Shown here: positions 1 through 64,000 of the stretch, piece after piece
How positions within the stretch are numbered: the stretch's first letter is position 1
Layout of the letters: each line of letters starts with the position of its first letter
Assembly: GCA_030428255.1 (NCBI GenBank)
Contig: JAUIBT010000009.1
Location: forward strand, 1-64,000
DNA from: Alphaproteobacteria bacterium
GTDB taxonomy: Bacteria; Pseudomonadota; Alphaproteobacteria; UBA7985; JAUIBT01
Length of the DNA stretch: 64,000 nt
Direction: 5' to 3'
The notes under the pieces: model-generated
The model's database searches: none
What the model saw: only the letters and a program-made list of their open reading frames with translations
Told to the model about the DNA's origin: nothing
Position numbers and translations under genes: made by a program

Positions 1-127
1 ACTGGGCCCTGAGACTGGGCCCTGAGACTGGGCCCTGAGACTGGGCCCTGAGACTGGGCCCTGAGACTGGGCCCTGAGACTGGGCCCTGAGACTGGGCCC
101 TGAGACTGGGCCCTGAGACTGGGCCCT
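1..127. repeat. 13-bp tandem repeat array (unit ACTGGGCCCTGAG)
   Basis: Nine perfect copies of a 13-bp unit plus a 10-bp partial copy fill the left edge of the window and probably continue beyond it. The period is not a multiple of three, and each unit carries the palindrome GGGCCC. The array lies downstream of parB. There is no spacer variation, so it is a minisatellite and not a CRISPR. Confidence 0.97.
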
Positions 128-242
128 ACTGGGTCGAGTCCGCAAGCGCGGTGCGGCCTGTGGAGTGGGGGCAGCCCTAAAATATATCTATGAATCAATG
201 TATTATAGGACAGATCGCGTCAAGCCCTGCCCGGACCCTTCG

Positions 243-1151
243 CTAGGAACCCAGCTTGGTGAGCAAGGCCTGGAACTGGTCCCCGTCGTTGAAATAGATA
301 CTCACACGGCCACGGCCACGTTTGTGCTTTAACTCAACTTTCAGACCCAAGAAGTCCTCAAGCGACCGGCGCACTGCTTCGCTGTCGGGGTCCAGGGCAG
401 GTTTGGCCGCTTGCGCAGCCTGGCTGCCCCCCTCGGCCTTGCTGGCCGCGACTAGAGCCTCGGTCTGGCGAACGCTGAGCCCCCGCTCGATCACCTGCTG
501 CGCCAGGGCCGCCGCTTGCGGGTGGCCGATAAGCGCGCGCGCGTGACCGGCGCTCAGGCTGCCTCCCGCCACCAACTGCTGCACCTCAACCGGCAGATCC
601 AACAGGCGGACCAGGTTGGCGATGTAGGGGCGGCTCTTGCCAAGCTGGCTGGCCAAGTCAGCCGCCGAATAGCCAAAATCGCGCAGAAGCTGAGCGTAAG
701 CACTGGCTTCGTCGATGGCGTTGAGATCCTCGCGCTGGGTGTTCTCGATCAAGCCCGCCTCCAGGCATTGCTGGTCGTTAAGCGGGAGCACGCGCACCGG
801 CAGGCTGTGCAGGGCCGCGTGCTGAGCGGCCCGCCAGCGCCGCTCGCCCGCGATAATTTGAAACCGCTCGCTGTCGCCCGGCGTCGGACGAACAACCAAA
901 GGCTGGATCACGCCAGACGCTTGAATCGACTGGGCCAACTCCCTAAGGCTGGCCTCGGGAAAATCCCTGCGGGCCTGGAACGGCGAAGGCTCTAGGCGAT
1001 CAATGGCCACTTCGCGATGCGTGTCCACCACCGAGCCCTGGGCTCTTGCTTGCGCTGCCGCCGCGCTGGGCGCGCCTGTGGCTTCAGACTGGAAATCCTC
1101 TGACAAGAGGGCGGCCAAGCCCCGGCCGAGGCGTTTTTTGGAACTGCTCAT
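243..1151 (-). CDS. parB: Chromosome-partitioning protein ParB
   Basis: ParB is the CTP-dependent DNA clamp that loads at parS and spreads to form the partition complex at the origin. The 302-aa protein begins MSSSKKRLGRGLAALL; LGRGL near the N-terminus is the segment that stimulates ParA. The CTP-binding/ParB box GERRWRAAQ sits near residues 105-115, and a helix-turn-helix follows (SAADLASQLGKSRPYIANLV). The C-terminus is a basic dimerisation domain (LKHKRGRGRVSIYF). The frame stays open upstream, but the ATG at 1151 gives the family-typical N-terminus. It lies downstream of parA in the usual operon, and two parS sites are nearby. Confidence 0.96.
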   Translation of the reverse strand: MSSSKKRLGRGLAALLSEDFQSEATGAPSAAAAQARAQGSVVDTHREVAIDRLEPSPFQARRDFPEASLRELAQSIQASGVIQPLVVRPTPGDSERFQIIAGERRWRAAQHAALHSLPVRVLPLNDQQCLEAGLIENTQREDLNAIDEASAYAQLLRDFGYSAADLASQLGKSRPYIANLVRLLDLPVEVQQLVAGGSLSAGHARALIGHPQAAALAQQVIERGLSVRQTEALVAASKAEGGSQAAQAAKPALDPDSEAVRRSLEDFLGLKVELKHKRGRGRVSIYFNDGDQFQALLTKLGS

Positions 1152-1225
1152 CTGATCTGCATCCTTGGCGATGTCATCACGGTGTTGAAGCTGGCGCGCA
1201 GTGCGAACGGAATTCAACGGCCTGC

Positions 1226-2026
1226 TTATGCCGGTTCGCGTGGGCGCAGCCCCTCCTTGGTTAGGATTTCTGCGGCAAGCGCCATATAGGCCTTGGAGCC
1301 CGAGGCCAGGCGATCATAGAGGATGATCGGCTTTCCGTGCGACGGTGCCTCGGCCAACTTGATATTGCGCGGAATTTCGGTCTGGAATACCGCAGACCCA
1401 AAGGTGGCGCGCACATCCTCAGCAACCTGTTTGGACAGGTTCGTATGATCCACCATGGTCAGCAAAATGCCGTAGAGGCTCAGGCCAGGATTGCGGCTGC
1501 GTTTGATGTCCTGCATGAAATCGTACATGCGTGACAGGCCTTCAAGGGCAAAGTATTCGGTTTGCAGCGGCACCAGCACGCCATCAGCAGCCACCAAAGC
1601 GTTGAGCGGCAGCAAGGACAAGGACGGCTGACAATCAATCAGCACAAAGTCATAGTCCTGTTTGACGGTCTGCAAAACGCTGCGGAGCCGCTCGATGGCA
1701 TCCTCTTGCTGCTGCAAATCGATCTGGGTGGAGGCTAGAGATGACTGAGAGGGCGCAAGCTCCAAGCCGGGCACGTCGGTGGCAACGATAACCTGGCGCA
1801 GGTCTGCCTCGCCCTCCAGGACCTCGTACAAAGAGCCATTAAGGCTGCGCGGATCGATGCCTAGGCCCGAGGTGGCGTTGGCCTGAGGGTCCAAATCGAC
1901 CAGCAAGCAACGCAGCCCGCAAGCTGCAAATGCCGTCGCCAAATTGACGGCGGTGGTGGTTTTGGCAACCCCACCCTTTTGGTTGGCGATAGCCAGAATG
2001 CGCGACAAGCGCGGCTCGGTGGTCAT
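1226..2026 (-). CDS. parA: Chromosome-partitioning ATPase ParA
   Basis: ParA is a nucleoid-bound P-loop ATPase that moves ParB-parS complexes to the new pole. The 266-aa protein starts MTTEPRLSRILAIANQKGG. The deviant Walker A motif reads KGGVAKTTT near residues 16-24: both signature lysines are present, but the position usually occupied by glycine is alanine. The switch motif DLDPQANATSG and the Walker B-like segment FVLIDCQPSLSLLPLNAL follow. A longer reading with 18 more residues is open, but it does not resemble the family, so the ATG at 2026 was chosen. It is followed by parB and preceded by rsmG. Confidence 0.96.
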   Translation of the reverse strand: MTTEPRLSRILAIANQKGGVAKTTTAVNLATAFAACGLRCLLVDLDPQANATSGLGIDPRSLNGSLYEVLEGEADLRQVIVATDVPGLELAPSQSSLASTQIDLQQQEDAIERLRSVLQTVKQDYDFVLIDCQPSLSLLPLNALVAADGVLVPLQTEYFALEGLSRMYDFMQDIKRSRNPGLSLYGILLTMVDHTNLSKQVAEDVRATFGSAVFQTEIPRNIKLAEAPSHGKPIILYDRLASGSKAYMALAAEILTKEGLRPREPA

Positions 2027-2092
2027 AATAAAGCGACGTCCAACTGGAAAAGGCAGCACGAAGTGGCTGCGTCCGGCCAAAATCGGCCAATA

Positions 2093-2731
2093 CTATCGAG
2101 GCTTAAGCTGGCGGATTTCGAGCACCACGCCTGCCTCATGGGTGCTACTCTGATACGCCGTCCAATGGAAGTCGTAATCCAGAACTGCGTGGGCAAGCTC
2201 GTCTTGCCAGCGCTCGCCTTTCAGCAGCAACAGCCGGGTTTCAGGGCCGACAAACCCCTGTGAGAGCTGCAAAAGCCGCGGAAGCGGGGCAAAGGCGCGC
2301 GCGGTTATCGTTGTTGCGGTCCAGGGCGGCATGGCTTCAAGGCGTTGGCTGATGACCCTAAACGACAGGCCCAGGTCGCGAGCAGCTTGGCGCAAGAAAG
2401 CCGATTTGCGCTTGTCCGACTCCACCAGCGTCAGTTGATGCGACCAGCCGAGGTGGTCAAAGCCAATTGCCAGTGGAATTGCAGGCAAGCCGCCGCCCGA
2501 GCCCAAGTCCAGCAGGCGCTCAGCGGGGTCTGCCTGGAAAAAGCCCAGCAACTGGATCGAATCGCGCAAATGGCGGTCCAGGGCGGCTTGCTGGGTCGCG
2601 GGGCCGATCAGATTGATCCGTGCTTGCCATTTGAGCAGCAGCGCCAAATAGTGCTGACAGCGCGGGTCTTGCGTTAGAATCGTCTCTGTTTCACGTGAAA
2701 CAGGCAACGGCAGAGCCTTGGTGCCGGTCAT
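2093..2731 (-). CDS. rsmG: 16S rRNA (guanine-N7) methyltransferase RsmG (GidB)
   Basis: RsmG transfers a methyl group from SAM to the N7 of a guanine in the 530 loop of 16S rRNA. The 212-aa protein has the SAM-binding motif LLDLGSGGGLPAIPLA near residue 70 and the conserved WQARINLIGP segment that precedes it. The first codons overlap a perfect parS palindrome, which is translated as VSRET. The gene sits 6 bp from the end of mnmG in the conserved mnmE-mnmG-rsmG-parA-parB run. Confidence 0.95.
   Translation of the reverse strand: MTGTKALPLPVSRETETILTQDPRCQHYLALLLKWQARINLIGPATQQAALDRHLRDSIQLLGFFQADPAERLLDLGSGGGLPAIPLAIGFDHLGWSHQLTLVESDKRKSAFLRQAARDLGLSFRVISQRLEAMPPWTATTITARAFAPLPRLLQLSQGFVGPETRLLLLKGERWQDELAHAVLDYDFHWTAYQSSTHEAGVVLEIRQLKPR
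2687..2702. promoter_or_regulatory. parS: parS site 1 (perfect 16-bp palindrome)
   Basis: TGTTTCACGTGAAACA matches the bacterial ParB-binding consensus in every base and is a perfect palindrome. It lies inside the 5' end of rsmG, about 1.5 kb from parB and about 8 kb from the predicted origin, where centromere sites are expected. Confidence 0.96.
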
Positions 2732-2737
2732 AGCGCT

Positions 2738-4591
2738 CTACAGCCGCTTGAGGTGGCGCATGATGGCGATTAGCGCGTGGGGCGTGACGCCCGGAATCCG
2801 CGACGCCTGGCTGAGGTTTTGCGGCCGAGCGCGCTGAAGCAGCTCCAGCTCCTCGCCGGACAGACTGCCAACTTCGGCATAGGGAAAGTCCGGCGGTAAC
2901 TTGATCTGCGCCTCCTTCTCCAAAATCTTTACGTCGCTCGTTTGCCGCTTGATGTAGCCTGCATACAAAGCGTCGGTTTTGATTTGCTCCAAAATGCCGT
3001 CGGAGAAGCGCGCCAGCTCAGGCACCGCCGCTTTGAGTTGCGCAATCTCGATGCTCTCGATCGCGGCCATGTCAGCGACCGAGCGGCGCTGACCGTCGCG
3101 TTTGACCTCAAAGCCCTTGCCCTGCCATTCCTGGGGGCTCAGCCGCAGAGCGTCACAAAAGCGCTGTGCCGCTTCCAAGTCGGCCTTCTTGGCCTGCCAC
3201 GCCTGGCGGCGGGCCGCGCTGGCCAACCCTAGCGCCACAGCCGTATCGGTCAGGCGTTGGTCAGCGTTGTCGGGACGCAGGCTGAGCCGAAACTCTGCGC
3301 GGCTGGTGAACATGCGATAGGGCTCTGGTGCCCCACGTGTGACCAGATCATCGACCATGACACCGATGTAGGATTCGTGCCGCCCGAGCCGCAACCGCGC
3401 CGCCTTGCCCCCAGCCTGCAGGGCCGCATTGGCTCCAGCCAGCAGCCCTTGGCCAGCGGCCTCCTCATAGCCGGTGGTGCCGTTGATCTGCCCGGCCAAA
3501 TAGAGCCCATCGCAGGCCTTGAGACTGAGGTCATCGTTCAGCGCACGTGGGTCGATATAATCGTATTCCACCGCATAACCATACTGCTCGATCCGAACCT
3601 GCTCGAGCCCCTCGATGGAGCGAATGTAGGCGTCCTGCACTGCGCGCGGCAAAGAGGTCGAGATGCCGTTCGGGTAGACCGTATCCACGTCCAGTCCCTC
3701 GGGCTCCAAAAACACCTGGTGGCGATCCTTGTCGGCAAACCGGGTCACCTTGTCCTCGATTGACGGACAATAGCGCGGGCCCTTTGAGACGATCTGACCC
3801 GAAAAAATGGCCGATAAGTGTTTGTTTTCGTGAATGATCGCGTGAGTTCGCGGATTGGTGTAGGTAATCCCGCACGCAATTTGCGGCACCCGTATCTTGT
3901 CCGTCAAAGTCGAAAAGGGCAGCGGCAGCGGGTCGGCTTCTTGCATCTCCAAACGATCCCAAGCGATGGTCTTGCCGTCCAGACGCGCAGGCGTGCCAGT
4001 CTTCAGGCGGTCGATCGGAAGCTCCAGCGAGCGCAAGAAGCGCGCCAAGTCGTTGGAGGCTGCCTCGCCAATGCGGCCGGCCGGGATCACCTCGTCTCCG
4101 ATGTGAATGGTACCGCCCAAGAATGTGCCGGTTGTGAGCACCACCGCAGCGGCCCGCAGGACCCGGCCATCGGCCAGACGCACTCCTGCCACCCGGCGTT
4201 CCTCCAGCACCAACCCGACGACCTCAGCCGACAGGCAGGTCAGGTCGTCCAGTTCGGCCAGCAGCGCTTGCACTGCCGCCTTGTAGAGTTTGCGGTCGGC
4301 TTGAGCACGTGGACCGCGCACCGCAGGGCCCTTGCTGGCGTTTAAAACGCGAAATTGGATGCCTGCTTGGTCGATCGCGCGGCCCATGATGCCGTCCAAA
4401 GCATCGACCTCGCGCACCAAATGGCCCTTGCCGACCCCACCAATCGCCGGATTACAGGACATGGTACCAATGTCAGCCACATCGAAGGTGATCAAGGCTG
4501 TTGCAGCGCCCAGGCGTGCGGCCGCCGCAGCAGCTTCGACACCGGCGTGACCACCGCCGATCACCAACACATCAAAATGCGTTTGGGTCAT
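2738..4591 (-). CDS. mnmG: tRNA uridine-34 5-carboxymethylaminomethyl modification enzyme MnmG (GidA)
   Basis: MnmG is the FAD-dependent partner of MnmE. Together they make the cmnm5 modification at the wobble uridine of several tRNAs. The 617-aa protein opens with the FAD Rossmann motif [19 protein letters not shown]. The family signature [20 protein letters not shown] contains a conserved cysteine near residue 47. A second signature, [11 protein letters not shown], follows, and the helical C-terminal MnmE-binding region ends in HLKRL. Nine extra codons are open upstream, but the ATG at 4591 places the FAD motif at the usual distance. parS site 2 lies just upstream. Confidence 0.97.
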
Positions 4592-4635
4592 GATATTACC
4601 TCTCGCCCCTCGCTGCATCGCGGCAGCTTAGCTCT

Positions 4636-4651
4636 GGTTTCACGTGAAACA
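4636..4651. promoter_or_regulatory. parS: parS site 2 (15 of 16 bases)
   Basis: GGTTTCACGTGAAACA differs from the perfect parS only in the first base and keeps the 14-bp palindromic core GTTTCACGTGAAAC. It occupies the 60-bp gap between mnmE and mnmG, 1.95 kb from site 1. Confidence 0.93.
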
Positions 4652-5980
4652 TCACTTGCCGATGCAGAAGTTTGCAAACAAAGCGTCGAGCATTTCCTCG
4701 ACATCGTAGTCACCCAGCAACAAGGATAAAGCATTGATTGCACGCGTCAAATGCAGAGCCTGCACTTCAATCGCCGTCTGGTGGTCGATCTCATCCAGCG
4801 CCGTCAAACAATCACTTGCTAGCCGATTCTGCCGTTCGCTGGTCAGCGCTTGGCTCAATCCCTGGATCTCAACCAAGGCCAGCACCCGGGCTTGCAGTGC
4901 CCGTCGCAACGACTCCAACCCAGCGCCACTGCGATTGTCGATCAAAATTGTAGCATCATCATGCCCCAAGCCGCCCGCTTCGCCGCTCGAAGCTGCTGCA
5001 GGTGCATCAGAAAAGCTTTGAACACAAAGATGTGCGTCTGCCAGCGGCTCCCCGCCTGGACGCTGCAGGCTGACACGAATATCGGCCTCGTCCCACAGAG
5101 CCCGAGCTCGCGCAATTCCCATCGCCTCGACCGCCCCGCTCTGATGGCGCAGCCCAGCGGTATCAACCAGGGTCAGCGGGATGCCCGCCACCTCCATGTG
5201 CGCCTCAATCGAGTCGCGCGTCGTGCCCTCAGAATCGTGCACCAAAGCCACAGAGCGTCCAACTAAGTTATTGATTAAGCTTGATTTACCGACGTTGGCT
5301 GGTCCGGCGATCACGCAGAGCAGACCTTGGCGGTGCCGCTCCAGCCAATGGCTGGCGTCAACCGATTGGCGCAGCTCGAGACACAGCCGCTGCAACCCAG
5401 CTTGCCAGGGTTGGGCCTCCAACTCGGGCAAGTCTTCGTCGGCAAAGTCGATGCAGGCTTCCACGTCGGCCAAAATCGTGATGAGCTGGCGGCGCCAGCC
5501 GCGCACCATGGCCTCCTGAGCCATGACCCGGCTGCGTTTGCCCAGTTCCTTGTGCCAGGGTGTTTCTGCCTCCAGCAAAGCACCCAGCGCCTCGACTTCC
5601 AGCACCGACAGCTTGCCGTTCATCAGCGCCCGGCGGGTAAATTCGCCAGCCTTGGCGGGGCGAACCCCCGGCTGGCCCTCCAGGCAGTCCAGCAGGTCTC
5701 GCACGATCAAGGGGCTACCGTGGCAGTGAATTTCGGCCACCGCCTCACCGGTAAAAGAGCGGCCTTCCTCAAAGGTCAGCAGCAGTGCCTCGTCCAGCAG
5801 GCTGCCGTCTTGGGGATGATAAAGCGCGCGCAAACTGGCCTGCCGCGGCTCAGGCAGCGCGCCCTTCAGCAAAGCCGCCACAGCGCTCCAGGCCTGCGGC
5901 CCGGACAGACGCAAAACCGCAACCCCGGCACGCCCTGCGCCCGAGGCCAGGGCGACAATGGTGGCGCGCTCCTCGGCCAT
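4652..5980 (-). CDS. mnmE: tRNA modification GTPase MnmE (TrmE)
   Basis: MnmE is the tetrahydrofolate- and GTP-binding partner of MnmG in tRNA wobble-uridine modification. The 442-aa protein has the N-terminal formyl-THF domain (IHCHGSPLIVRDLL), the inserted G domain with P-loop GPANVGKSSLINNL and switch DTAGLR, and the C-terminal catalytic motif CIGK as its last four residues. Length and order match the family. It lies 15 bp from rho and upstream of mnmG on the same strand. Confidence 0.97.
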   Translation of the reverse strand: MAEERATIVALASGAGRAGVAVLRLSGPQAWSAVAALLKGALPEPRQASLRALYHPQDGSLLDEALLLTFEEGRSFTGEAVAEIHCHGSPLIVRDLLDCLEGQPGVRPAKAGEFTRRALMNGKLSVLEVEALGALLEAETPWHKELGKRSRVMAQEAMVRGWRRQLITILADVEACIDFADEDLPELEAQPWQAGLQRLCLELRQSVDASHWLERHRQGLLCVIAGPANVGKSSLINNLVGRSVALVHDSEGTTRDSIEAHMEVAGIPLTLVDTAGLRHQSGAVEAMGIARARALWDEADIRVSLQRPGGEPLADAHLCVQSFSDAPAAASSGEAGGLGHDDATILIDNRSGAGLESLRRALQARVLALVEIQGLSQALTSERQNRLASDCLTALDEIDHQTAIEVQALHLTRAINALSLLLGDYDVEEMLDALFANFCIGK

Positions 5981-5995
5981 GCTTCAATCCGGTTG

Positions 5996-7252
5996 TTACT
6001 GGTTCATCGACTGGAAGAAATCGTCGTTGGTTTTGGTTTCGCGCAGTTTGCCGAGCAAGAACTCCATGGCCTCGGTCGCACCCATCGGCATGAGCACGCG
6101 GCGCAGGACCCACATCTTTTGCAGGACATCGCGCGCCACCAACAGCTCTTCTTTACGGGTGCCGGACTTGCCGATGTCGATGGCCGGGAAGGTGCGCTTG
6201 TCTGACAGCTTGCGATCCAACACCAGCTCAGAGTTGCCCGTGCCTTTGAATTCCTCAAAGATCACTTCGTCCATCTTAGAGCCGGTATCGACCAGAGCTG
6301 TACCAATAATGGTCAGTGAGCCACCTTCTTCGATGTTACGCGCCGCGCCAAAGAAGCGCTTGGGGCGTTGCAGGGCGTTGGCATCAACACCACCTGTCAA
6401 GACCTTGCCAGAGGAGGGCACCACGGTGTTATAGGCGCGGGCCAAACGAGTGATGGAGTCCAGCAGGATGATAACATCGTGCTTGTGTTCAACCAGGCGC
6501 TTGGCCTTTTCGATCACCATTTCAGCCACCTGCACGTGGCGCGAGGCTGGTTCGTCGAAGGTCGAACTCACCACCTCACCGCGCACAGAACGCTGCATGT
6601 CGGTCACCTCTTCCGGGCGCTCGTCGATCAGCAGTACCAGCAAGTAGGCTTCAGGGTGATTGGTGGCGATCGACTTGGCAATATTCTGCAAAATCATCGT
6701 CTTGCCAGAGCGCGGCGGTGCCACGACCAGGGCGCGCTGGCCCTTGCCTACAGGCGCAACCAGGTCGATAATCCGCCCGGTATAGTCTTTGCGGGTCGGG
6801 TCCTCGATCTCCAGCTTCAAACGCTGATCGGGATACAGCGGCGTTAAGTTGTCGAAGTTGACACGCAGGCGCGCTTGCTCGGGGTCAGAGTGGTTGACCT
6901 TGGTGATTTTGGTTAGCGAGAAATAGCGCTCGTTTTCCTTGGGCGCTTTGATCTCGCCTTCAACCGTGTCACCGGTGCGCAGCGAAAAGCGGCGGATCAG
7001 GTTGGGGCTGATGTAGATGTCATCCGGGCCAGGAAGATAGTTTTCTTCCTTCGAGCGCAGATAGCCAAAGCCATCTTGCAGCACTTCCAGCGTGCCATCG
7101 CCAAACAGAGCCTCGTCGTTCTCGGCGCTTTGCTTCAAAATCGCAAACATCAGCTCCTGACGACGCATGTTGCCGGGATCTTCGAGTTCGAGCTCTTCGG
7201 CCAAATCCAGAAGGTCGGCAGGACTCTTCTGCTTGAGTTCAGATAAATGCAT
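5996..7252 (-). CDS. rho: Transcription termination factor Rho
   Basis: Rho is a hexameric RNA helicase that ends transcription of untranslated RNA. The 418-aa protein starts [21 protein letters not shown]. It has the cold-shock-like RNA-binding domain with GFGYLRS and [10 protein letters not shown], then the ATPase core with P-loop [12 protein letters not shown] and the segment [13 protein letters not shown]. The conserved [12 protein letters not shown] and [22 protein letters not shown] follow. Seventeen upstream codons are open but do not look like Rho. The gene is followed by mnmE. Confidence 0.97.
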
Positions 7253-7573
7253 GGACCAACAATGTCTATGGGGGGTGGAAGGAGGCCGCCGAACCTTCGC
7301 CAAGCCGCTATGAAGGCGAACCAGGCGGCGAAGCCCAAAGGCGCCATGCCCTTCCGATAGGAAGCCTGTGTCTACGATGTTCTGTGGCTGGCGTCAATCG
7401 CCAAGCGCAAGCCCATGTCAGGCCCGCCGGGCACCAAGCCTGCTTTTGGCCGCCACGCTTAGGCATTAGCGACAAGGCCTTTGAGCCAAGCTGGCCGCGC
7501 AGGGGCTCGTATTTTGTAACCAATTCAGTATGTTAGCTTGGATCTCTCAGTGAGACCTTAGCGCACAAGCGGC
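7253..7573. other. Intergenic region between hemJ and rho, no gene recognised
   Basis: This 321-bp stretch lies between the end of hemJ and the start of rho, which share a strand. Short open frames here have no recognisable domain. I see no clear intrinsic terminator. It presumably carries the rho promoter and leader. Confidence 0.6.
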
Positions 7574-8023
7574 TTAGAATGGCTTCACCACCACCATGAC
7601 GACAATAACAATCATCGCAAGCGTCGGTATTTCATTCATAAAGCGATAAAAGCGCGCGTCGTGCTGATTCTCGTCGCGGGCAAAGGCCTTGAGCCAGCGG
7701 GTGCAATAGCCGTGGAAGCCGAATAACCCACCAAGTGCCATGACCTTGATCCAGAACCAAAGCGAGTTCCAGATCGCCGGGCCACCCAAAATGGCCAACA
7801 CCACACCAGCAGCCAAGGCCGCCAGCATGGCCGGATTCATAATCAGGCGATAGAGGCGGTCTTCCATGCCCTTCAGCAGCTCCGAGGCCTCTGAGCCGGC
7901 GTCAAGCCCCGCGTGATTGACGAACAAGCGCGGCAGATAGAGCATGGCCGCCATCCATGAGATGACCGCCAACACATGAAATGCCTTAATCCAAGGCTGC
8001 AAGACCAACAGTATATCACCCAC
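7574..8023 (-). CDS. hemJ: Protoporphyrinogen IX oxidase HemJ
   Basis: HemJ is an integral membrane enzyme that oxidises protoporphyrinogen IX to protoporphyrin IX, the step before ferrochelatase. It has about four hydrophobic helices, with the family segments WIKAFHVLAVISWMAAMLY (conserved His), GMEDRLYRLIMNPAM and WFWIKVMALGG. The start is set by a GGAGG ribosome-binding site 7 bases before the GTG at 8023, giving 149 aa, normal for the family. An open frame runs 8 codons further upstream but includes that site. hemH is the upstream neighbour, so the last two heme steps are adjacent. Confidence 0.93.
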   Translation of the reverse strand: MGDILLVLQPWIKAFHVLAVISWMAAMLYLPRLFVNHAGLDAGSEASELLKGMEDRLYRLIMNPAMLAALAAGVVLAILGGPAIWNSLWFWIKVMALGGLFGFHGYCTRWLKAFARDENQHDARFYRFMNEIPTLAMIVIVVMVVVKPF

Positions 8024-8173
8024 GGCATGTCCTCCACATAGCGCCACTTACCTTTTTGTTCTTCCTGGTCGATCCTTTTGGCAGACTTCGCTTTGGTCAG
8101 CGTTGCGCTCGATCAAACCGCCCTATCCGGCACCGCCAAACCCAGCAAGCCCCGGCTTTCCGCCCAGCAGGTG

Positions 8174-9343
8174 TTACTGGATCTTATCGCCCCAACCCTG
8201 CTCAGCAGGCGCCATCGAGGCCACCGGCTCCAACTGGCAAGGACAGCGGCTGCGATCCCCCGAACAGATCCGCGTGCCCTTATAGGAGGCGATGCCCGTG
8301 CCACGGTTGAGGCTCGCGCGCACCTGCTCAGCCAAAGCGTCGATGTAGGTCATGCGCGCATTGATGGTCGGCACCCGCTCATAGGCGGGGACTCCGGCCT
8401 CTTGGGCCACTTCGCCGTATTCTTCATCCAGCTCAACCAGAGTCTCCGAGTGCTCAGAGACGAAGGCAATGGGCACCAGCACCACGGGCACGCCATCATG
8501 CCCGGCTTGCTCGATTTCCTTTTCCGTATCGGGCTCCAGCCATTTCATCGGCCCGACCTTGGATTGAAAACAGATCCGCCAATCGGCGTCTTTCAAGCCC
8601 GTGGCCTGCATCACCAGGTGGCAGGACTGCTCGACCTGAGCTTGATAGGGGTCGCCCTTACGGATCATACGCACCGGCAGCCCATGGGCAGAGAACAAGA
8701 TCCGCGGCGATCCAGCTTTGGACGCCCGTTCATAGGCCTCGGCGGTTAGGCGGGCCATGCCGTCGATAAAGCCCGGCTCGTCGGGGTAGCAGCAAATCAG
8801 GTGCGTCGGCACGTCCAGCCCGATCTTCTCAGCCGCTTGCTGCCAGACCCGGTAGGATGAGCCCGTGGTCGCCCGCGCGTACTGCGGATACAGCGGCAGC
8901 AGCACGATGCGATCGGGCTTCCAGGACTGCACCTGGCGCACAGCCTCATCGCTCATGGGGTGCCAATAGCGCATAGAGATAAAGGTTTTCACCGCCCCCA
9001 GACCAAACTGGTCCGATGACAGCACGTCTTGCAGCTCTTCGGCTTGGCTCTTGGTATAGCCCAAAATGGTCGATCCGCCGCCCATTTCGGCATAGATTTT
9101 CTTGGCCGTCGGAGCGCGCCAACGCGACAGGGCGTGGGCTAGAACGTAGCGCACCGGTGCAGGAGCCTCGACGATATAGGGATCGTTGAACAGGTTGAAC
9201 AAGAAGGGCTGAACCGAGTCTTGATCGTCCGGGCCCCCGTATTGCAGCAGCACGACTGCCACGCGTTCTTGGCTAACATCTGCCTCAGGGGTGGAGGATA
9301 TCTCCGTTTGGCTGGAGCTGTCGGTCACTCGGGGCCTCTTCAT
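8174..9343 (-). CDS. hemH: Ferrochelatase HemH with [2Fe-2S]-type C-terminus
   Basis: HemH inserts Fe2+ into protoporphyrin IX. The 389-aa protein has VVLLQYGGPDDQDSV at the start of the catalytic domain, the active-site histidine in FSAHGLP, and the acidic metal-handling segment FVSEHSETLVELDEEY. The C-terminal tail has ICSGDRSRCPC, a C-x6-C-x-C pattern, and an internal cysteine pair occurs in LICCYPDEPGF. This geometry matches that described for bacterial ferrochelatases carrying a [2Fe-2S] cluster; cluster binding here is inferred. The ATG at 9343 was preferred over a TTG 17 codons upstream. About 30 residues of unconserved N-terminus precede the domain. Confidence 0.96.
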   Translation of the reverse strand: MKRPRVTDSSSQTEISSTPEADVSQERVAVVLLQYGGPDDQDSVQPFLFNLFNDPYIVEAPAPVRYVLAHALSRWRAPTAKKIYAEMGGGSTILGYTKSQAEELQDVLSSDQFGLGAVKTFISMRYWHPMSDEAVRQVQSWKPDRIVLLPLYPQYARATTGSSYRVWQQAAEKIGLDVPTHLICCYPDEPGFIDGMARLTAEAYERASKAGSPRILFSAHGLPVRMIRKGDPYQAQVEQSCHLVMQATGLKDADWRICFQSKVGPMKWLEPDTEKEIEQAGHDGVPVVLVPIAFVSEHSETLVELDEEYGEVAQEAGVPAYERVPTINARMTYIDALAEQVRASLNRGTGIASYKGTRICSGDRSRCPCQLEPVASMAPAEQGWGDKIQ

Positions 9344-9455
9344 GGTTGCGATCAAGTCCCAAGGGCCGCCATTGCGCGGAGCCCAGGAAATCAATCAGGG
9401 TTCTTACATGGGTCAGGCACAGAGCGCGCCTCACCTGCTGCTAAGATACAACCCC

Positions 9456-10493
9456 CTAGGCCCGACGCAAGCGACGCGACAAAAGGTCAACATGTGCGAC
9501 CGGGGTCGGCGGAATGAGGCCATGCGAGAGGTTGAAAATCATCGGCCCATCGCTCCAAGCTTCCAGGATCTGTTCAGCCGCCCCCAGCATGGCATCACCG
9601 CCGGTGACGACCATTAGTGGGTCCAGGTTGCCTTGCAAGCAAACGTGGGGCTGCAGTTGCTCGCGGGCAAAGTCCAAGCCCACGGTATGGTCCAGCGACA
9701 GGGCGTCAAAGCACCCCATCTTGGCCAGCTTGACCGTGTTGGTCCCCACCTGCCGAGCAAAGGCGATGATCGGCACATGCGGATAGCGTTGCTTCAGGCT
9801 CTGTGCAATTTCGGCCATGGGCGCGAAAGACCAGCGCTCCTGGTGGGCTTCATCAAGCGTGCCTGCCCAGGAATCGAACAGCTGCACCACCTCGGCCCCG
9901 GCCTCGATCTGCGCCGACAGGTAGTCGATGGTTGCTTCCACCAAGCGATCCATCAAGCGGCCAAAACTCTTCGGATCGCCATAGGCCCACTGCTTGACCG
10001 TCTCGTAATTGCGCGACGAACGGCCTTCGACCATATAGGTCGCAACCGTCCAAGGCGCTCCGGCAAAGCCAATCAAGGCAGTGCCCTTGAAATCTTGCTC
10101 CAAGTCATTCGAGAGCCGCGTTACAACATCGAAGATCGGCGAGAGGCGCTGGATCATCGCAGAGCGATCATAAGCCTCTAAATCGTCGACTGAACGGATG
10201 GGCTCCAGCCTTGGGCCTTCGCCTTCTTCGAACCAGACCTTCTGGCCCAAACCCAAGGGCACGACCAGGATGTCTGAGAACAAGATCGCAGCATCCATAC
10301 CAAAGGCGCGCAGCGGTTGCTTGGTGACTTCAACGGCTTTTTCGACGTTGAAACAAAGATCTAAGAACCCACCGGCATCGGCTCGTACAGCGCGATATTC
10401 GGGCATATAGCGCCCGGCTTGGCGCATGAACCAGAAGGGTGGGCGATCGACATGTTGGCGCCTTAGAGCGCGGAGTAGAGCTTTTTCTTCCAT
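9456..10493 (-). CDS. hemE: Uroporphyrinogen decarboxylase HemE
   Basis: HemE decarboxylates the four acetate side chains of uroporphyrinogen III to give coproporphyrinogen III. The 345-aa protein begins MEEKALLRALRRQHVDRPP, followed by the signature PFWFMRQAGRYMPEYR. Later segments FSDILVVPLGLGQ, GFAGAPWTVATYM and FDSWAG are typical. The ATG at 10493 gives the standard N-terminus; the longer open frame does not look coding. In alphaproteobacteria this gene borders oriC, and a 630-bp gap follows here. Confidence 0.96.
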   Translation of the reverse strand: MEEKALLRALRRQHVDRPPFWFMRQAGRYMPEYRAVRADAGGFLDLCFNVEKAVEVTKQPLRAFGMDAAILFSDILVVPLGLGQKVWFEEGEGPRLEPIRSVDDLEAYDRSAMIQRLSPIFDVVTRLSNDLEQDFKGTALIGFAGAPWTVATYMVEGRSSRNYETVKQWAYGDPKSFGRLMDRLVEATIDYLSAQIEAGAEVVQLFDSWAGTLDEAHQERWSFAPMAEIAQSLKQRYPHVPIIAFARQVGTNTVKLAKMGCFDALSLDHTVGLDFAREQLQPHVCLQGNLDPLMVVTGGDAMLGAAEQILEAWSDGPMIFNLSHGLIPPTPVAHVDLLSRRLRRA

Positions 10494-11123
10494 GCCAAAC
10501 CAGTAGAAAGATTCTAAAAAATAAGAAAGTGTAGATGTGGTTGGGCGACAAAAAGGTTGAACATCTTTTCTTTTCCCGCGCTCATCCTTGACTCTATCCT
10601 GAGGCGAAGATTCCGCTTGGCGTTTGAATCCAATCAGGTTTCGCACGTCGCTGAGCCTGCGCTCCCAACCAGAGGTCTTGGCTTGCGCACATGGGCATGG
10701 TCTGTGTGGGACTCCGCCTGCTTATCCCAACGCGCGCACAGGCAAAATGCGACCAGGCCCCGGGCTTGTATGAGCTGTGCACAACACCCCCGGTTGCCCA
10801 CAGGCTGTTTACAGTTTTCCCGCAGTCTAATTTTCCCGTCGACCTTTGACCTTTCAGCCGGGTGAAGATCTGGTTTCTTGCTCCGCCCCGCAGCCAGCTG
10901 AAGCGCTATTTCCCGCAAGGCCTGCGATTTCCTTACATCTTGCGCGCATAGGTGTTTGCCCTCAAGGCCCGATTCCCGCATACAAGAAAACTCGCACAGG
11001 GCTGCCGCTGGGCACCATCCGAGGGCGTGTTGGTGCGCCAAGGCAAGGGACTGCGCGCCCTTTGCCCTCCGATGATCGTCAGGCGGCTACGCCCTATCCA
11101 TCTCTAGGCTTGGTTCTTGATCC
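10494..11123. other. oriC: Predicted replication origin (oriC) between hemE and the RP001-type regulator gene
   Basis: This is the largest gap in the left half of the window. It separates divergent gene blocks: everything left is on minus, everything right to 15 kb is on plus. hemE next to the DUF299 gene (RP001 homologue) is the origin context known from Caulobacter and Rickettsia. DnaA-box-like nonamers, none perfect, include TTGTGCACA on the minus strand (10776-10784), TTGCCCACA (10794-10802) and TTATCCCAA (10722-10730). An A/T-rich tract at 10511-10530 could be the unwinding element. The call rests mainly on synteny and strand switch. Confidence 0.7.
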
Positions 11124-11999
11124 ATGACGTTGCCCTTTCATATGCATTTGGTCTCCGATTCGACCGGTGAGACCATCAACACCGTCGCGAGAGCTTGCCT
11201 TGCTCAGTTCGAAGATGTCCAGGTCGAGCTGCATGTCTGGTCCCTGATCAAGTCGCCGACCCAGCTCAACGCGGTGATCGAGGCCATCCGCGTCTTGCCT
11301 GGCCCGGTGCTCTATACGGTTGTAGACGAAAACCTGCGCAAAGATTTGGAGAGCGCCTGCCGGCGCATGGGCACACCCTCAGTGCCGATCTTGGACCGGC
11401 CCATCGCCATGCTGTCGGCCTTCTTTGGGGTCGAGACCGTCGGCAAGCCCGGCCTGCAGCACGAATTGAGCCCGGAATATTTCCGCCGCATCGCCGCCAT
11501 GGATTTCGCCATGCGCTGTGACGATGGCCAGAGCGAAGATTTCTACCGCGAGGCCGATATCATCCTGGTCGGCGTGTCGCGCACCTCGAAAACCCCGACC
11601 TCGGTCATTTTGGCACAAAAGGGCATCAAGGCGGCCAATATACCTTTGGTTCCTGGCAGGCCGTTCAACGAGGCCTTGGTCAGCCTGAAGAAGCCGCTGT
11701 TTGTCGGTCTGATCAACGATCCGCGCAAGCTGTCCGAAGTGCGGCGCTCGCGTCTGGAGCATTTGGGTCAGATCCCTGCGACCGACTACGTGGATGTCGA
11801 GGCGATCCGCGAGGAGATCCGCGACGCGCGCCGCCTGTTCACCAAGTACCGCTGGCCGGTGATAGATGTCTCCCGCCGTTCGATTGAGGAGACCGCCGCC
11901 CAGGTGCTCAATCTTTATAACCGCCGCCAAGCCGAGCGCGCCGCTGAGGCTGCTACCGCCGAATCTCCGGCAAGCACGCCTTCGATAGAGCGTGCTTAA
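11124..11999 (+). CDS. ppsR: Bifunctional kinase/pyrophosphorylase regulator (DUF299, PDRP/PSRP type)
   Basis: The DUF299 family phosphorylates and dephosphorylates pyruvate phosphate dikinase or PEP synthase, controlling pyruvate-PEP interconversion. The 291-aa protein starts MTLPFHMHLVSDSTGET, a strong family signature. It has the P-loop-like VGVSRTSKTPTS near residue 153 and the segment IPLVPGRP. The final 25 residues are Ala/Glu/Ser-rich. Which of the two kinases it regulates cannot be told from this window. It is the first gene right of the predicted origin and is followed by maf after 35 bp. Confidence 0.93.
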   Translation: MTLPFHMHLVSDSTGETINTVARACLAQFEDVQVELHVWSLIKSPTQLNAVIEAIRVLPGPVLYTVVDENLRKDLESACRRMGTPSVPILDRPIAMLSAFFGVETVGKPGLQHELSPEYFRRIAAMDFAMRCDDGQSEDFYREADIILVGVSRTSKTPTSVILAQKGIKAANIPLVPGRPFNEALVSLKKPLFVGLINDPRKLSEVRRSRLEHLGQIPATDYVDVEAIREEIRDARRLFTKYRWPVIDVSRRSIEETAAQVLNLYNRRQAERAAEAATAESPASTPSIERA

Positions 12000-12034
12000 G
12001 TTTCTGTTTTCGTTAACTAAAAAAGCCCCATGCG

Positions 12035-12664
12035 ATGACCCAGGCCTCTTTCTTGCAGACCCCCGACGCAGCGCCGCTGGTTTTGGCGTCGGGGTCTGCC
12101 ATCCGGCGCGAGCTGTTGGCCAACGCAGGGCTCGACTTTGTGGTTGACCCTGCGCATGTCGATGAAGCGCTGGTCAAACAGGATCTGGCACGCGAAGGCG
12201 AGTCTGCCGAAGCGCTGGCCGAGACCCTGGCCGAGCTGAAAGCCCGCCAAGTGGCGTTGCGCCGCCCCGGTGCGCTGGTGCTGGGCTGTGATCAGGTTTT
12301 GGCCTGCGGCAAGGTCTTGTTCGATAAACCAGCGGACTTGGACCATGTGGTCGGTCACCTTCAGGCCCTGTCTGGCAAGACCCACAGCCTGCATTGTTCC
12401 TTAGTGTTGCAACAAGGCGAGCAGCGTATTTGGCATGTCAATCGGCGTGCGGATCTGACGATGCGCAAGCTCAGCCCCGAGTTTATTCAAGGCTATGTGG
12501 CAGCGGTGGGCCCACAGGTCATGACATCGGTTGGGGCCTATCAGCTTGAGGGCCTCGGCGCGCAGCTCTTTAGCCGCATCGAGGGTGACTATTTTACCAT
12601 CCTGGGGCTTCCCTTGCTGGATTTGCTGGACTTTCTACGTGCGCGAGGAGACCTGTTGGCATGA
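12035..12664 (+). CDS. maf: Maf-family nucleoside triphosphate pyrophosphatase
   Basis: Maf proteins hydrolyse non-canonical or modified NTPs to monophosphates. The 209-aa protein opens with LASGSAIRRELLANAGLDF, the family signature with the conserved Ser and Arg. It has LVLGCDQVLAC with the catalytic aspartate and the C-terminal SVGAYQLEGLGAQLF and GDYFTILGLPLLDLL. Its stop overlaps the aroE start by 4 bp, so the two are translationally coupled. Confidence 0.94.
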   Translation: MTQASFLQTPDAAPLVLASGSAIRRELLANAGLDFVVDPAHVDEALVKQDLAREGESAEALAETLAELKARQVALRRPGALVLGCDQVLACGKVLFDKPADLDHVVGHLQALSGKTHSLHCSLVLQQGEQRIWHVNRRADLTMRKLSPEFIQGYVAAVGPQVMTSVGAYQLEGLGAQLFSRIEGDYFTILGLPLLDLLDFLRARGDLLA

Positions 12665-13521
12665 TCAGCGGACACGCGACTTTGGCCGGGGTTATGGGCT
12701 GGCCGATTGCACACTCCAAGTCGCCGCAACTGCACGGCACCTGGTTGGCGCGCCATGGCATCGACGGCGCCTACTTGCCGCTGCCGGTTGACCCTAAGGA
12801 GTTGGCCACCGCTGTCGCGGGGCTAAAGGCGCTGGGTTTTGCTGGTTGGAACGTCACCATTCCCCACAAGCAGGCCATCGCACCCTTGTTGGACGGCTTG
12901 ACCCCCGAAGCTGAAGCCATAGGGGCGGTCAACACGGTCATTCGCCAGGACGACGGCCGCTATCTGGGCCACAACACCGACGGCTATGGCTTTATGGAGA
13001 ACCTGCGTCAGGCACAACCGGGCTTCGATTTTCAGGGCAAAACGGCGCTGTTGCTGGGCGCGGGCGGTGCCAGCCGCGCTGTGGTCCACGGTTTGCTGAG
13101 CGCGGGCCTTGCGCGACTGGTGATCGCCAACCGCAGCCTAGAGCGCGCTCAGGACCTAGCTGCCAGCTTCAACGCTTCTTTTTCCGATCGTCCGCAAGTG
13201 CCCTGCCAGGCGGTCGCTTGGACTAAGGCCAGCCAAGCCGCCGAGCAAGCCGAGCTGCTGATCAACTCCACCAGCTTGGGCATGGCGGGCAAGCCGCCAT
13301 TGACCCTCGACCTGGAGGCGCTGGCGACCAGCGCCTTGGTCACCGATCTGGTCTATAACCCGCTGGAAACCGAGCTGTTGGCTTGGGCGCGCGCGCGCGG
13401 CAACCCGGCGGTTGATGGCCTGGGCATGTTGCTCCACCAGGCCCGCGCGGCTTTCCAGGCTTGGTTCAAGACCGACGTGGTGGTGGACCAAGCCCTGCGC
13501 GATGCCGTGCTGGCGTCTTAG
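12661..13521 (+). CDS. aroE: Shikimate dehydrogenase AroE
   Basis: AroE reduces 3-dehydroshikimate to shikimate with NADPH. The 286-aa protein begins with the substrate motif MGWPIAHSKSPQLHG. The catalytic lysine is in NVTIPHKQAI near residue 68, the paired aspartate is in GHNTDGYGF, and the nucleotide-binding loop is LLLGAGGASRAVVHGL. It overlaps maf by 4 bp and precedes coaE by 15 bp. aroK and aroB are also in this window, at 32-33.7 kb. Confidence 0.96.
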   Translation: MISGHATLAGVMGWPIAHSKSPQLHGTWLARHGIDGAYLPLPVDPKELATAVAGLKALGFAGWNVTIPHKQAIAPLLDGLTPEAEAIGAVNTVIRQDDGRYLGHNTDGYGFMENLRQAQPGFDFQGKTALLLGAGGASRAVVHGLLSAGLARLVIANRSLERAQDLAASFNASFSDRPQVPCQAVAWTKASQAAEQAELLINSTSLGMAGKPPLTLDLEALATSALVTDLVYNPLETELLAWARARGNPAVDGLGMLLHQARAAFQAWFKTDVVVDQALRDAVLAS

Positions 13522-13536
13522 ACAGGAGCGGTCCGC

Positions 13537-14217
13537 ATGAAGATCATCGGCATCACAGGCTCGATCGCGATGGGCAAGTCTACCGCCTCGGCCATGCTGG
13601 CGCGCATGGGCTGCCCGGTTCACAACGCCGATGCTGTGGTCCACAGACTGATGGCGCGCGGCGGTGCAGCGGTTGCGCCCGTCGCCGCGTTGTTTCCTGG
13701 CACACTGCAAGATGGAGCCATCCACCGCCCCAGCCTGCGCCAAGCCGTGTTGGGCAAACCCGAGCAGTTGGCGCGCTTGGAAGCTGTCGTCCATCCGCTG
13801 GTGCATCGCGCGTTGAAGCGGTTTTTGCTCGATCACCAGCGTGTGGGTCGCCCGGCAGTGGTGATCGACGTGCCACTGTTGTTTGAAACCGGCGGTGATA
13901 CGCGCTGCGATTTGGTGTTGGTGGTGGACTGCTCGCCAGCGGTGCAGCAACAGCGCTTTCTGGCTCGGCCAGGGGCCAAGCTGGAGACCCTGCAAGCCAT
14001 CCGCGCCCACCAAATGCCCCAGGCCGAAAAGCGCCGCAAGGCTGACCGCATCATTCCCACCGGCGCCGGCCGCGCCGCCACCTGGCAGGCTTTGGCCGCT
14101 GCCCGCCGTGCGCTGGTGTCTGCGGACTGGAGCCGCCCGCCAGTCTGGCCGATCCAAGCCTACAAAAACCCCTCGTTTCGCGGTGCCTTGCACGGCCCGC
14201 ACCTGGCCGGACTGTAG
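13537..14217 (+). CDS. coaE: Dephospho-CoA kinase CoaE
   Basis: CoaE phosphorylates dephospho-CoA in the last step of CoA synthesis. The 226-aa protein starts MKIIGITGSIAMGKST, whose P-loop is GSIAMGKST. PLLFETGGDTRCDLVLVVDC and the CoA-binding lid QMPQAEKRRKADRIIPT follow. About 25 residues at the C-terminus, after RAALVSADW, extend beyond the core. It lies between aroE and dnaQ, the conserved order in alphaproteobacteria. Confidence 0.94.
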   Translation: MKIIGITGSIAMGKSTASAMLARMGCPVHNADAVVHRLMARGGAAVAPVAALFPGTLQDGAIHRPSLRQAVLGKPEQLARLEAVVHPLVHRALKRFLLDHQRVGRPAVVIDVPLLFETGGDTRCDLVLVVDCSPAVQQQRFLARPGAKLETLQAIRAHQMPQAEKRRKADRIIPTGAGRAATWQALAAARRALVSADWSRPPVWPIQAYKNPSFRGALHGPHLAGL

Positions 14218-14241
14218 GCCCCTTGTTCTGGAGATCCCCGC

Positions 14242-15000
14242 ATGATCCGTGAAATCGTTCTTGATACCGAGACCACGGGCTTCAAGCCCAGTGAAGGCCA
14301 CCGCATCGTCGAGATCGGCTGCATCGAGCTGATCAACCACGTTGCGACCGGCGAACATTTCCACGTCTATTTGGACCCCGAGCGTGACATGCCCGAGGAG
14401 GCCGCCCGCGTCCATGGCCTGACCATGGATTTTCTGGCCGGTAAGCCCAAATTCCACGAAAAGGCACAGGAGTTCCTTAATTTTATTCAAGACTCGACGC
14501 TGGTGATCCACAACGCCGAGTTCGATATGACCTTCTTGAATGCCGAGCTGATCGCGGCAGGTTTTGAGGCGTTGCCCATGTCGCGCGCGCTGGACACTCT
14601 GCCGCTGGCCCGGCGCAAGTTCCCGGGGGCGTCGGCGAGCTTGGATGCCCTGTGTCGCCGATTTGAGGTCGATAACTCTAACCGCGAGCTGCACGGGGCT
14701 TTGTTGGACTCCGAGCTGTTGGCCGAGGTCTACTTGCACCTGATTGGCGGTCGCCAGCCCGAGCTGATGGCGGCCCTGGCTGCCGGGGCTGACAAGACTG
14801 ATGCCCGCGCCAAGACCGCTGAACCTGAAGGCGGCGACCTGTCGGCTCTGCTGGATCGCGGCCGCCAGGGACAAGCGCGCCCGCCGCGCGCGTTTCCCGC
14901 CTCGCCCGAGGAGCTGGCCGCCCATCGCGCCTTCCTCTCTGAGTTGAAAGACCCGATCTGGCTCAAGCTGTGGGGCCAAAGCGAAGAGGCACAGGGTTGA
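14242..15000 (+). CDS. dnaQ: DNA polymerase III epsilon subunit (3'-5' proofreading exonuclease)
   Basis: DnaQ proofreads for the replicative polymerase. The 252-aa protein has the DEDDh exonuclease motifs: LDTETTGF (ExoI), [11 protein letters not shown] (ExoII) and [15 protein letters not shown] (ExoIII, with His and Asp). Residues from about 184 to 252 form a flexible Ala/Glu/Pro-rich tail ending [16 protein letters not shown]. The last 207 bp, from 14794, are duplicated 1,445 bp downstream; the copy is identical from 14866 on. The catalytic domain itself is unique and intact. Confidence 0.95.
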
Positions 15001-15039
15001 GCGGCTAGGGCTGAGCGGCTAGGGTTGAGCGCTTTGGGC
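14998..15039. repeat. 14-bp tandem repeat at the dnaQ stop codon (3 copies)
   Basis: Three consecutive 14-bp units of the form TGAGCGGCTAGGGC begin at the dnaQ stop. The second differs in one base and the third in three. The same block recurs in repeat copy B at 16443-16484. Confidence 0.85.
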
Positions 15040-15101
15040 TGAGGTCAGGCGTGGTGTCGCCACCCTTACAGCGAGCAAAACAGATGAGGCGCAATTAAAG
15101 C

Positions 15102-15128
15102 TTGCATGGTTTGTTCTGATGCTATAAA
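15102..15128 (+). promoter_or_regulatory. Possible sigma70-type promoter for the cassette peptide
   Basis: TTGCAT (15102-15107) and TATAAA (15123-15128) lie in an A/T-rich stretch 80-110 bp before the peptide start, but the spacer is only 15 bp. The identical region precedes the second peptide at 16547-16573, so both would be expressed alike. Confidence 0.35.
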
Positions 15129-15194
15129 ACATAACGCGAACATAGATCGCTGTCAGGTGATCATCGAACGACAACTAGAACAAGGCAATGTAGT

Positions 15195-15201
15195 AAAAGG
15201 A
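15195..15201 (+). promoter_or_regulatory. Ribosome-binding site of the first cassette peptide
   Basis: AAAAGGA lies 8 bases before the ATG at 15210. The same site precedes the second peptide at 16640-16646, within the perfect repeat. It supports real translation of this short gene. Confidence 0.7.
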
Positions 15202-15209
15202 CATACGCC

Positions 15210-15827
15210 ATGTCTTATACAACCCTAACAACAGCTAATCCCAGTTTTTCTAGTCACCAATCTTTTGGCCACCAAAGGCGACATCGCCGTCCAGGATCGT
15301 TTCCCCCCGGCGCGCTGCAAAGATTTCTGGATGTGCCAGCACCACCAAAAATCACACCCCATTCCTGGCGTTCGCGGCACCCTGAGCGCTCAATCCCAGC
15401 GCCCAAACCACCCTTACCGCTCCGGCAAATTATTCCAGCTAAGCAGTTTGTACCCAATCCAAAGGGTTTCCGGCAGGACCTGCGATATATGACACGCCAG
15501 CAAACCGACTACCCCTTTTCAGCAACCAACAATTATGGACTGAGCGGCGAGTATCGCACCTTGGCATCGCCAAAGCCCAAATCTACGCAGAGACCGTGGG
15601 GGACAGTTCATGTTCCGATAACCGACTGCAACAGGCAGGATCTAAAAAAAGCCATAGTGGCCGGCGCCGTATCCGGCGCGCTGCGCGGTGCACTTCTTGG
15701 CGGTACCGCGGGTTCCGCGATCGCGGGCGCCGGCGCTGCACCTGGTGCCGCAAGCGGATATGTGGGTGGAGCACTTACTGGAGCAGCCTTGGGCGCAGCG
15801 GGATACAGCGCATCTTGCATCTTATAG
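15210..15827 (+). CDS. Cassette 1: glycine-zipper peptide with shared 65-aa leader (microcin-like toxin candidate)
   Basis: I recognise no named family in this 205-aa protein. Residues 1-65 are Pro/Arg/His/Ser-rich and identical to those of the peptide at 16655; residues 66-139 are unique and polar. From Cys140 a hydrophobic module runs to the end with many GxxxG/AxxxG spacings (VAGAVSGALRGALLGG, central AAPG, YVGGALTGAALGAAGY) and ends SASCIL. Cys140 and Cys203 are separated by 62 residues, exactly as in cassette 2, so a disulfide is possible. There is no Sec signal and no double-glycine leader. A two-helix membrane protein follows. A class II microcin-like role is inference; a membrane-inserting envelope protein is the alternative. 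Confidence 0.75.
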   Translation: MSYTTLTTANPSFSSHQSFGHQRRHRRPGSFPPGALQRFLDVPAPPKITPHSWRSRHPERSIPAPKPPLPLRQIIPAKQFVPNPKGFRQDLRYMTRQQTDYPFSATNNYGLSGEYRTLASPKPKSTQRPWGTVHVPITDCNRQDLKKAIVAGAVSGALRGALLGGTAGSAIAGAGAAPGAASGYVGGALTGAALGAAGYSASCIL

Positions 15828-15931
15828 AATGACGATTCGGGCATTCTGCCATTGTCAGGATGCCCCTATGCCGCTGGGATCGGTTTTGACCCTCGCTCAA
15901 GATCAGCCGGGGTTAGTCAACAACGGAGAGT

Positions 15932-15937
15932 AGGAGG
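15932..15937 (+). promoter_or_regulatory. Strong ribosome-binding site deciding the GTG start of the cassette 1 membrane protein
   Basis: AGGAGG lies 9 bases before the GTG at 15947. It is a near-perfect Shine-Dalgarno sequence, supporting this 66-aa gene and its non-ATG start. Confidence 0.8.
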
Positions 15938-15946
15938 GTATCGTCT

Positions 15947-16147
15947 GTGGGACGGTCAGAAGTGCGTGAGGCTCTTTTATTTGCGGTCTGGATGACCATT
16001 GGAATGGCAATTACTTTCTATTTCATATTCGAAGATATAAGTTGGTACCGCTTATTACTAAAATCGATAGTAAATTTTGTAATTGCCATTGTGATTTCTC
16101 TTGGGCAGCAGGCACTCGCCAGACATTTTCGTAATAAACAAGGATAG
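15947..16147 (+). CDS. Cassette 1: small two-helix membrane protein (immunity candidate)
   Basis: This is a 66-aa protein with a GTG start behind a strong AGGAGG site. Helix 1 covers about residues 9-28, then an acidic turn (FEDISWY), helix 2 about 37-54 (LLLKSIVNFVIAIVISL) and a basic tail (RHFRNKQG). It lies 119 bp after the glycine-zipper peptide. A similar protein follows cassette 2, with a shared W-x-(R/K)-x3-(K/E)-S segment at the second helix. Size and topology resemble microcin immunity proteins such as MchI; immunity is inferred from pairing. The gene is much A/T-richer than its housekeeping neighbours. Confidence 0.75.
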   Translation: MGRSEVREALLFAVWMTIGMAITFYFIFEDISWYRLLLKSIVNFVIAIVISLGQQALARHFRNKQG

Positions 16148-16238
16148 CAATATATGCCGTAGCGAAGCGTAGCGCTCGGCGGCAAAGAACAGTGTCGCTG
16201 TGATCGTGCGCCTGGCATCGGGTTTGCCCCAGTCTGCA

Positions 16239-16445
16239 AAGACCGATGCCCGCGCCAAGACCACTGAGCCTGAAGGCGGCGACTTGTCGGCTCTGCTGGA
16301 TCGCAGCTGCCAGGGACAAGCGCGCCCGCCGCGCGCGTTTCCCGCCTCGCCCGAGGAGCTGGCCGCCCATCGCGCCTTCCTCTCTGAGTTGAAAGACCCG
16401 ATCTGGCTCAAGCTGTGGGGCCAAAGCGAAGAGGCACAGGGTTGA
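16239..16445 (+). pseudogene. Duplicated 3' fragment of dnaQ
   Basis: These 207 bp repeat the last 69 codons including the stop of dnaQ without the exonuclease domain. Six substitutions occur in the first 72 bp, three of them changing residues (A to T, G to S, R to C); the rest is identical to dnaQ. An ATG at 16200 opens a frame through it, but the protein would have no catalytic motif. It is a passenger of the cassette duplication. Confidence 0.93.
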
Positions 16446-16484
16446 GCGGCTAGGGCTGAGCGGCTAGGGTTGAGCGCTTTGGGC
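16443..16484. repeat. 14-bp tandem repeat, second copy
   Basis: This is the same three 14-bp units as at 14998-15039, carried within the perfect part of direct repeat copy B. Confidence 0.85.
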
Positions 16485-16654
16485 TGAGGTCAGGCGTGGT
16501 GTCGCCACCCTTACAGCGAGCAAAACAGATGAGGCGCAATTAAAGCTTGCATGGTTTGTTCTGATGCTATAAAACATAACGCGAACATAGATCGCTGTCA
16601 GGTGATCATCGAACGACAACTAGAACAAGGCAATGTAGTAAAAGGACATACGCC

Positions 16655-17239
16655 ATGTCTTATACAACCCTAACAACAGCTAATCCCAGTTTTTCTAGTC
16701 ACCAATCTTTTGGCCACCAAAGGCGACATCGCCGTCCAGGATCGTTTCCCCCCGGCGCGCTGCAAAGATTTCTGGATGTGCCAGCACCACCAAAAATCAC
16801 ACCCCATTCCTGGCGTTCGCGGCACCCTGAGCGCTCAATCCCAGCGCCCCGACAGAATTCAGAACCACGCGTGGTGACGACCCGGCGCTACGCGCAGGGC
16901 CAGGTCCGACGCGGCCCAGGCTACCCCGAGGGCGGCCCGACCCCGGCGACGGCCTATTCGGTGAACCAGGGGCGCTACTCTGTGCCATTTTCGACCACCG
17001 GCTCTATTCGGCCTGCTTACAATTTTGATACCAGCGGGTGTAATTGGCACGACTTTGCAAACTCCACCGTCGGGAAAACTGTGGAAGGGGCAGTAACAGG
17101 AGCTGTTACCGGCGGCATAACTGGAGCTTCGGCTGCAGGAGGAGGAGCGGTCCCCGGAGCCGCGATGGGCGCGCTCGCGGGAGCGGGCATTGGTGCGCTT
17201 GGCAGTAGCGCTTACTATGGTGCGAGCTGCTGGTGGTAA
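16655..17239 (+). CDS. Cassette 2: glycine-zipper peptide with the same leader (microcin-like toxin candidate)
   Basis: This is a 194-aa protein. Residues 1-65 are identical, also at DNA level, to cassette 1. Residues 66-128 are unrelated to cassette 1, rich in Arg, Gly and Tyr. The last 66 residues form a glycine-zipper module beginning CNWHDF, with VEGAVTGAVTGGITGA, central AVPG and GALAGAGIGALG, and ending GASCWW. Cys129 and Cys192 have the same 62-residue spacing and the same two residues after the last Cys as in cassette 1. The start and ribosome-binding site lie in the repeat. The toxin role is inferred. Confidence 0.75.
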   Translation: MSYTTLTTANPSFSSHQSFGHQRRHRRPGSFPPGALQRFLDVPAPPKITPHSWRSRHPERSIPAPRQNSEPRVVTTRRYAQGQVRRGPGYPEGGPTPATAYSVNQGRYSVPFSTTGSIRPAYNFDTSGCNWHDFANSTVGKTVEGAVTGAVTGGITGASAAGGGAVPGAAMGALAGAGIGALGSSAYYGASCWW

Positions 17240-17396
17240 GATCGATGGTGCTGCAAATATCGGTGGATGATTGCGGCACCAAATCTAATTATGCCATATT
17301 AAATAGTTGATATAGCCAGCGATCAAAGCTCACTGAGTAAATACATAAATCAACTGTTTATTAATATGATCTGAGTGTAAATCGAGAAAATACAAA

Positions 17397-17606
17397 ATGA
17401 GTGACAGGGCCCTAATTATAAGCTTAGGTACACCAATATTAGCCATAGTGTATAGAACCGTGGCGAATTTTTGGTTTCCAGTCCAAGATTTGCGATGGAA
17501 TAAATTCATAATCGAATCATTTATTTATTTCGTTGTGCAGTTTCTTCTTATGTATATTGCCCTCAGCCTCTGGGAGCGATACCGAGACAAAAAGCGAAGG
17601 GGCTGA
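17397..17606 (+). CDS. Cassette 2: small two-helix membrane protein (immunity candidate)
   Basis: This 69-aa protein has helix 1 at about residues 5-27, a short loop with QDLRWNK, helix 2 at about 36-58 (FIIESFIYFVVQFLLMYIAL) and a strongly basic tail (RYRDKKRRG). Its layout matches the 66-aa protein of cassette 1 almost position by position, with little identity outside the loop. The ribosome-binding site is weak (CGAGAA about 10 bases upstream). It lies 157 bp after its peptide gene and is strikingly A/T-rich. The predicted partner is the cassette 2 peptide. Confidence 0.68.
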   Translation: MSDRALIISLGTPILAIVYRTVANFWFPVQDLRWNKFIIESFIYFVVQFLLMYIALSLWERYRDKKRRG

Positions 17607-17635
17607 CATAGATATGATATTGACGATTTCTTGAA

Positions 17636-17806
17636 CTACCATCGGCGCAAGATCTTGGTCATGTTGGCAAAGGGACGGTGATTGAAGCGCCATCCGCACT
17701 CCTTGATATAGAGGTAGACCCGCTGTTGAGGACTGGCATTGTATCGTCTTAGATGGCGCTTGATCCGGGCTCAGAAGGTCTCGACGTTGTTGATGTGGTT
17801 GGCGTG
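17636..17806 (-). pseudogene. Remnant of an IS1595-family (ISXO2-like) transposase C-terminus
   Basis: Read on the minus strand, one frame gives NHINNVETF, a stop, then ARIKRHLRRYNASPQQ, VYLYIKECGWRFN and ILRRW. This matches the end of ISXO2-like transposases (NH-x-N-x2-E-x-F-W, then KR-x-LR-x-YN and KEC-x-(F/W)-RFN). The stop replaces the conserved Trp of the FW pair (TGA for TGG). No terminal repeats or N-terminal half remain. It sits directly before the third glycine-zipper module. Confidence 0.8.
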
Positions 17807-17811
17807 AAGCC

Positions 17812-17994
17812 ATGAAAACAGCGGTTCAAAACGGTTTCAGTGCAGCGGTGCTGGGTGCGGCGTCAGGTGCCACGGTTGGTTCTGCACCGGCTGGCTTAGG
17901 TATCGTTCCGGGGAAGGCAGCGGGTGCTGCACTTGGCGGTGCAGTTGGAGGCTCAGCCGCCTTGGCGGGCTATGGCCTGGCGTGTCGACTCTAG
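17812..17994 (+). CDS. Cassette 3: leaderless glycine-zipper module (probably truncated toxin gene)
   Basis: This 60-aa frame aligns without gaps to the last 60 residues of both complete cassette peptides. Glycines fall in register, IVPG aligns with AVPG and AAPG, and the last Cys is again followed by two residues (ACRL). The in-frame codons just before its ATG read Cys-Gly-Trp-Arg-Glu-Ala, in register with Cys-Asn-Trp-His-Asp-Phe of cassette 2, but a TGA precedes them. There is no leader and no good ribosome-binding site. It abuts a transposase remnant, so it is more likely a decayed cassette than an expressed gene. Confidence 0.5.
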   Translation: MKTAVQNGFSAAVLGAASGATVGSAPAGLGIVPGKAAGAALGGAVGGSAALAGYGLACRL

Positions 17995-18127
17995 GAATGA
18001 CCAATCCATCGAATGCCTCACGCCTTGCAATAAACTGACCCGCTATGGAAAGTACTGGACCGGCCGCACGAACGCAGTCTGCAGTCGGTCCGGGCTATCA
18101 ATAACACACGAGAGAGATTGGTTATCT

Positions 18128-18372
18128 ATGTCAATAAAAAAGAAGCAATTAGCGTTTGCCAGCGTTTTTATCGCAATACTAATTACAATAAAACTATGTT
18201 TATTGATAATACCTAGGGTGAGATAACTGAATCACTGGTCGTTAAATCCGCTATCAATGGCGTGATTACTGCGATAGCGATTTATATTTTGTTTGTGGTC
18301 TTTTTGAGCATCAATCGGAGACTTATACTGAGACGCAATAAACAAAGAAAATTGAAGCGCGCAAATAGGTGA
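18128..18372 (+). pseudogene. Cassette 3: frameshifted two-helix membrane protein (immunity candidate)
   Basis: The first frame (18128-18226) encodes MSIKKKQLAFASVFIAIL and a first membrane helix, then stops. A second frame, open from 18217 to 18372, supplies ITESLVVKSAINGVITAIAI, a second helix and a basic tail (RRNKQRKLKRANR). A -1 shift inside 18217-18226 would join them into a protein laid out like the membrane proteins of cassettes 1 and 2. It is very A/T-rich. A single-base lesion is the simplest reading; programmed frameshifting has no visible slippery site. Confidence 0.6.
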
Positions 18373-18488
18373 TAATCGAAAGATTGTGACATTTGTGATC
18401 TGGAATTGCTAAAGATATGCGACGCGGCAAATGACGTGAAGGGCTCCGTCTGCTATCGATCGATTGACTGCGACAGTATCCGTTTTGG

Positions 18489-18780
18489 TCAAACGGACTT
18501 TTCTTGCCAGCGTCTGCTCTCTCTAGCCAGAGCATTTGCAGTCACGATGAGCTTGCGCATAAGGGCGACCAGAGCGACTTTTGGGGTTTTCCGGCGGCAC
18601 GCGGGGTCTGGTCTTTGCGCTTGAGATCACGGTTATCGCGCTCGGCGACCAGGCTGGCATATAGCGGGCGCCCAGTCCCGGGACGGAGCAAAGGATTGGG
18701 TGCTTGCGCTTTTGCTCTTGGTCTTGATCGATCAGCCGGTTCCTGCGAACGGCGCACCGCAGTAACCGCTCTGTCGTTGG
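18489..18780 (-). pseudogene. Remnant of an IS110-family transposase C-terminus
   Basis: Read on the minus strand, the end gives KVALVALMRKLIVTANALAR and RRWQEKSV before a stop, the characteristic C-terminus of IS110-type transposases. Upstream, in other frames, RRNRLIDQ and ILCSVPGLG resemble the preceding family segments. Frames are broken and a central part is missing, so it is inactive. With the IS1595 remnant it brackets cassette 3. Confidence 0.75.
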
Positions 18781-18911
18781 ATAAGTCCATGCACGACAGG
18801 TAGATTCAAGGCTTAGCACGGCACGGGGCAATGCACCTTTGGCGTCACTGTTTGATGTTGCCGCCAATGCACCCCAGGCAGCTTTTGGCACAATCCAGGG
18901 CGATTGCCATT

Positions 18912-20228
18912 CTACAAAACACCCTCCAAGGCCGCAGGTGCGGGCCCGCCGGTCGCCCAGTCGAGCAGTTCGGCGGTATGGATGATCGGCGCATTGTTGC
19001 CCGTCCCCGATAGGCCGCGGCCGATCTGCGAGATACAGCCAATGTTGCCGGCAACGATGATTTGCGGCACCGTCTCGGCCAGGGTTTCGACCTTGCGGGC
19101 CAGGAGGCGATCGGCGATCTCAGGCTGCAAAATGTTATAGGTACCCGCCGAACCACAACACAGGTGGCCATCGCGCGGCTGGCTGACCGTAAAGCCCGCC
19201 CGCTTCAACAAGGTGATCGGCGGGGTCTTGATCTGCTGGCCGTGCTGCATTGAGCATGCCGAGTGGTAAGTTACGCGCAGGCCCGCAGCGTCCGGGCGCG
19301 CCGCGCGCAGACCGATGGTTTCAAGCCACTCGGTCACGTCCTTGGCCAAATCAGCGACCGCCGCTGCCTTGTCCGCATAGTCAGGGTCGTCGGCCAGCAT
19401 GTGGCCGTAGTCCTTAACGGTGGTGCCACAGCCGGAGGCATTGATGACAAAAGCATCCAAACCCGCCCCGCCGCCCGCGGAGGTCATCGCCCAGATGGCG
19501 TCAACCATGGCGCGGGCTTCGTCCAGCGCATCCTGGCCCATGTGGTGACGCAGCGAGCCGCAACAGCCGACATCGGGATAGGTGACTTGGCAGCCGTGGC
19601 GCTGCAACACGCGCAGCGTGGCCGCGTTGATCGAAGGAGCCAGCGCGCGCTGGGCACAGCCGGGCAGCATGGCAACACGGTACTGAGCCTCAGCCTCGGC
19701 CTCATAGACGCCGGGCCGGTCGGTCGGCTCGTGCTGCGGCAGGTGCTGGGGCACCAGTTCCAGCATAGCGCGCATGCGCGCCGTCGGGGCCAGAGCGCGG
19801 AAGGGGCGCGCGAGCCAACCCAGTTTCATCGCCAGGCCAAAGCGGCGGTGATAGGGGATCAGCGCTGCCAACAGCTTGCGGGTCCAGCGGTCCACCAGCG
19901 GGCGCTTATAGGTCTCCTCGATGTGCTGACGGCCCAGATCCACCAGGTGCATATAGTCCACCGATGAGGGGCAGGTGGTCATGCAGGACAGGCAGGACAG
20001 GCAGCGATCCAGGTGCTGCACTACCTCTTTCGTCGCCGGGCGCTCGTTCTCGAACATGTCCTTCATCAGGTAGATGCGCCCGCGCGGGCTATCCAGCTCG
20101 TCGCCCAAAGTGACATAGGTCGGACAGGTCGAGGTACACATGCCGCAATGAACGCAGGTGCGCAAAATCGCATCGGCGGTTGCCAAACGCTCGTCGGTGA
20201 GCTGCTCAGGGCTAAAGTGGGTCTGCAT
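18912..20228 (-). CDS. glcF: Glycolate oxidase iron-sulfur subunit GlcF
   Basis: GlcF passes electrons from the GlcD/GlcE flavin subunits to the quinone pool during glycolate oxidation to glyoxylate. The 438-aa protein has two [4Fe-4S] motifs, CVHCGMCTSTCPTY (about residue 25) and CLSCLSCMTTCPSS (about residue 76). Two CCG-type cysteine-rich domains follow (GCCGSLRHH and HLCCGSAGTYN). Length matches the family. It is the last gene of glcDEF, 26 bp after glcE, and ends next to the cassette island. Confidence 0.95.
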   Translation of the reverse strand: MQTHFSPEQLTDERLATADAILRTCVHCGMCTSTCPTYVTLGDELDSPRGRIYLMKDMFENERPATKEVVQHLDRCLSCLSCMTTCPSSVDYMHLVDLGRQHIEETYKRPLVDRWTRKLLAALIPYHRRFGLAMKLGWLARPFRALAPTARMRAMLELVPQHLPQHEPTDRPGVYEAEAEAQYRVAMLPGCAQRALAPSINAATLRVLQRHGCQVTYPDVGCCGSLRHHMGQDALDEARAMVDAIWAMTSAGGGAGLDAFVINASGCGTTVKDYGHMLADDPDYADKAAAVADLAKDVTEWLETIGLRAARPDAAGLRVTYHSACSMQHGQQIKTPPITLLKRAGFTVSQPRDGHLCCGSAGTYNILQPEIADRLLARKVETLAETVPQIIVAGNIGCISQIGRGLSGTGNNAPIIHTAELLDWATGGPAPAALEGVL

Positions 20229-20254
20229 GGCAAAGGCCCTTGTTGGCTTTATGA

Positions 20255-21466
20255 TTAAAATTCAGACGTGAGGCGCTGAGGATTGAGCCGCCCATGCGGA
20301 TCAAAGGCGCGCTTGATGCCCGCTTGCAGCTCGCTTTGCAGGGCCGACAGCGGCGCGAAGGGCGCAGGGTCATCGCCCAGCACTTGGCTGGCAACGCCAA
20401 CCGGCAGACCTTCCAGCTCCGCGCGGTTGATGGCTTTCTCGCTGGCCAGCCAGACCAGGTTGCCACCCCAGTCGGCGTAGACCTTCAGGCCCCGCTCCGC
20501 AAAGCGGCTGCGCAAGCGCGCCATGAGGTCTGCGGCCTGGCTCGCCTTGGGCTTCAAGCGCCACAGGCTAGCGGGCTGGCCCACAAGCGGGCTGACCGAC
20601 TTAATCGCTTGCCACAGCGCGGCAGACTCCGCTTGATCGTACAGCGCGACGCTCAGAGCCGACGTGGCCAACTTTATGCGCAACAGGGCCGTCAATTGCT
20701 CGCTGCGGTAGTCCACTGAGGGTGCCAGGCCTTCAATCTCGATCAGGCTCACCGCAGTGTCAAAGCCCAGGCTGGCGGCAGCGTCGGCAGGCAGGTAGGC
20801 CGCCGCCACCGGATCAAAGGGCGAGCGCGCGGCTGCAATTAAGGCGGCCAGATGCTGCGCCTCGTCCAAGCCACTGACCACCAGACTGCGGCGCAGCTCC
20901 ATCAAGGGCGCGGTCTTCAGCGTCACCTGGCTGAGCACGCCCAAGGTGCCCCAAGAGCCGGTCATCAGCTTGCACAGGTCATAGCCTGAGACGTTCTTCA
21001 TCACCCGGCCACCGGACTTGATGGCCTCGCCCATGCCGTTGACGAATTGAACACCCAACAGGTGATCGCGCGGGCCGCCCCGAAAGGCGCGGCGCGACCC
21101 TGCCAGGTTGGCAGCCACCACACCCGCGATCGTGCTCTGACCCTCGGGCTTGCCGAACAAGGGCCCCAGGTCGGGTGGGTCGAAGGCCAGGCGATGGCCG
21201 CCCGCGGCAAGCTCGGTCTCCAGGTCGGCCAAGCGCGTGCCAGGGCCGCACTGCACCACCATCTCCGCAGGGTAAAAGAAGTCGATGCTGCTCATCTGAC
21301 CGGTCGAAAGGCGCTGGCTGGGCTGTTGGCTGGTGGTCCAGGCGGCTTTGCTGCCTGCCCCCTCGATGCTCAAAGGGCCAGTGGCAGCCGCCACCATGTC
21401 GCGCAGCTCCTCGGCAGAGCTGGGACGCAAAACGCCAGCGGCCTGGTTGTCGGCGATGAGGGTCAT
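20255..21466 (-). CDS. glcE: Glycolate oxidase FAD-binding subunit GlcE
   Basis: GlcE is the smaller flavin subunit of the three-part glycolate oxidase. The 403-aa protein has the PCMH-type FAD domain: PLSIEGAGSKAAW, VQCGPGTRLADLETELA, STIAGVVAANLAGSRR and GGRVMKNVSGYDLCKLMTGS. It ends GRLNPQRLTSEF, the family C-terminus. Its ATG overlaps the glcD stop by 4 bp. Confidence 0.94.
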   Translation of the reverse strand: MTLIADNQAAGVLRPSSAEELRDMVAAATGPLSIEGAGSKAAWTTSQQPSQRLSTGQMSSIDFFYPAEMVVQCGPGTRLADLETELAAGGHRLAFDPPDLGPLFGKPEGQSTIAGVVAANLAGSRRAFRGGPRDHLLGVQFVNGMGEAIKSGGRVMKNVSGYDLCKLMTGSWGTLGVLSQVTLKTAPLMELRRSLVVSGLDEAQHLAALIAAARSPFDPVAAAYLPADAAASLGFDTAVSLIEIEGLAPSVDYRSEQLTALLRIKLATSALSVALYDQAESAALWQAIKSVSPLVGQPASLWRLKPKASQAADLMARLRSRFAERGLKVYADWGGNLVWLASEKAINRAELEGLPVGVASQVLGDDPAPFAPLSALQSELQAGIKRAFDPHGRLNPQRLTSEF

Positions 21467-22923
21467 GCGGCGATCCTTTCGCCCTTGGTATCAGCGGGGT
21501 TGATGTCGAGCGGGAAGACCTTGGCACCGTTCAGCAGCCACAGGGGATCGAAGACCCGCTTGATACGCATTTGCTGCTCTAAGTCGGTTTCGTTGAACAT
21601 CAGCATCATAGCGTCGCGCTTTTCGATGCCCACGCCGTGCTCGCCGGTGATGCAGCCGCCCACCTCAACGCAGACCTTCAAGATGTCTTCGCCTGCCGCC
21701 TCCACGCGGTCGATCTCGCCGGGCGCGTTGGCGTTATAGAGGATCAGCGGGTGCAGGTTGCCGTCGCCCGCGTGAAAGATGTTGGCGATCTGAAAGCCAT
21801 AGGCCTCGCCCACTTGCTTGATGCGTGACAGCACCTCGGGCAGCTTACCAGTGGGAATGGTGCCGTCCATGCAAAGGTAATCCGGGCTGATTTGGCCCAT
21901 CGCGCCAAAGGCCGACTTGCGACCGCGCCAGATAGCTTCAGCCTGCTCCGCAGACTCGGCCAGCTTGATGCTGACCGGATCATAGTGGCCTGCAATCTCT
22001 TGAATACGGGCTTCTTGCGCTTCGATTTCCAGTAAGGAGCCTTCGACCTCGATGATCAGCAGGGCTTGGGCGTCGGTGGGATAACCCGCCTTGGCGAAGG
22101 CCTCGCAGGCAAGAATGGCGGGTTTATCCATGAATTCAATGGCCACGGGCACGATGCCTTGGCCGATGATCTCCGCCACGCACGCGCCAGCCAGCTCCTC
22201 GGACTTAAAGCCGACCAACATGGGGCGGGCACCTTCAGGCTTGGGTAGGATGCGCACCAGTACCTCGGTCACCACGCCCAGCATGCCCTCAGAGCCGGTA
22301 AACAGCCCTAAGAGGTCATAGCCGTCGCCGTCCATAGCCTCAGAGCCAATGGTCAGCGTGCGGCCATCCATCAGCACTACGGTCAGGCCCAGCAGGTTGT
22401 TGGTCGTCACCCCGTATTTCAGACAGTGCGCGCCGCCCGAGTTCATGGCCACGTTGCCGGCAATGGTACAGGCGAGCTGGCTTGAGGGATCGGGCGCATA
22501 AAAGAATTTATCGCGATCAACCGCGTTGGAAACATTGATGTTGGTCACCCCCGCTTGCACCCGCGCGCAGCGGTTGTCGTAATCGATGTCCAGCACCTGG
22601 TTCATTTTCGACAAGCCCAGCACCACCGCGTCTTGGGTCGGCAGCGCGCCGCCCGCCAGCGAGGTGCCCGAACCGCGCGCGATCACCTTGATGCCGTTGT
22701 CGTGGCAATAGCCCAGAATGCGCGCCACGTCTTGGGTTGTGCGCGGCAGGGCCACGGCTAGCGGCACCTGGCGATAGGCGGACAAGCCGTCGGTTTCATA
22801 GACTTTCAGCGCCAAACCCTCGCCGATCAAATCCTTGGGATTGTCGAGCAAGCCGCGCAAGGCGGTCTGGATTTCCGCGCGTCGGGCTAGGACGCTGGCA
22901 TCGGGAGTGGGCATGGGAATCAT
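21463..22923 (-). CDS. glcD: Glycolate oxidase catalytic subunit GlcD
   Basis: GlcD is the FAD-dependent subunit that oxidises glycolate (or D-lactate) to the 2-oxo acid. The 486-aa protein has the FAD motifs VIARGSGTSLAGGALP and SSQLACTIAGNVAMNSGGAH, then GLFTGSEGMLGVVTEV. The C-terminal FAD-oxidase domain has IFHAGDGNLHPLI and CITGEHGVGIEKRD with the conserved histidines. The start could be at 22923 or 22914; the first has the better upstream sequence. It is the first gene of glcDEF, and no regulator gene is adjacent. Confidence 0.95.
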   Translation of the reverse strand: MIPMPTPDASVLARRAEIQTALRGLLDNPKDLIGEGLALKVYETDGLSAYRQVPLAVALPRTTQDVARILGYCHDNGIKVIARGSGTSLAGGALPTQDAVVLGLSKMNQVLDIDYDNRCARVQAGVTNINVSNAVDRDKFFYAPDPSSQLACTIAGNVAMNSGGAHCLKYGVTTNNLLGLTVVLMDGRTLTIGSEAMDGDGYDLLGLFTGSEGMLGVVTEVLVRILPKPEGARPMLVGFKSEELAGACVAEIIGQGIVPVAIEFMDKPAILACEAFAKAGYPTDAQALLIIEVEGSLLEIEAQEARIQEIAGHYDPVSIKLAESAEQAEAIWRGRKSAFGAMGQISPDYLCMDGTIPTGKLPEVLSRIKQVGEAYGFQIANIFHAGDGNLHPLILYNANAPGEIDRVEAAGEDILKVCVEVGGCITGEHGVGIEKRDAMMLMFNETDLEQQMRIKRVFDPLWLLNGAKVFPLDINPADTKGERIAA

Positions 22924-23134
22924 GGCGACGACCTCATAGGTGTTCCTGCGATCAGCTTCGCATGCCTGTACTTTGGTAAAAAAACTTTACCAAGTCAAGG
23001 TGACTGCGGCCATAATGCTTGCGCCGCGCCGTAGCGCCGCCCCGCAGCGCTGGCCCTGCGCGCTGAAATAGCGTGTCAAACCAAGTCGAATCTTCGTGTG
23101 GCCTGGTATGGAGCGCCACGGCTTGGCACGCATG

Positions 23135-24034
23135 CTAAGCGCTGGTATCGGCCAGCTCGATCAACGCCGCGGCAAAGGCCTGGGGCGCTTCTTGCGGCGC
23201 ATTGTGGCCAACACCTGGCAACAGGCTGCGTTGGTAGTCAGGGCCATAGAGATGGCGGTAGTGATCCTCAAGATCGGTCGGAAAGACGCCATCGTCGGCG
23301 CCAAGCAAAACCCGGGTCGGCACGGTGATCAGCGGCTGTGCCTCAAGGCGTTTTTCAATTGCATCATAAGCAGGATCCCCGGCCACGCTGGCGTAGCGGT
23401 GGCGGTAGGAATGGATGACCACCGCAACAAAGTCAGGATTGTCGAAGGCCGCTGCGCTCTTGGCAAAGGTGTCAGCGTCAAAATCCCATGACGGCGACCA
23501 GAGCCGCCAAAGATAGCAGGCCAGATCTTTGCGGTTTTGCTCCAGGCCCAAGCAGCCGCGTTCAGTGTGGAAATAGTACTGATACCATAGCCGCGCCTCC
23601 TGGTCTGGCGCTGCGGGCTGCCGAGCATGAGGGATATCGTGAATATTGTAAGGGTGGCCGCCAGACACCAGCCCGGTCACGCGCTCGGGCCACAGCGCCG
23701 CCACGATACAGGCGGCGCGCCCGCCCCAGTCAAAGCCGCCCAACAGAGCGCGGTCAATCGACAGCGCATCCATGAAGGCCAGCAGATCGGCGGCCAAAGC
23801 GGCCTGTTGACCTGAGCGCGGCGTGTCGGCGCTCAAGAAGCGGGTGGGGCCATAGCCGCGCAAATAGGGTATCAGGCAGCGCAAACCCCGCGCGGCCAAC
23901 AAATCACCGACCTCATCAAAGCAGTGGATGTCATAGGGGAAGCCGTGCAACAAAATGACCGGCTGACCATCGGCAGGGCCTAGCTCGCGATAGGCGACTT
24001 CAAGCACGCCCGCTTGGATGGTTTTGAGCGTCAT
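23135..24034 (-). CDS. Alpha/beta hydrolase, epoxide hydrolase-like
   Basis: This is a 299-aa alpha/beta-hydrolase fold protein. The oxyanion-hole motif HGFP is at 30-33. The nucleophile elbow GGFDWGG places Asp102 as nucleophile, the arrangement of epoxide hydrolases and haloalkane dehalogenases rather than Ser esterases. The acid is probably Asp247 or Asp248 (LLGADDGVF) and the base His277 (GVGHNAPQ). The tyrosine-rich lid region (RLWYQYYFHTERG) would fit an epoxide hydrolase. The substrate cannot be told. It stands alone between glcD and the TerB-like gene. Confidence 0.85.
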   Translation of the reverse strand: MTLKTIQAGVLEVAYRELGPADGQPVILLHGFPYDIHCFDEVGDLLAARGLRCLIPYLRGYGPTRFLSADTPRSGQQAALAADLLAFMDALSIDRALLGGFDWGGRAACIVAALWPERVTGLVSGGHPYNIHDIPHARQPAAPDQEARLWYQYYFHTERGCLGLEQNRKDLACYLWRLWSPSWDFDADTFAKSAAAFDNPDFVAVVIHSYRHRYASVAGDPAYDAIEKRLEAQPLITVPTRVLLGADDGVFPTDLEDHYRHLYGPDYQRSLLPGVGHNAPQEAPQAFAAALIELADTSA

Positions 24035-24103
24035 GGTCGTCCTTCCGTCCGTTTGCGGAGCTCCCTCAAGCTGCTGTCGGCGCGCGGCGTCGCGGCGCTA
24101 CCA

Positions 24104-24511
24104 TCAAGCCCGCATGTAGCGTGCGCGCGCGCCTCGCTCGATGGCGGCGGCGGCCAAGCGATCAACGCCAATGGCTTGACGCAGCGCCATCAACAGCTCG
24201 GATTCTTCAACCGATACCTTGCTGTCCGCAGCGGCCACGTCGCAGGCTAAGGCATAGGCGGTCTCGCGCAAATGGCTGGGCAGCATCTCGCCAATCAGGG
24301 TCAAGATGGTATCCAGACCGTCGTCGTCGGCTGCCAAAATCGCCGCGTACTGGTTGGCCGCATGGTGCAAATCTTCGACCAAATAACCCTCAAACACCGG
24401 CAGGCGCTCTAAGAGCTGGGCCATGCGGTTGATCTCGACCTCAGCCACGTCGCCGTCGGCGGCTGCGACCAGGCGCATGGTATAAATCAGAGCGTCGTGA
24501 TAATCGGCCAT
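24104..24511 (-). CDS. TerB-like (tellurite-resistance TerB family) protein
   Basis: This 135-aa all-helical acidic protein has the two-lobed pattern of the TerB fold: LVAAADGDVAEVEINRMAQ in the first half and ALACDVAAADSKVSVEESEL in the second. Each lobe has an acidic D-x-x-(V/I)-x-x-x-E loop, possibly metal-binding. No other ter genes are present, so tellurite resistance should not be assumed. Single-domain TerB proteins are common in alphaproteobacteria and of unknown function. Confidence 0.8.
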   Translation of the reverse strand: MADYHDALIYTMRLVAAADGDVAEVEINRMAQLLERLPVFEGYLVEDLHHAANQYAAILAADDDGLDTILTLIGEMLPSHLRETAYALACDVAAADSKVSVEESELLMALRQAIGVDRLAAAAIERGARARYMRA

Positions 24512-24605
24512 AGTGTCTTTCTTGTCCTTATGAATTGGCAGGCCTTTAACCTAGGCGTTTGCCCGCTCGGCAACAAGACGCTGAATCGCTCCGCAATCGG
24601 TCGAA

Positions 24606-27440
24606 TCAAAAAAAGCCCCGAATTTCTGCCAGCGCCTCTTGCAGGCCCAGCCGCTCGATCTCCAGTCCTTCGGGAAAGGCCGAGGTGAGCCGGGTCGGCA
24701 GGGCCGCATCCAGCATGACAAACACGCCCCGGTCGTCATGACGGCGGATCAGGCGACCGAAGGCCTGACGCAGCTTAAAGCGCACCAATTGTTCATCATA
24801 GAGCCGCCCGCCAAAGGCCGCGCGCCGCGCCTTATGAATGATGGTTGGGCGCGGCCAGGGCACCCGGTCCATGATCACCATGCGCAGCGCCAAGCCGGGC
24901 ACGTCGATACCGTCGCGCAGCGCGTCGGTACCGATTAGGCAGGCGTGGGTGTCGCTACGGAACATCTCGATCAGCGAGCCAGGGTCGCTAGCGTCGATGT
25001 GTTGCGCCAGCAGGGTCAGTCCCTCTTGCTCCAGGTCTTCGGCGATCAGCCCATGAACCTGACGCATGCGCGCGATCGAGGTGAACAGCCCCAAGGCGCC
25101 GCCACTGCTGGCCTGCATCAGCCCGCGCATTGCGCCTGCCACCTGGGCGCTGTCCTGCTTGTTCACGTCGGTGATCACGATGATCCGGGCTGCCTCGCCA
25201 TAGTTGAAGGGCGAGGGATGGCGGGTCAACAAGGCCGGCTGGGGCAGGAAGGCCGCGCCGGTACGTCGTTCGGCCAGCCGCCAGTCCGCTTCGGGGTCGC
25301 CACTTGTATCGCCTAAGGTGGCCGATGTAATCAGCAGGCCGTGGCTTTGAAAGCGCAGCGTATGCATCAGCGGCCGCGTCGGGTCGATGAAGTGGCGATA
25401 AGCACCCAGATCGCGGTCTTGGCCGTCGATGCGCACCACCTCCAGCCAGTCAACTTGGCCCTCGGGGGCCTCGTCAGACAGAAGATCGCCCATCATGGCG
25501 CGCCAAGAGCGCAAGGGCTCGATGGCACGCAGGGTGAGGCTGCGGATCAGGCCTTCCAAGCGGCGGCGCTGGTCGCTGTCGAATTGCTCGGGTTGGTTGG
25601 CCAACAAGTCCGCCAGCAGGCGCTCCAGCGTCACCAAGGGCTTTTCCAGCTTGCCCAGGGCCTCTTGCAAAGCCGTAGCGGTCTCGGCCAGTTCGGGCAG
25701 CACCGGGCGCAAATCGCACTCCAGCGTATAGGGGTCTTGCGGGTTGGCGGTGCGGGCGTAGACCTGCCGCCCCACAGCCAGCAAAAAGGCCTCCACCGCG
25801 CCCTGAGGCTCCTGCGCGGCCAAGCGCTTGGCCCAAAAGGGCGCGGGCAGGCAGGTGGCGGCAAAGATGGCCTGCTGCGTGGCGCGGTCGATCTCGTCGC
25901 TCTCCAGCAACAAGTCGTCCAGCCGCGATTGCAGGCCCCGGCGGCGGCCTGGTCGCGCGCGCCCGTCCTCGCGCCCCAACAGCCAGCGGCGCATCTCTTG
26001 CGTTTCCCGCCCGGTCAGATGGGCGCAAAACACCGAGTCAGCGGCGTCGAACAGGTGGTGGCCCTCGTCGAATACATAACGGGTCGGCAAGCCCGCCTCG
26101 CTGGACTGGGCCTGACCATTGCGCCAATTGACGGCCTGCGTCGCCGCCTGGTGCAGCACCAGCGCGTGGTTGGCGATCACCAGTTTGGCCTGCCGCGCCT
26201 TGCGGATCGAGCGCTCCACATAGCAGCGCCGATAGTGATTGCAGGCCGAAAACAGGCACTCGCCGCGGTGGTCCGCCAGCTCAGCCAAAGTGGCGCTTGA
26301 GAACAGTTCGCCCATCCAGACCGGCAGGTCGCCACCCACCAACTCGCCCGAGCGGCTGGCCTGCATCCAGCGCGCCATCAGCGCCAGGAACACCAGGTCG
26401 CGTTGGCGTAGGGCGAGCGACTGGCTGGCCTCCTCGTAGTTCATCAGGCAAAGGTAGTTCTCGCGGCCTTTGCGCACCACAACTTGCCGCTGTTTTTGCG
26501 CTGGCTCGGGGTAAAGCCGATCCAGCTCCTGATCCAACTGGCCTTGTAGCACACGCGTGAAGGTGGACAGCCAAACGCTGCCCTTGTTCTTGTCAGCCCA
26601 TACACTGGCGGGCGCGAGGTAGCCCAGCGTTTTGCCGGTGCCTGTGCCGGCCTCAGCCAACACGGTTTGCGGCTCACCAAAGGCTTGTGCGGGGGCAAAA
26701 GCCTCGGCCACCGCTTGGGCGTAGGCAGCCTGCTGGGGGCGGATCTCGGCCTGGCTGCCCGCCTTGATCATGTCGGCCAGGCGGGTGCGCACTTCGTCGG
26801 GCTTCAGCGGCAAGCTGCCGGGCGGGTCTTGCGGGCCGCCGTCCTCCCATTCAGGCATGTCGCGCCAGATCGCTAGGTTGCGTTGCACCGAGCCTTGGCC
26901 GCCCAGCCCTTTATCACGCAAAATGGCGTTGACCATGGGCGACCAAGCCCAGTCGGCATCGCTCATGACCTGAGCCAGGCCAAGGATCGCGCTCTGTTTC
27001 AAAGGCAAGCTGGCGTCCAGCTCGCGCAGCAAGAGGTTGGCGGCGTCGAATAGGACCTGGGCTTGCTCGGGCAAGTTGTCCGGCACCGGCAAATCCAGCG
27101 CTTGTGCCAGGCCTTGCGGCGAGGGCGCGCAGCCTTGAGCTGGGCGCACAAAGGCAAACAGCTCCAACACATCCAGACCTTTGAGCGCCGACAGCCCCAG
27201 GCGACGCTTTGACAATCCCGCATGGCAGAAGAGTAAAGCTCTGGCTTGTCCTAGCTGCGAGACTTCACTAGGCTCGACTTTTCGCAGCGCCGTGTGATCG
27301 CTGTCTTTGTCCCCTCCAGCCAGTTGGCCGCGCGGACTCTGTCCTGCGTTTCGGGCCTCATAGACCCAGGCATAGCCGCTCTTTGCCAAGACGACGGCGG
27401 TGCCTGGCGACAGCTGTTTGGGGTCAAAGTCTGCGGTCAT
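24606..27440 (-). CDS. DinG/XPD-type ATP-dependent DNA helicase with long N-terminal extension
   Basis: This is a 944-aa superfamily 2 helicase. The P-loop AEAGTGTGKT is near residues 262-271. Four cysteines (YLCLMN, then GECLFSAC and RRCYVE) form the [4Fe-4S] site of the XPD/DinG family, and the Walker B box is DEGHH. C-terminal motifs include LLITSATLG, CLIGTDALRDGIDVPG and LRQAFGRLIRRHDD. The first 240 residues before the helicase core are unusual for DinG and I recognise no named domain there. It is likely to unwind R-loops or forked DNA during repair. The ATG at 27440 was chosen. Confidence 0.9.
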   Translation of the reverse strand: MTADFDPKQLSPGTAVVLAKSGYAWVYEARNAGQSPRGQLAGGDKDSDHTALRKVEPSEVSQLGQARALLFCHAGLSKRRLGLSALKGLDVLELFAFVRPAQGCAPSPQGLAQALDLPVPDNLPEQAQVLFDAANLLLRELDASLPLKQSAILGLAQVMSDADWAWSPMVNAILRDKGLGGQGSVQRNLAIWRDMPEWEDGGPQDPPGSLPLKPDEVRTRLADMIKAGSQAEIRPQQAAYAQAVAEAFAPAQAFGEPQTVLAEAGTGTGKTLGYLAPASVWADKNKGSVWLSTFTRVLQGQLDQELDRLYPEPAQKQRQVVVRKGRENYLCLMNYEEASQSLALRQRDLVFLALMARWMQASRSGELVGGDLPVWMGELFSSATLAELADHRGECLFSACNHYRRCYVERSIRKARQAKLVIANHALVLHQAATQAVNWRNGQAQSSEAGLPTRYVFDEGHHLFDAADSVFCAHLTGRETQEMRRWLLGREDGRARPGRRRGLQSRLDDLLLESDEIDRATQQAIFAATCLPAPFWAKRLAAQEPQGAVEAFLLAVGRQVYARTANPQDPYTLECDLRPVLPELAETATALQEALGKLEKPLVTLERLLADLLANQPEQFDSDQRRRLEGLIRSLTLRAIEPLRSWRAMMGDLLSDEAPEGQVDWLEVVRIDGQDRDLGAYRHFIDPTRPLMHTLRFQSHGLLITSATLGDTSGDPEADWRLAERRTGAAFLPQPALLTRHPSPFNYGEAARIIVITDVNKQDSAQVAGAMRGLMQASSGGALGLFTSIARMRQVHGLIAEDLEQEGLTLLAQHIDASDPGSLIEMFRSDTHACLIGTDALRDGIDVPGLALRMVIMDRVPWPRPTIIHKARRAAFGGRLYDEQLVRFKLRQAFGRLIRRHDDRGVFVMLDAALPTRLTSAFPEGLEIERLGLQEALAEIRGFF

Positions 27441-27548
27441 AAGGTCCGAGGATTCGAGAAAATGGGCCGCCAAACCAAGGATCGGCCCGCATTGAGATCA
27501 TGAAGCTGCGCGGCAAGGCGCAGCGCCGACCAGAGAAAGTTGAGCGCC

Positions 27549-28553
27549 ATGTCCGACCAAGCGAATGAAACCCATGTTCGGCGCTTGTTCAAGCCCATCA
27601 CGCGCTTGGCAACCCTCATGAGCCCCACAATGCAAGCTGTAACTTTGGTGGTGCTGTCGGCTTTTTTCTTTTCGGTCATGAATGTCATGATCCGGATTGT
27701 CACCCAAGACAACATCCCAGTGTTTGAGGTTGTGGCCTTCCGCAACCTGTTCGGCTTGTTGGTGCTGTTTCCCTGGTGGTGGCGCGTGGGCAATTTCGCC
27801 TTTCAGACGCCTGCGCCGCGCTTTTATATCTGGCGGTCTTCGGTGGGGATGGTGGGCATGGTTTTGATGTTCTGGTCGGTCAAGCTGCTGCATCCCGCCG
27901 AAGCCGTGGCGCTGAATTTTACCCTGCCCTTGTTCGCGGTCATCGGCGCGTATTTCTTCTTGGGCGAGCGCGTTGGCCCTCGGCGCTGGGGCGCAACCGC
28001 TGTTGGTTTCTTGGGGGTATTGATCATGCTGCAACCGGGCGCGGGCACCTTCCAACCCGCAGCCGTTGTCCCGATTTTGGCCGCCGCCGCCATGGCCGCG
28101 GCCATCCTGAGCGTCAAGCACCTGACCCGCCTGGGCGAAGACCCGGTGCGGGCGGTCTTTATCAATGGCTTGATCTCGACGCCGCTGACCTTTGGTCTGG
28201 CCGCGCTGGTTTGGGTCATGCCGAGCTGGGATCAATTGGCGCTGTTGATGGTCATCGGCATCATGGGCACGCTGGCCCACATCACTTTTACCATGGCCTT
28301 CAAGCTGGCCGACGCCTCATACCTCATTGGCTTCGATTATCTGCGGCTGCCCTTTGTGGCGCTGATGGCCTACGCAGTGCTGGGTGAGGTGCCCACGGTC
28401 TGGATTTGGCCAGGCGCGGGCCTGATCGCCCTGTCGTCGATCTACATCGCCCAGCGCGAGCGCAAAGCGGTGCGCGAGGCTATCGCCAAAGCTGCGCCAG
28501 CTCTGCCCGCAACGCCGGTAGCAAAGTCGCATGAAACCAAGGATGCTTTTTGA
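27549..28553 (+). CDS. EamA/DMT-superfamily transporter
   Basis: This 334-aa inner-membrane protein has about ten hydrophobic helices in two EamA repeats, for example ALNFTLPLFAVIGAYFFLGE in the first and IGFDYLRLPFVALMAYAVLG in the second. The proline-containing ALNFTLP and the (L/F)GE ends of helices are typical of metabolite exporters. The substrate is unknown. An in-frame TTG lies three codons before the chosen ATG. Its last 74 bp overlap the convergent gene on the other strand. Confidence 0.88.
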   Translation: MSDQANETHVRRLFKPITRLATLMSPTMQAVTLVVLSAFFFSVMNVMIRIVTQDNIPVFEVVAFRNLFGLLVLFPWWWRVGNFAFQTPAPRFYIWRSSVGMVGMVLMFWSVKLLHPAEAVALNFTLPLFAVIGAYFFLGERVGPRRWGATAVGFLGVLIMLQPGAGTFQPAAVVPILAAAAMAAAILSVKHLTRLGEDPVRAVFINGLISTPLTFGLAALVWVMPSWDQLALLMVIGIMGTLAHITFTMAFKLADASYLIGFDYLRLPFVALMAYAVLGEVPTVWIWPGAGLIALSSIYIAQRERKAVREAIAKAAPALPATPVAKSHETKDAF

Positions 28554-29064
28554 GCCAGGCCGTGGTGCGCCAAGAAGGATGCGGCAGTGGCCACACGCGC
28601 GGCGCGGTGTCCTGCCAGGCTTCCACGCGCTGGGTTAGGCTCCAGCGGCGGCGCTCTGGCAAATAGGCTTGCTGGGCATAGAGCCCCACCAGCAGCGTGA
28701 CTTGAATGTTTGGCATCAGGTCCAGCAAGGCGCGGTGCCACAGCGGCGCGCACTCGGGGCGCGGGGGCGCATCACCGCCGCCAGCCAGCCGCCCGGGATA
28801 GCAAAACCCCATCGGCATGATGGCCACCTTGGCTTCGTCGTAGAAATCGTCGGGTGAGAGCTGCAACCAATCGCGCAACCGCTGGCCGCTGGCATCGTTC
28901 CAGGGAATCGAGGTCTCGTGCACCTTGGTGCCGGGGGCTTGGCCGATGATCAGTAAGCGGGCGCTCGCGCTGGCCCGCACCACCGGATTGGGCCCCAGGG
29001 GCAGGTGGTGCTTGCAGTGCTGGCAGGCACGCAGCGCGTCCAGCAAGAGGTCGAGGTCGCTCAC
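28480..29064 (-). CDS. Uracil-DNA glycosylase superfamily protein
   Basis: This 194-aa protein has motif 1 LIIGQAPGTKVHETSIPW followed by DASGQRLRDWL, and motif 2 PLPHPSWRT. Both are arranged as in uracil-DNA glycosylase families 4/5 and their relatives. CQHCKHH occurs at residues 14-20, but the further cysteines of an iron-sulfur UDG are not evident. Activity on uracil is plausible but not certain. The 3' end overlaps the end of the EamA gene by 74 bp in convergent orientation. Confidence 0.8.
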   Translation of the reverse strand: MSDLDLLLDALRACQHCKHHLPLGPNPVVRASASARLLIIGQAPGTKVHETSIPWNDASGQRLRDWLQLSPDDFYDEAKVAIMPMGFCYPGRLAGGGDAPPRPECAPLWHRALLDLMPNIQVTLLVGLYAQQAYLPERRRWSLTQRVEAWQDTAPRVWPLPHPSWRTTAWLKKHPWFHATLLPALRAELAQLWR

Positions 29065-29126
29065 AGGCTTAGCCTCGGGTTTGAAAGGCAGGATCGCACC
29101 TGTTGAAGGCGCAGGCCCCTTTGGGA

Positions 29127-30146
29127 TTAGGCCGCTGCGCCCAAATTGCGGCCCATGTCCAAGAATTTCTGGCGCCGTTGCAGCTTCAGCGCCGCGCTCT
29201 CGACGCTCATTTGGCGCTGCAAAGCTTCATAGAGCGAATCGCTCAGCGCCTGAATGACCGCCGCCGTGTCGCGGTGCGCGCCGCCGAGCGGCTCGGGCAC
29301 GATTTGGTCGATGACCTTTAAGCCCTTCAGGTCTTGCGCGGTTAATTTGAGCGCGTTGGCCGCGTCGGCCGCGTGGCTGCCATCGCGCCATAGGATCGAC
29401 GCACAGCCTTCGGGCGAAATTACCGAATAAATTGCGTGCTCCAGCATCAGCACTTCGTTGGCCGCTGCGATGGCAATCGCACCGCCCGAGCCGCCTTCGC
29501 CAATGACGGTGGCGATGATCGGCACCGACACATCCAGGCACTTTTCGATCGACCGCGCGATGGCTTCAGCCTGGCCGCGCTCTTCTGCACCCACGCCCGG
29601 ATACGCGCCCGAGGTATCGACAAAGGTCAAAATCGGCAGCTTAAAACGGTCGGCCAAAGCCATGAGGCGGATGGCTTTACGGTAGCCTTCCGGGCGTGCC
29701 ATGCCAAAGTTGTGCTTCACCCGCGTGGCCATGTCGTGACCCTTTTCCTGGCCAATGACCATGACCCGCTCACCACGAAAGCGCGCCAGCCCGCCAATAA
29801 TGGCCTGGTCGTCGTGAAAGGCGCGGTCGCCCGACAGGGGTTGAAAGTCTTCGCACAGCGCCGCAACATAGGCCAAGAAGTGCGGCCGGTCCGGATGGCG
29901 CGCTACCTGAGCCTTTTGCCAAGGGCTGAGGCTGGCGTAGAGGGTCTTAAGCTGCTTAGAGACCTTGTCTTCGAGGCGCGCAATCTCCTCACCCATGTCA
30001 CCGGGCAGGCTCTCGTCGCTTGCGCCTGCATCATCAGAGCTGGCATCAGTGTCTTGACCTTGCTTGCTCGCCAGACGCTTGAGCTCTTGGATCTTGCGCT
30101 CCAGATCGGTGACAGACTTTTCAAAATCAAGAATGGCTAGGGACAT
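29127..30146 (-). CDS. accA: Acetyl-CoA carboxylase carboxyltransferase subunit alpha
   Basis: AccA forms the carboxyltransferase with AccD for malonyl-CoA synthesis. The 339-aa protein starts MSLAILDFEKSVTDLERKI. It has an inserted acidic segment around residues 30-55 (DTDASSDDAGASDES), longer than usual. GQEKGHDMATRVKHNFGMAR and FVDTSGAYPGVGAEERGQAE then mark the crotonase-fold core. Twenty-six further upstream codons are open but not family-like. accD is not in the window. Confidence 0.95.
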   Translation of the reverse strand: MSLAILDFEKSVTDLERKIQELKRLASKQGQDTDASSDDAGASDESLPGDMGEEIARLEDKVSKQLKTLYASLSPWQKAQVARHPDRPHFLAYVAALCEDFQPLSGDRAFHDDQAIIGGLARFRGERVMVIGQEKGHDMATRVKHNFGMARPEGYRKAIRLMALADRFKLPILTFVDTSGAYPGVGAEERGQAEAIARSIEKCLDVSVPIIATVIGEGGSGGAIAIAAANEVLMLEHAIYSVISPEGCASILWRDGSHAADAANALKLTAQDLKGLKVIDQIVPEPLGGAHRDTAAVIQALSDSLYEALQRQMSVESAALKLQRRQKFLDMGRNLGAAA

Positions 30147-30343
30147 AAGGACCGCTTTTCTCGCGCTGGTTTCTTGTTGGCCAAGGGTGCCAGAGCGGCT
30201 GATGGGCCGCCCTGCTCCGCCCACCCAGAACGGGCGCGCCAGAGCTATGGCTCGTAGCGCTCATATGTAAAGCACTGGGGAAATTGCGCAACCCGCTTGC
30301 AGAGGCCAAATTGTGTCAGGCGGTTACAACCGGCTTGGGATCA

Positions 30344-30373
30344 GGCTTGCACGGGCTTGCACCGGCTTGCACC
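30344..30373. repeat. 10-bp tandem repeat (GGCTTGCAC plus G or C, 3 copies)
   Basis: Three consecutive units of GGCTTGCAC(G/C) lie in the gap between xerD and accA, just downstream of the xerD stop on that gene's strand. No terminator with a T-run is visible here. Confidence 0.75.
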
Positions 30374-30380
30374 GGTGAGC

Positions 30381-31319
30381 TTAGGCTTGGGCTGAAGCGC
30401 TGAGGGGGTGGCAGTCGGTCACAAGCGCCTTGAGCCGCTGGTTCGAGACGTGGGTGTAGATCTCGGTCGTTGAGACATCGGCGTGCCCCAACAAGCTCTG
30501 CACCACCCGCAGATCCGCACCACCGTGCATCAGGTGGGTCGCAAAGGCGTGGCGCAAAACGTGAGGCGAGACCGCCTCAGGCGGCAGCCCGGCGCGTACA
30601 GCTAAATCCTTCAAAAGCTGGCCAAAGCGTTGACGGGTCAGGTGCCCTTGTGCGCCGCTGGACGGGAAGACAAAGGCTTGGGCCGCAAGGCTGCGGGGCA
30701 AAAACCGCGCGCGCTGCGGCAGATAGGCCAGCAAGGCCGCCCGCGCGGCGCGGCCCATAGGCACCAGGCGCTGCTTGTTGCCCTTGCCGCGCACCACCAA
30801 CGCCTCGGCTTGCTCCAAGGGACCAGCGGCTTGCAGCGCGGACAGCGGCAGGCCAACCAGCTCTGACACACGCAAGCCCGAGGCATAGAGCAGTTCCAAC
30901 AGGGCTTTCAGGCGCAAAGCCTCGGCTTGGGGTAAGGAGTCCGGCGCGGCCTCCGCCAGCGCCTGATCGGCAGCGGCCAGCAGGGCATCAACTTGCTCGG
31001 GGCTGAGGATTTTGGGCAAAGGGCGCGGAGCGGCTGCCACTTTCAGCGCTTCGGCGGGATTGTCGCTGCGCAGACCTTCGTCGCGCAAAAAGGCGTAGAA
31101 TTGCTTGATGGCCGACCGCTTGCGGGCAATCGAGCTGCGGGCCAAGCCTTGATCGGCCAAGCCGCGCAGGTGATCGCGCAGGGCAAGAGTGCTTGCTTGG
31201 ACCAGCGGGGCGGGCAAGGCCTCTTCTAACTGCTCCAGGTCGCGGCGATAAGCATCAAGCGTATTGGCCGCTGCGTTGCGCTCGACCAGCAGGCTTTCGA
31301 AAAACAGCTCTAAAGACAT
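30381..31319 (-). CDS. xerD: Site-specific tyrosine recombinase XerD
   Basis: XerD acts with XerC at dif to resolve chromosome dimers. The 312-aa protein has an N-terminal SAM-like DNA-binding domain (FFESLLVERNAAANTLDAYR). The catalytic set is Arg in YASGLRVSEL, Lys in VRGKGNKQRLVP, HVLRHAFATHLMHGG with His and Arg, LGHADVSTTEIYTHV with His and the nucleophilic Tyr. It faces aroK across a small membrane-protein gene. XerD rather than XerC is suggested by this context. Confidence 0.93.
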   Translation of the reverse strand: MSLELFFESLLVERNAAANTLDAYRRDLEQLEEALPAPLVQASTLALRDHLRGLADQGLARSSIARKRSAIKQFYAFLRDEGLRSDNPAEALKVAAAPRPLPKILSPEQVDALLAAADQALAEAAPDSLPQAEALRLKALLELLYASGLRVSELVGLPLSALQAAGPLEQAEALVVRGKGNKQRLVPMGRAARAALLAYLPQRARFLPRSLAAQAFVFPSSGAQGHLTRQRFGQLLKDLAVRAGLPPEAVSPHVLRHAFATHLMHGGADLRVVQSLLGHADVSTTEIYTHVSNQRLKALVTDCHPLSASAQA

Positions 31320-31435
31320 GCGTCTGCTTTAGCGCGCGACTTGGCTGGATTCTGGGCTTGATTGTGCTGGCTTTGTGAGGCCTGACACGCGCGTGAGCAG
31401 CGGTGCCAGCTCCGTCGCAAGATAGTCGCAAGATA

Positions 31436-31624
31436 TCAGGGCAGCTCGACCTGCGGGGCCGGCATGTCCACGCCCTCAAAGATCAGCGGCGGCAATGCGC
31501 GCTCAACCCGATAGGCTGGGCGCGGAATTTCCCAGGTCAAAAACATCAAGGTTGCGAAAAAAAGGATCAGCGAAAACACGACCAACGGCGCAACCCAAGC
31601 ATGGTGCTGGCGAGGACGGCGCAT
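31436..31624 (-). CDS. Small single-helix membrane protein, unknown function
   Basis: This 62-aa frame starts MRRPRQHHAWVAP. It has one strong hydrophobic helix (LVVFSLILFFATLMFL, about residues 14-29) and a Pro-rich, probably periplasmic tail ending in MPAPQVELP. Basic residues before the helix predict an N-in orientation. It lies between xerD and divergent aroK. No clear ribosome-binding site is visible, so the gene is likely but not certain. Confidence 0.55.
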   Translation of the reverse strand: MRRPRQHHAWVAPLVVFSLILFFATLMFLTWEIPRPAYRVERALPPLIFEGVDMPAPQVELP

Positions 31625-31932
31625 AAACGAAAAATCCCTATTCCTAGTCAGTCTGCGGTAAGTGTGGGGCGCAAACAGGCGGCTGCCCGGGTCTTGGCCA
31701 AAGCCCCCGACCGCAGTAAGGCTTTACACCTGCATGCCTATGCCGATATGTCAGGCACAAAGCAAGCCCAAAGCCAATCCCTTGCAGCTTGCAAGGGCAA
31801 AGCGCTCGGTTACTGTCCCTGCCTGGTCCGGACTGCCTCTTGCATCCGAAACGGCGCGACCGCAACCCAGCCCAGCCCAGCCCAACCTAGCCTAGCTTGG
31901 CACCAGGGTTACGTCAGGAATAAGGACAGGCT
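31625..31932. other. Divergent intergenic region before aroK
   Basis: This 308-bp stretch has no convincing gene. It contains a short run of CAGCC-like pentamers (31866-31890). It should contain the promoter of the aroK-aroB operon; no strong consensus is evident. AAGGAC just before the aroK ATG is its ribosome-binding site. Confidence 0.6.
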
Positions 31933-32586
31933 ATGACGCCGGAGCTCAAAAAACGAGCAAAACTCTTCAAGTCCAAACACCTGCCACTGACCAAGAGTTT
32001 GGTTCTGGTCGGGCACATGGGCTGCGGCAAGAGTACGGTTGGCCGTCGCTTGGCACAGGTCTTGGGCATGCCCTTTGTTGATGCGGATCAAGCCATCGAG
32101 GAGTCCGCAGGCCAAACCATCGCTGACATGTTTGCTATCCACGGCGAATCCTATTTCCGCGACGGTGAGCGCCGGGTCATCAAGCGCTTGTTGGAAGATG
32201 GGCCGCTTGTGTTGGCCACCGGCGGCGGGGCGATGATGAATGAAGAAACCCAGCGCAACATCAAGAAGGCCGCCTACTCCATCTGGCTGAAACCGACCTT
32301 GGACCAGCTTTTGGCGCGCACCACGGGTCGCAGCCATCGCCCTTTGCTCAACACCGGCGATCCCAAAGCGGTGTTCCGCCGCCTGTTCCGCGAGCGCGAC
32401 CCGGTCTATAAAACCGCGGATATCGTGGTACGCTCTGGCAAAGACGGCCCAGATGTGGCCGCCGCCATTGCGCTCAAACGCTTGTCGGCTTTTTTGGAGG
32501 CGCAAACGCAAGACGCCTCCCGTCAAGCAGACCCCGGAACGCCCGCAGACATGACTCCAGAGCCCGAGAAGGAAGCCCGCTCGTGA
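31933..32586 (+). CDS. aroK: Shikimate kinase AroK
   Basis: AroK phosphorylates shikimate at O3. The 217-aa protein has P-loop VGHMGCGKSTVG near residue 26, the shikimate-binding DADQAIEESAGQTIADMF and YFRDGERRVIKRL, the loop TGGGAMMNEE and the lid arginines in GRSHRPLL. About 35 Glu/Pro/Ala-rich residues follow the domain. The stop overlaps the GTG start of aroB by 4 bp. Confidence 0.95.
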   Translation: MTPELKKRAKLFKSKHLPLTKSLVLVGHMGCGKSTVGRRLAQVLGMPFVDADQAIEESAGQTIADMFAIHGESYFRDGERRVIKRLLEDGPLVLATGGGAMMNEETQRNIKKAAYSIWLKPTLDQLLARTTGRSHRPLLNTGDPKAVFRRLFRERDPVYKTADIVVRSGKDGPDVAAAIALKRLSAFLEAQTQDASRQADPGTPADMTPEPEKEARS

Positions 32587-33725
32587 CCCTGCAATCACAA
32601 AAGACCCTAAGCGTTGGCCTCGGCGCACGCGCCTATGATATCCACATCGGCCCTGGCCTGCTGGATGGCTTGGCCGACGCTCTTGCGCCTTTCTTGAAGC
32701 GCCAGCGGGTCTTGGTCATCAGTGATACCACGGTCTCAGGCCTCTATCGTGATCGCGTAGAGGCCCAATTGCTGGCCGCGGGGCTTGAGGTCGGCTGGGT
32801 CGCCGTGCCTGCGGGCGAGGCCAGCAAGTCCTATGCCCGCTTTGCTGAGGTCTGTGATGCTGCTCTGGCCTTTGGCATGGAGCGCAGCGATGTAATCGTC
32901 GCGTTTGGCGGCGGCGTGGTGGGTGACCTGGCGGGCTATGTTGCGGCCAGCTTGCTGCGCGGCCTGGATTTCGTGCAGGTGCCGACCAGTTTGCTGGCCC
33001 AGGTGGATTCCTCGGTCGGCGGCAAGACCGGCATCAACTCGCCGCACGGCAAAAACCTGATCGGCGCCTTTCACCAGCCCAAAGCGGTGTTGATCGACAT
33101 CGACTTGCTGACCAGCCTGAGCGACCGCGAATTGCGCGCCGGTTTTGCCGAGGTCATCAAGTACGGCCTGATCGACCAGCCCGATTTCTATGATTGGTTG
33201 GAGGCCAATTTCGCGCGTGTCTTGGCCCGCGATCCTGACGCGCTGAGCCACGCCATCTACCGCTCGTGCCTTGCCAAGGCCGAGACTGTGGCCGCCGACG
33301 AGACCGAAAAGGGCCGCCGCGCCTTGTTGAACCTGGGCCACACCTTTGCGCACGCGCTGGAGGCCGAGGCAGGCTATGACGGCCGTTTGCTGCACGGCGA
33401 GGCGGTGGCAATTGGCTTGGTGATGGCGCACGCCCTGTCGGCGCGCCTTGGCTTGATCGACCAGCAGACCGCCGCAAGGGTGCAAGGCTTTATCGCCAAA
33501 GCGGGTTTGCCCACCAGCCCGGCCTTTCCCAGCAATCAGGCCCCAAGTGTCGCGCGCATGCTGCTGCATATGCGCAAGGACAAGAAGGCCAGCGCTGGAC
33601 AGATGACCTTCATCTTAAGCCGCGCGCTGGGCGACTCCTTCCAGTCGCGCGATGTGCCGCTGGATCGCCTGCAAGACACGCTGCTGGCCGCCGGCTGCCC
33701 GGCTGATGCGCCCGCTCACTCCTAA
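32583..33725 (+). CDS. aroB: 3-dehydroquinate synthase AroB
   Basis: AroB cyclises DAHP to 3-dehydroquinate using NAD+ and a divalent metal. The 380-aa protein starts at GTG, coupled to aroK. Motifs are the NAD-binding VIVAFGGGVVGDLAGYVA, VPTSLLAQVDSSVGGKTGIN, and metal ligands in NLGHTFAHALE and LLHGEAVAIG. Length is normal. It is followed by the CorC-like gene after 30 bp. Confidence 0.96.
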   Translation: MTLQSQKTLSVGLGARAYDIHIGPGLLDGLADALAPFLKRQRVLVISDTTVSGLYRDRVEAQLLAAGLEVGWVAVPAGEASKSYARFAEVCDAALAFGMERSDVIVAFGGGVVGDLAGYVAASLLRGLDFVQVPTSLLAQVDSSVGGKTGINSPHGKNLIGAFHQPKAVLIDIDLLTSLSDRELRAGFAEVIKYGLIDQPDFYDWLEANFARVLARDPDALSHAIYRSCLAKAETVAADETEKGRRALLNLGHTFAHALEAEAGYDGRLLHGEAVAIGLVMAHALSARLGLIDQQTAARVQGFIAKAGLPTSPAFPSNQAPSVARMLLHMRKDKKASAGQMTFILSRALGDSFQSRDVPLDRLQDTLLAAGCPADAPAHS

Positions 33726-33755
33726 GTCTCTCACCCGCCCTGCGAGGTCCCCGCT

Positions 33756-35066
33756 ATGCTTTTTCTGATCTTGCTCTGTTTGCTGGTCGCGGTCCTGATC
33801 GGGCTTTCGGCTTTGTTTTCCGGCTCTGAGACCGCCTTGACCGGGGCCTCACGTGCGCGCCTGCACCAGCTTGAGCGCCAAGGCTCGCCCGCGGCTGCCA
33901 GAGCCAACCTGTTGCTGCAAGACCCCGAGGCCCTGATCGGCGCGATCTTGCTGGCCAACAACCTGGTCAACATTCTGGCCTCCTCGCTGGCCACCTGGCT
34001 GTTCATCGCGCTGGTGGGTGAAGCGGGCGTGCTGTTGGCAACCCTGGTCATGACCGCCCTGGTGGTGATCTTTGCCGAGGTTTTGCCCAAGACCTATGCC
34101 ATTCGCCACGCCGACAAGGTGGCCTTGCGGGTGGCGGGTGCCGTAGCCTGGCTGATCCTGGTCACGCGGCCGGTGGTGAAGGCCATTCAAGCGGTGGTGC
34201 GCTTTGCGCTCTGGGCCAGCGGAGATCGACCCGACCCGGACGCCAAGCGCGAAGAGGCCGAAGAAGAGCTGCGCGGGGCCATCGAACTGCACACCGACGC
34301 TGAGGACGAAGAGGCGCGCGAAGCCCGCGACATGCTGCGTTCGATCTTGGACCTGTCTGATGTGGCGGTCGAAGAGGTCATGACCCACCGACGCAACGTG
34401 GCTATGATCGACATCGACCAGGAGCCGCAAGACATCGTGACCGAGGTGGTGGACAGCCCCTATACCCGCTTGCCGCTCTATTCCAGCGACCCCGACAACA
34501 TTGTCGGCATTTTGCACGCCAAGGAGCTGTTGCGCGCGCTGCGAGCCCGCGAAGGTGACGCCAACCAGCTCGACATTTCCGCACTGGCCGCAGAACCCTG
34601 GTTCATTCCCTCCAGCACCTCGCTGACCGACCAGCTCCAGAATTTCCGCAAGAAGCGGGCGCACTTTGCCGTGGTGGTGGATGAGTACGGCAGCTTTGAA
34701 GGCATCATTACGCTGGAGGATATCCTAGAGGAGATCGTCGGCGATATTGATGATGAGACCGATGTGGTCAAGGCTGCGGGCGTCAGTGAGGCGGGCGATG
34801 GCTCTTATATCGTTGAGGGCAGCGTGACCATCCGCGATCTGAACCGCCAGTTCGACTGGAGCCTGCCCGACGACGACGCCAGCACGGTCGCGGGCCTGGT
34901 GCTGTATGAGGCGCGCTTGATCCCCGAAGTTGGCCAGGCCTTCAATGTGCATGGTTTCACCATCAAGGTGTTGGAGCGCCAGCGCCTGCAAATCACCAAG
35001 CTGCAAATCTGGCCCGATCAGGTCTTGGAGCGCCCCGGTTCCGAAGAGATCGGCGACGCTCGCTAG
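33756..35066 (+). CDS. HlyC/CorC (CNNM-type) family transporter, CBS-domain protein
   Basis: This 436-aa protein has an N-terminal DUF21 membrane domain with LFSGSETALTGASRAR and AILLANNLVNILASSLATW, then EVLPKTYAIRHADKVA. A cytosolic CBS pair follows (EEVMTHRRNVAMIDID, SPYTRLPLYSSDPDNIVGIL and HFAVVVDEYGSFEGIITLED), then the CorC/HlyC C-terminal domain. Relatives act in Mg2+ or Co2+ efflux. The aroK-aroB-corC order is conserved in alphaproteobacteria. Confidence 0.92.
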   Translation: MLFLILLCLLVAVLIGLSALFSGSETALTGASRARLHQLERQGSPAAARANLLLQDPEALIGAILLANNLVNILASSLATWLFIALVGEAGVLLATLVMTALVVIFAEVLPKTYAIRHADKVALRVAGAVAWLILVTRPVVKAIQAVVRFALWASGDRPDPDAKREEAEEELRGAIELHTDAEDEEAREARDMLRSILDLSDVAVEEVMTHRRNVAMIDIDQEPQDIVTEVVDSPYTRLPLYSSDPDNIVGILHAKELLRALRAREGDANQLDISALAAEPWFIPSSTSLTDQLQNFRKKRAHFAVVVDEYGSFEGIITLEDILEEIVGDIDDETDVVKAAGVSEAGDGSYIVEGSVTIRDLNRQFDWSLPDDDASTVAGLVLYEARLIPEVGQAFNVHGFTIKVLERQRLQITKLQIWPDQVLERPGSEEIGDAR

Positions 35067-35386
35067 GAACTGCCGCCTCCCGGTCACCGAACCTCAAGTC
35101 CATCATAAGACTCAGCCCGCTGGTTGGCAAACAGCGGCCTCGGTTGTCGCGCGGTTCTGGCTGTGAGGACTTACACTTTAGCTGTGATGACTTGCACTTA
35201 AGTTGCAAATCTTGCGCGCTCGTCTAGTTCAGGACGCACATGAATTGCAGAAATTGCGCATTCGCATAGGTTATACACCAACTTTCGTGCTAATTTCTGG
35301 ACATGAAGTGGCCTCTGGTGTGACGTCACCAAGTAAATGCGCAAAGCAGGTCTTTGCGAAATCTGACCCAAAAACCGGGGCTTCAA
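35067..35386. promoter_or_regulatory. Porin upstream region with tandem 21-bp repeat and palindrome
   Basis: These 320 bp before the porin carry two adjacent 21-bp copies, 35160-35180 and 35181-35201, both beginning GCTGTGA and differing at only a few positions. Further on, GTGACGTCAC (35320-35329) is a perfect 10-bp palindrome. Both could be regulator binding sites; no regulator can be named. TTATAC at 35271-35276 could be a -10 box, without a well-spaced -35. No gene is seen. Confidence 0.55.
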
Positions 35387-36547
35387 ATGAAGAAAACCTT
35401 ATTTGTCACGGCGGCAGTCGTTGCGTTGACCGGCGCGAGCTACGCGCAGGATCTAACGATCAGCGGCTTCGTCGCTTTTGAAGCTATTTATGGCAAGAAC
35501 TACGACGTTAACGCTAAAGACGTTTACGAGTGCAGAGTTGGCACGACCGGTGCGAACTGCGCGGGGAACGGCCGATCTATCGATGATCTGGATTATGGTG
35601 TCGATGGTCGCTTGAACTTCGATTACTCCAATTCCACCAAATCAGGCTTAGAGTACGGGGCGCACTTTGAGCTGGATCTCTATCAGTCTGACGGCCAGAC
35701 CTTCACCACAGTTGATGGCACCACAGTTGTAGAAGGCCAGACGGGCAATGATGCGGGCATCTACGGCTTGGGCAAAGAAGACCGCTTGATCGGAGACAGC
35801 GTAGCTTTCAATGATGGCTATGTCTTCATCAATTCGGCGCTTGGCAATGTAAAACTGGGTGACGCTGGCGCCGCCGGCGCTGCGAGCAACCAGCTGCACG
35901 TGCCCTATTTGGTCAATGCCCTAGAACGCGACCAGTATGCGACGGCTGAACTGGAGCTGGTCAAGTACGAGAATTCCTTCCTTGGCGTTGATTTCGCAGC
36001 ATCGGTTGACGATGACTCGAATTGGAACCTGGGCATCGGATACGCCGCAGCGGTAGGCGCCGTTGATGTGGCTCTGGGCCTGTCCGCGGGCGAGGAGACC
36101 TTGGCGGGCTCGATTGGCGCCAGCGTTGGCGGCCTGGCCTTCGGCGTCAACTATGCCATGGAGGAAGTGGGCTCGACCACCGAGTACGTGGCAGCAGGGG
36201 TGAGCTATAGCGCTGGCCCTCTGTCAATCGGCACTGGTGTAGAGACTGAAATCCGCCACGGCGACGTCGGACCATTCACCCCGGCGGGCATATTTACCCA
36301 TAACAGTCCGACTGGCCAAGAATACGAGACAAACTATTTTGTAGGCGCTTCATATGAAGTGGCGGACGGCCTGCTGTTCAGCCTTGGTGCCGCAAATTTG
36401 GACAGCGACAGCGCGAACAATTGGTCCACCCCCGTGCTCGTCAGATCAGGACGGGGCATCGACCTCAACGCAGCTGTACCAAAGGCTTTTGGGCTCAGTG
36501 AGAACCGCGCCTGGACCGCGGGTGCCAGCGTGAAGGTATCCTTCTAA
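35387..36547 (+). CDS. Outer-membrane porin (Gram-negative Porin_4 type)
   Basis: This 386-aa protein begins with a clear signal peptide, MKKTLFVTAAVVALTGASYAQ, with cleavage expected after it. The mature part alternates polar and hydrophobic residues (GLEYGAHFELDLYQSD, LNFDYSN, VAAGVSYSAGPLSIGTGVE) as in a 16-stranded porin barrel, and it ends in phenylalanine (VKVSF), the BAM assembly signal. Two cysteines in an early loop (YECRVGTTGANCAGNG) could form a disulfide. A strong terminator follows, so it is monocistronic. The ATG at 35387 gives the signal peptide; an earlier in-frame start does not. Confidence 0.9.
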   Translation: MKKTLFVTAAVVALTGASYAQDLTISGFVAFEAIYGKNYDVNAKDVYECRVGTTGANCAGNGRSIDDLDYGVDGRLNFDYSNSTKSGLEYGAHFELDLYQSDGQTFTTVDGTTVVEGQTGNDAGIYGLGKEDRLIGDSVAFNDGYVFINSALGNVKLGDAGAAGAASNQLHVPYLVNALERDQYATAELELVKYENSFLGVDFAASVDDDSNWNLGIGYAAAVGAVDVALGLSAGEETLAGSIGASVGGLAFGVNYAMEEVGSTTEYVAAGVSYSAGPLSIGTGVETEIRHGDVGPFTPAGIFTHNSPTGQEYETNYFVGASYEVADGLLFSLGAANLDSDSANNWSTPVLVRSGRGIDLNAAVPKAFGLSENRAWTAGASVKVSF

Positions 36548-36574
36548 GCGCCAGTTCTCGTCTTATAACGAATA

Positions 36575-36605
36575 GAAAGAAGGTCCCGTCTCGGGGCCTT
36601 CTTTC
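36575..36605 (+). terminator. Intrinsic terminator of the porin gene
   Basis: A 13-bp stem (36575-36587 with 36593-36605, one G-T pair) closes a 5-base loop 28 bp after the porin stop. Its 3' arm ends in TTCTTTC, a broken T-run. It may also serve the convergent aminotransferase gene. Confidence 0.85.
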
Positions 36606-36648
36606 GTCACATCTCCAGGGCAGGCGTCGCCGCTTTATCACACCCGCT

Positions 36649-37833
<1,185 letters not shown>

Positions 37834-37854
37834 AAGTGAGATCAGGGGAGGGCG

Positions 37855-39021
37855 TCAGTCAATCCAAGCTTCGAAAGCCTGGGTTGCCACCAGCCCGGCA
37901 GGAGTCTGCCACCAGAGGCGATCAAACACCAGCGACTGGCTGGCCTTGGGGATCGAAGGAAGCCCGACAAGGCCCGCGTAGGCCTGCACGCGTGTTGGCA
38001 GGTAGGCCAAGCGGCGGGCAAAAGCCGCGCCCGCAGCTGGCGAGATCGCATGACGCAAGAAGGCATAGGCCGCCTCTTGGTTAGGACTGCCTGCGCGAAT
38101 AGCCCAGAAATCCAGACCATAAAGAATGGGGCTGCGTGCTGGGGCTATGCCGGGCGCAGCGTCCTCGCGCTTGGCCCGCGCGCGCTCCAGTGCGGCGGTA
38201 AATCCAAAGGCGAAGTCCAACTCGCCCTTTGCAAGTGCGGCCTCCAGGTCGGCACTGGCGTGGTACCAAAGCAGACTGTCTTTCAAGGGTTCCAGGGCGG
38301 CCAAAGCCTTTTGCGGTCCGCCGGGCGCGGTCAAGGTGGCGTAGACCTGATCGGCGGGCAAGCCTTGAGACAGCAGCAGCATCTCTAACAAGCCGTCCGG
38401 GCGGCGATAGAGGCCGCGTGTCCCTTCCAAGAGTTCAGGGTCAAGGAAGCCTTCAACCGATACCGCCTGGCCTTCAAGCGTGGGGGCATAAAAGCTCCAG
38501 CTCCAAGCCTGTGAGGCCAGGCCACAGCGGTGCAGCGCGCCCGGGACCAGCTCACCAGCTTGCAAGCCGACCTGCTTGGGGTCCAGCGGGGCCACCAGAC
38601 CCAGCGCGCAGGCCTCTTCCAGTTCTTCAAGCTCGACGTCGACCAGGTCCCAATCACCCTTGACCCGCTCCAGGCTCTCCAGTGTGCCTTTGTAGGGAAC
38701 GAGCTTGACTGTGTCCTGCTCGCGGGCGAAAGGCGCGATCAGCGCGGCCTCTTGTGCCGCAGCATAGCGCCCACCCCAGGAGACCAGCAGCAAGTCGCGC
38801 TCAGGCGCTTCGATCTGCACCAGATCTGTACTGGCTTGTTGGGTCGCTTCAGAGGTCGCAGCAAGAGCATCTGAGCTGGTCGCTTGATCTTGGGCTAAGC
38901 TGGGACCGCTCGCCAGCAGCGCCGCCAGCAGCGCCGCCGGTACCAAGGGCAACACAGGGCGCTGGGCTCGGCAACAGCCAGCAGAGCGAAACAGACAAAA
39001 AGCAAGCGAGCGTAGAGACAT
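37855..39021 (-). CDS. ABC transporter periplasmic substrate-binding protein (spermidine/putrescine-like)
   Basis: This 388-aa protein has a long signal region with a hydrophobic stretch LPLVPAALLAALLASGPSLA and cleavage near AQDQ. The mature part has the type II binding-protein pattern: LLLVSWGGRYAAAQEAALIAPF, YKGTLESLERVKGDWDLVDVE and the PotD-like WAIRAGSPNQEAAYAFLRHA. No permease or ATPase genes are adjacent, so it is an orphan. The ligand is unknown. The ATG at 39021 has a good GGAAGGA site; an earlier start does not. Confidence 0.8.
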   Translation of the reverse strand: MSLRSLAFCLFRSAGCCRAQRPVLPLVPAALLAALLASGPSLAQDQATSSDALAATSEATQQASTDLVQIEAPERDLLLVSWGGRYAAAQEAALIAPFAREQDTVKLVPYKGTLESLERVKGDWDLVDVELEELEEACALGLVAPLDPKQVGLQAGELVPGALHRCGLASQAWSWSFYAPTLEGQAVSVEGFLDPELLEGTRGLYRRPDGLLEMLLLSQGLPADQVYATLTAPGGPQKALAALEPLKDSLLWYHASADLEAALAKGELDFAFGFTAALERARAKREDAAPGIAPARSPILYGLDFWAIRAGSPNQEAAYAFLRHAISPAAGAAFARRLAYLPTRVQAYAGLVGLPSIPKASQSLVFDRLWWQTPAGLVATQAFEAWID

Positions 39022-39242
39022 AGAGGCGTGTCCTTCCTTTTGGCGCGCGATCATTCGGGCGGTCGCGCCGATATAGAGCGACATCAAAGACGCAGTCCAA
39101 GCGGCCTGCTAATGGCTATTCGCATTTTGCGGCAATTGCATCCCTTTTCTTAGAGCCTGGTGCCGACTACAACAAAGGCCAAGCCCTTCGACCACCAAGC
39201 CCTTTGATCCCGCCGTCCACCAACCAAACAACGAGAGAGCCC

Positions 39243-40238
39243 ATGCCTGCCTCTGCCTTTTCTGCCGACCGTCCGCTCAAGCTGGGCACCCGTGGCTCGC
39301 CCTTGGCGCTGGCCCAGGCGCAGGAGACCAAAGCACGCTTGATCGAAGCCTTTCCGGACCTGGCCCACAGCGGACACGTTGAGATCGTGGTTTTCTCCAC
39401 CACTGGCGACCAGGTACAAGATCGCCCGCTGAACGAGATCGGCGGCAAGGGCTTGTTTACCAAAGAACTAGAGGTGGCCTTGCTGGAGGACCGCGCTGAT
39501 ATTGCGGTGCATTCGCTCAAAGACGTGGGCGTGGTCATGCCCGAGGGGCTGGAGTTAGCCTCTTACCTGCCGCGCGAAGATGTGCGCGACGTGCTGTTGA
39601 CCCGCGACGGTGGTGGCCTGGACAGCCTGCCACAAGGCGCGGTTCTTGGTACCGCCAGCTTGCGCCGACAGGCTCTGGTCAAGGCCTTGCGCCCTGATCT
39701 TCAGGTCAAGCTGTTCCGCGGCTCGGTTCAGACCCGCCTTGCCAAGTTGGCCGAGGGCCAGGCTGATGCGACCTTGCTCGCCTTGGCCGGTCTCAAGCGC
39801 CTGGGCCTGGAGCAGAAAGTCCCCCATTGTCTGATGGAGCCGCACAGCTTCTTGCCCGCTATGGCACAGGGCGCGATCGCCTTGCAGGTACGCAGCGAGG
39901 ATGCCGCCAGCCGCGCGCTGGCCGAGGCGCTGAACGATCAGGCCACCGCACAAGCCGTGCGCGCCGAGCGTGCCTGTTTGGCTGAGCTGGACGGCTCCTG
40001 TCGTACACCGCTGGCGGGCTGGGCACGCTCCGTCGGGCGGCCGGGCTGGCTCAAGCTGACCGCCTTTGCTGGCGATCCCGAGGGCCACCAATCCTTCTGG
40101 GCTGAGCAAGATGCACCCATGGACCGCCCCGATGCTCCCGAGGCTCTGGGCCGTGCGGTTGGTCTTCAGTTGCGGGTCAAGGCGGGGCAGGCCTTTTTTG
40201 ACGCCCTGGCCGACCATCCCGGCACCTGGCGATCATAG
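39243..40238 (+). CDS. hemC: Porphobilinogen deaminase (hydroxymethylbilane synthase) HemC
   Basis: HemC joins four porphobilinogens into hydroxymethylbilane. The 331-aa protein has LKLGTRGSPLALAQAQET at the start, the catalytic aspartate region LLEDRADIAVHSLKDV and GTASLRRQALVKALRPDL. The cysteine carrying the dipyrromethane cofactor is in LAELDGSCRTPLAGWA. A TTG codon 13 codons upstream is in frame, but the ATG gives the normal N-terminus. hemD follows after 11 bp. Confidence 0.96.
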   Translation: MPASAFSADRPLKLGTRGSPLALAQAQETKARLIEAFPDLAHSGHVEIVVFSTTGDQVQDRPLNEIGGKGLFTKELEVALLEDRADIAVHSLKDVGVVMPEGLELASYLPREDVRDVLLTRDGGGLDSLPQGAVLGTASLRRQALVKALRPDLQVKLFRGSVQTRLAKLAEGQADATLLALAGLKRLGLEQKVPHCLMEPHSFLPAMAQGAIALQVRSEDAASRALAEALNDQATAQAVRAERACLAELDGSCRTPLAGWARSVGRPGWLKLTAFAGDPEGHQSFWAEQDAPMDRPDAPEALGRAVGLQLRVKAGQAFFDALADHPGTWRS

Positions 40239-40249
40239 CAGCGCAGGCC

Positions 40250-41158
40250 ATGGCCCAGACCGATCAGCCACCGACCGCTTGGCCTCTCACTGTCTATTTC
40301 GCGCGCGCTGACGCGAGCTGGCAAACCGCAGCGCCCAGCGGCCTGCGCGCGGCGCTGGAGGCGGCGGCCAAGCGCAGTGATCTGCCCCTTTTAACCGTCA
40401 GTTTGCCGCTGTTGAGGATTGAAAGCGATCCGTGCGCAGTGGCACCGTTGGACGCCGCATTGGCCCGGCCTGGTCCGCAGGCTTATCTCTTCTCGAGCCT
40501 GCGCGCGGTGGAGGCCCTGGACGATCTGGATCGCCTTGATGCCCTGGCCCGGCACGCCCCCGTGTTTTGCGTCGGCACGCGCGCACTGTCGGCCTTGCGC
40601 GCTTCAGGCTTCCAAGGCCCAAGCCTCACGGCGCCCACTGCAGCCGCCCTGGAGCAGGCGATCATCGAGGCGCACACAACCACCTTTGGTAGCGGTACTC
40701 AGGCTGATGGCCCGCCCCAATTGCACTACTTTTGTGCCACAGAGGTGAGTCACGACTTCCGCGACCTCGCGGCTTGTTTGCAGCGCGCCGGAGCGCCAGC
40801 CCTGGCCTGGCACCGGCTGTATGCCGCCCGCCCCGTCCCCGACCATGAGCCGACCTTAGAGGCTGGCTTGCAAGCGCTGGCCGAGCGGCCCGAAAGGGCG
40901 CTGGTGCTGGTCTACTCCCGCGCCCTAGCCCGGCGATTGGGTCAGCTTGCCTCCGCGCTTGAGAGCCACAAAATCGCGCCAGATTGGCGCCATCGCTTGC
41001 CTGTGCTTTGCCTCTCGCAAGCAATTGCAGTAGAGCTAGAGACCTGGGACTTCCGCAGCATAAGCGTGGCCCAGACACCCAACGAAGAGGGGCTGGCAGC
41101 TTTGCTGAATGCCCGTCTGCCCGGATTGAACCTGCGCTCGGCACACGCCGCCCGCTAG
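40250..41158 (+). CDS. hemD: Uroporphyrinogen-III synthase HemD
   Basis: HemD closes hydroxymethylbilane with inversion of ring D. This family is poorly conserved. The 302-aa protein shows the two-domain pattern (PLTVYFARAD, AYLFSSLRAVEAL, PVFCVGTRALSALRASGF) and position after hemC. Length is slightly above the usual 240-270 because of insertions. Context makes the call firm. Confidence 0.9.
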   Translation: MAQTDQPPTAWPLTVYFARADASWQTAAPSGLRAALEAAAKRSDLPLLTVSLPLLRIESDPCAVAPLDAALARPGPQAYLFSSLRAVEALDDLDRLDALARHAPVFCVGTRALSALRASGFQGPSLTAPTAAALEQAIIEAHTTTFGSGTQADGPPQLHYFCATEVSHDFRDLAACLQRAGAPALAWHRLYAARPVPDHEPTLEAGLQALAERPERALVLVYSRALARRLGQLASALESHKIAPDWRHRLPVLCLSQAIAVELETWDFRSISVAQTPNEEGLAALLNARLPGLNLRSAHAAR

Positions 41159-41198
41159 GCTCAAGTGGGCACCCCGAAAGCCTTTGAGCGAGAATTGC

Positions 41199-42629
41199 AT
41201 GTCCGAGCAACCCGATCTGGCCACCACTACAGCGCCCACATCACCCCAGGCTGCACCTGCCCCAGCGACCCGCCGCCGCGGCAGCGCGCTTGGCCGCGCC
41301 GTGTTGGGCCTGATCATCGCTGCTTTGGTGGCTTTGGTGTCAGCCGTGACGGCCTTGAGCCTGTACGAAGTCGGCGGCCTGGCTGGGCTGCGTGCCATGA
41401 GCCAAGGCCAAGAGGCGCCCGCTTCTTTGGCAGCCCAGCTTGATGAAGCGCGCGCGCAGCTTGCCGCCCTGCAAGCCGCCGCCGAGCGCGACACCGCCGA
41501 CCAGAGCAACCAAAGCGCGCTGCAAGCGGCGGACCTCAAGGCGCTGACCAGCCAGCTCGACGCGCTGAAGAGCGATTTGGCGCGCCTCGATCAGCAGCTT
41601 GGCATGCAAGAACAGGCACTCGATTTGAGCCTGGAAGCCGTGCAGCCGAAATTGGCCCAGAGCCAGAGCCAGGCCGAACGCGCCCTGACGCTGGCGCAAG
41701 AGGCCAGCGACCAGACCCAAGAGCTGGCCAGCTTGATCGATCCTGATCAAGCTCTGTCCGGCCAAATCAAAGAAACCTTGAGCCGCCTTGAAGGCCGCCT
41801 GGATCAAGTCGCCGCGCAGGCCGAGCAGGCGCAGGCCGCCGCCGCCGCTGCAGAAGCCAGCCTGGACAGCGAGCGCCTGACCCAGCGCCAAGATCAGCTT
41901 GCCGGTCAGATGGAAGCGCAAATCGCCAGCTTGCAAGACCTGGAGCAGCAACTCAGTGATCTCGCCGCCGCCCAAGACCAGACCGCCGAACGCGCGCAAA
42001 GCCTGCGCCAAGAGCTGCAAGGCCAACTGGCGGACCTGTCGGCCCAAATCGACCCGGCCTATCGCGAAAATCGTGATGACGGGCTGCGCTTGTTGGCCCT
42101 GTCACGGCTGCGCGGCGCTCTGGCCCAAACCGGCGGTTTCGATGCCGAGCTGGCGGCTCTGCAAGGCTTGGCAGCGGGTAAGCCCAAGCTGACTGCGCTG
42201 CTGGCACCCCTCAACGCTCAGGCGGCCCAGTCCGCACCGGCACTCGACAGCCTCACCGCTCAGACCGACGCCCTGTGGCGCGATCTGTCGAGCTTGGCGC
42301 GCAGCGATGCCGCCGCCAATCAGGGCGTTTTGGGCTCTATGCTCGGCAAGGTCTCAGGCCTAGTCACCATCGAACCGGTCGACGCCCAAGGTCAGGAGAC
42401 CCTGGCAGGCTGGCTGGCCGATGCCAAGGCGGCGCTGACCGTTGCGCCTGGTGGACGCCCCGACTATGCGCTGGCCTGGGACAAGCTGGGCCGTATTCCA
42501 AGCGACCTGACCCAGCGCTCGCAGTTGTATCAAGACTGGTTCGCTAAGCTGAGCCAGCGCCGCGCGCGCGATCAAGCGGCGTGGGATCTGGAGGCCTGGG
42601 CGCTAAGCGAAAAGCTGGGCCAGCCTTAA
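41199..42629 (+). CDS. Mitofilin/Mic60-like inner-membrane protein
   Basis: This 476-aa protein has a short cytosolic N-terminus, one transmembrane helix (AVLGLIIAALVALVSAVTAL, about residues 34-53) and a long Ala/Gln/Glu-rich coiled coil to about residue 280. The C-terminal mitofilin-like domain follows (LLALSRLRGALAQTGGFDAE and GLVTIEPVDAQGQETL). Alphaproteobacterial Mic60 homologues sit between hemD and hemY, as here, and shape intracytoplasmic membranes. The ATG at 41199 was taken over a TTG five codons upstream. Confidence 0.88.
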   Translation: MSEQPDLATTTAPTSPQAAPAPATRRRGSALGRAVLGLIIAALVALVSAVTALSLYEVGGLAGLRAMSQGQEAPASLAAQLDEARAQLAALQAAAERDTADQSNQSALQAADLKALTSQLDALKSDLARLDQQLGMQEQALDLSLEAVQPKLAQSQSQAERALTLAQEASDQTQELASLIDPDQALSGQIKETLSRLEGRLDQVAAQAEQAQAAAAAAEASLDSERLTQRQDQLAGQMEAQIASLQDLEQQLSDLAAAQDQTAERAQSLRQELQGQLADLSAQIDPAYRENRDDGLRLLALSRLRGALAQTGGFDAELAALQGLAAGKPKLTALLAPLNAQAAQSAPALDSLTAQTDALWRDLSSLARSDAAANQGVLGSMLGKVSGLVTIEPVDAQGQETLAGWLADAKAALTVAPGGRPDYALAWDKLGRIPSDLTQRSQLYQDWFAKLSQRRARDQAAWDLEAWALSEKLGQP

Positions 42630-42732
42630 GCATGGACCGCGCCCGCCCACCCCAGCGCTGCCTACAGCGCCCGCCGTCTTGGATTTTCCCCGCGTCCGTC
42701 GCGGGCTTGCTCGCCTACAGGAGCCCTCGTTC

Positions 42733-44091
42733 ATGCTTCGCTTGATGCTGTTTTTGGTTCAATTGGCGCTGGTCATTGCCGCTGCTCTCTGGCTGACCGC
42801 CAACACGCAAGACATGTCCTTGGTGGTCATGGGCACGCGCATCACCATGAACGCCGGCCTGGCCGCGCTCATGCTGTTGATCGTGGTTTGGATCTTGTTT
42901 CAGGTCTTCCGCTTGGTGAAAGCCTTCATCGATCTGCCCGCCACCCAGCGCAAGCAGCGCGAGGAAAACAAGCATCGACGCGGCCTAGACGCCATCTCTA
43001 AGGGCCTGTCGGCGCTGGCCGCTGGCGATGCCAAAGAAGCCAGCAAGCAGAGCAAGGTGGCGCAAAAGTATCTGGCCAAGTCGCCGCTCACCCACCTGAT
43101 CAGCGCTCAAACCGCGCTGCTGGAGGGCAACAGCGATCAGGCCGATCAAAACTTCATCGCCATGCTGGACGACCCGCAGGCGGCCTTTATGGGTCTGCGC
43201 GGGCTCATAACCCAGGCCATGAAGCGCGGTGATCGCGCTGAGACCGTGGCCTTGCTTTATGAAGCGCTCAAGCTGCGACCTAAAACCTTTTGGGTAGTGG
43301 ACACCTTGTTTCGCTTGGAAGCCGCTCAACGCCGCTGGCCTGAAACGCTGAGCATATTGGAACAAGGGCGCAGCAATCGCGTTCTCAGCAAAGCCCAAGG
43401 TCAGCGCGCTTTGGCGGTGGTGCAAGCCCAGCAAGCCGAGGATCTGTTGGCTGCCGGAGAGATCAAGGCTGCCCGCACCGCCGCCCAACGCGCGGTCCAG
43501 CTTGCCCCGGAATTTGCACCCGGCCAGTTGGTGCTGTCGGACATCTTGCGGCAAAGCGACGGGCCAGAGGCCGCCGCCCGCGCCCTGCAACGCGCCTGGA
43601 AGCGCGAACCCCACCCGCTCTACAGCTTGGCTTATTTGCGCGCTTTGGGGGCTGAAGGACCGCGCGCCATCTTGGACGCTATGACCGCGCTGCACGCCCT
43701 GCGCCCCGAGCACGCCCTGTCCATCCTGGAGCTGGGCCGCGCGCAACTGGCAGCGGGCGAGCTGGTCGCTGCCCGCGCCAGCCTGGAGCCGCTAGAGGCC
43801 CGCGCGCCCAGCCACCGGCTGTACCGCGCGCTGGCCAACCTGACCGAAGCCGATGGCGGCTCACTGGAGACCGTCACCGGTCTTCAAGCCAAGGCCTCGC
43901 TCTATGCGCGCCACGACGCTTGGAGTTGCAGTGCTTGCCAAGACGAGCACCAAGCTTGGTCCGCCGTCTGCCCGAGCTGCGAGTCCTTCGATACCCTGAG
44001 CTGGGGCAGCGAGGCCAGCGAACGCGACGAACGACCCGCGCTGGAGCAACGCTTGGCGGGCCGGGTAGCGCTGTTGGAAGACGGACGCTAG
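42733..44091 (+). CDS. hemY: HemY-family tetratricopeptide membrane protein with C-terminal zinc ribbon
   Basis: This 452-aa protein has two N-terminal membrane helices (LMLFLVQLALVIAAALWL and AGLAALMLLIVVWILFQVF), the HemY_N domain and helical TPR-like repeats. The C-terminus carries C-x2-C-x10-C-x2-C (WSCSACQDEH and VCPSCESFDTLSW), a rubredoxin-like zinc ribbon. The role is associated with heme synthesis but not enzymatically defined. It is not the protoporphyrinogen oxidase also once named HemY. The ATG at 42733 gives the normal N-terminus. Confidence 0.9.
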   Translation: MLRLMLFLVQLALVIAAALWLTANTQDMSLVVMGTRITMNAGLAALMLLIVVWILFQVFRLVKAFIDLPATQRKQREENKHRRGLDAISKGLSALAAGDAKEASKQSKVAQKYLAKSPLTHLISAQTALLEGNSDQADQNFIAMLDDPQAAFMGLRGLITQAMKRGDRAETVALLYEALKLRPKTFWVVDTLFRLEAAQRRWPETLSILEQGRSNRVLSKAQGQRALAVVQAQQAEDLLAAGEIKAARTAAQRAVQLAPEFAPGQLVLSDILRQSDGPEAAARALQRAWKREPHPLYSLAYLRALGAEGPRAILDAMTALHALRPEHALSILELGRAQLAAGELVAARASLEPLEARAPSHRLYRALANLTEADGGSLETVTGLQAKASLYARHDAWSCSACQDEHQAWSAVCPSCESFDTLSWGSEASERDERPALEQRLAGRVALLEDGR

Positions 44092-44131
44092 GCCCGCTGC
44101 CAGCGCGCTTGTATTTGCGATTCTCGTGTAG

Positions 44132-44156
44132 GCGACAGGCAAGATTGTCGCTTGCC
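44132..44156 (+). other. Two mutually exclusive hairpins after hemY
   Basis: GCGACA (44132-44137) can pair with TGTCGC (44146-44151), while GGCAAG (44138-44143) can pair with CTTGCC (44151-44156). The arms overlap so only one can form. There is no T-run. It lies 40 bp after the hemY stop and may stabilise or terminate that transcript. Confidence 0.45.
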
Positions 44157-44289
44157 GCGCCGCTGTTTTCGGCTAGGGTGAGCCCGCCTTTTTCCCAAAG
44201 GGGACCTGGGAGAGTTGGTAGTCGGTGTGGCCCGCAACAGCCCCAGACCGCGCCATATCCAGACTCTCACCAAACCCAGGCCCTCATAG

Positions 44290-45507
<1,218 letters not shown>

Positions 45508-45516
45508 TCACACACC

Positions 45517-46140
45517 GTGAGCGATCAACCGCGAGACGGCAAGGGGACCGTAGGGGACCGCCTGAGGGCGCTGGAGGCAAAGGATGAGGATTTGGCTTGG
45601 CAGGCTGGTCAGAGCCGCCTGGCCTACCACAGCCCTTTCCTGGGCATTTGCGAGACACCCTTTGAGCGCCCCGATGGCGCGCGGGGCATTTACTATAGCC
45701 TGGAGGTGCCTGGTCACGGAGCTATGGTCGCCGCCTGCCATCAGCAACGCATCTTGCTGGTGCGCGAGTACCGCCTGCCGCTGGGGCGCATCGTTTGGGG
45801 CCTGCCCGGCGGGCGCTCAGAGCCGGGCGATGATCCGCAGCTAACGGTGAAGCGTGAGCTGGTTGAAGAAACCGGGCTCGAGGTGGCGGGGCCCTTGTTG
45901 CCGCTAACCCGCCTGGTGCCCAGCGCGGCTGTGACCAACCACACTATCCACTGCTTTGCTGCCCGCGTACACGACCCCAGCGCGCTCAAGCGTCAGGAAA
46001 GCGAGATCGCCAGCTTGCACTGGCTGAGCCTGGCCGACGTGGAGTCGATGTTGCAAAGCGACAGCATTTTGGATGCGCCCAGCCAAACCGCGCTACTGAA
46101 CTTGCTGTTGTTTCATCGCGCCTGGCTGGATCAGAGCTGA
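45517..46140 (+). CDS. Nudix hydrolase (ADP-ribose pyrophosphatase-like)
   Basis: This is a 207-aa protein with GTG start. The Nudix box reads GRSEPGDDPQLTVKRELVEE followed by TGL. It fits G-x5-E-x7-REUxEExGU, except that the first Glu is Asp; the metal-binding Glu pair is intact. GLPGG before the box and the long N-terminal strand region resemble the ADP-sugar pyrophosphatases. The substrate is not determined. It is coupled to aspC and followed by a bidirectional terminator. Confidence 0.88.
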   Translation: MSDQPRDGKGTVGDRLRALEAKDEDLAWQAGQSRLAYHSPFLGICETPFERPDGARGIYYSLEVPGHGAMVAACHQQRILLVREYRLPLGRIVWGLPGGRSEPGDDPQLTVKRELVEETGLEVAGPLLPLTRLVPSAAVTNHTIHCFAARVHDPSALKRQESEIASLHWLSLADVESMLQSDSILDAPSQTALLNLLLFHRAWLDQS

Positions 46141-46186
46141 GCGCGGTTGCGGCTAACCGGCTTCAAGATCAGACCGCGCCACGAAA

Positions 46187-46219
46187 AAAAGGCCGGGCGC
46201 TTGTCGCACTCGGCCTTTT
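46187..46219. terminator. Bidirectional intrinsic terminator between Nudix and rpmB
   Basis: AAAAGGCCG (46187-46195) pairs with CGGCCTTTT (46211-46219) around a 15-base loop. There is a T-run on the plus side and a seven-A run on the other, so it can end both convergent genes. Confidence 0.85.
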
Positions 46220-46244
46220 CCGATTCGTGTCGGCGCTCAGAGCC

Positions 46245-46550
46245 TTAGGCGGCTGCGCGACGCTCGTCCTTGCGCATCTTCTGGACGATGCGGCGCTTAA
46301 TCTTCAGCGCATCCGGGCCCAGCTTTGCGTCGTCGGTATTCAGCAAAAAGGTGTCCAAGCCGCCCTTGTGCTCAACCGAACGCAGGCCGTGCATAGAGAT
46401 CTTGACCTTTACCATCTCGTCCAGTGCTTCTGACAACAAAGACTTGGTCTGGATGTTGGGCAGATAGCGGCGGCGGGTGGTGTTGTGCGCGTGGGAAACG
46501 TTGTTACCGGACTGCACGCCCTTTTTCAGAAAGTCGCAACGACGAGCCAT
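46245..46550 (-). CDS. rpmB: 50S ribosomal protein L28
   Basis: L28 is a small basic protein of the large ribosomal subunit. The 101-aa protein starts MARRCDFLKKGVQSGNNVSH with the family HNTTRRRYLPNIQ, then VKVKISMHGLRSVEHKGGLD. The C-terminus is Lys/Arg-rich. It stands alone and ends at a terminator shared with the Nudix gene. Confidence 0.97.
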   Translation of the reverse strand: MARRCDFLKKGVQSGNNVSHAHNTTRRRYLPNIQTKSLLSEALDEMVKVKISMHGLRSVEHKGGLDTFLLNTDDAKLGPDALKIKRRIVQKMRKDERRAAA

Positions 46551-46801
46551 GGGTTTCTCTTCAGTTCAAAGTGTCAGCGCCAAGTACCGGCCCTAGCCTT
46601 GGGGTTTCAGGGCCAAGAACCGAGGCGTCTCCTGGAAGCCTGACCGAAGGGACAGGACAGCAACCTGGGAGTCGCTTTGGCGAAAATCGGAGGCGTGTGA
46701 TAGGCAAGAAGCACCCTCAAGGTCAAGGATTATCTGGCCTGGGTGCTGATTTCGGACGATTTGCGCGCTCATCGTGGGTTTCCAGGTCTCTGGTTGCTCG
46801 C

Positions 46802-47335
46802 TCATTGGCCCGGGATGGGTACCACCCGCCACTGAGGATGGTACACCTGCACCGGTTGCTGGACCAGTTGCGGCTGCCAAACCTGGAGTCTGCGTTCGGC
46901 CTCGCGGCGCTGCCATTCGACCTGCCACGTCTTAATTTCAACCGGATCCAGAACCACCCGCGGGCGATAGCCCACCAGGGTCATCTGCCGATAGTGGGGC
47001 GCAACATAGCTGTAGGGCTGCTTGATTTCTGCGGGTTGGAGCTGCCAGCGTGGTATCGTCACCATCTGGGGCTGGAAGTGAAGCTGGACCTGGCGAGGAT
47101 ACCAAATCGTGTAGGTCTGCACGGGAAAAGCGGCTGTGGGCGCGGCTGCTTGGGGCGGGCTGGTTATCCCGGAGCCGACTGCGGGCATGGCCTGATAGGG
47201 CGAAGTGTAAGGCGAACGATAGGGTGACTGAATCGGGCCTGGAGCCTGGGTTTGGGCCTGGGTTTGAAAGGCGAGCAGCGACATCGACAGAGCTGCGACC
47301 AGGCCCAGCGGTTGGCTTATCCTTGCAACTGACAT
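46802..47335 (-). CDS. Secreted Pro/Gln-rich protein of unknown function
   Basis: This 177-aa protein starts at an ATG behind a perfect AGGAGG. The signal peptide (LGLVAALSMSLLAFQTQAQ) is clear. The mature part is rich in Pro, Gln, Tyr and Trp, with short recurrent motifs SPYRSPYTSPYQ near the N-terminus and QVEWQRREAERRLQVWQPQL near the C-terminus. No cysteines remain. I recognise no domain. It lies beside another Pro/Gln-rich envelope protein, so both may act at the cell surface. Confidence 0.7.
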   Translation of the reverse strand: MSVARISQPLGLVAALSMSLLAFQTQAQTQAPGPIQSPYRSPYTSPYQAMPAVGSGITSPPQAAAPTAAFPVQTYTIWYPRQVQLHFQPQMVTIPRWQLQPAEIKQPYSYVAPHYRQMTLVGYRPRVVLDPVEIKTWQVEWQRREAERRLQVWQPQLVQQPVQVYHPQWRVVPIPGQ

Positions 47336-47484
47336 CCGGCCTCCTCTCGCATCAGAAGCCAGAGCGTTGGGTCCAGGCATTGCGCCAAGACCGTCGCTCT
47401 CGCTCTTTGTTTTTTAACGCAAATCCATGCATGAACGTGTTGCAGCGTTCTCGCGGCTTGCGCTTGGCCCAAATCGGCTTAGGC

Positions 47485-48201
47485 CTAGGGATTGCCCGCA
47501 AGGGGCTGAAAGATGGTACCCGGCGCACCGGCATAGCCAAAGGGCACGCCTGGCATCACACCGGCATCCTGTGGCGCCTGTAGACCCATGGGGTCTTGAT
47601 GAACCACAGGAACGCTGCCCTTGGCGCCGGGGGTGGCGTGGGAGCCATAGGTCTGTCCGTCATCGCCCTGAACCTGGACCGCCGCCGTTGGCTTGCAGTA
47701 GATCGGCCCTTCACCAGGGATCTCGACGTAGTAGAAATAGCGCGACACATCCGGCTCAGGATACCAAACGCCGTTGATCACCACGCCCAAACCCGTGGTG
47801 CCGCTGTGGATATAGCCCTGCGTAGGCTGTGGCGGTTGGGCGCGGCTGTAAGCCTGCCCGACCTGATGGCCTTGGGGTAGCGCTTCCAAGCTGTGCGGGT
47901 AGGGTGCTTGGGGGGCTGAGTGGGTTGGAAGGACAGGCTGAGCGCCTGGAGTCCCCGCCAAGGCCTGAGGTTTTTCTTCCAGGTGATAGCAGGTCCAACC
48001 GGCAAACTTGGCCTCGCCCGCTGAGGGCACCAAGACCAGCGCCAAGGCAGCCGCAGCGCCCAAGCCGGCAAGCGCCAGCACCGCCGCGCGATCAATGCGA
48101 CGGCTACGCGCCACTACCCGAGGTTTTGCACGCAAGGATGCCAGCCGCTTTTCGCCAAGGCGTTGAGCCGCAAAGCGGGTGTTGGGATAACGTGTCGTCA
48201 T
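47485..48201 (-). CDS. Membrane-anchored Pro/Gln-rich protein of unknown function
   Basis: This 238-aa protein starts at an ATG with an AAGGAG site. The N-terminus is basic (residues 1-35), then one helix (AAVLALAGLGAAAALALVLV) anchors it, followed by a periplasmic Pro/Gln/Gly-rich region. CYHLEEKPQ and YYVEIPGEGPIYCKP each hold a cysteine that could pair. I recognise no domain. It is upstream of the secreted Pro/Gln-rich protein on the same strand, 149 bp away. Confidence 0.68.
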   Translation of the reverse strand: MTTRYPNTRFAAQRLGEKRLASLRAKPRVVARSRRIDRAAVLALAGLGAAAALALVLVPSAGEAKFAGWTCYHLEEKPQALAGTPGAQPVLPTHSAPQAPYPHSLEALPQGHQVGQAYSRAQPPQPTQGYIHSGTTGLGVVINGVWYPEPDVSRYFYYVEIPGEGPIYCKPTAAVQVQGDDGQTYGSHATPGAKGSVPVVHQDPMGLQAPQDAGVMPGVPFGYAGAPGTIFQPLAGNP

Positions 48202-48407
48202 GGCCGACTCCTTGGTCAAAATCCAGCAAAGCCGAGGCAGCAGCCCCACCCTACGCAGGGCGGAGCAAGCCGACACCTGGCCTTGCTTATACCTAAGGAT
48301 AAGACCGGCCCAACTTCAAGGTCTGGACCCAAGGACGCGGCATTCCTGACCAAGGCCCTGGAAATGCTCGCAATATGCGATGCAATCTGGCGTTGTGGCG
48401 CTGAGAA

Positions 48408-49355
48408 TCAGTCGAGCTTGGGGTCTTGGGGCAACCATTGCTGCAAAAAGGCCGCCGTGCCGGCTTGCGGCGCTGCACCGTCGCTCGACTCCGCCCCAAA
48501 GTCCCAGCCGCCTTCCTGGTCAGCACGCAGGCTCGCAAACTCGAAGTGGCGATGGTCCATCAGGTGCGAGGGCACCAGGGACTGGAGCGCGCGAAACATA
48601 ATGTCTGCGCGGCCCGGATAGGCCTTCTCCCAATCCTGCAACATGGCCTTGATGGTTTGGCGTTGCAGGTTCTCCTGACTGCCGCACAAATTGCAGGGGA
48701 TGATGGGATAGGCCATGGCGCGGGCAAAGCGCGCAATGTCCTTCTCAGCGCAATAGGCCAGCGGGCGCACCAGCACCAAATCCCCGGTGTCGGTCTTCAG
48801 CTTGGGCGGCATGGCTTTGAGGCGTCCGGCAAAGAACAGGTTGAGAAAGAAGGTCTCCAAGATATCGTCGCGGTGATGGCCTAGGGCGATCTTGTTGCAG
48901 CCCAGCTCACGCGCGGTGCGATAAATGATGCCACGGCGCAGGCGCGAACACAAAGAGCAGGTGGTCTTGCCCGCTTGGATCTTGTCCTTGACGATGGCGT
49001 AAGTGTCCTCGGTGACGATGCGGTAATTCAGCCCGGTCTGATCGAAATAGGCGGGCAGCACTTCGTCTGGGAAGCCCGGCTGCTTTTGGTCCAGGTTCAT
49101 CGCCACGATCTCAAAGGTGATCGGCGCGCGCGCAGCCAGGTCGGCCAAGATGGTCAGCAGCGTATAGGAATCCTTACCGCCCGAGCAGCAGACCAGCACT
49201 TTGTCACCGTCTTCGATCATGTTGAAGTCGATGTTGGCTTGCGCCACGTTGCGGGTCAGGCGCTTGCGTAGCTTGTTGGTATTGGCCGAGGTTGGGTCGG
49301 CCACCGCGTCTTGCGGCTTGGGGTCAGCGACGGCGGAGGTCGGTGCAGCGGTCAT
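48408..49355 (-). CDS. ttcA: tRNA 2-thiocytidine(32) synthetase TtcA
   Basis: TtcA thiolates cytidine 32 of some tRNAs using ATP and an iron-sulfur cluster. The 315-aa protein has the PP-loop [13 protein letters not shown], the CxxC pair in [12 protein letters not shown], and the third cluster cysteine region [30 protein letters not shown] is a family hallmark. About 28 Ala/Asp/Pro-rich residues precede the domain. The ATG at 49355 was used. Confidence 0.95.
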
Positions 49356-49461
49356 GGTCAAAGCGCAGCCTGGCAGGTGGGGAAGGTCAGGCGCTGGTCT
49401 TAGCCGCTTTGCGCTCGATTTCCAAGCATCGCGCGCTGGTGGCCTCTCGTGAGCCGCCTGC

Positions 49462-50934
49462 TCAGCGCGCCGCCGCCAGCAGGCCGTCCAGGTCTAAGTG
49501 CGCCTCCAGGTGGTCGGCCAGCGCGTCCAGGCCCGCCTCCACCGCGCTGTCGTAGTCGAAAGCCGCTGCCTGCAAGCCCAAGCTCTGCAAGAAGGCCGCC
49601 CGGAAGCCGTCCGCGCCGAACAGACCGTGCAGGTAGCTGCCCATGACCTGGCCGCTGGCATCAATGGCGCCGTCGGCGCCCGCCTGCAACTCAAGGAAGG
49701 GCCGTGCGCAATCGGGTCCTGCTGAGCGCCCAATGTGGATCTCATAGCCTGCCACCGCTGCGCCACTGGCCAGGTGGCGGCCCGACGTGCGTACCAAGCG
49801 TTTTTGCGGCGTTAGCTCGGTCTCCAGGTCCAGCAGGCCCAGACCGTCAACCGAGCCTGCCTGCCCCTCCAGGCCTTGAGCGTCGTGCAACCTGCGCCCC
49901 AGCATCTGATAACCGCCACAAATGCCCAGCACCCGCCCGCCGCGCCTCAGATAGGCGCGCAGATCGGCTTCCCAACCGGCGGCCCGCAAGGCCTCCAGGT
50001 CAGCGATGGTGGTCTTGCTGCCGGGCAGGATGACCAAAGCGGCCTCCAGCGGCAAGGGCTCGCTCAAAGGCACAAAGCGCAGCCGAATACTGGGGTCTTG
50101 GGCCAAGGGGTCGAAGTCGTCAAAGTTGGCGATGTGGGGCAGCTTGGCGACCGCGATCAGCGGCGCATCGCCGGTGGCAGCTTGAGCCTTGTCCAGCGCA
50201 ACAGCGTCTTCGGCGGGCAGGGCCGCCGCCCCACCGAAGAAGGGCACCAAACCCCAAGACTGCAGGCCCGTGGCCTGGGTGATGATCTGAAGGCCCGAAT
50301 CGAACAGGCGCGCATCGCCGCGAAACTTGTTGATGATATAGCCCGCCAGCAGTGCCCGCTCTTCGGCGGGCAGCAGCGCATGGGTGCCGACCAGCGAGGC
50401 AATCACCCCGCCGCGATCGATATCGCCGATCAGAACCACCGGTGTTTGACTGGCCACGGCAAATCCCATGTTGGCGATGTCGCCTGCGCGCAGATTGACC
50501 TCGGCCGCCGAGCCCGCTCCTTCGACCAGCACCAGGTCGGCTTGGGCCTTCAGCCGCTCAAAGCTCTCCAGAACGCGCGGCATGAGCTGGGGCTTGAGCC
50601 CCTGATAATCGCGGGCCGCCGCCGTCTTCCAGACCTGGCCTTGCACCACGATTTGCGAGCCGACCAGCGACTGCGGCTTGAGCAATACGGGGTTCATATC
50701 GCTGTGGGGCTCCAGGCCTGCCGCGCGGGCTTGCAGGGCTTGCGCGCGGCCAATCTCGCCACCGTCAGCGGTGACCGCTGCGTTGTTCGACATGTTCTGC
50801 GGCTTGAAGGGGGCCACCTTGAGTCCGCGCCGGGTGTAGGCCCGCGCCAGACCCGCCACCAGCAAGGACTTGCCGACATCCGAGCCGGTGCCCTGAAACA
50901 TGAGTGCTTTGGCGCGGTGCGCGCGGCGCGTCAT
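49462..50934 (-). CDS. cobQ: Cobyric acid synthase CobQ
   Basis: CobQ amidates four side chains of adenosylcobyrinate diamide in cobalamin synthesis. The 490-aa protein has the P-loop-like [32 protein letters not shown], and the glutaminase domain with nucleophile Cys in [12 protein letters not shown] and His in GSYLHGLFG. No other cob genes are present and no cobalamin riboswitch is seen upstream. murI precedes it by 6 bp on the same strand. Confidence 0.96.
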
Positions 50935-50940
50935 GGCGGG

Positions 50941-51753
50941 CTAGCTCATGGTCTGCTGAATGGCCATATAGGGCAGCCCCAGCTCGACCAGCGCGGTCGG
51001 CGCGATGGGCTGGGTGCGGGCGGGATCGGTGAACAGCATCCAGTGCTGGCCGCGCTCCACCCGGCGGATGGCGGTGGTATTGCGCCCCAACAGCTGGGCG
51101 GCGCGGCGGGCAATTGCCTCGCCCGAATCGATCCAGTGCAGCGTCGGTGCCAGCGCGATCAGCTCGGCGCGCACGATGGGGAAGTGGGTGCAGCCCAGCA
51201 CCGCCACATCCATTTTGTTACCGTTGGGGCGGTCGAACAGCGGTTGGACGGTGGCCAGCAGGTCTTCGGGGCTGGGTGGATTGCCGCGCAGCTTTTGTTC
51301 CGCCAGCGCAACCAGGCCCACGGTGCCGTGCAACAGCACCTCAACATCGCCCGCGTGCTCCTTCATGTAGTCGTGGAAGAAGGCGCCTTGCACGGTCGCT
51401 GGGGTCGCAAGCACGCCCACCACACCGGTTAGGCTGGCGCGTGCTGCGGGCTTGACCGAGGGAATGGTGCCGATGACCGGCAGCTCCAGCGCTTGTCGCA
51501 CCGCTTGCAGCGCATAGACCGTGGCCGTGTTGCAGGCCAGCACCAATACGTCGGGCTTGTGCTCGGCCACCAGGGTGGTGGCCAGATGGGTCACGCGCTC
51601 GCAAATTTGCTCGGCGGTCTTGTTGCCATAGGGAAAGAAGGCGCTGTCGGCCACCATGATCAGGTCCGCATCCGGCAGACGGCGCGAAATCGAGGCGCAA
51701 ATGGTCAGACCTCCGACACCGGAGTCGATCAGCAGGATTTTGGGAGCCGGCAC
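50941..51753 (-). CDS. murI: Glutamate racemase MurI
   Basis: MurI makes D-glutamate for peptidoglycan. The 270-aa protein has LLIDSGVGGLTI, FFPYGNKTAEQI, the first catalytic Cys in LACNTATVYAL and the second in VLGCTHFPIVR. The GTG at 51753 is chosen because AAGAGGA lies 8 bases upstream; an in-frame TTG nine codons earlier would include that site. The 3' end is 6 bp from cobQ. Confidence 0.93.
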   Translation of the reverse strand: MPAPKILLIDSGVGGLTICASISRRLPDADLIMVADSAFFPYGNKTAEQICERVTHLATTLVAEHKPDVLVLACNTATVYALQAVRQALELPVIGTIPSVKPAARASLTGVVGVLATPATVQGAFFHDYMKEHAGDVEVLLHGTVGLVALAEQKLRGNPPSPEDLLATVQPLFDRPNGNKMDVAVLGCTHFPIVRAELIALAPTLHWIDSGEAIARRAAQLLGRNTTAIRRVERGQHWMLFTDPARTQPIAPTALVELGLPYMAIQQTMS

Positions 51754-51811
51754 GGCAGCGGTCCTCTTGGCAGCAATCAAGGCAAAGGGCCAGGGTCGAT
51801 CAGCATCGGCC

Positions 51812-53467
51812 CTATTGGCTCAGCGTTTCGTGGTCGCGCGCGTTCAAAGCAAAAGCCGCGTCCAACAGAGCCTTGGTATAATCGGTCTTGGGCTGGCTGA
51901 ACAAGCTCTCAGCATCGCCGACCTCGACGATTTTGGCGTTCTGCATGACCATGACGCGGTGCGACAGGGCTTTGACCACCCGCAAATCGTGCGACACGAA
52001 CAAGTAGGACAGGTTAAGCTTGGCCTGCAGGTCGCGCAACAGCTCGACGATCTGCGCCTGCACCGAGACATCCAGCGCCGAGGTCGGCTCGTCCAGCACC
52101 AGGAGCTTGGGATTGAGGATCAAGGCGCGGGCGATGGCGATGCGCTGACGCTGGCCGCCTGAGAACTCGTGCGGATAGCGGTAGCGGTCCGCTGGGTCGA
52201 GCTGCACCAGCTTGAGCATATCGATGATGCGCTGCTCGCGCTCCTCGGGGCCAAGGTCGGGTTGGTGGGCGCCCAGGCCTTCGCCAATGATCTCAGAGAC
52301 CGACAAGCGCGGCGACAGCGAACCATAGGGATCTTGAAAGACAATCTGCATGCGTGCGCGCAGCGGCTTCAGGGCCTTTTGCACCTGGCCTTGCATGTCC
52401 TGGCCCATAAAGACGATGGGCCCGCGCGATTCGATCAAGCGCAACAGCCCCAGCGCCAGGGTGGTCTTGCCCGAGCCCGACTCGCCGACAACGCCCAGCG
52501 TCTCGCCTTGGCGCAGCAGGACGTCGACGCCATCGACGGCTTTCACGTGGCCGACCACGCGTTTCAGCAGGCCCTTTTTGATTGGGAAGTAAACCTTGAA
52601 ATCGTCAGCGCGCAGAATTTCGGGCGCATCGGCGGGCAAAGGCCGCGGCGCGCCTTGCGGTTCGGCGTCCAGCAACATGCGGGTATAGGCGTGCTGGGGC
52701 GTGTCAAACACCTGGGCGGTGGCGCCAGCTTCGACAATCTTGCCCTCGGTCATGACGTTGACCCGCTCGGCCATCTTACGCACCACGCCCAGATCGTGGC
52801 TTATGAACAAGATCGACATGCCGATCTCTTTTTGAAGCTCTAGCAACAGCTCGAGAATCTGGGCCTGAATGGTCACGTCCAGCGCGGTTGTGGGCTCGTC
52901 GGCGATCAATAAGTCCGGCCGATTGGCCAGCGCCATGGCGATCATAACCCGCTGACGCTGGCCGCCCGACAGCTCGTGCGGGAACACGTCCAGTTTGGCG
53001 CGTGCGTCGCGAATGCCGACTTGTTCCAGCAGCTCCAGCGCACGGGCGCGGGCTTTGATCTGGCCCAGGCCCTGGTGGACCTTCAGCACTTCGGTGATCT
53101 GTTTGGAGACCCGGTGCAAGGGGTTGAGCGAGGTCATGGGTTCTTGAAAAATCATCGACACGCGGTTGCCGCGCAACTGGCGCAGCTTGCGGTCGCTGAG
53201 CTTGAGCACGTCTTGGCCGAACAACTCCACCTTGCCCGTGGGGTAGCGGGTGCCGATCTCAGGCAAGAGCTTGAGCGTACTCAGCGCGGAGACCGATTTG
53301 CCCGAGCCCGATTCGCCCACCAGCGCCACGGTCTCCCCGCGCTTGATGTCAAAGCTGATGGTATCGACGGCGCGTTGCCAGCCGCGCGGCGTGTTGAACT
53401 CGATCGACAGGTCTTGGACCGAGACGATGGTCTCAGGCGTGTTGCCGTTTGAAGCGGGGTTAGTCAT
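51812..53467 (-). CDS. yejF: Peptide ABC transporter ATPase with two nucleotide-binding domains (YejF-like)
   Basis: This 551-aa protein fuses two ABC ATPase domains. Domain 1 has Walker A LVGESGSGKSVSAL, signature LSGGQRQRVMIAMAL and Walker B LLIADEPTTALDV; domain 2 has VVGESGSGKTTLAL, FSGGQRQRIAIARAL and LLVLDEPTSALDV. It would power the peptide importer formed with the two permeases upstream. The start follows a TAGGAGG site. It belongs to the oligopeptide/microcin C uptake family and is the last gene of the block. Confidence 0.94.
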   Translation of the reverse strand: MTNPASNGNTPETIVSVQDLSIEFNTPRGWQRAVDTISFDIKRGETVALVGESGSGKSVSALSTLKLLPEIGTRYPTGKVELFGQDVLKLSDRKLRQLRGNRVSMIFQEPMTSLNPLHRVSKQITEVLKVHQGLGQIKARARALELLEQVGIRDARAKLDVFPHELSGGQRQRVMIAMALANRPDLLIADEPTTALDVTIQAQILELLLELQKEIGMSILFISHDLGVVRKMAERVNVMTEGKIVEAGATAQVFDTPQHAYTRMLLDAEPQGAPRPLPADAPEILRADDFKVYFPIKKGLLKRVVGHVKAVDGVDVLLRQGETLGVVGESGSGKTTLALGLLRLIESRGPIVFMGQDMQGQVQKALKPLRARMQIVFQDPYGSLSPRLSVSEIIGEGLGAHQPDLGPEEREQRIIDMLKLVQLDPADRYRYPHEFSGGQRQRIAIARALILNPKLLVLDEPTSALDVSVQAQIVELLRDLQAKLNLSYLFVSHDLRVVKALSHRVMVMQNAKIVEVGDAESLFSQPKTDYTKALLDAAFALNARDHETLSQ

Positions 53468-53476
53468 GTCGGCCTC

Positions 53477-54562
53477 CTAACGCAACTGTTTGCGCGGATC
53501 AAAGGCATCGCGGATGCCCTCGCCGACAAAAATGAGCAGCAACAAGAGGCCGCCCAGCACACCAAAGGAGGTGAAGGCCAGCCAATAGGCATCCAGATTC
53601 TGCCGCGCCTGCAAGGACAGCTCGCCCAGCGAGGCCGAGGTGGGCGGCAGGCCGAAGCCCAAATAATCCAGCGATGACAGGGCTGTAACCGAGCCCGCCA
53701 GGCTGAAGGGCAAGAAGGTCATGGTGGCCACCAAGGCGTTGGGCAGCACGTGCTTAAAGATGATGGTTGGCTCGCGCAGGCCCAGCGCGCGCGCAGCCCG
53801 CACATAGTCCAAATTGCGGGCGCGGAAGAACTCGATGCGCACCACGCCCATGCCGCCGTACCAGCTAAAGACGATGAACAGCAACAGCAGCATCCAGAAG
53901 CCCGGCGTGCGGATCGAGGCCAGAATGATCAGCACGTAAAGCGTTGGGATCGAGCTGTAGATCTCAAGCACTCGCTGAAAGATCAGATCTGTCCAGCCGC
54001 CGTAATAGCCCGAAATCGCTCCGGCTATGATGGAGGTAAAGGTGGTGACAATGGTCAAGATGAAGCCAAAGGCCAGGCTGACTCGCAGGCCATAAATCAC
54101 CCGCGCCATCACATCGCGCGCCTTGGCATCGACGCCAAAGGGGTGCTCCCAAGAAGGCGGATAGGGCGCAAAGGGCACGCCGTCGGCGGCGTCCAGCGGC
54201 GTATCGTAGGAATAGGGGATCAGAAGTGGGTCCAAGATCCAGCCCTTGTCCGTGATCAGCGCGCGTAGCTCCTCAGAGCGATAGTCGGCCTGGATTGGCA
54301 AGAAGCCGCCAAAATCAATCTCAAGGTAGGTCTGAAACAGCGGAAAGAAGGGCTGGCCGTCGTACCAAATAAAGATCGGCTTGGTGTTGGCCAGTATCTC
54401 GGCAGGCAAGGCCAGCATGGCGATCAACAGCAAGATAATCGCCGACCCCAGCGCCAGCCGGTTCTGCTTGAAGATCTGCCAGCGCCGCCAGTTCATGGGC
54501 GACACGCGCAAGAAGCCAAAAATCTTGTAAGACGGCAGGGCCAGGTTGATGGGCTCGATCAC
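53477..54562 (-). CDS. yejE: Peptide ABC transporter permease (YejE-like)
   Basis: This 361-aa inner-membrane permease starts at GTG. The N-terminal cytosolic segment (VSPMNWRRWQIFKQNR) is typical of YejE, followed by about six helices. The coupling loop RNLDYVRAARALGLREPTI contacts the ATPase. It lies between yejB and yejF, 3 bp from the former and 9 bp from the latter. Confidence 0.93.
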   Translation of the reverse strand: MIEPINLALPSYKIFGFLRVSPMNWRRWQIFKQNRLALGSAIILLLIAMLALPAEILANTKPIFIWYDGQPFFPLFQTYLEIDFGGFLPIQADYRSEELRALITDKGWILDPLLIPYSYDTPLDAADGVPFAPYPPSWEHPFGVDAKARDVMARVIYGLRVSLAFGFILTIVTTFTSIIAGAISGYYGGWTDLIFQRVLEIYSSIPTLYVLIILASIRTPGFWMLLLLFIVFSWYGGMGVVRIEFFRARNLDYVRAARALGLREPTIIFKHVLPNALVATMTFLPFSLAGSVTALSSLDYLGFGLPPTSASLGELSLQARQNLDAYWLAFTSFGVLGGLLLLLIFVGEGIRDAFDPRKQLR

Positions 54563-54565
54563 GGC

Positions 54566-55687
54566 TTAAACCTCCCGGCTTTCAAAGTCGATTCGCGGGT
54601 CCACCACGGTCAACATGAAGTCAGAGAAGATACCCATCAGCAGGCCAAACAGCGTGAAGAAGTAGAGCGTCGAGAAGATGATGCCATAGTCGCGCTTGAT
54701 CACCGCCTCATAGCCCAACTTGCCCAGACCATCGAGGCCGAAAATCACCTCGATCAACAAGGAGGAGGAGAAGAGGATGCCGATCAGCGCTGCCGGAAAG
54801 CCCGAGATGATCAAGATCATGGCGTTGCGGAAAACGTGACCATACAGAATGCGGCTGTTGGACAAGCCCTTGGCGCGGGCGGTCAAAACGTATTGCTGGC
54901 GGATCTGATCCAAAAAGGAGTTCTTGGTCAGCATGGTCAAGGTGGCAAACGCGCCCAGCATCATGGCGATCAAGGGCAAGGTTAAGTGCCAGAAATAATC
55001 CGCCACTTTTTGAAGGGTGCCCAGCTCGTCAAAGTTGATCGACACCAGCCCGCGATTGGGAAAGATGTTCCAGAATTGGCCGCCCGCGAACAGGGTCAGC
55101 ATCAAGATCGCCACCAAGAAACTGGGCAGGGCATAGCCGACAATGATCACAAAGCTGGTGGCCAAATCGAAGGTCGTGCCGTCATACAGCGCCTTGCGAA
55201 TGCCCAGCGGGATCGAGATGAGATAGGTCAGCAGCGTGGTCCATATCCCCAGCGATATAGAGACCGGCATCTTTTCCATGATGATATTGAGCACCAGCTC
55301 GTCGCGGAAAGTGGCCTCGCCAAAATCGAAGGTGGCATAACGGACCAACATGGAGCCCAGCCGCTCGTACCAAGGCTTATCGAAGCCAAAGCGCTCGCGG
55401 ATGATCTGCACCTGGTATTCGCTGAGGCCCAGGCGTGTGGCGGTCTCGCTGGCGCTGGAGCCATTGCCCGAGCCATTGCTGGGTGTCGAGCTGCCCACTT
55501 GGCTGCCCGCGTCCTCGCCGCCGCTTTGCAGCCGCGTTAGGGCTGCGTTCTGCGCGCCAAAGGTCTGGCTCAAGATCTGGTCAATTGGACCGCCGGGCGC
55601 AGACTCGATGATCAGAAAGTTGATTAGCATGACGCCGATCAAGGTCGGCACCACCAACAGCAGGCGGCGGATCAGATAGGTCAGCAT
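54566..55687 (-). CDS. yejB: Peptide ABC transporter permease (YejB-like)
   Basis: This 373-aa inner-membrane permease has MLTYLIRRLLLVVPTLIGVM as the first helix, the OppB-type start. A Ser/Gly-rich periplasmic insert lies around residues 55-85, as in YejB relatives. The coupling loop is QQYVLTARAKGLSNSRILY. It is in the four-gene block yejABEF, separated from yejA by 178 bp without a recognised gene. Confidence 0.93.
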   Translation of the reverse strand: MLTYLIRRLLLVVPTLIGVMLINFLIIESAPGGPIDQILSQTFGAQNAALTRLQSGGEDAGSQVGSSTPSNGSGNGSSASETATRLGLSEYQVQIIRERFGFDKPWYERLGSMLVRYATFDFGEATFRDELVLNIIMEKMPVSISLGIWTTLLTYLISIPLGIRKALYDGTTFDLATSFVIIVGYALPSFLVAILMLTLFAGGQFWNIFPNRGLVSINFDELGTLQKVADYFWHLTLPLIAMMLGAFATLTMLTKNSFLDQIRQQYVLTARAKGLSNSRILYGHVFRNAMILIISGFPAALIGILFSSSLLIEVIFGLDGLGKLGYEAVIKRDYGIIFSTLYFFTLFGLLMGIFSDFMLTVVDPRIDFESREV

Positions 55688-55865
55688 GCTAGCGTTCTTT
55701 CGGTGACGATTTAAGGGGCCAGGATTCGGGGCGTGTCCTCGAGGCTCGCCTTGAGGGCTTGGGTTCGGGCCTCACATGTGGGGTCGGTCTTGCCGTGGCC
55801 CGAGCGGCTTCGGCTTGTGACGGGCGCGCCATCTGACGCTGCCCGCCAAACAAGCCCGACAGGGG

Positions 55866-57797
55866 CTATTTGTAATAGCCCGCGTCGCGGACCCGTGCGT
55901 CCTTGGCTGGGTCCAGCCACCAAGACGACAGGCCCAAACCATAAGCAGGTGCGGTGTCTGGTTTGCCGAAGCGATCCCAGTACAAAAAGCGGTTGATGTC
56001 GATGTACCACTCGAACAGGCCCGGATAGTCCCACTTCAGCACATAGTCCAAAGCGCGGGCGTGGGCGGCCAGCTCCTCGTAGGTCACCGAGGCCAGCAGG
56101 CCGTCGATAATGCCATCGACCACCGGGTTTTGCATGGCGGTCAGGTTCCAAGACAAGGGCACATCGGCAAAGTCTGCGCCCCAGCGGCGGCGCTGCTCTT
56201 CACCGGGGTAGAAGGAGTTGGAATAGGAGATCGAGGTGATATCGAAATTGCGATCGCGCAGGCGGGAAATCCAAGACTGGGTGTCGATGCGCTTCAAACT
56301 GGCGTCCACGCCCAGGCGTTGCAGGTCTTGCACCAGCGGGCCCAAAATGGAATCGAAGTTGTCCGAATAGAACAAAAACTCCATGGCCAGGCGTTCGCCG
56401 GTTTCTTTGTGGATCAACTGACCGCGCTTATCGCCGGATCGGGCGATTTCATAGCCCGCAGCCTGGAAATCCTCCAGTGCCAACTTGAGGCTGGCCGAGT
56501 TGTTTTGACTGCCGTCGGTCTTGGGCAGCTCCCAGACCTCACTAAAGATCAGCGGGTTTACCTGGTCCTTGTACTGCTCCAAGATTTCCAGCGTGCGGCC
56601 GCTGGGTAGGCCATCGGCGCGCAAATCGTCGTTGTTGGTGAAGATGGACTCGGCGCGCTGGTAGGCGTCGAAGAACAGGGTCTTATTGGTCCATTCAAAG
56701 TTAAACAAGCGGTTGACCGCACGGCGCACGCGCCAGTCGCGAAGCTGCGGCCGGTTGTAGTTAAAGACCATGGTTTGGAAGGTCTGCGGCTCCAGATCAG
56801 GCGAAGGCTCTTTGATCATATAGCCTTCATCCAGCGGCTTGAGCTGGCCGGGCTCGTATTCAGTCGCCCAGGCCTTCGAGCGGTTCTCCACCCAATAGTC
56901 GAATTCGCCCGCTTTAAAGGCGATGCGCATGACGGTGGCGTCGCTGTAGTACTCGTCGCGCTGGACGTCAAAATTGTTCTGGCCGACGTTGACCGGAAGA
57001 TCCTTGCCCCAATAGTTGGGGTCGCGCTTCCACTCAACATAGCGGTTGGCTTCAAAGTCTGTGACCAGGTAGGGCCCCGAGCCCAAAGGCACATCCAATG
57101 AGGTCGCCAGCATATCGCGGCCCTCCCACCAATGTTCGGGCAGAATCGGCAAACTGGCGGCCACCAGCGGGAATTCGCGGTTGGTTTCGCCGTCTTTGAT
57201 GCGGAAGGTCACGGTGTGATCGTCGATCTTTTCAACCGATCCCACCTGCTCATAGGAGGTGGCATAAATCGGCGCGGCCATACTGGTCATGGCTTTATAG
57301 CTGAAGATCACATCGTCGGCGGTGATGGGTGTGCCGTCTGAGAACTTGGCCTCTGGACGCATATAGAAGGTGATCCAAGACCGATCTTCAGGCCACTCCA
57401 TGGTGTGGGCGATCAGGCCGTAGTAGGTGCCCTTTTCGTCAGCTGATCCGGCCATCAAGGTCTCGGTGATGCTCGACATGCCCGCAGCCGTGTCGCCCTT
57501 ATCGGTCCAAGGGTTGAGGTTGTCGAAACCGCCCAGGCGAGAGATGCGGATGGTTCCGCCTTTGGGCGCATCGGGATTGACCCAATCAAAGTGCTGAAAG
57601 CCAGCGGGATACTTGGGGTCTTCGAACAGGGTGAAGGCGTGGCTCTTATGGATCACCTGGTCGCTGTCTTGGGCTTGAGCCGCGGTCAGCCCGAAGCTCA
57701 GGGTGACACCAAGGGCTAGGGGAACCAGAAGGCTCGCAAGCGCTGGGCGGCCTGTTCGTCGCGGCTCGTGGCTCGCTCTAGGCTCGATACTCGGCAT
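55866..57797 (-). CDS. yejA: Periplasmic peptide-binding protein (YejA-like)
   Basis: This 643-aa extracellular solute-binding protein of family 5 has a signal peptide with LLVPLALGVTLSFGLTAAQA and cleavage near AQDS. The mature part has HAFTLFEDPKYPAGFQHFDW, DGTPITADDVIFSYKAM and the C-terminal segment GLFEWYIDINRFLYWDRFGKP, of the YejA branch. The branch binds oligopeptides and, in enterobacteria, microcin C. An AGGAG site supports the ATG at 57797. It is first in yejABEF. Confidence 0.94.
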   Translation of the reverse strand: MPSIEPRASHEPRRTGRPALASLLVPLALGVTLSFGLTAAQAQDSDQVIHKSHAFTLFEDPKYPAGFQHFDWVNPDAPKGGTIRISRLGGFDNLNPWTDKGDTAAGMSSITETLMAGSADEKGTYYGLIAHTMEWPEDRSWITFYMRPEAKFSDGTPITADDVIFSYKAMTSMAAPIYATSYEQVGSVEKIDDHTVTFRIKDGETNREFPLVAASLPILPEHWWEGRDMLATSLDVPLGSGPYLVTDFEANRYVEWKRDPNYWGKDLPVNVGQNNFDVQRDEYYSDATVMRIAFKAGEFDYWVENRSKAWATEYEPGQLKPLDEGYMIKEPSPDLEPQTFQTMVFNYNRPQLRDWRVRRAVNRLFNFEWTNKTLFFDAYQRAESIFTNNDDLRADGLPSGRTLEILEQYKDQVNPLIFSEVWELPKTDGSQNNSASLKLALEDFQAAGYEIARSGDKRGQLIHKETGERLAMEFLFYSDNFDSILGPLVQDLQRLGVDASLKRIDTQSWISRLRDRNFDITSISYSNSFYPGEEQRRRWGADFADVPLSWNLTAMQNPVVDGIIDGLLASVTYEELAAHARALDYVLKWDYPGLFEWYIDINRFLYWDRFGKPDTAPAYGLGLSSWWLDPAKDARVRDAGYYK

Positions 57798-57890
57798 CGC
57801 AAACTCCTCTTCTTTCAAAACGTGTGGGTCTTTGACCAACTATATTGAGGGATAAGCATGGATGACAACACGACAATCGTGGCAAAAATG

Positions 57891-57924
57891 AAAAAGGCGC
57901 CGCCCCGCCTGGAGCAACGCCCTT
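57891..57924 (-). terminator. Probable terminator of the cytochrome c gene
   Basis: On the minus strand, AAGGGCG pairs with CGCCTTT (one G-T pair) around an 18-base loop, ending in five T. It lies 53 bp after the cytochrome stop and before yejA on the same strand. Confidence 0.5.
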
Positions 57925-57976
57925 AATTGTGAGCCAGCGCGAGCAACAGAATGTTGCGTCAGGCCGCTTTCAAGCC

Positions 57977-58624
57977 CTAGTTCGACGCCGCTTCGCCCTC
58001 GCTGGCAGCAGGGGCCTCGACCACTGGGGTCTCCATAACCGGCTCTTCGCCAGCAGTCGCGGTTTCTTCTTGGGCAGCAGGCAAGGGCAGCGGATTGTCT
58101 GACAAGGTGCGCAGGTAAGCAATGACGTTGGCGCGGTCTTTGTCCTTAACGCCCGCAAACGCCATCGAGGTGCCGCTGATGTAGCCCTTGGGCTTGTTCA
58201 AAAACTGGTTCAGCTCCTCATAGGTCCAAGCTACGTCAGCGCGCTCTTTGAAGGCGCCCGAGTATTTGCCAAAGTCGGTAGAGGCCAGATTGCGGCCAAC
58301 CACGCCCCACAAGTTTGGTGCAGACTTCAGCTTGGCGCCTGCCTCGTTGACGTGACAGGCGGTGCAGCGCTTGTTGAAATACGCTTCGCCCGCAGCAACG
58401 TCAGCCGATGCCAGCAAGGGAGAAATCGGTGCGGGGCCGGTGTCCACGGCGGCAACTTGGGTGCCTTCTTCCGCAGCGCCTTCAGCGACGGGGTAGTGCG
58501 CGGACGCTTCAAAATGACCGTGCTCACCGAACAGGAAGTCACTGGTGACAATGTTAGCGGTCACAAATACGGTAGTGCCCAACAGCACCGCGGCCAGAAT
58601 CTTATTGCCTTCTAAGGAAGCCAT
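57977..58624 (-). CDS. Membrane-anchored cytochrome c (class I, CycM-like)
   Basis: This 215-aa protein has an uncleaved N-terminal helix (ILAAVLLGTTVFVTANIV), a linker rich in Ala/Glu and one heme-binding motif RCTACH near residue 86. The distal methionine lies in SGTSMAFAGVKDKDRANVIAYL. A 40-residue acidic Ala/Glu/Pro tail ends the protein. It would carry electrons between the bc1 complex and an oxidase on the periplasmic face. The ATG at 58624 was chosen. pheA is divergent. Confidence 0.92.
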   Translation of the reverse strand: MASLEGNKILAAVLLGTTVFVTANIVTSDFLFGEHGHFEASAHYPVAEGAAEEGTQVAAVDTGPAPISPLLASADVAAGEAYFNKRCTACHVNEAGAKLKSAPNLWGVVGRNLASTDFGKYSGAFKERADVAWTYEELNQFLNKPKGYISGTSMAFAGVKDKDRANVIAYLRTLSDNPLPLPAAQEETATAGEEPVMETPVVEAPAASEGEAASN

Positions 58625-58793
58625 CGTACATCTCTCTCTTTGTTCCGGTTGCCGCGCGAAGACAGCGAAGCAACACAAACGTTGTTCGTTTGGGACGTAG
58701 GACTTGTAATAAGTTCAGGACTTGTGGCTTTACAAGCCTTGAATGCCGCCAAGCCCTTGGCTGAAGAATTTGCCGCAGGAGTCACCCCTCGAA

Positions 58794-59675
58794 ATGAACC
58801 CCTTTGCCCGCCCGCATGGAAAAATCGCCTTCCAAGGCCGCCCTGGAGCCAACTCTGACATGGCTTGTCGCCGATTCTTGCCCGATTGGGAGCCCGTGCC
58901 TTGCCGCTATTTTGAGGACGTTTTTGAAGCCTTGAAGTCCGGAACTTGCGATTTGGCGATGATTCCCATCGACAATTCCACCGCCGGACGTGTGGCCGGC
59001 ATCCACTCTTTGTTACCCGAATCGGGCCTGCAGATCGTTGGCGAGTATTTCTTGCCCATCGAACACCAACTGTTGGGCCTTAAGGGCAGCAGCGTAAAAG
59101 ACGTGGAGCTTGTTTTGAGCCACGAGCAAGCTTTGTCGCAGTGCAAGCAGACCATGCGTCGCTTGGGCCTGGAGACCCAGACCTTCTCCGACACCGCGGC
59201 CGCCGCCGAAGAAGTGGCGCGGCGCGGTGACAAACGCTATGCCGCCGTTGCGCCCACGCTGGCTGCCGAGCTCTATGACCTGCAGGTTATAGAGCCCGAT
59301 GTCTTTGATCGGCGTGGCAACACCACGCGCTTTATCGTTTTGAGTCGCGAGCACTACATCCCCGAGCGTGATGGCCGCGCGACCATGAGCTCTTTCGTGT
59401 TCCGCACGCATTCGACGCCAGCCTCGCTCTATAAGGCGCTGGGGGGCTTTGCCACCAACGGCATCAACATCACCAAGCTGGAGTCCTACATTTTGGACGA
59501 GCGCTTTACCCAGGCGCAATTCTACATCGACGTTGAGGGCCACTTGGAGGACAGCTCAATGCGCCATGCGTTGATGGAGCTGGGTTATTTTTCCAGCGTG
59601 ACCTTCTTGGGCACATATCTGGCGGACCCCTTTCGCATCGCCGGCGCGCGCTCGACCGAGCACAAGGGTTGCTAG
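58794..59675 (+). CDS. pheA: Prephenate dehydratase PheA
   Basis: PheA converts prephenate to phenylpyruvate for phenylalanine. The 293-aa protein begins KIAFQGRPGANSDMACRRF, with CDLAMIPIDNSTAGRV and the catalytic Thr in GNTTRFIVLSRE. An ACT domain follows (ALGGFATNGINITKLESYIL), the allosteric Phe-binding unit; its usual ESRP reads ESYI. There is no chorismate mutase domain. The ATG at 58794 gives the family N-terminus. Confidence 0.94.
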   Translation: MNPFARPHGKIAFQGRPGANSDMACRRFLPDWEPVPCRYFEDVFEALKSGTCDLAMIPIDNSTAGRVAGIHSLLPESGLQIVGEYFLPIEHQLLGLKGSSVKDVELVLSHEQALSQCKQTMRRLGLETQTFSDTAAAAEEVARRGDKRYAAVAPTLAAELYDLQVIEPDVFDRRGNTTRFIVLSREHYIPERDGRATMSSFVFRTHSTPASLYKALGGFATNGINITKLESYILDERFTQAQFYIDVEGHLEDSSMRHALMELGYFSSVTFLGTYLADPFRIAGARSTEHKGC

Positions 59676-59793
59676 AGGGCTGCTAAGTGTGGGTCGTCGC
59701 AAGGGCTCACACACCTTTCCTCGTTTGGGCCCTGACAACGGGCCCGAGCGACCTGCGATCGGCGGTCGAAAACCGATCAGACAGGATTGGGGC

Positions 59794-59822
59794 TTGCAAT
59801 CAGCCGCAGGCGACGCGATATA
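59794..59822 (+). promoter_or_regulatory. Promoter of the 4.5S RNA gene
   Basis: TTGCAA (59794-59799) and GATATA (59817-59822) are separated by 17 bp. The predicted RNA 5' end at 59830 lies 8 bases downstream, the expected distance for a sigma70-type promoter. Confidence 0.6.
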
Positions 59823-59829
59823 GGCAGGC

Positions 59830-59921
59830 GGAAGGCTGGAGCGGACGGCTCCCTCGCCAACCCGGTCAGGTCCGAAAGGAAGCAGCCGTAACGAGTTCGA
59901 TCCGGGTCGAGCCAGTCTTCC
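59830..59921 (+). ncRNA. ffs: Signal recognition particle 4.5S RNA
   Basis: The core GGTCAGGTCCGAAAGGAAGC followed by AGCC is the conserved Ffh-binding loop of bacterial SRP RNA, with a GAAA version of the GNRA tetraloop. The ends GGAAGGCTGG (59830-59839) and CCAGTCTTCC (59912-59921) pair fully with one G-T, giving a 92-nt hairpin. The gene lies upstream of dnaX, a frequent location in alphaproteobacteria. Confidence 0.95.
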
Positions 59922-60101
59922 ACCATATTCGCCCGCCAAACCCGCAGCCTGCGTTTGCATCCGGCGCGGGTTTTTTCGTGCCCCCAACGCCAGCCGAGCA
60001 ACTTTAGGCTAGCACAGCACCCAAAAAGCGCACGCTGAACGCGTAGTGACTTGCCCGCGAACAGGCTTGCTCCCGGCAGCGCTGGGCAGTAGACAAGTGC
60101 C

Positions 60102-62108
60102 ATGTCCGACGACCTCCCTACCGATTCTTCCGCCCCTGCTGCCGATGCAGGCCTGTTTGGCGACAGCGACAACGGCGCCGCAAGCGCGGCCCTTGGTGGC
60201 GGCTTCCAGGTCTCGGCGCGCAAATACCGCCCGCAAGGCTTTGACGAGATGATCGGGCAGGATGTGCTGGTGCGCACCCTGCAGAACGCCATCCGCTCGG
60301 GCCGCATTGCCCACGCCTTCATCATGACCGGCGAGCGCGGAACAGGAAAAACCACCACCGCGAGGATCATCGCCCGCGCTCTCAATTGCCTGGACGGCGA
60401 CGGCCCACAGCTCAATCCTTGCGGGCGCTGCGCCAATTGCCAAGCGATCGCCAGCTCCTCGCACGTCGATGTGCTGGAGATCGACGCGGCCTCGCGCACC
60501 GGCGTCGATGACATGCGCGAAGTGATCGATTCCGTGCCCTATCGGCCCGTCCAGGCGCGCTATAAGGTCTACATCATCGACGAAGTGCACATGCTCTCCA
60601 AGAGCGCTTTCAACGCCCTGTTGAAGACGCTGGAAGAGCCGCCCGAGCACGTCAAATTCATCTTTGCCACCACCGAAATCAACAAAGTGCCGATTACGGT
60701 GCTGTCGCGCTGTCAGCGCTTTGACCTGCGCCGCGTCCCGGCCGCTCTGCTGAGTCAGCACTTTGCAAAAATTTGCCAAACCGAAGCACTGAGCTACGAC
60801 GAGGAAGCCCTGGCGCTCTTGGCCCGTGCCGCCGATGGATCGGTGCGCGACGGTCTGTCCTTGCTCGATCAGGCCATCGCCCAAAGCGCGCCCGACGCCG
60901 ACCCGCGCTTGCAGGTCCAGGCGGTGACGCTGATGCTGGGCAGCGCTGACGGCTCGGCGGTGTTGGACCTGCTGGAGCTTTGCTTGAGCGGTCAGGTGGC
61001 CATGGCGCTGACCCGCTTTGACGACATGTATGCCAAGGGCGCGCAGCCTAAGCTGGTGCTGCGCGATTTGGCCGACCGGCTGCATCTGGCCACCCGCTTG
61101 AAGGTCGCGCCTGAGATGGGCGGCGACGGCGCTCTCAGCAGTGAGGCCCAGAGCCAACTGGCGACCTTGGCCAAGCGCCTCAGTCTGCCCGCGCTGATGC
61201 GCGCCTGGCAGATCGTTAGCCAGGGGCTGGAGGCCTTTGGCGGCCGCAATGAGGCCAAGCAACTGGCGGATATGGTGCTGATAAAGCTGGGTTATGCCGC
61301 TGACTTGCCAGACCCCAAGGCCTTGGTCGATGCGCTGGTCGCGGACAGCACCAACGGCGAGGCCACTGGTCAGGGCTCTGGCCAGGGCACTGGTCAGGCG
61401 GCTGCGCCTGAGGTCTCATCTGGTGTTTCATCTGGGCCGTCTGTAGATACTGCCGGTGCTGCGGCTGGTCCTGGGGCGAGCGCCTCGCCTGCGCGCGCTG
61501 CCCAAGAAGCCCGGCAGAACCAGCAGCCCGAAGGCCAAGACGCTCCGCCGCCACCCAGCCCCGACGCCTATGCGGCTCCACCACAGCCAGCCGAGATCGA
61601 ACTGGACGCCACCGTCACGCCGCGAGCTTCAACGCAGACCGCAAAGGAGCGCAAGGACGCGCAAGCCGCGCCAACACCAGCGACCCCAAAACCCGAAGCA
61701 GAACCAGAACCCGAACCGGAACCGGAGCCTTTGGCAAACCCGCAGTCTTTCGACGCGGTCATCGCTCTGTTCGAGGGCAAGCGCAAACCGCGTGAGGCCG
61801 CTGACCTGAAACGCAAAGTGGCGCTGGACAGCTTTGCCACCGGTCACTTGCGCCTGGTGCCGCGTGAGGCCGTGAGCCGTGCCTTTGTCACCGAAATCGC
61901 AAGCAGCTTGCAGGACTGGACCGGCCAGACTTGGCAGGTCGAGCTGGTCCAAGCCGCACCCAGCAGCCCCGCGCCGCAGACCGTTGCCGAGCAGCAGGCC
62001 GAACAGGAGGCCAAAGATCGACAAGCCGCCTTGGCGCATCCCGAGGTTCAAAAGGTCCTAACTGCATTTCCGCAAGCCAAACTGACTGAGGTGCGCAGCC
62101 TCCATTGA
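60102..62108 (+). CDS. dnaX: DNA polymerase III subunits gamma/tau
   Basis: DnaX is the ATPase of the clamp loader and links it to the polymerase. The 668-aa protein has P-loop TGERGTGKTTTARIIA, zinc-binding cysteines in NPCGRCANCQAI, DEVHMLSKSAFNALLKTLEE and the SRC motif VLSRCQRF. Residues about 425-560 form a Gly/Gln/Pro/Glu-rich linker with EPEPEPEPEP, before a C-terminal domain that should bind the polymerase. I see no clear A-rich slippage site for making gamma. It is followed by ybaB and recR. Confidence 0.95.
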   Translation: MSDDLPTDSSAPAADAGLFGDSDNGAASAALGGGFQVSARKYRPQGFDEMIGQDVLVRTLQNAIRSGRIAHAFIMTGERGTGKTTTARIIARALNCLDGDGPQLNPCGRCANCQAIASSSHVDVLEIDAASRTGVDDMREVIDSVPYRPVQARYKVYIIDEVHMLSKSAFNALLKTLEEPPEHVKFIFATTEINKVPITVLSRCQRFDLRRVPAALLSQHFAKICQTEALSYDEEALALLARAADGSVRDGLSLLDQAIAQSAPDADPRLQVQAVTLMLGSADGSAVLDLLELCLSGQVAMALTRFDDMYAKGAQPKLVLRDLADRLHLATRLKVAPEMGGDGALSSEAQSQLATLAKRLSLPALMRAWQIVSQGLEAFGGRNEAKQLADMVLIKLGYAADLPDPKALVDALVADSTNGEATGQGSGQGTGQAAAPEVSSGVSSGPSVDTAGAAAGPGASASPARAAQEARQNQQPEGQDAPPPPSPDAYAAPPQPAEIELDATVTPRASTQTAKERKDAQAAPTPATPKPEAEPEPEPEPEPLANPQSFDAVIALFEGKRKPREAADLKRKVALDSFATGHLRLVPREAVSRAFVTEIASSLQDWTGQTWQVELVQAAPSSPAPQTVAEQQAEQEAKDRQAALAHPEVQKVLTAFPQAKLTEVRSLH

Positions 62109-62248
62109 TGTCCTGGTCGCCGCGCGCATCAGGCTTGCTCCTGGCGCCGCCTTTGCCTAAGTAGAGCAAGAGTTTCGAGCAGCCCGTTGCAGCTATACTC
62201 CTAAAGCAACTGAGCCCCGCTCTTCATCCCGACACCTAGGAAGATGCC

Positions 62249-62572
62249 ATGAAAAATATCGCCGGCCTGATGAAGCAGGCCCAGCAAATGCAGCAAAAGA
62301 TGCAAGACATGCAGGCCGAGATTGAGGCCATGGAGGTCGAAGGCCAAGCTGGCGGCGGACTGGTCAAGGCTGTGATGACGGGCAAGGGCAACGCGGTTTC
62401 CTTGTCGATTGATCCCTCGCTGGTCGCCGAGGGCGATCACGAGATGCTTGAGGATCTGGCGGTTGCCGCTTTCAACGACGCCAAAGCCAAGGCCGACGCG
62501 CTGATGCAAGACAAGATGAAAGACGTTACCGGCGGCATGAATTTGCCCGCCGGCATGAAGCTGCCCTTCTAA
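62249..62572 (+). CDS. ybaB: YbaB/EbfC nucleoid-associated protein
   Basis: This 107-aa DNA-binding dimer starts [20 protein letters not shown], a helix rich in Gln and Met, with the beta-sheet core [18 protein letters not shown]. The C-terminus is [11 protein letters not shown]. The dnaX-ybaB-recR order is the classical context, and the family is implicated in nucleoid organisation and recombination. Confidence 0.96.
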
Positions 62573-62606
62573 GGCTGGGCCGCGTAGCTAGGAGGCGCCA
62601 AGCTGC

Positions 62607-63221
62607 ATGATTACAGATGTTGAACGCCTCATTCAATTGCTGGCCAAGTTGCCAGGCCTGGGGCCGCGCTCGGCCAGGCGCGCTGTGCTGGACATGATCA
62701 AGCGGCCAGAAGCCAACATGCGCCCCTTGGCGCGCGCGCTGTTGGAGGTGGCCGACAGCATCAAGACCTGTGCCGTTTGCCACAACATCGATACCCATAG
62801 CCCCTGCGGCATCTGCCAAGACCCGCGCCGTCCGCAAGACGCGCTGTGTGTTGTGGCCGATGTCGCCGACCTCTGGGCCTTGGAGCGCGCGCGGGCCTTT
62901 CGCGGACAATACCACGTTCTAGGCGGCACCTTGTCTGCCATGGAGGGCCGCGGCCCAGAGCAGCTTAATATCGATTCATTGCTGCGCCGCCTTCACGAGG
63001 CAGTCGAGCGCGCGCGCCCGGTCCGTGAGGTCATTTTGGCCCTGGGCGCGACGGTCGAGGGCCAGACAACCTTGCACTATCTGCAAGACCGCCTTGTGAG
63101 CTTTGATTGCGAGGTTAGCGTTTTGGCCCAAGGCCTGCCTGTTGGTGGAGAATTGGACTATTTGGACGACGGCACGCTGACGTTGGCGCTTCAGGCGCGC
63201 AGGCGCTACGGCCAAAACTAA
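62607..63221 (+). CDS. recR: Recombination mediator RecR
   Basis: RecR helps RecF/RecO load RecA at gaps. The 204-aa protein has the helix-hairpin-helix LAKLPGLGPRSARRAVLDM, a four-cysteine zinc motif (CAVCHNIDTHSPCGIC) and a Toprim domain (YHVLGGTLSAMEGRGPEQL). In the Toprim first strand the sequence is LCVVADVADLWALE, with Ala where family members usually have Glu. The start is supported by AGGAGG upstream. Confidence 0.96.
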   Translation: MITDVERLIQLLAKLPGLGPRSARRAVLDMIKRPEANMRPLARALLEVADSIKTCAVCHNIDTHSPCGICQDPRRPQDALCVVADVADLWALERARAFRGQYHVLGGTLSAMEGRGPEQLNIDSLLRRLHEAVERARPVREVILALGATVEGQTTLHYLQDRLVSFDCEVSVLAQGLPVGGELDYLDDGTLTLALQARRRYGQN

Positions 63222-63462
63222 TGCGGTTGCATTCGCAAGAAATGAGTAATTGCCTTTGCTTTCACGCTAAAGTTGGCGACGTGATCACCGATGGATCTCA
63301 AGCCGGTTTGGGCGCAGCAAACCTACCCTCATTTGGCATTGGGAGTTACTCACACCGATGGCAATCAAGTTGCGAGGAGTCTAAGTGACGATTACAAGCA
63401 GGTGTGTAAAATCCGCACCTGGCTGCCTCGCCAAAGGCGGGTACCGAGACGCGGGCAAACAG

Positions 63463-63492
63463 GCCTTTTCGGGACGCAAAACAAGAAAAGGC
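63463..63492 (+). promoter_or_regulatory. Hairpin covering the ribosome-binding site of the last gene
   Basis: GCCTTTTC (63463-63470) pairs perfectly with GAAAAGGC (63485-63492) around a 14-base loop. The 3' arm contains AAAAGG, the likely ribosome-binding site for the ATG at 63500, so the stem could restrict translation. It is not followed by a T-run. Confidence 0.5.
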
Positions 63493-63499
63493 GGATGCA

Positions 63500-64000
63500 A
63501 TGATCGACGGTGTTGACAAGCAATGGTTGGAGGCGTTCCAAGCAAAGCACGGCCGACCCTTGCGTGTGCTGCACATCGGCAATATTGCCGCCAATGGCTA
63601 TCTGAACGCGAAGTTTCAGCGCACCATTGGAATTGACGCTGACGTTCTCAACATCGACTATCGCCACGTAATGGCGTTTCCCGAATGGGAGGACGCCGAT
63701 CTGAAACATGCGCACGGCGATGACTTTAATCCCAAGTTTCATCCAAACGACCTGAGCGAGTTCCAGCGACCCGATTGGTTCATTTCTGGCAATTTCTACC
63801 ATTGCGTTGAGACCGTGCGCAGTCGCTATGAATTGCGCAGCTTGTCGGAGCGCTTGTTGGCGCCATTGCGTGTGTTTGTAGTTCGGCTTCGGATCAAGCT
63901 GTTGCGCGAGGCGCACAAAACAGCCACGGAAGTCAGAAAGATAGCCGTGAAGGGGTGGAGCGCGGTTCGACCCGCCTTGCGACCTTACAGGCCCGTGCTT
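63500..64000 (+). CDS. Glycosyltransferase-like protein, 5' part (cut by window end)
   Basis: At least 167 residues are visible without a stop. The segment LRVLHIGNIAANGYLNAKF, then DVLNIDYRHVMAFPEWEDAD, resembles N-termini of GT4-type glycosyltransferases from surface polysaccharide loci. The glycine-rich start would form the first beta-alpha unit of the acceptor domain. The donor domain lies beyond the window. The 278 bp between recR and this gene hold no recognised gene apart from the hairpin over its ribosome-binding site. Confidence 0.65.
   Translation, partial: MIDGVDKQWLEAFQAKHGRPLRVLHIGNIAANGYLNAKFQRTIGIDADVLNIDYRHVMAFPEWEDADLKHAHGDDFNPKFHPNDLSEFQRPDWFISGNFYHCVETVRSRYELRSLSERLLAPLRVFVVRLRIKLLREAHKTATEVRKIAVKGWSAVRPALRPYRPVL

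Follow-up and report, generated by a model that had tools for sequence, protein, structure and literature searches.

Where does the chromosome of an uncultured alphaproteobacterium begin to replicate? For uncultured bacteria the origin can rarely be placed with confidence, and GC skew is described as a poor guide in several Alphaproteobacteria (PMC1914354). The question was raised here by a 630-bp gap (10494-11123, between two start codons) in a genome of 3,515,428 bases (G000) in 58 unordered contigs; the window is the 64-kb start of one of these, C33, which has 121,429 bases. The original prediction was a likely chromosomal origin in a gap between two outward-transcribed arms, bordered by hemE and a DUF299 gene. 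Both the borders and the arms were confirmed by profile matches and by the strand pattern: the gap separates hemE (9456-10493, minus strand, ATG at 10493; TIGR01464, 384.7 bits) from the divergent ppsR, which is the DUF299/COG1806 gene (11124-11999, plus strand, ATG at 11124; NF003742, 303.9 bits), and the named genes are all on the minus strand from 243 to 10493 (parB, parA, rsmG, mnmG, mnmE, rho, hemJ, hemH and hemE) and all on the plus strand from 11124 to 15000 (ppsR, maf, aroE, coaE and dnaQ). A secB label for 16655-17239, by analogy with Caulobacter, is not used; this interval gave no NCBIfam match.

Other contents of the gap were considered. A structured RNA or a tRNA was rejected, as no Rfam match was found in the gap or in the wider interval 9000-12500 and no tRNA was found within the 64-kb window. 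A protein-coding gene was rejected as well, on reading frames that are inconsistent among the sister species and on indels that are mostly not multiples of three (3 of 16 are, between the window and L021, one of two relatives, L021 and L022, whose PpsR is 91-93% identical to that of the window). The 150-codon open frame of the window resembles only weakly a frame of the sister L036 (38.9% over 54 aa), whereas the long frame of the other sister, L035, finds its counterpart in a different frame of L036 (50% over 106 aa). The 106-codon frame common to both sisters is a point against this rejection; we interpret it as frames that stay open by chance because the sequences are related.

The same pair of genes borders the origin of Caulobacter crescentus (Cori), which was located experimentally at hemE/COG1806 (PMC1914354). 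The hemE border is also shared with the predicted origins of Rickettsia and Wolbachia, and in Rickettsia so is the COG1806 border (PMC1914354). Within the class, a ppsR match was found in 165 of 241 genomes, and among 102 loci chosen by such a match, mostly one to three per family, 93 provided a hemE/ppsR gap, the other nine dropping out for want of a hemE match in the sequence examined. The 93 gaps are not independent, with several coming from one family (for example L188 and L196, or L195 and L200). We conclude with good confidence that the location is an ordinary one for an alphaproteobacterial origin.

A partition locus lies on the hemE side of the gap, with parB (243-1217, minus strand; TIGR00180, 173.7 bits, above the cut-off) and a parA-like partition ATPase (1226-2080, minus strand), named parA by context, as its best match, TIGR03453 at 111 bits, falls below the cut-off. 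Perfect parS sites of the form GTTNCACGTGNAAC occur only twice in the 3.5-Mb genome, both beside parAB and 6-8 kb from the gap, as GTTTCACGTGAAAC at 2688-2701 and again at 4637-4650. Allowing up to one mismatch adds two further places, but the reversed pattern, run as a control, then gives 8 per strand, and the count was therefore restricted to perfect sites. Both sister species likewise carry two perfect parS sites near mnmG and mnmE. Across 20 class loci, such a pair near mnmG/mnmE was seen in six (the window, L035, L036, L037, L041 and L045), and many of the other 14 do not extend to these genes. In Caulobacter, parS lies a few kb from the origin; the proximity of parS and parAB as a sign of an origin is general knowledge and stands outside the published criteria.

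The gap was then compared with the rest of the 121-kb contig, cut into half-overlapping 630-bp segments (380 besides the gap). The relaxed DnaA box TTNNNCACA was found three times in the gap and at most twice in each of the other segments, and the six GANTC sites of the gap were not reached in any of the 380. Counted as TTATNCACA with up to one mismatch, the gap has a single box and 40 of the 380 segments have as many or more; with up to two mismatches it has five, which 28 of the 380 match or beat. The DnaA-box cluster therefore exceeds chance only as relaxed TTNNNCACA, and not as TTATNCACA with mismatches. In the window, two-mismatch matches to TTATCCACA numbered 95 against 76.9 expected, and since 28 of the 380 segments also equal the gap for TTATNCACA, two-mismatch matches mean little. 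Measured against shuffles of the gap itself, the GANTC excess is less marked: its count was reached in 14 of 2000 shuffles, and those of the sisters in 1 and 36 of 2000.

GC skew changes from -0.035 on the left of the gap to +0.020 on the right, and the cumulative minimum of the contig is found at 45.5 kb, 35 kb away; these values are for the contig alone, of which only 10.5 kb lie to the left of the gap, in a genome of 58 unordered contigs. Third-position skew of genes was too small for use (+0.022 for minus-strand genes on the left, -0.042 for plus-strand and -0.063 for minus-strand genes on the right). For comparison, skew was taken from 20 stretches in each of four relatives. The sign change of G022 falls between 1.86 and 2.18 Mb, with the gap at 2.21 Mb and dnaA at 0, which places the change within 330 kb of the gap and about 1.2 Mb from dnaA, although the break is not at the gap itself, because the sample just to its left is already positive (+0.080). 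In G019 the change falls between 3.57 Mb and the start, and the gap (3.61 Mb) and dnaA (0) are inseparable; in G024 the gap lies inside a broad flat stretch between the negative and the positive parts, and G038 showed no clear pattern. GC skew is thus compatible with the gap as the origin but does not pinpoint it.

These data bear on the alternative that the gap is a mere divergent promoter region for hemE and ppsR and that replication starts elsewhere, for example at dnaA. The promoters of two divergent genes must indeed sit in the gap, where a conserved 26-bp block starts 11 bases from the hemE start codon and a -10-like TAGAAT can be seen by eye on the hemE strand, and the skew minimum of the contig at 35 kb also favours it. 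The unique parS pair and the clusters of boxes and GANTC sites in the gap speak against it; dnaA, which is on another contig (C22), has no excess of boxes (13 against 15.4 expected in 10 kb), so that an origin there was rejected, and the skew break of G022 is far from dnaA; finally, the origin element described below adjoins hemE in nine relatives without a ppsR match. We consider a promoter-only gap very improbable. The gap is very probably the chromosomal origin of this alphaproteobacterium, a reading that draws its support from synteny, the parS sites, the clustering of boxes and GANTC sites and their conservation, and on these same grounds the original claim of an origin stands.

How would DnaA recognize this origin? 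The original prediction saw only imperfect boxes, at 10722, 10776 and 10794. All three are present, each two mismatches away from TTATCCACA, but the list was incomplete: it lacked the box at 10683 as well as two conserved CACA boxes, one at 10703 and one at 10732. In order along the gap, the candidate box TTGCGCACA (10683-10691, plus strand) is TTTTGCACA and TTGTGCACA in the sisters; the CACA box TCCCACACA (10703-10711, minus strand) is identical in the three species; TTATCCCAA (10722-10730, plus strand) is not conserved in the two sister species and is probably due to chance; the CACA box GCGCGCACA (10732-10740, plus strand) is TTGTGCACA and TTGCACACA in the sisters, with an alignment that is ambiguous because of an alignment gap; the candidate box TTGTGCACA (10776-10784, minus strand) is TTATGCACA and TTATTCACA; and the candidate box TTGCCCACA (10794-10802, plus strand) is TTGCACACA in both sisters. 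The boxes share a CACA core, mostly as TTG..CACA, and the cores of the five boxes other than that at 10722 are identical in 20 of 20 columns among the three species, where the remainder of the gap has 186 identical columns of 559, the five having been chosen in part for being conserved. Nine CACA words are present in the gap, six of them kept in both sisters and three (10536, 10775 on the plus strand and 10990) not.

A further alternative is that the origin is in the gap but that the DnaA of this lineage reads a changed box, with TTGYGCACA as the high-affinity site. It draws on the TTG..CACA form of the boxes, shared by them in place of TTATNCACA, and on the recurrence of similar forms in the sisters. 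Against it, the box-reading helix-turn-helix of DnaA has the usual RPRQ and GGRDHTT, and a 40-residue stretch of domain IV is identical in the three species. Among 31 DnaA sequences, RPRQ was found in 30, RDHTT in 31 and GGRDHTT in 26, the three of the window's genus having all of them, and on this survey an altered reading of the box was rejected. In a structure search, domain IV of this DnaA matched the E. coli domain 1J1V, which we take to be the box-bound DnaA domain. Furthermore, at the 10776 place both sisters carry an exact TTATNCACA (within TTATGCACA and TTATTCACA) where the window has TTGTGCACA. A changed box is thus improbable, and because domain IV is canonical and the sisters have exact TTATNCACA, the boxes look weak rather than re-specified. 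Weak boxes are known in the Caulobacter origin, where they are described as a tuned feature (PMC4468827, PMC4285127) and where a higher box affinity can lower replication (PMC4468827), so the earlier idea that initiator recognition differs here was abandoned. According to a review, weak sites like those of Caulobacter have not been identified in other bacteria (PMC10797057); judged from its boxes, the window's genus is a candidate for having them.

Between the boxes and hemE, an AT-rich block, TAGAAAGATTCTAAAAAATAAGAAAG (10504-10529, plus strand), is the proposed unwinding element. It contains GATTC, is identical in 26 of 26 columns in the three species (outside the conserved elements, 186 of 559) and overlaps the most AT-rich 40-mer of the gap (10497-10536; 25% GC, against 56% for the gap and 61.6% for the contig), which is among the lowest 0.16% of the window by GC. 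The GANTC sites are at 10510-10514 (GATTC in the three species), 10590-10594, 10609-10613, 10626-10630 (GAATC, GAATC and GATTC), 10710-10714 (GACTC, GAATC and GACTC) and 10971-10975; the sisters keep three of the six, two of these with a changed middle base, and those at 10590, 10609 and 10971 are not conserved. In the class gaps there are 288 GANTC sites, against 182.6 (sd 13.7) in shuffles, and three control words gave 95 against 110.0, 64 against 102.6 and 137 against 110.7. The genome has genes with RAMA (PF18755) and GcrA (PF07750) domains, the former a domain that CcrM also has; together with the GANTC sites, they make control by methylation plausible. According to a modelling paper, re-initiation in Caulobacter needs full methylation of the origin (PMC2217572); according to a review, CcrM is not required for initiation (PMC6090056).

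The explanation that best accounts for the whole, and in which we have high confidence, is a chromosomal origin at which DnaA would load on weak boxes and melt the AT block, with GANTC methylation as a probable control. The anatomy, conservation and clustering of these features were observed directly, and from them we infer where DnaA binds, where the DNA melts and what methylation does. DnaA would load on the low-affinity cluster at 10683-10802, oligomerize towards hemE and melt the AT-rich block at 10504-10529, at whose edge a degenerate DnaA-trio array (10532-10543) would be placed. As the box next to these triplets is degenerate, nucleation would have to bridge about 140 bp, for which DNA bending is a possible means. 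Re-initiation would probably be tied to the cell cycle by CcrM, through methylation of the six GANTC sites.

The likeness to the Caulobacter origin, which comprises the flanking genes, the weak boxes and the presence of CcrM- and GcrA-type genes in the genome, does not extend to its other control sites. The gap of the window has no TTAA, and hence no CtrA site of the form TTAA-N7-TTAA, so that a Caulobacter-like control by CtrA was not supported; neither G-boxes (TGATCCACA) nor W-boxes (TCCCCA) were found in the gaps of the window or of the sisters. The predicted origins of Rickettsia and Wolbachia are rich in AT, and in most of these species CtrA sites are predicted as well (PMC1914354), whereas the gap of the window has a GC content of 0.56 and no such site.

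What do the related origins carry at the AT block? At the hemE end of the class gaps, the order of elements is an AT-rich block, T(A/T/G)G triplets, a spacer, a DnaA box and CGGGGAT, written from an eye-selected alignment as an AT-rich block, (TNG)n, about GTGGATGCC, TGTGGATAA and CGGGGATT. On the strand running from hemE to ppsR, runs of at least four T[ATG]G triplets were found in 18 of the 93 gaps and of at least five in 16; no run of at least four was found on the opposite strand, and 1860 dinucleotide shuffles gave one of at least four and none of at least five. The other 75 gaps have shorter runs, the longest being a single triplet in nine of them. TNG is the commonest of the 16 combinations of outer bases (18 of 93 gaps, the next having 6; it appears as CNA on the other strand). 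Where at least three triplets follow one another (36 gaps, 144 triplets), the middle base is T in 56, A in 48, G in 40 and C in none. GGGGAT/ATCCCC is often found beside the DnaA box of class gaps. This word resembles the Caulobacter W-box (TCCCCA).

A sequence-only model of the element was built from the class gaps and run over 41 genomes with a match threshold of E<=1. A segment matching the box consensus at >=11 of 18 positions was obtained from 84 of the 90 gaps outside the window's genus, and 45 of these 84 were picked by eye for training, leaving out poorly anchored ones and with none from the window's genus. The model matched 33 of the 41 genomes, and hemE was placed in 28 of the 33. 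The best match lay within 400 bp of hemE in 20 of these 28, with 12 of the 20 untrained (the gaps of three of the 12, G011, G028 and G039, had been viewed before the consensus was written), nine of the 20 without a ppsR match, and some of the 20 weak (for example G007, E 0.13, and G028, E 0.23). In three of the remaining eight the match is on a contig without hemE and lies upstream of ppsR, at about 0.4 kb in G006 and G029 and at about 1 kb in G020; in the last five (G016, G023, G032, G036 and G040) it falls at other places. Family f2, which belongs to the same order, has matches in four of six genomes, all four beside hemE. As the model led to hemE in 20 of the 28 relatives, including nine that lack a ppsR match, a model from hemE/ppsR gaps could help to find origins in this class.

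With default filters, no match at E<=1 was obtained in the window's genome, its two sisters, G009, G010, G014, G021 and G024, nor, in the whole genome of the window, at E<=10. With filters off, the best match on the contig was 10504-10544 (10.6 bits), which covers the AT block and the triplets without the box, the next best being 3.8 bits in 30 kb and 4.2 bits on the contig or at the dnaA locus; the sisters, also with filters off, have their best matches at the place corresponding to 10504-10544 (11.0 and 7.7 bits). In the alignment with this class model (R1) the DnaA-trio position holds the degenerate triplets TAG ATG TGG TTG (10532-10543, plus strand). BUS also asks for at least three trios with a middle A; NAN triplets in the AT-rich part of the gap arise by composition. 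The match to R1 stops short of the place of the relatives' trio-proximal box, which, read by eye from an alignment, is ATGTTCAAC (10556-10564, minus strand) and TTATGCAAG and TTATTCAAG in the sisters. No two-mismatch match to TTATCCACA was found between 9787 and 10721, and the gap thus lacks the DnaA box that BUS demands at no more than 16 bp from the trios, with at most 2 mismatches. GGGGAT, present on either strand in 78 of the 93 class gaps, does not occur in any of the three that belong to the window's genus. Since the model match covers the AT block and triplets only and GGGGAT is absent, the genus keeps half of the class element, namely the AT block and broken triplets, without the adjacent box. 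The difference from most relatives is the missing DnaA box beside the triplet array, and the initiator sites of the window's probable origin are a variant.

Read on the other strand, the class element is a DnaA box, a spacer, triplets and AT-rich DNA, a layout like that of the Bacillus DnaA-trio system. The relatives share with BUS (PMC8287927) the order of box, spacer and triplets, their orientation and the AT-rich DNA beyond. In the class triplets, T(A/T/G)G, the outer bases are fixed and the middle one is variable, whereas the DnaA-trio consensus is 3'-GAT-5' with a search rule that requires a middle A (PMC8287927; PMC10721633), and a review allows the end bases to vary and holds that the middle one must be A (PMC6727663). 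From BUS, the window's genus differs in its missing proximal box and broken triplets. BUS was reported in 1755 of 2070 predicted origins, with five proteobacterial classes marked in a figure (PMC8287927). Passages from some of the DnaA-trio papers that mention Caulobacter describe no element of the class type, and alphaproteobacterial predictions may stand in the supplementary tables of PMC8287927.

The triplet element may be a new form of DnaA-trio. We propose, tentatively, that origins of the class carry a class-specific form in which T(A/T/G)G is repeated up to six times, with a free middle base, between the AT block at hemE and TGTGGATAA-CGGGGAT, that DnaA would read its outer bases, and that unwinding in the window's genus would start from boxes some 140 bp distant. 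Should the triplets prove to be DnaA-trios, the middle-adenine rule would be contradicted and the bases that DnaA reads would be revealed. The triplets could instead be another single-strand or protein site, such as TTGT repeats or a part of the hemE promoter, a reading that we hold to be rather unlikely. In its favour, the middle base is not the adenine of the trio rule (PMC8287927; PMC6727663), NAN runs of at least six are not enriched on this strand (13 of 93 gaps, against 21 on the other), and TTGT in the unwinding element of E. coli is a single-strand site required by its DnaA (PMC10797057). Against it, the triplets have an exact period of three on one strand only, box and spacer are placed and oriented as expected of a DnaA-trio element, and AT-rich DNA lies beyond. 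A lineage without the trio-proximal box would test the need for that box, and if the class-specific trio is true, the window's genus would be a natural experiment, in which the proximal box and all the GGGGAT words were lost and the AT block was frozen.

Two minor observations were made. The first glycine of the Walker A motif of DnaA is a serine in the three species of the genus (SGVGLGKTHL for GGVGLGKTHL; the dnaA of this genome is at L034:4355-5827, minus strand), and elsewhere among the 31 DnaA sequences a serine was found only in L081 (SSVGLGKTHL), L072 being unreadable by the pattern. The second best match of the class model in 30 kb is at 17786-17803, 7 kb from the gap, and shares GATGTGGTTGG with the triplets at 10534-10544.
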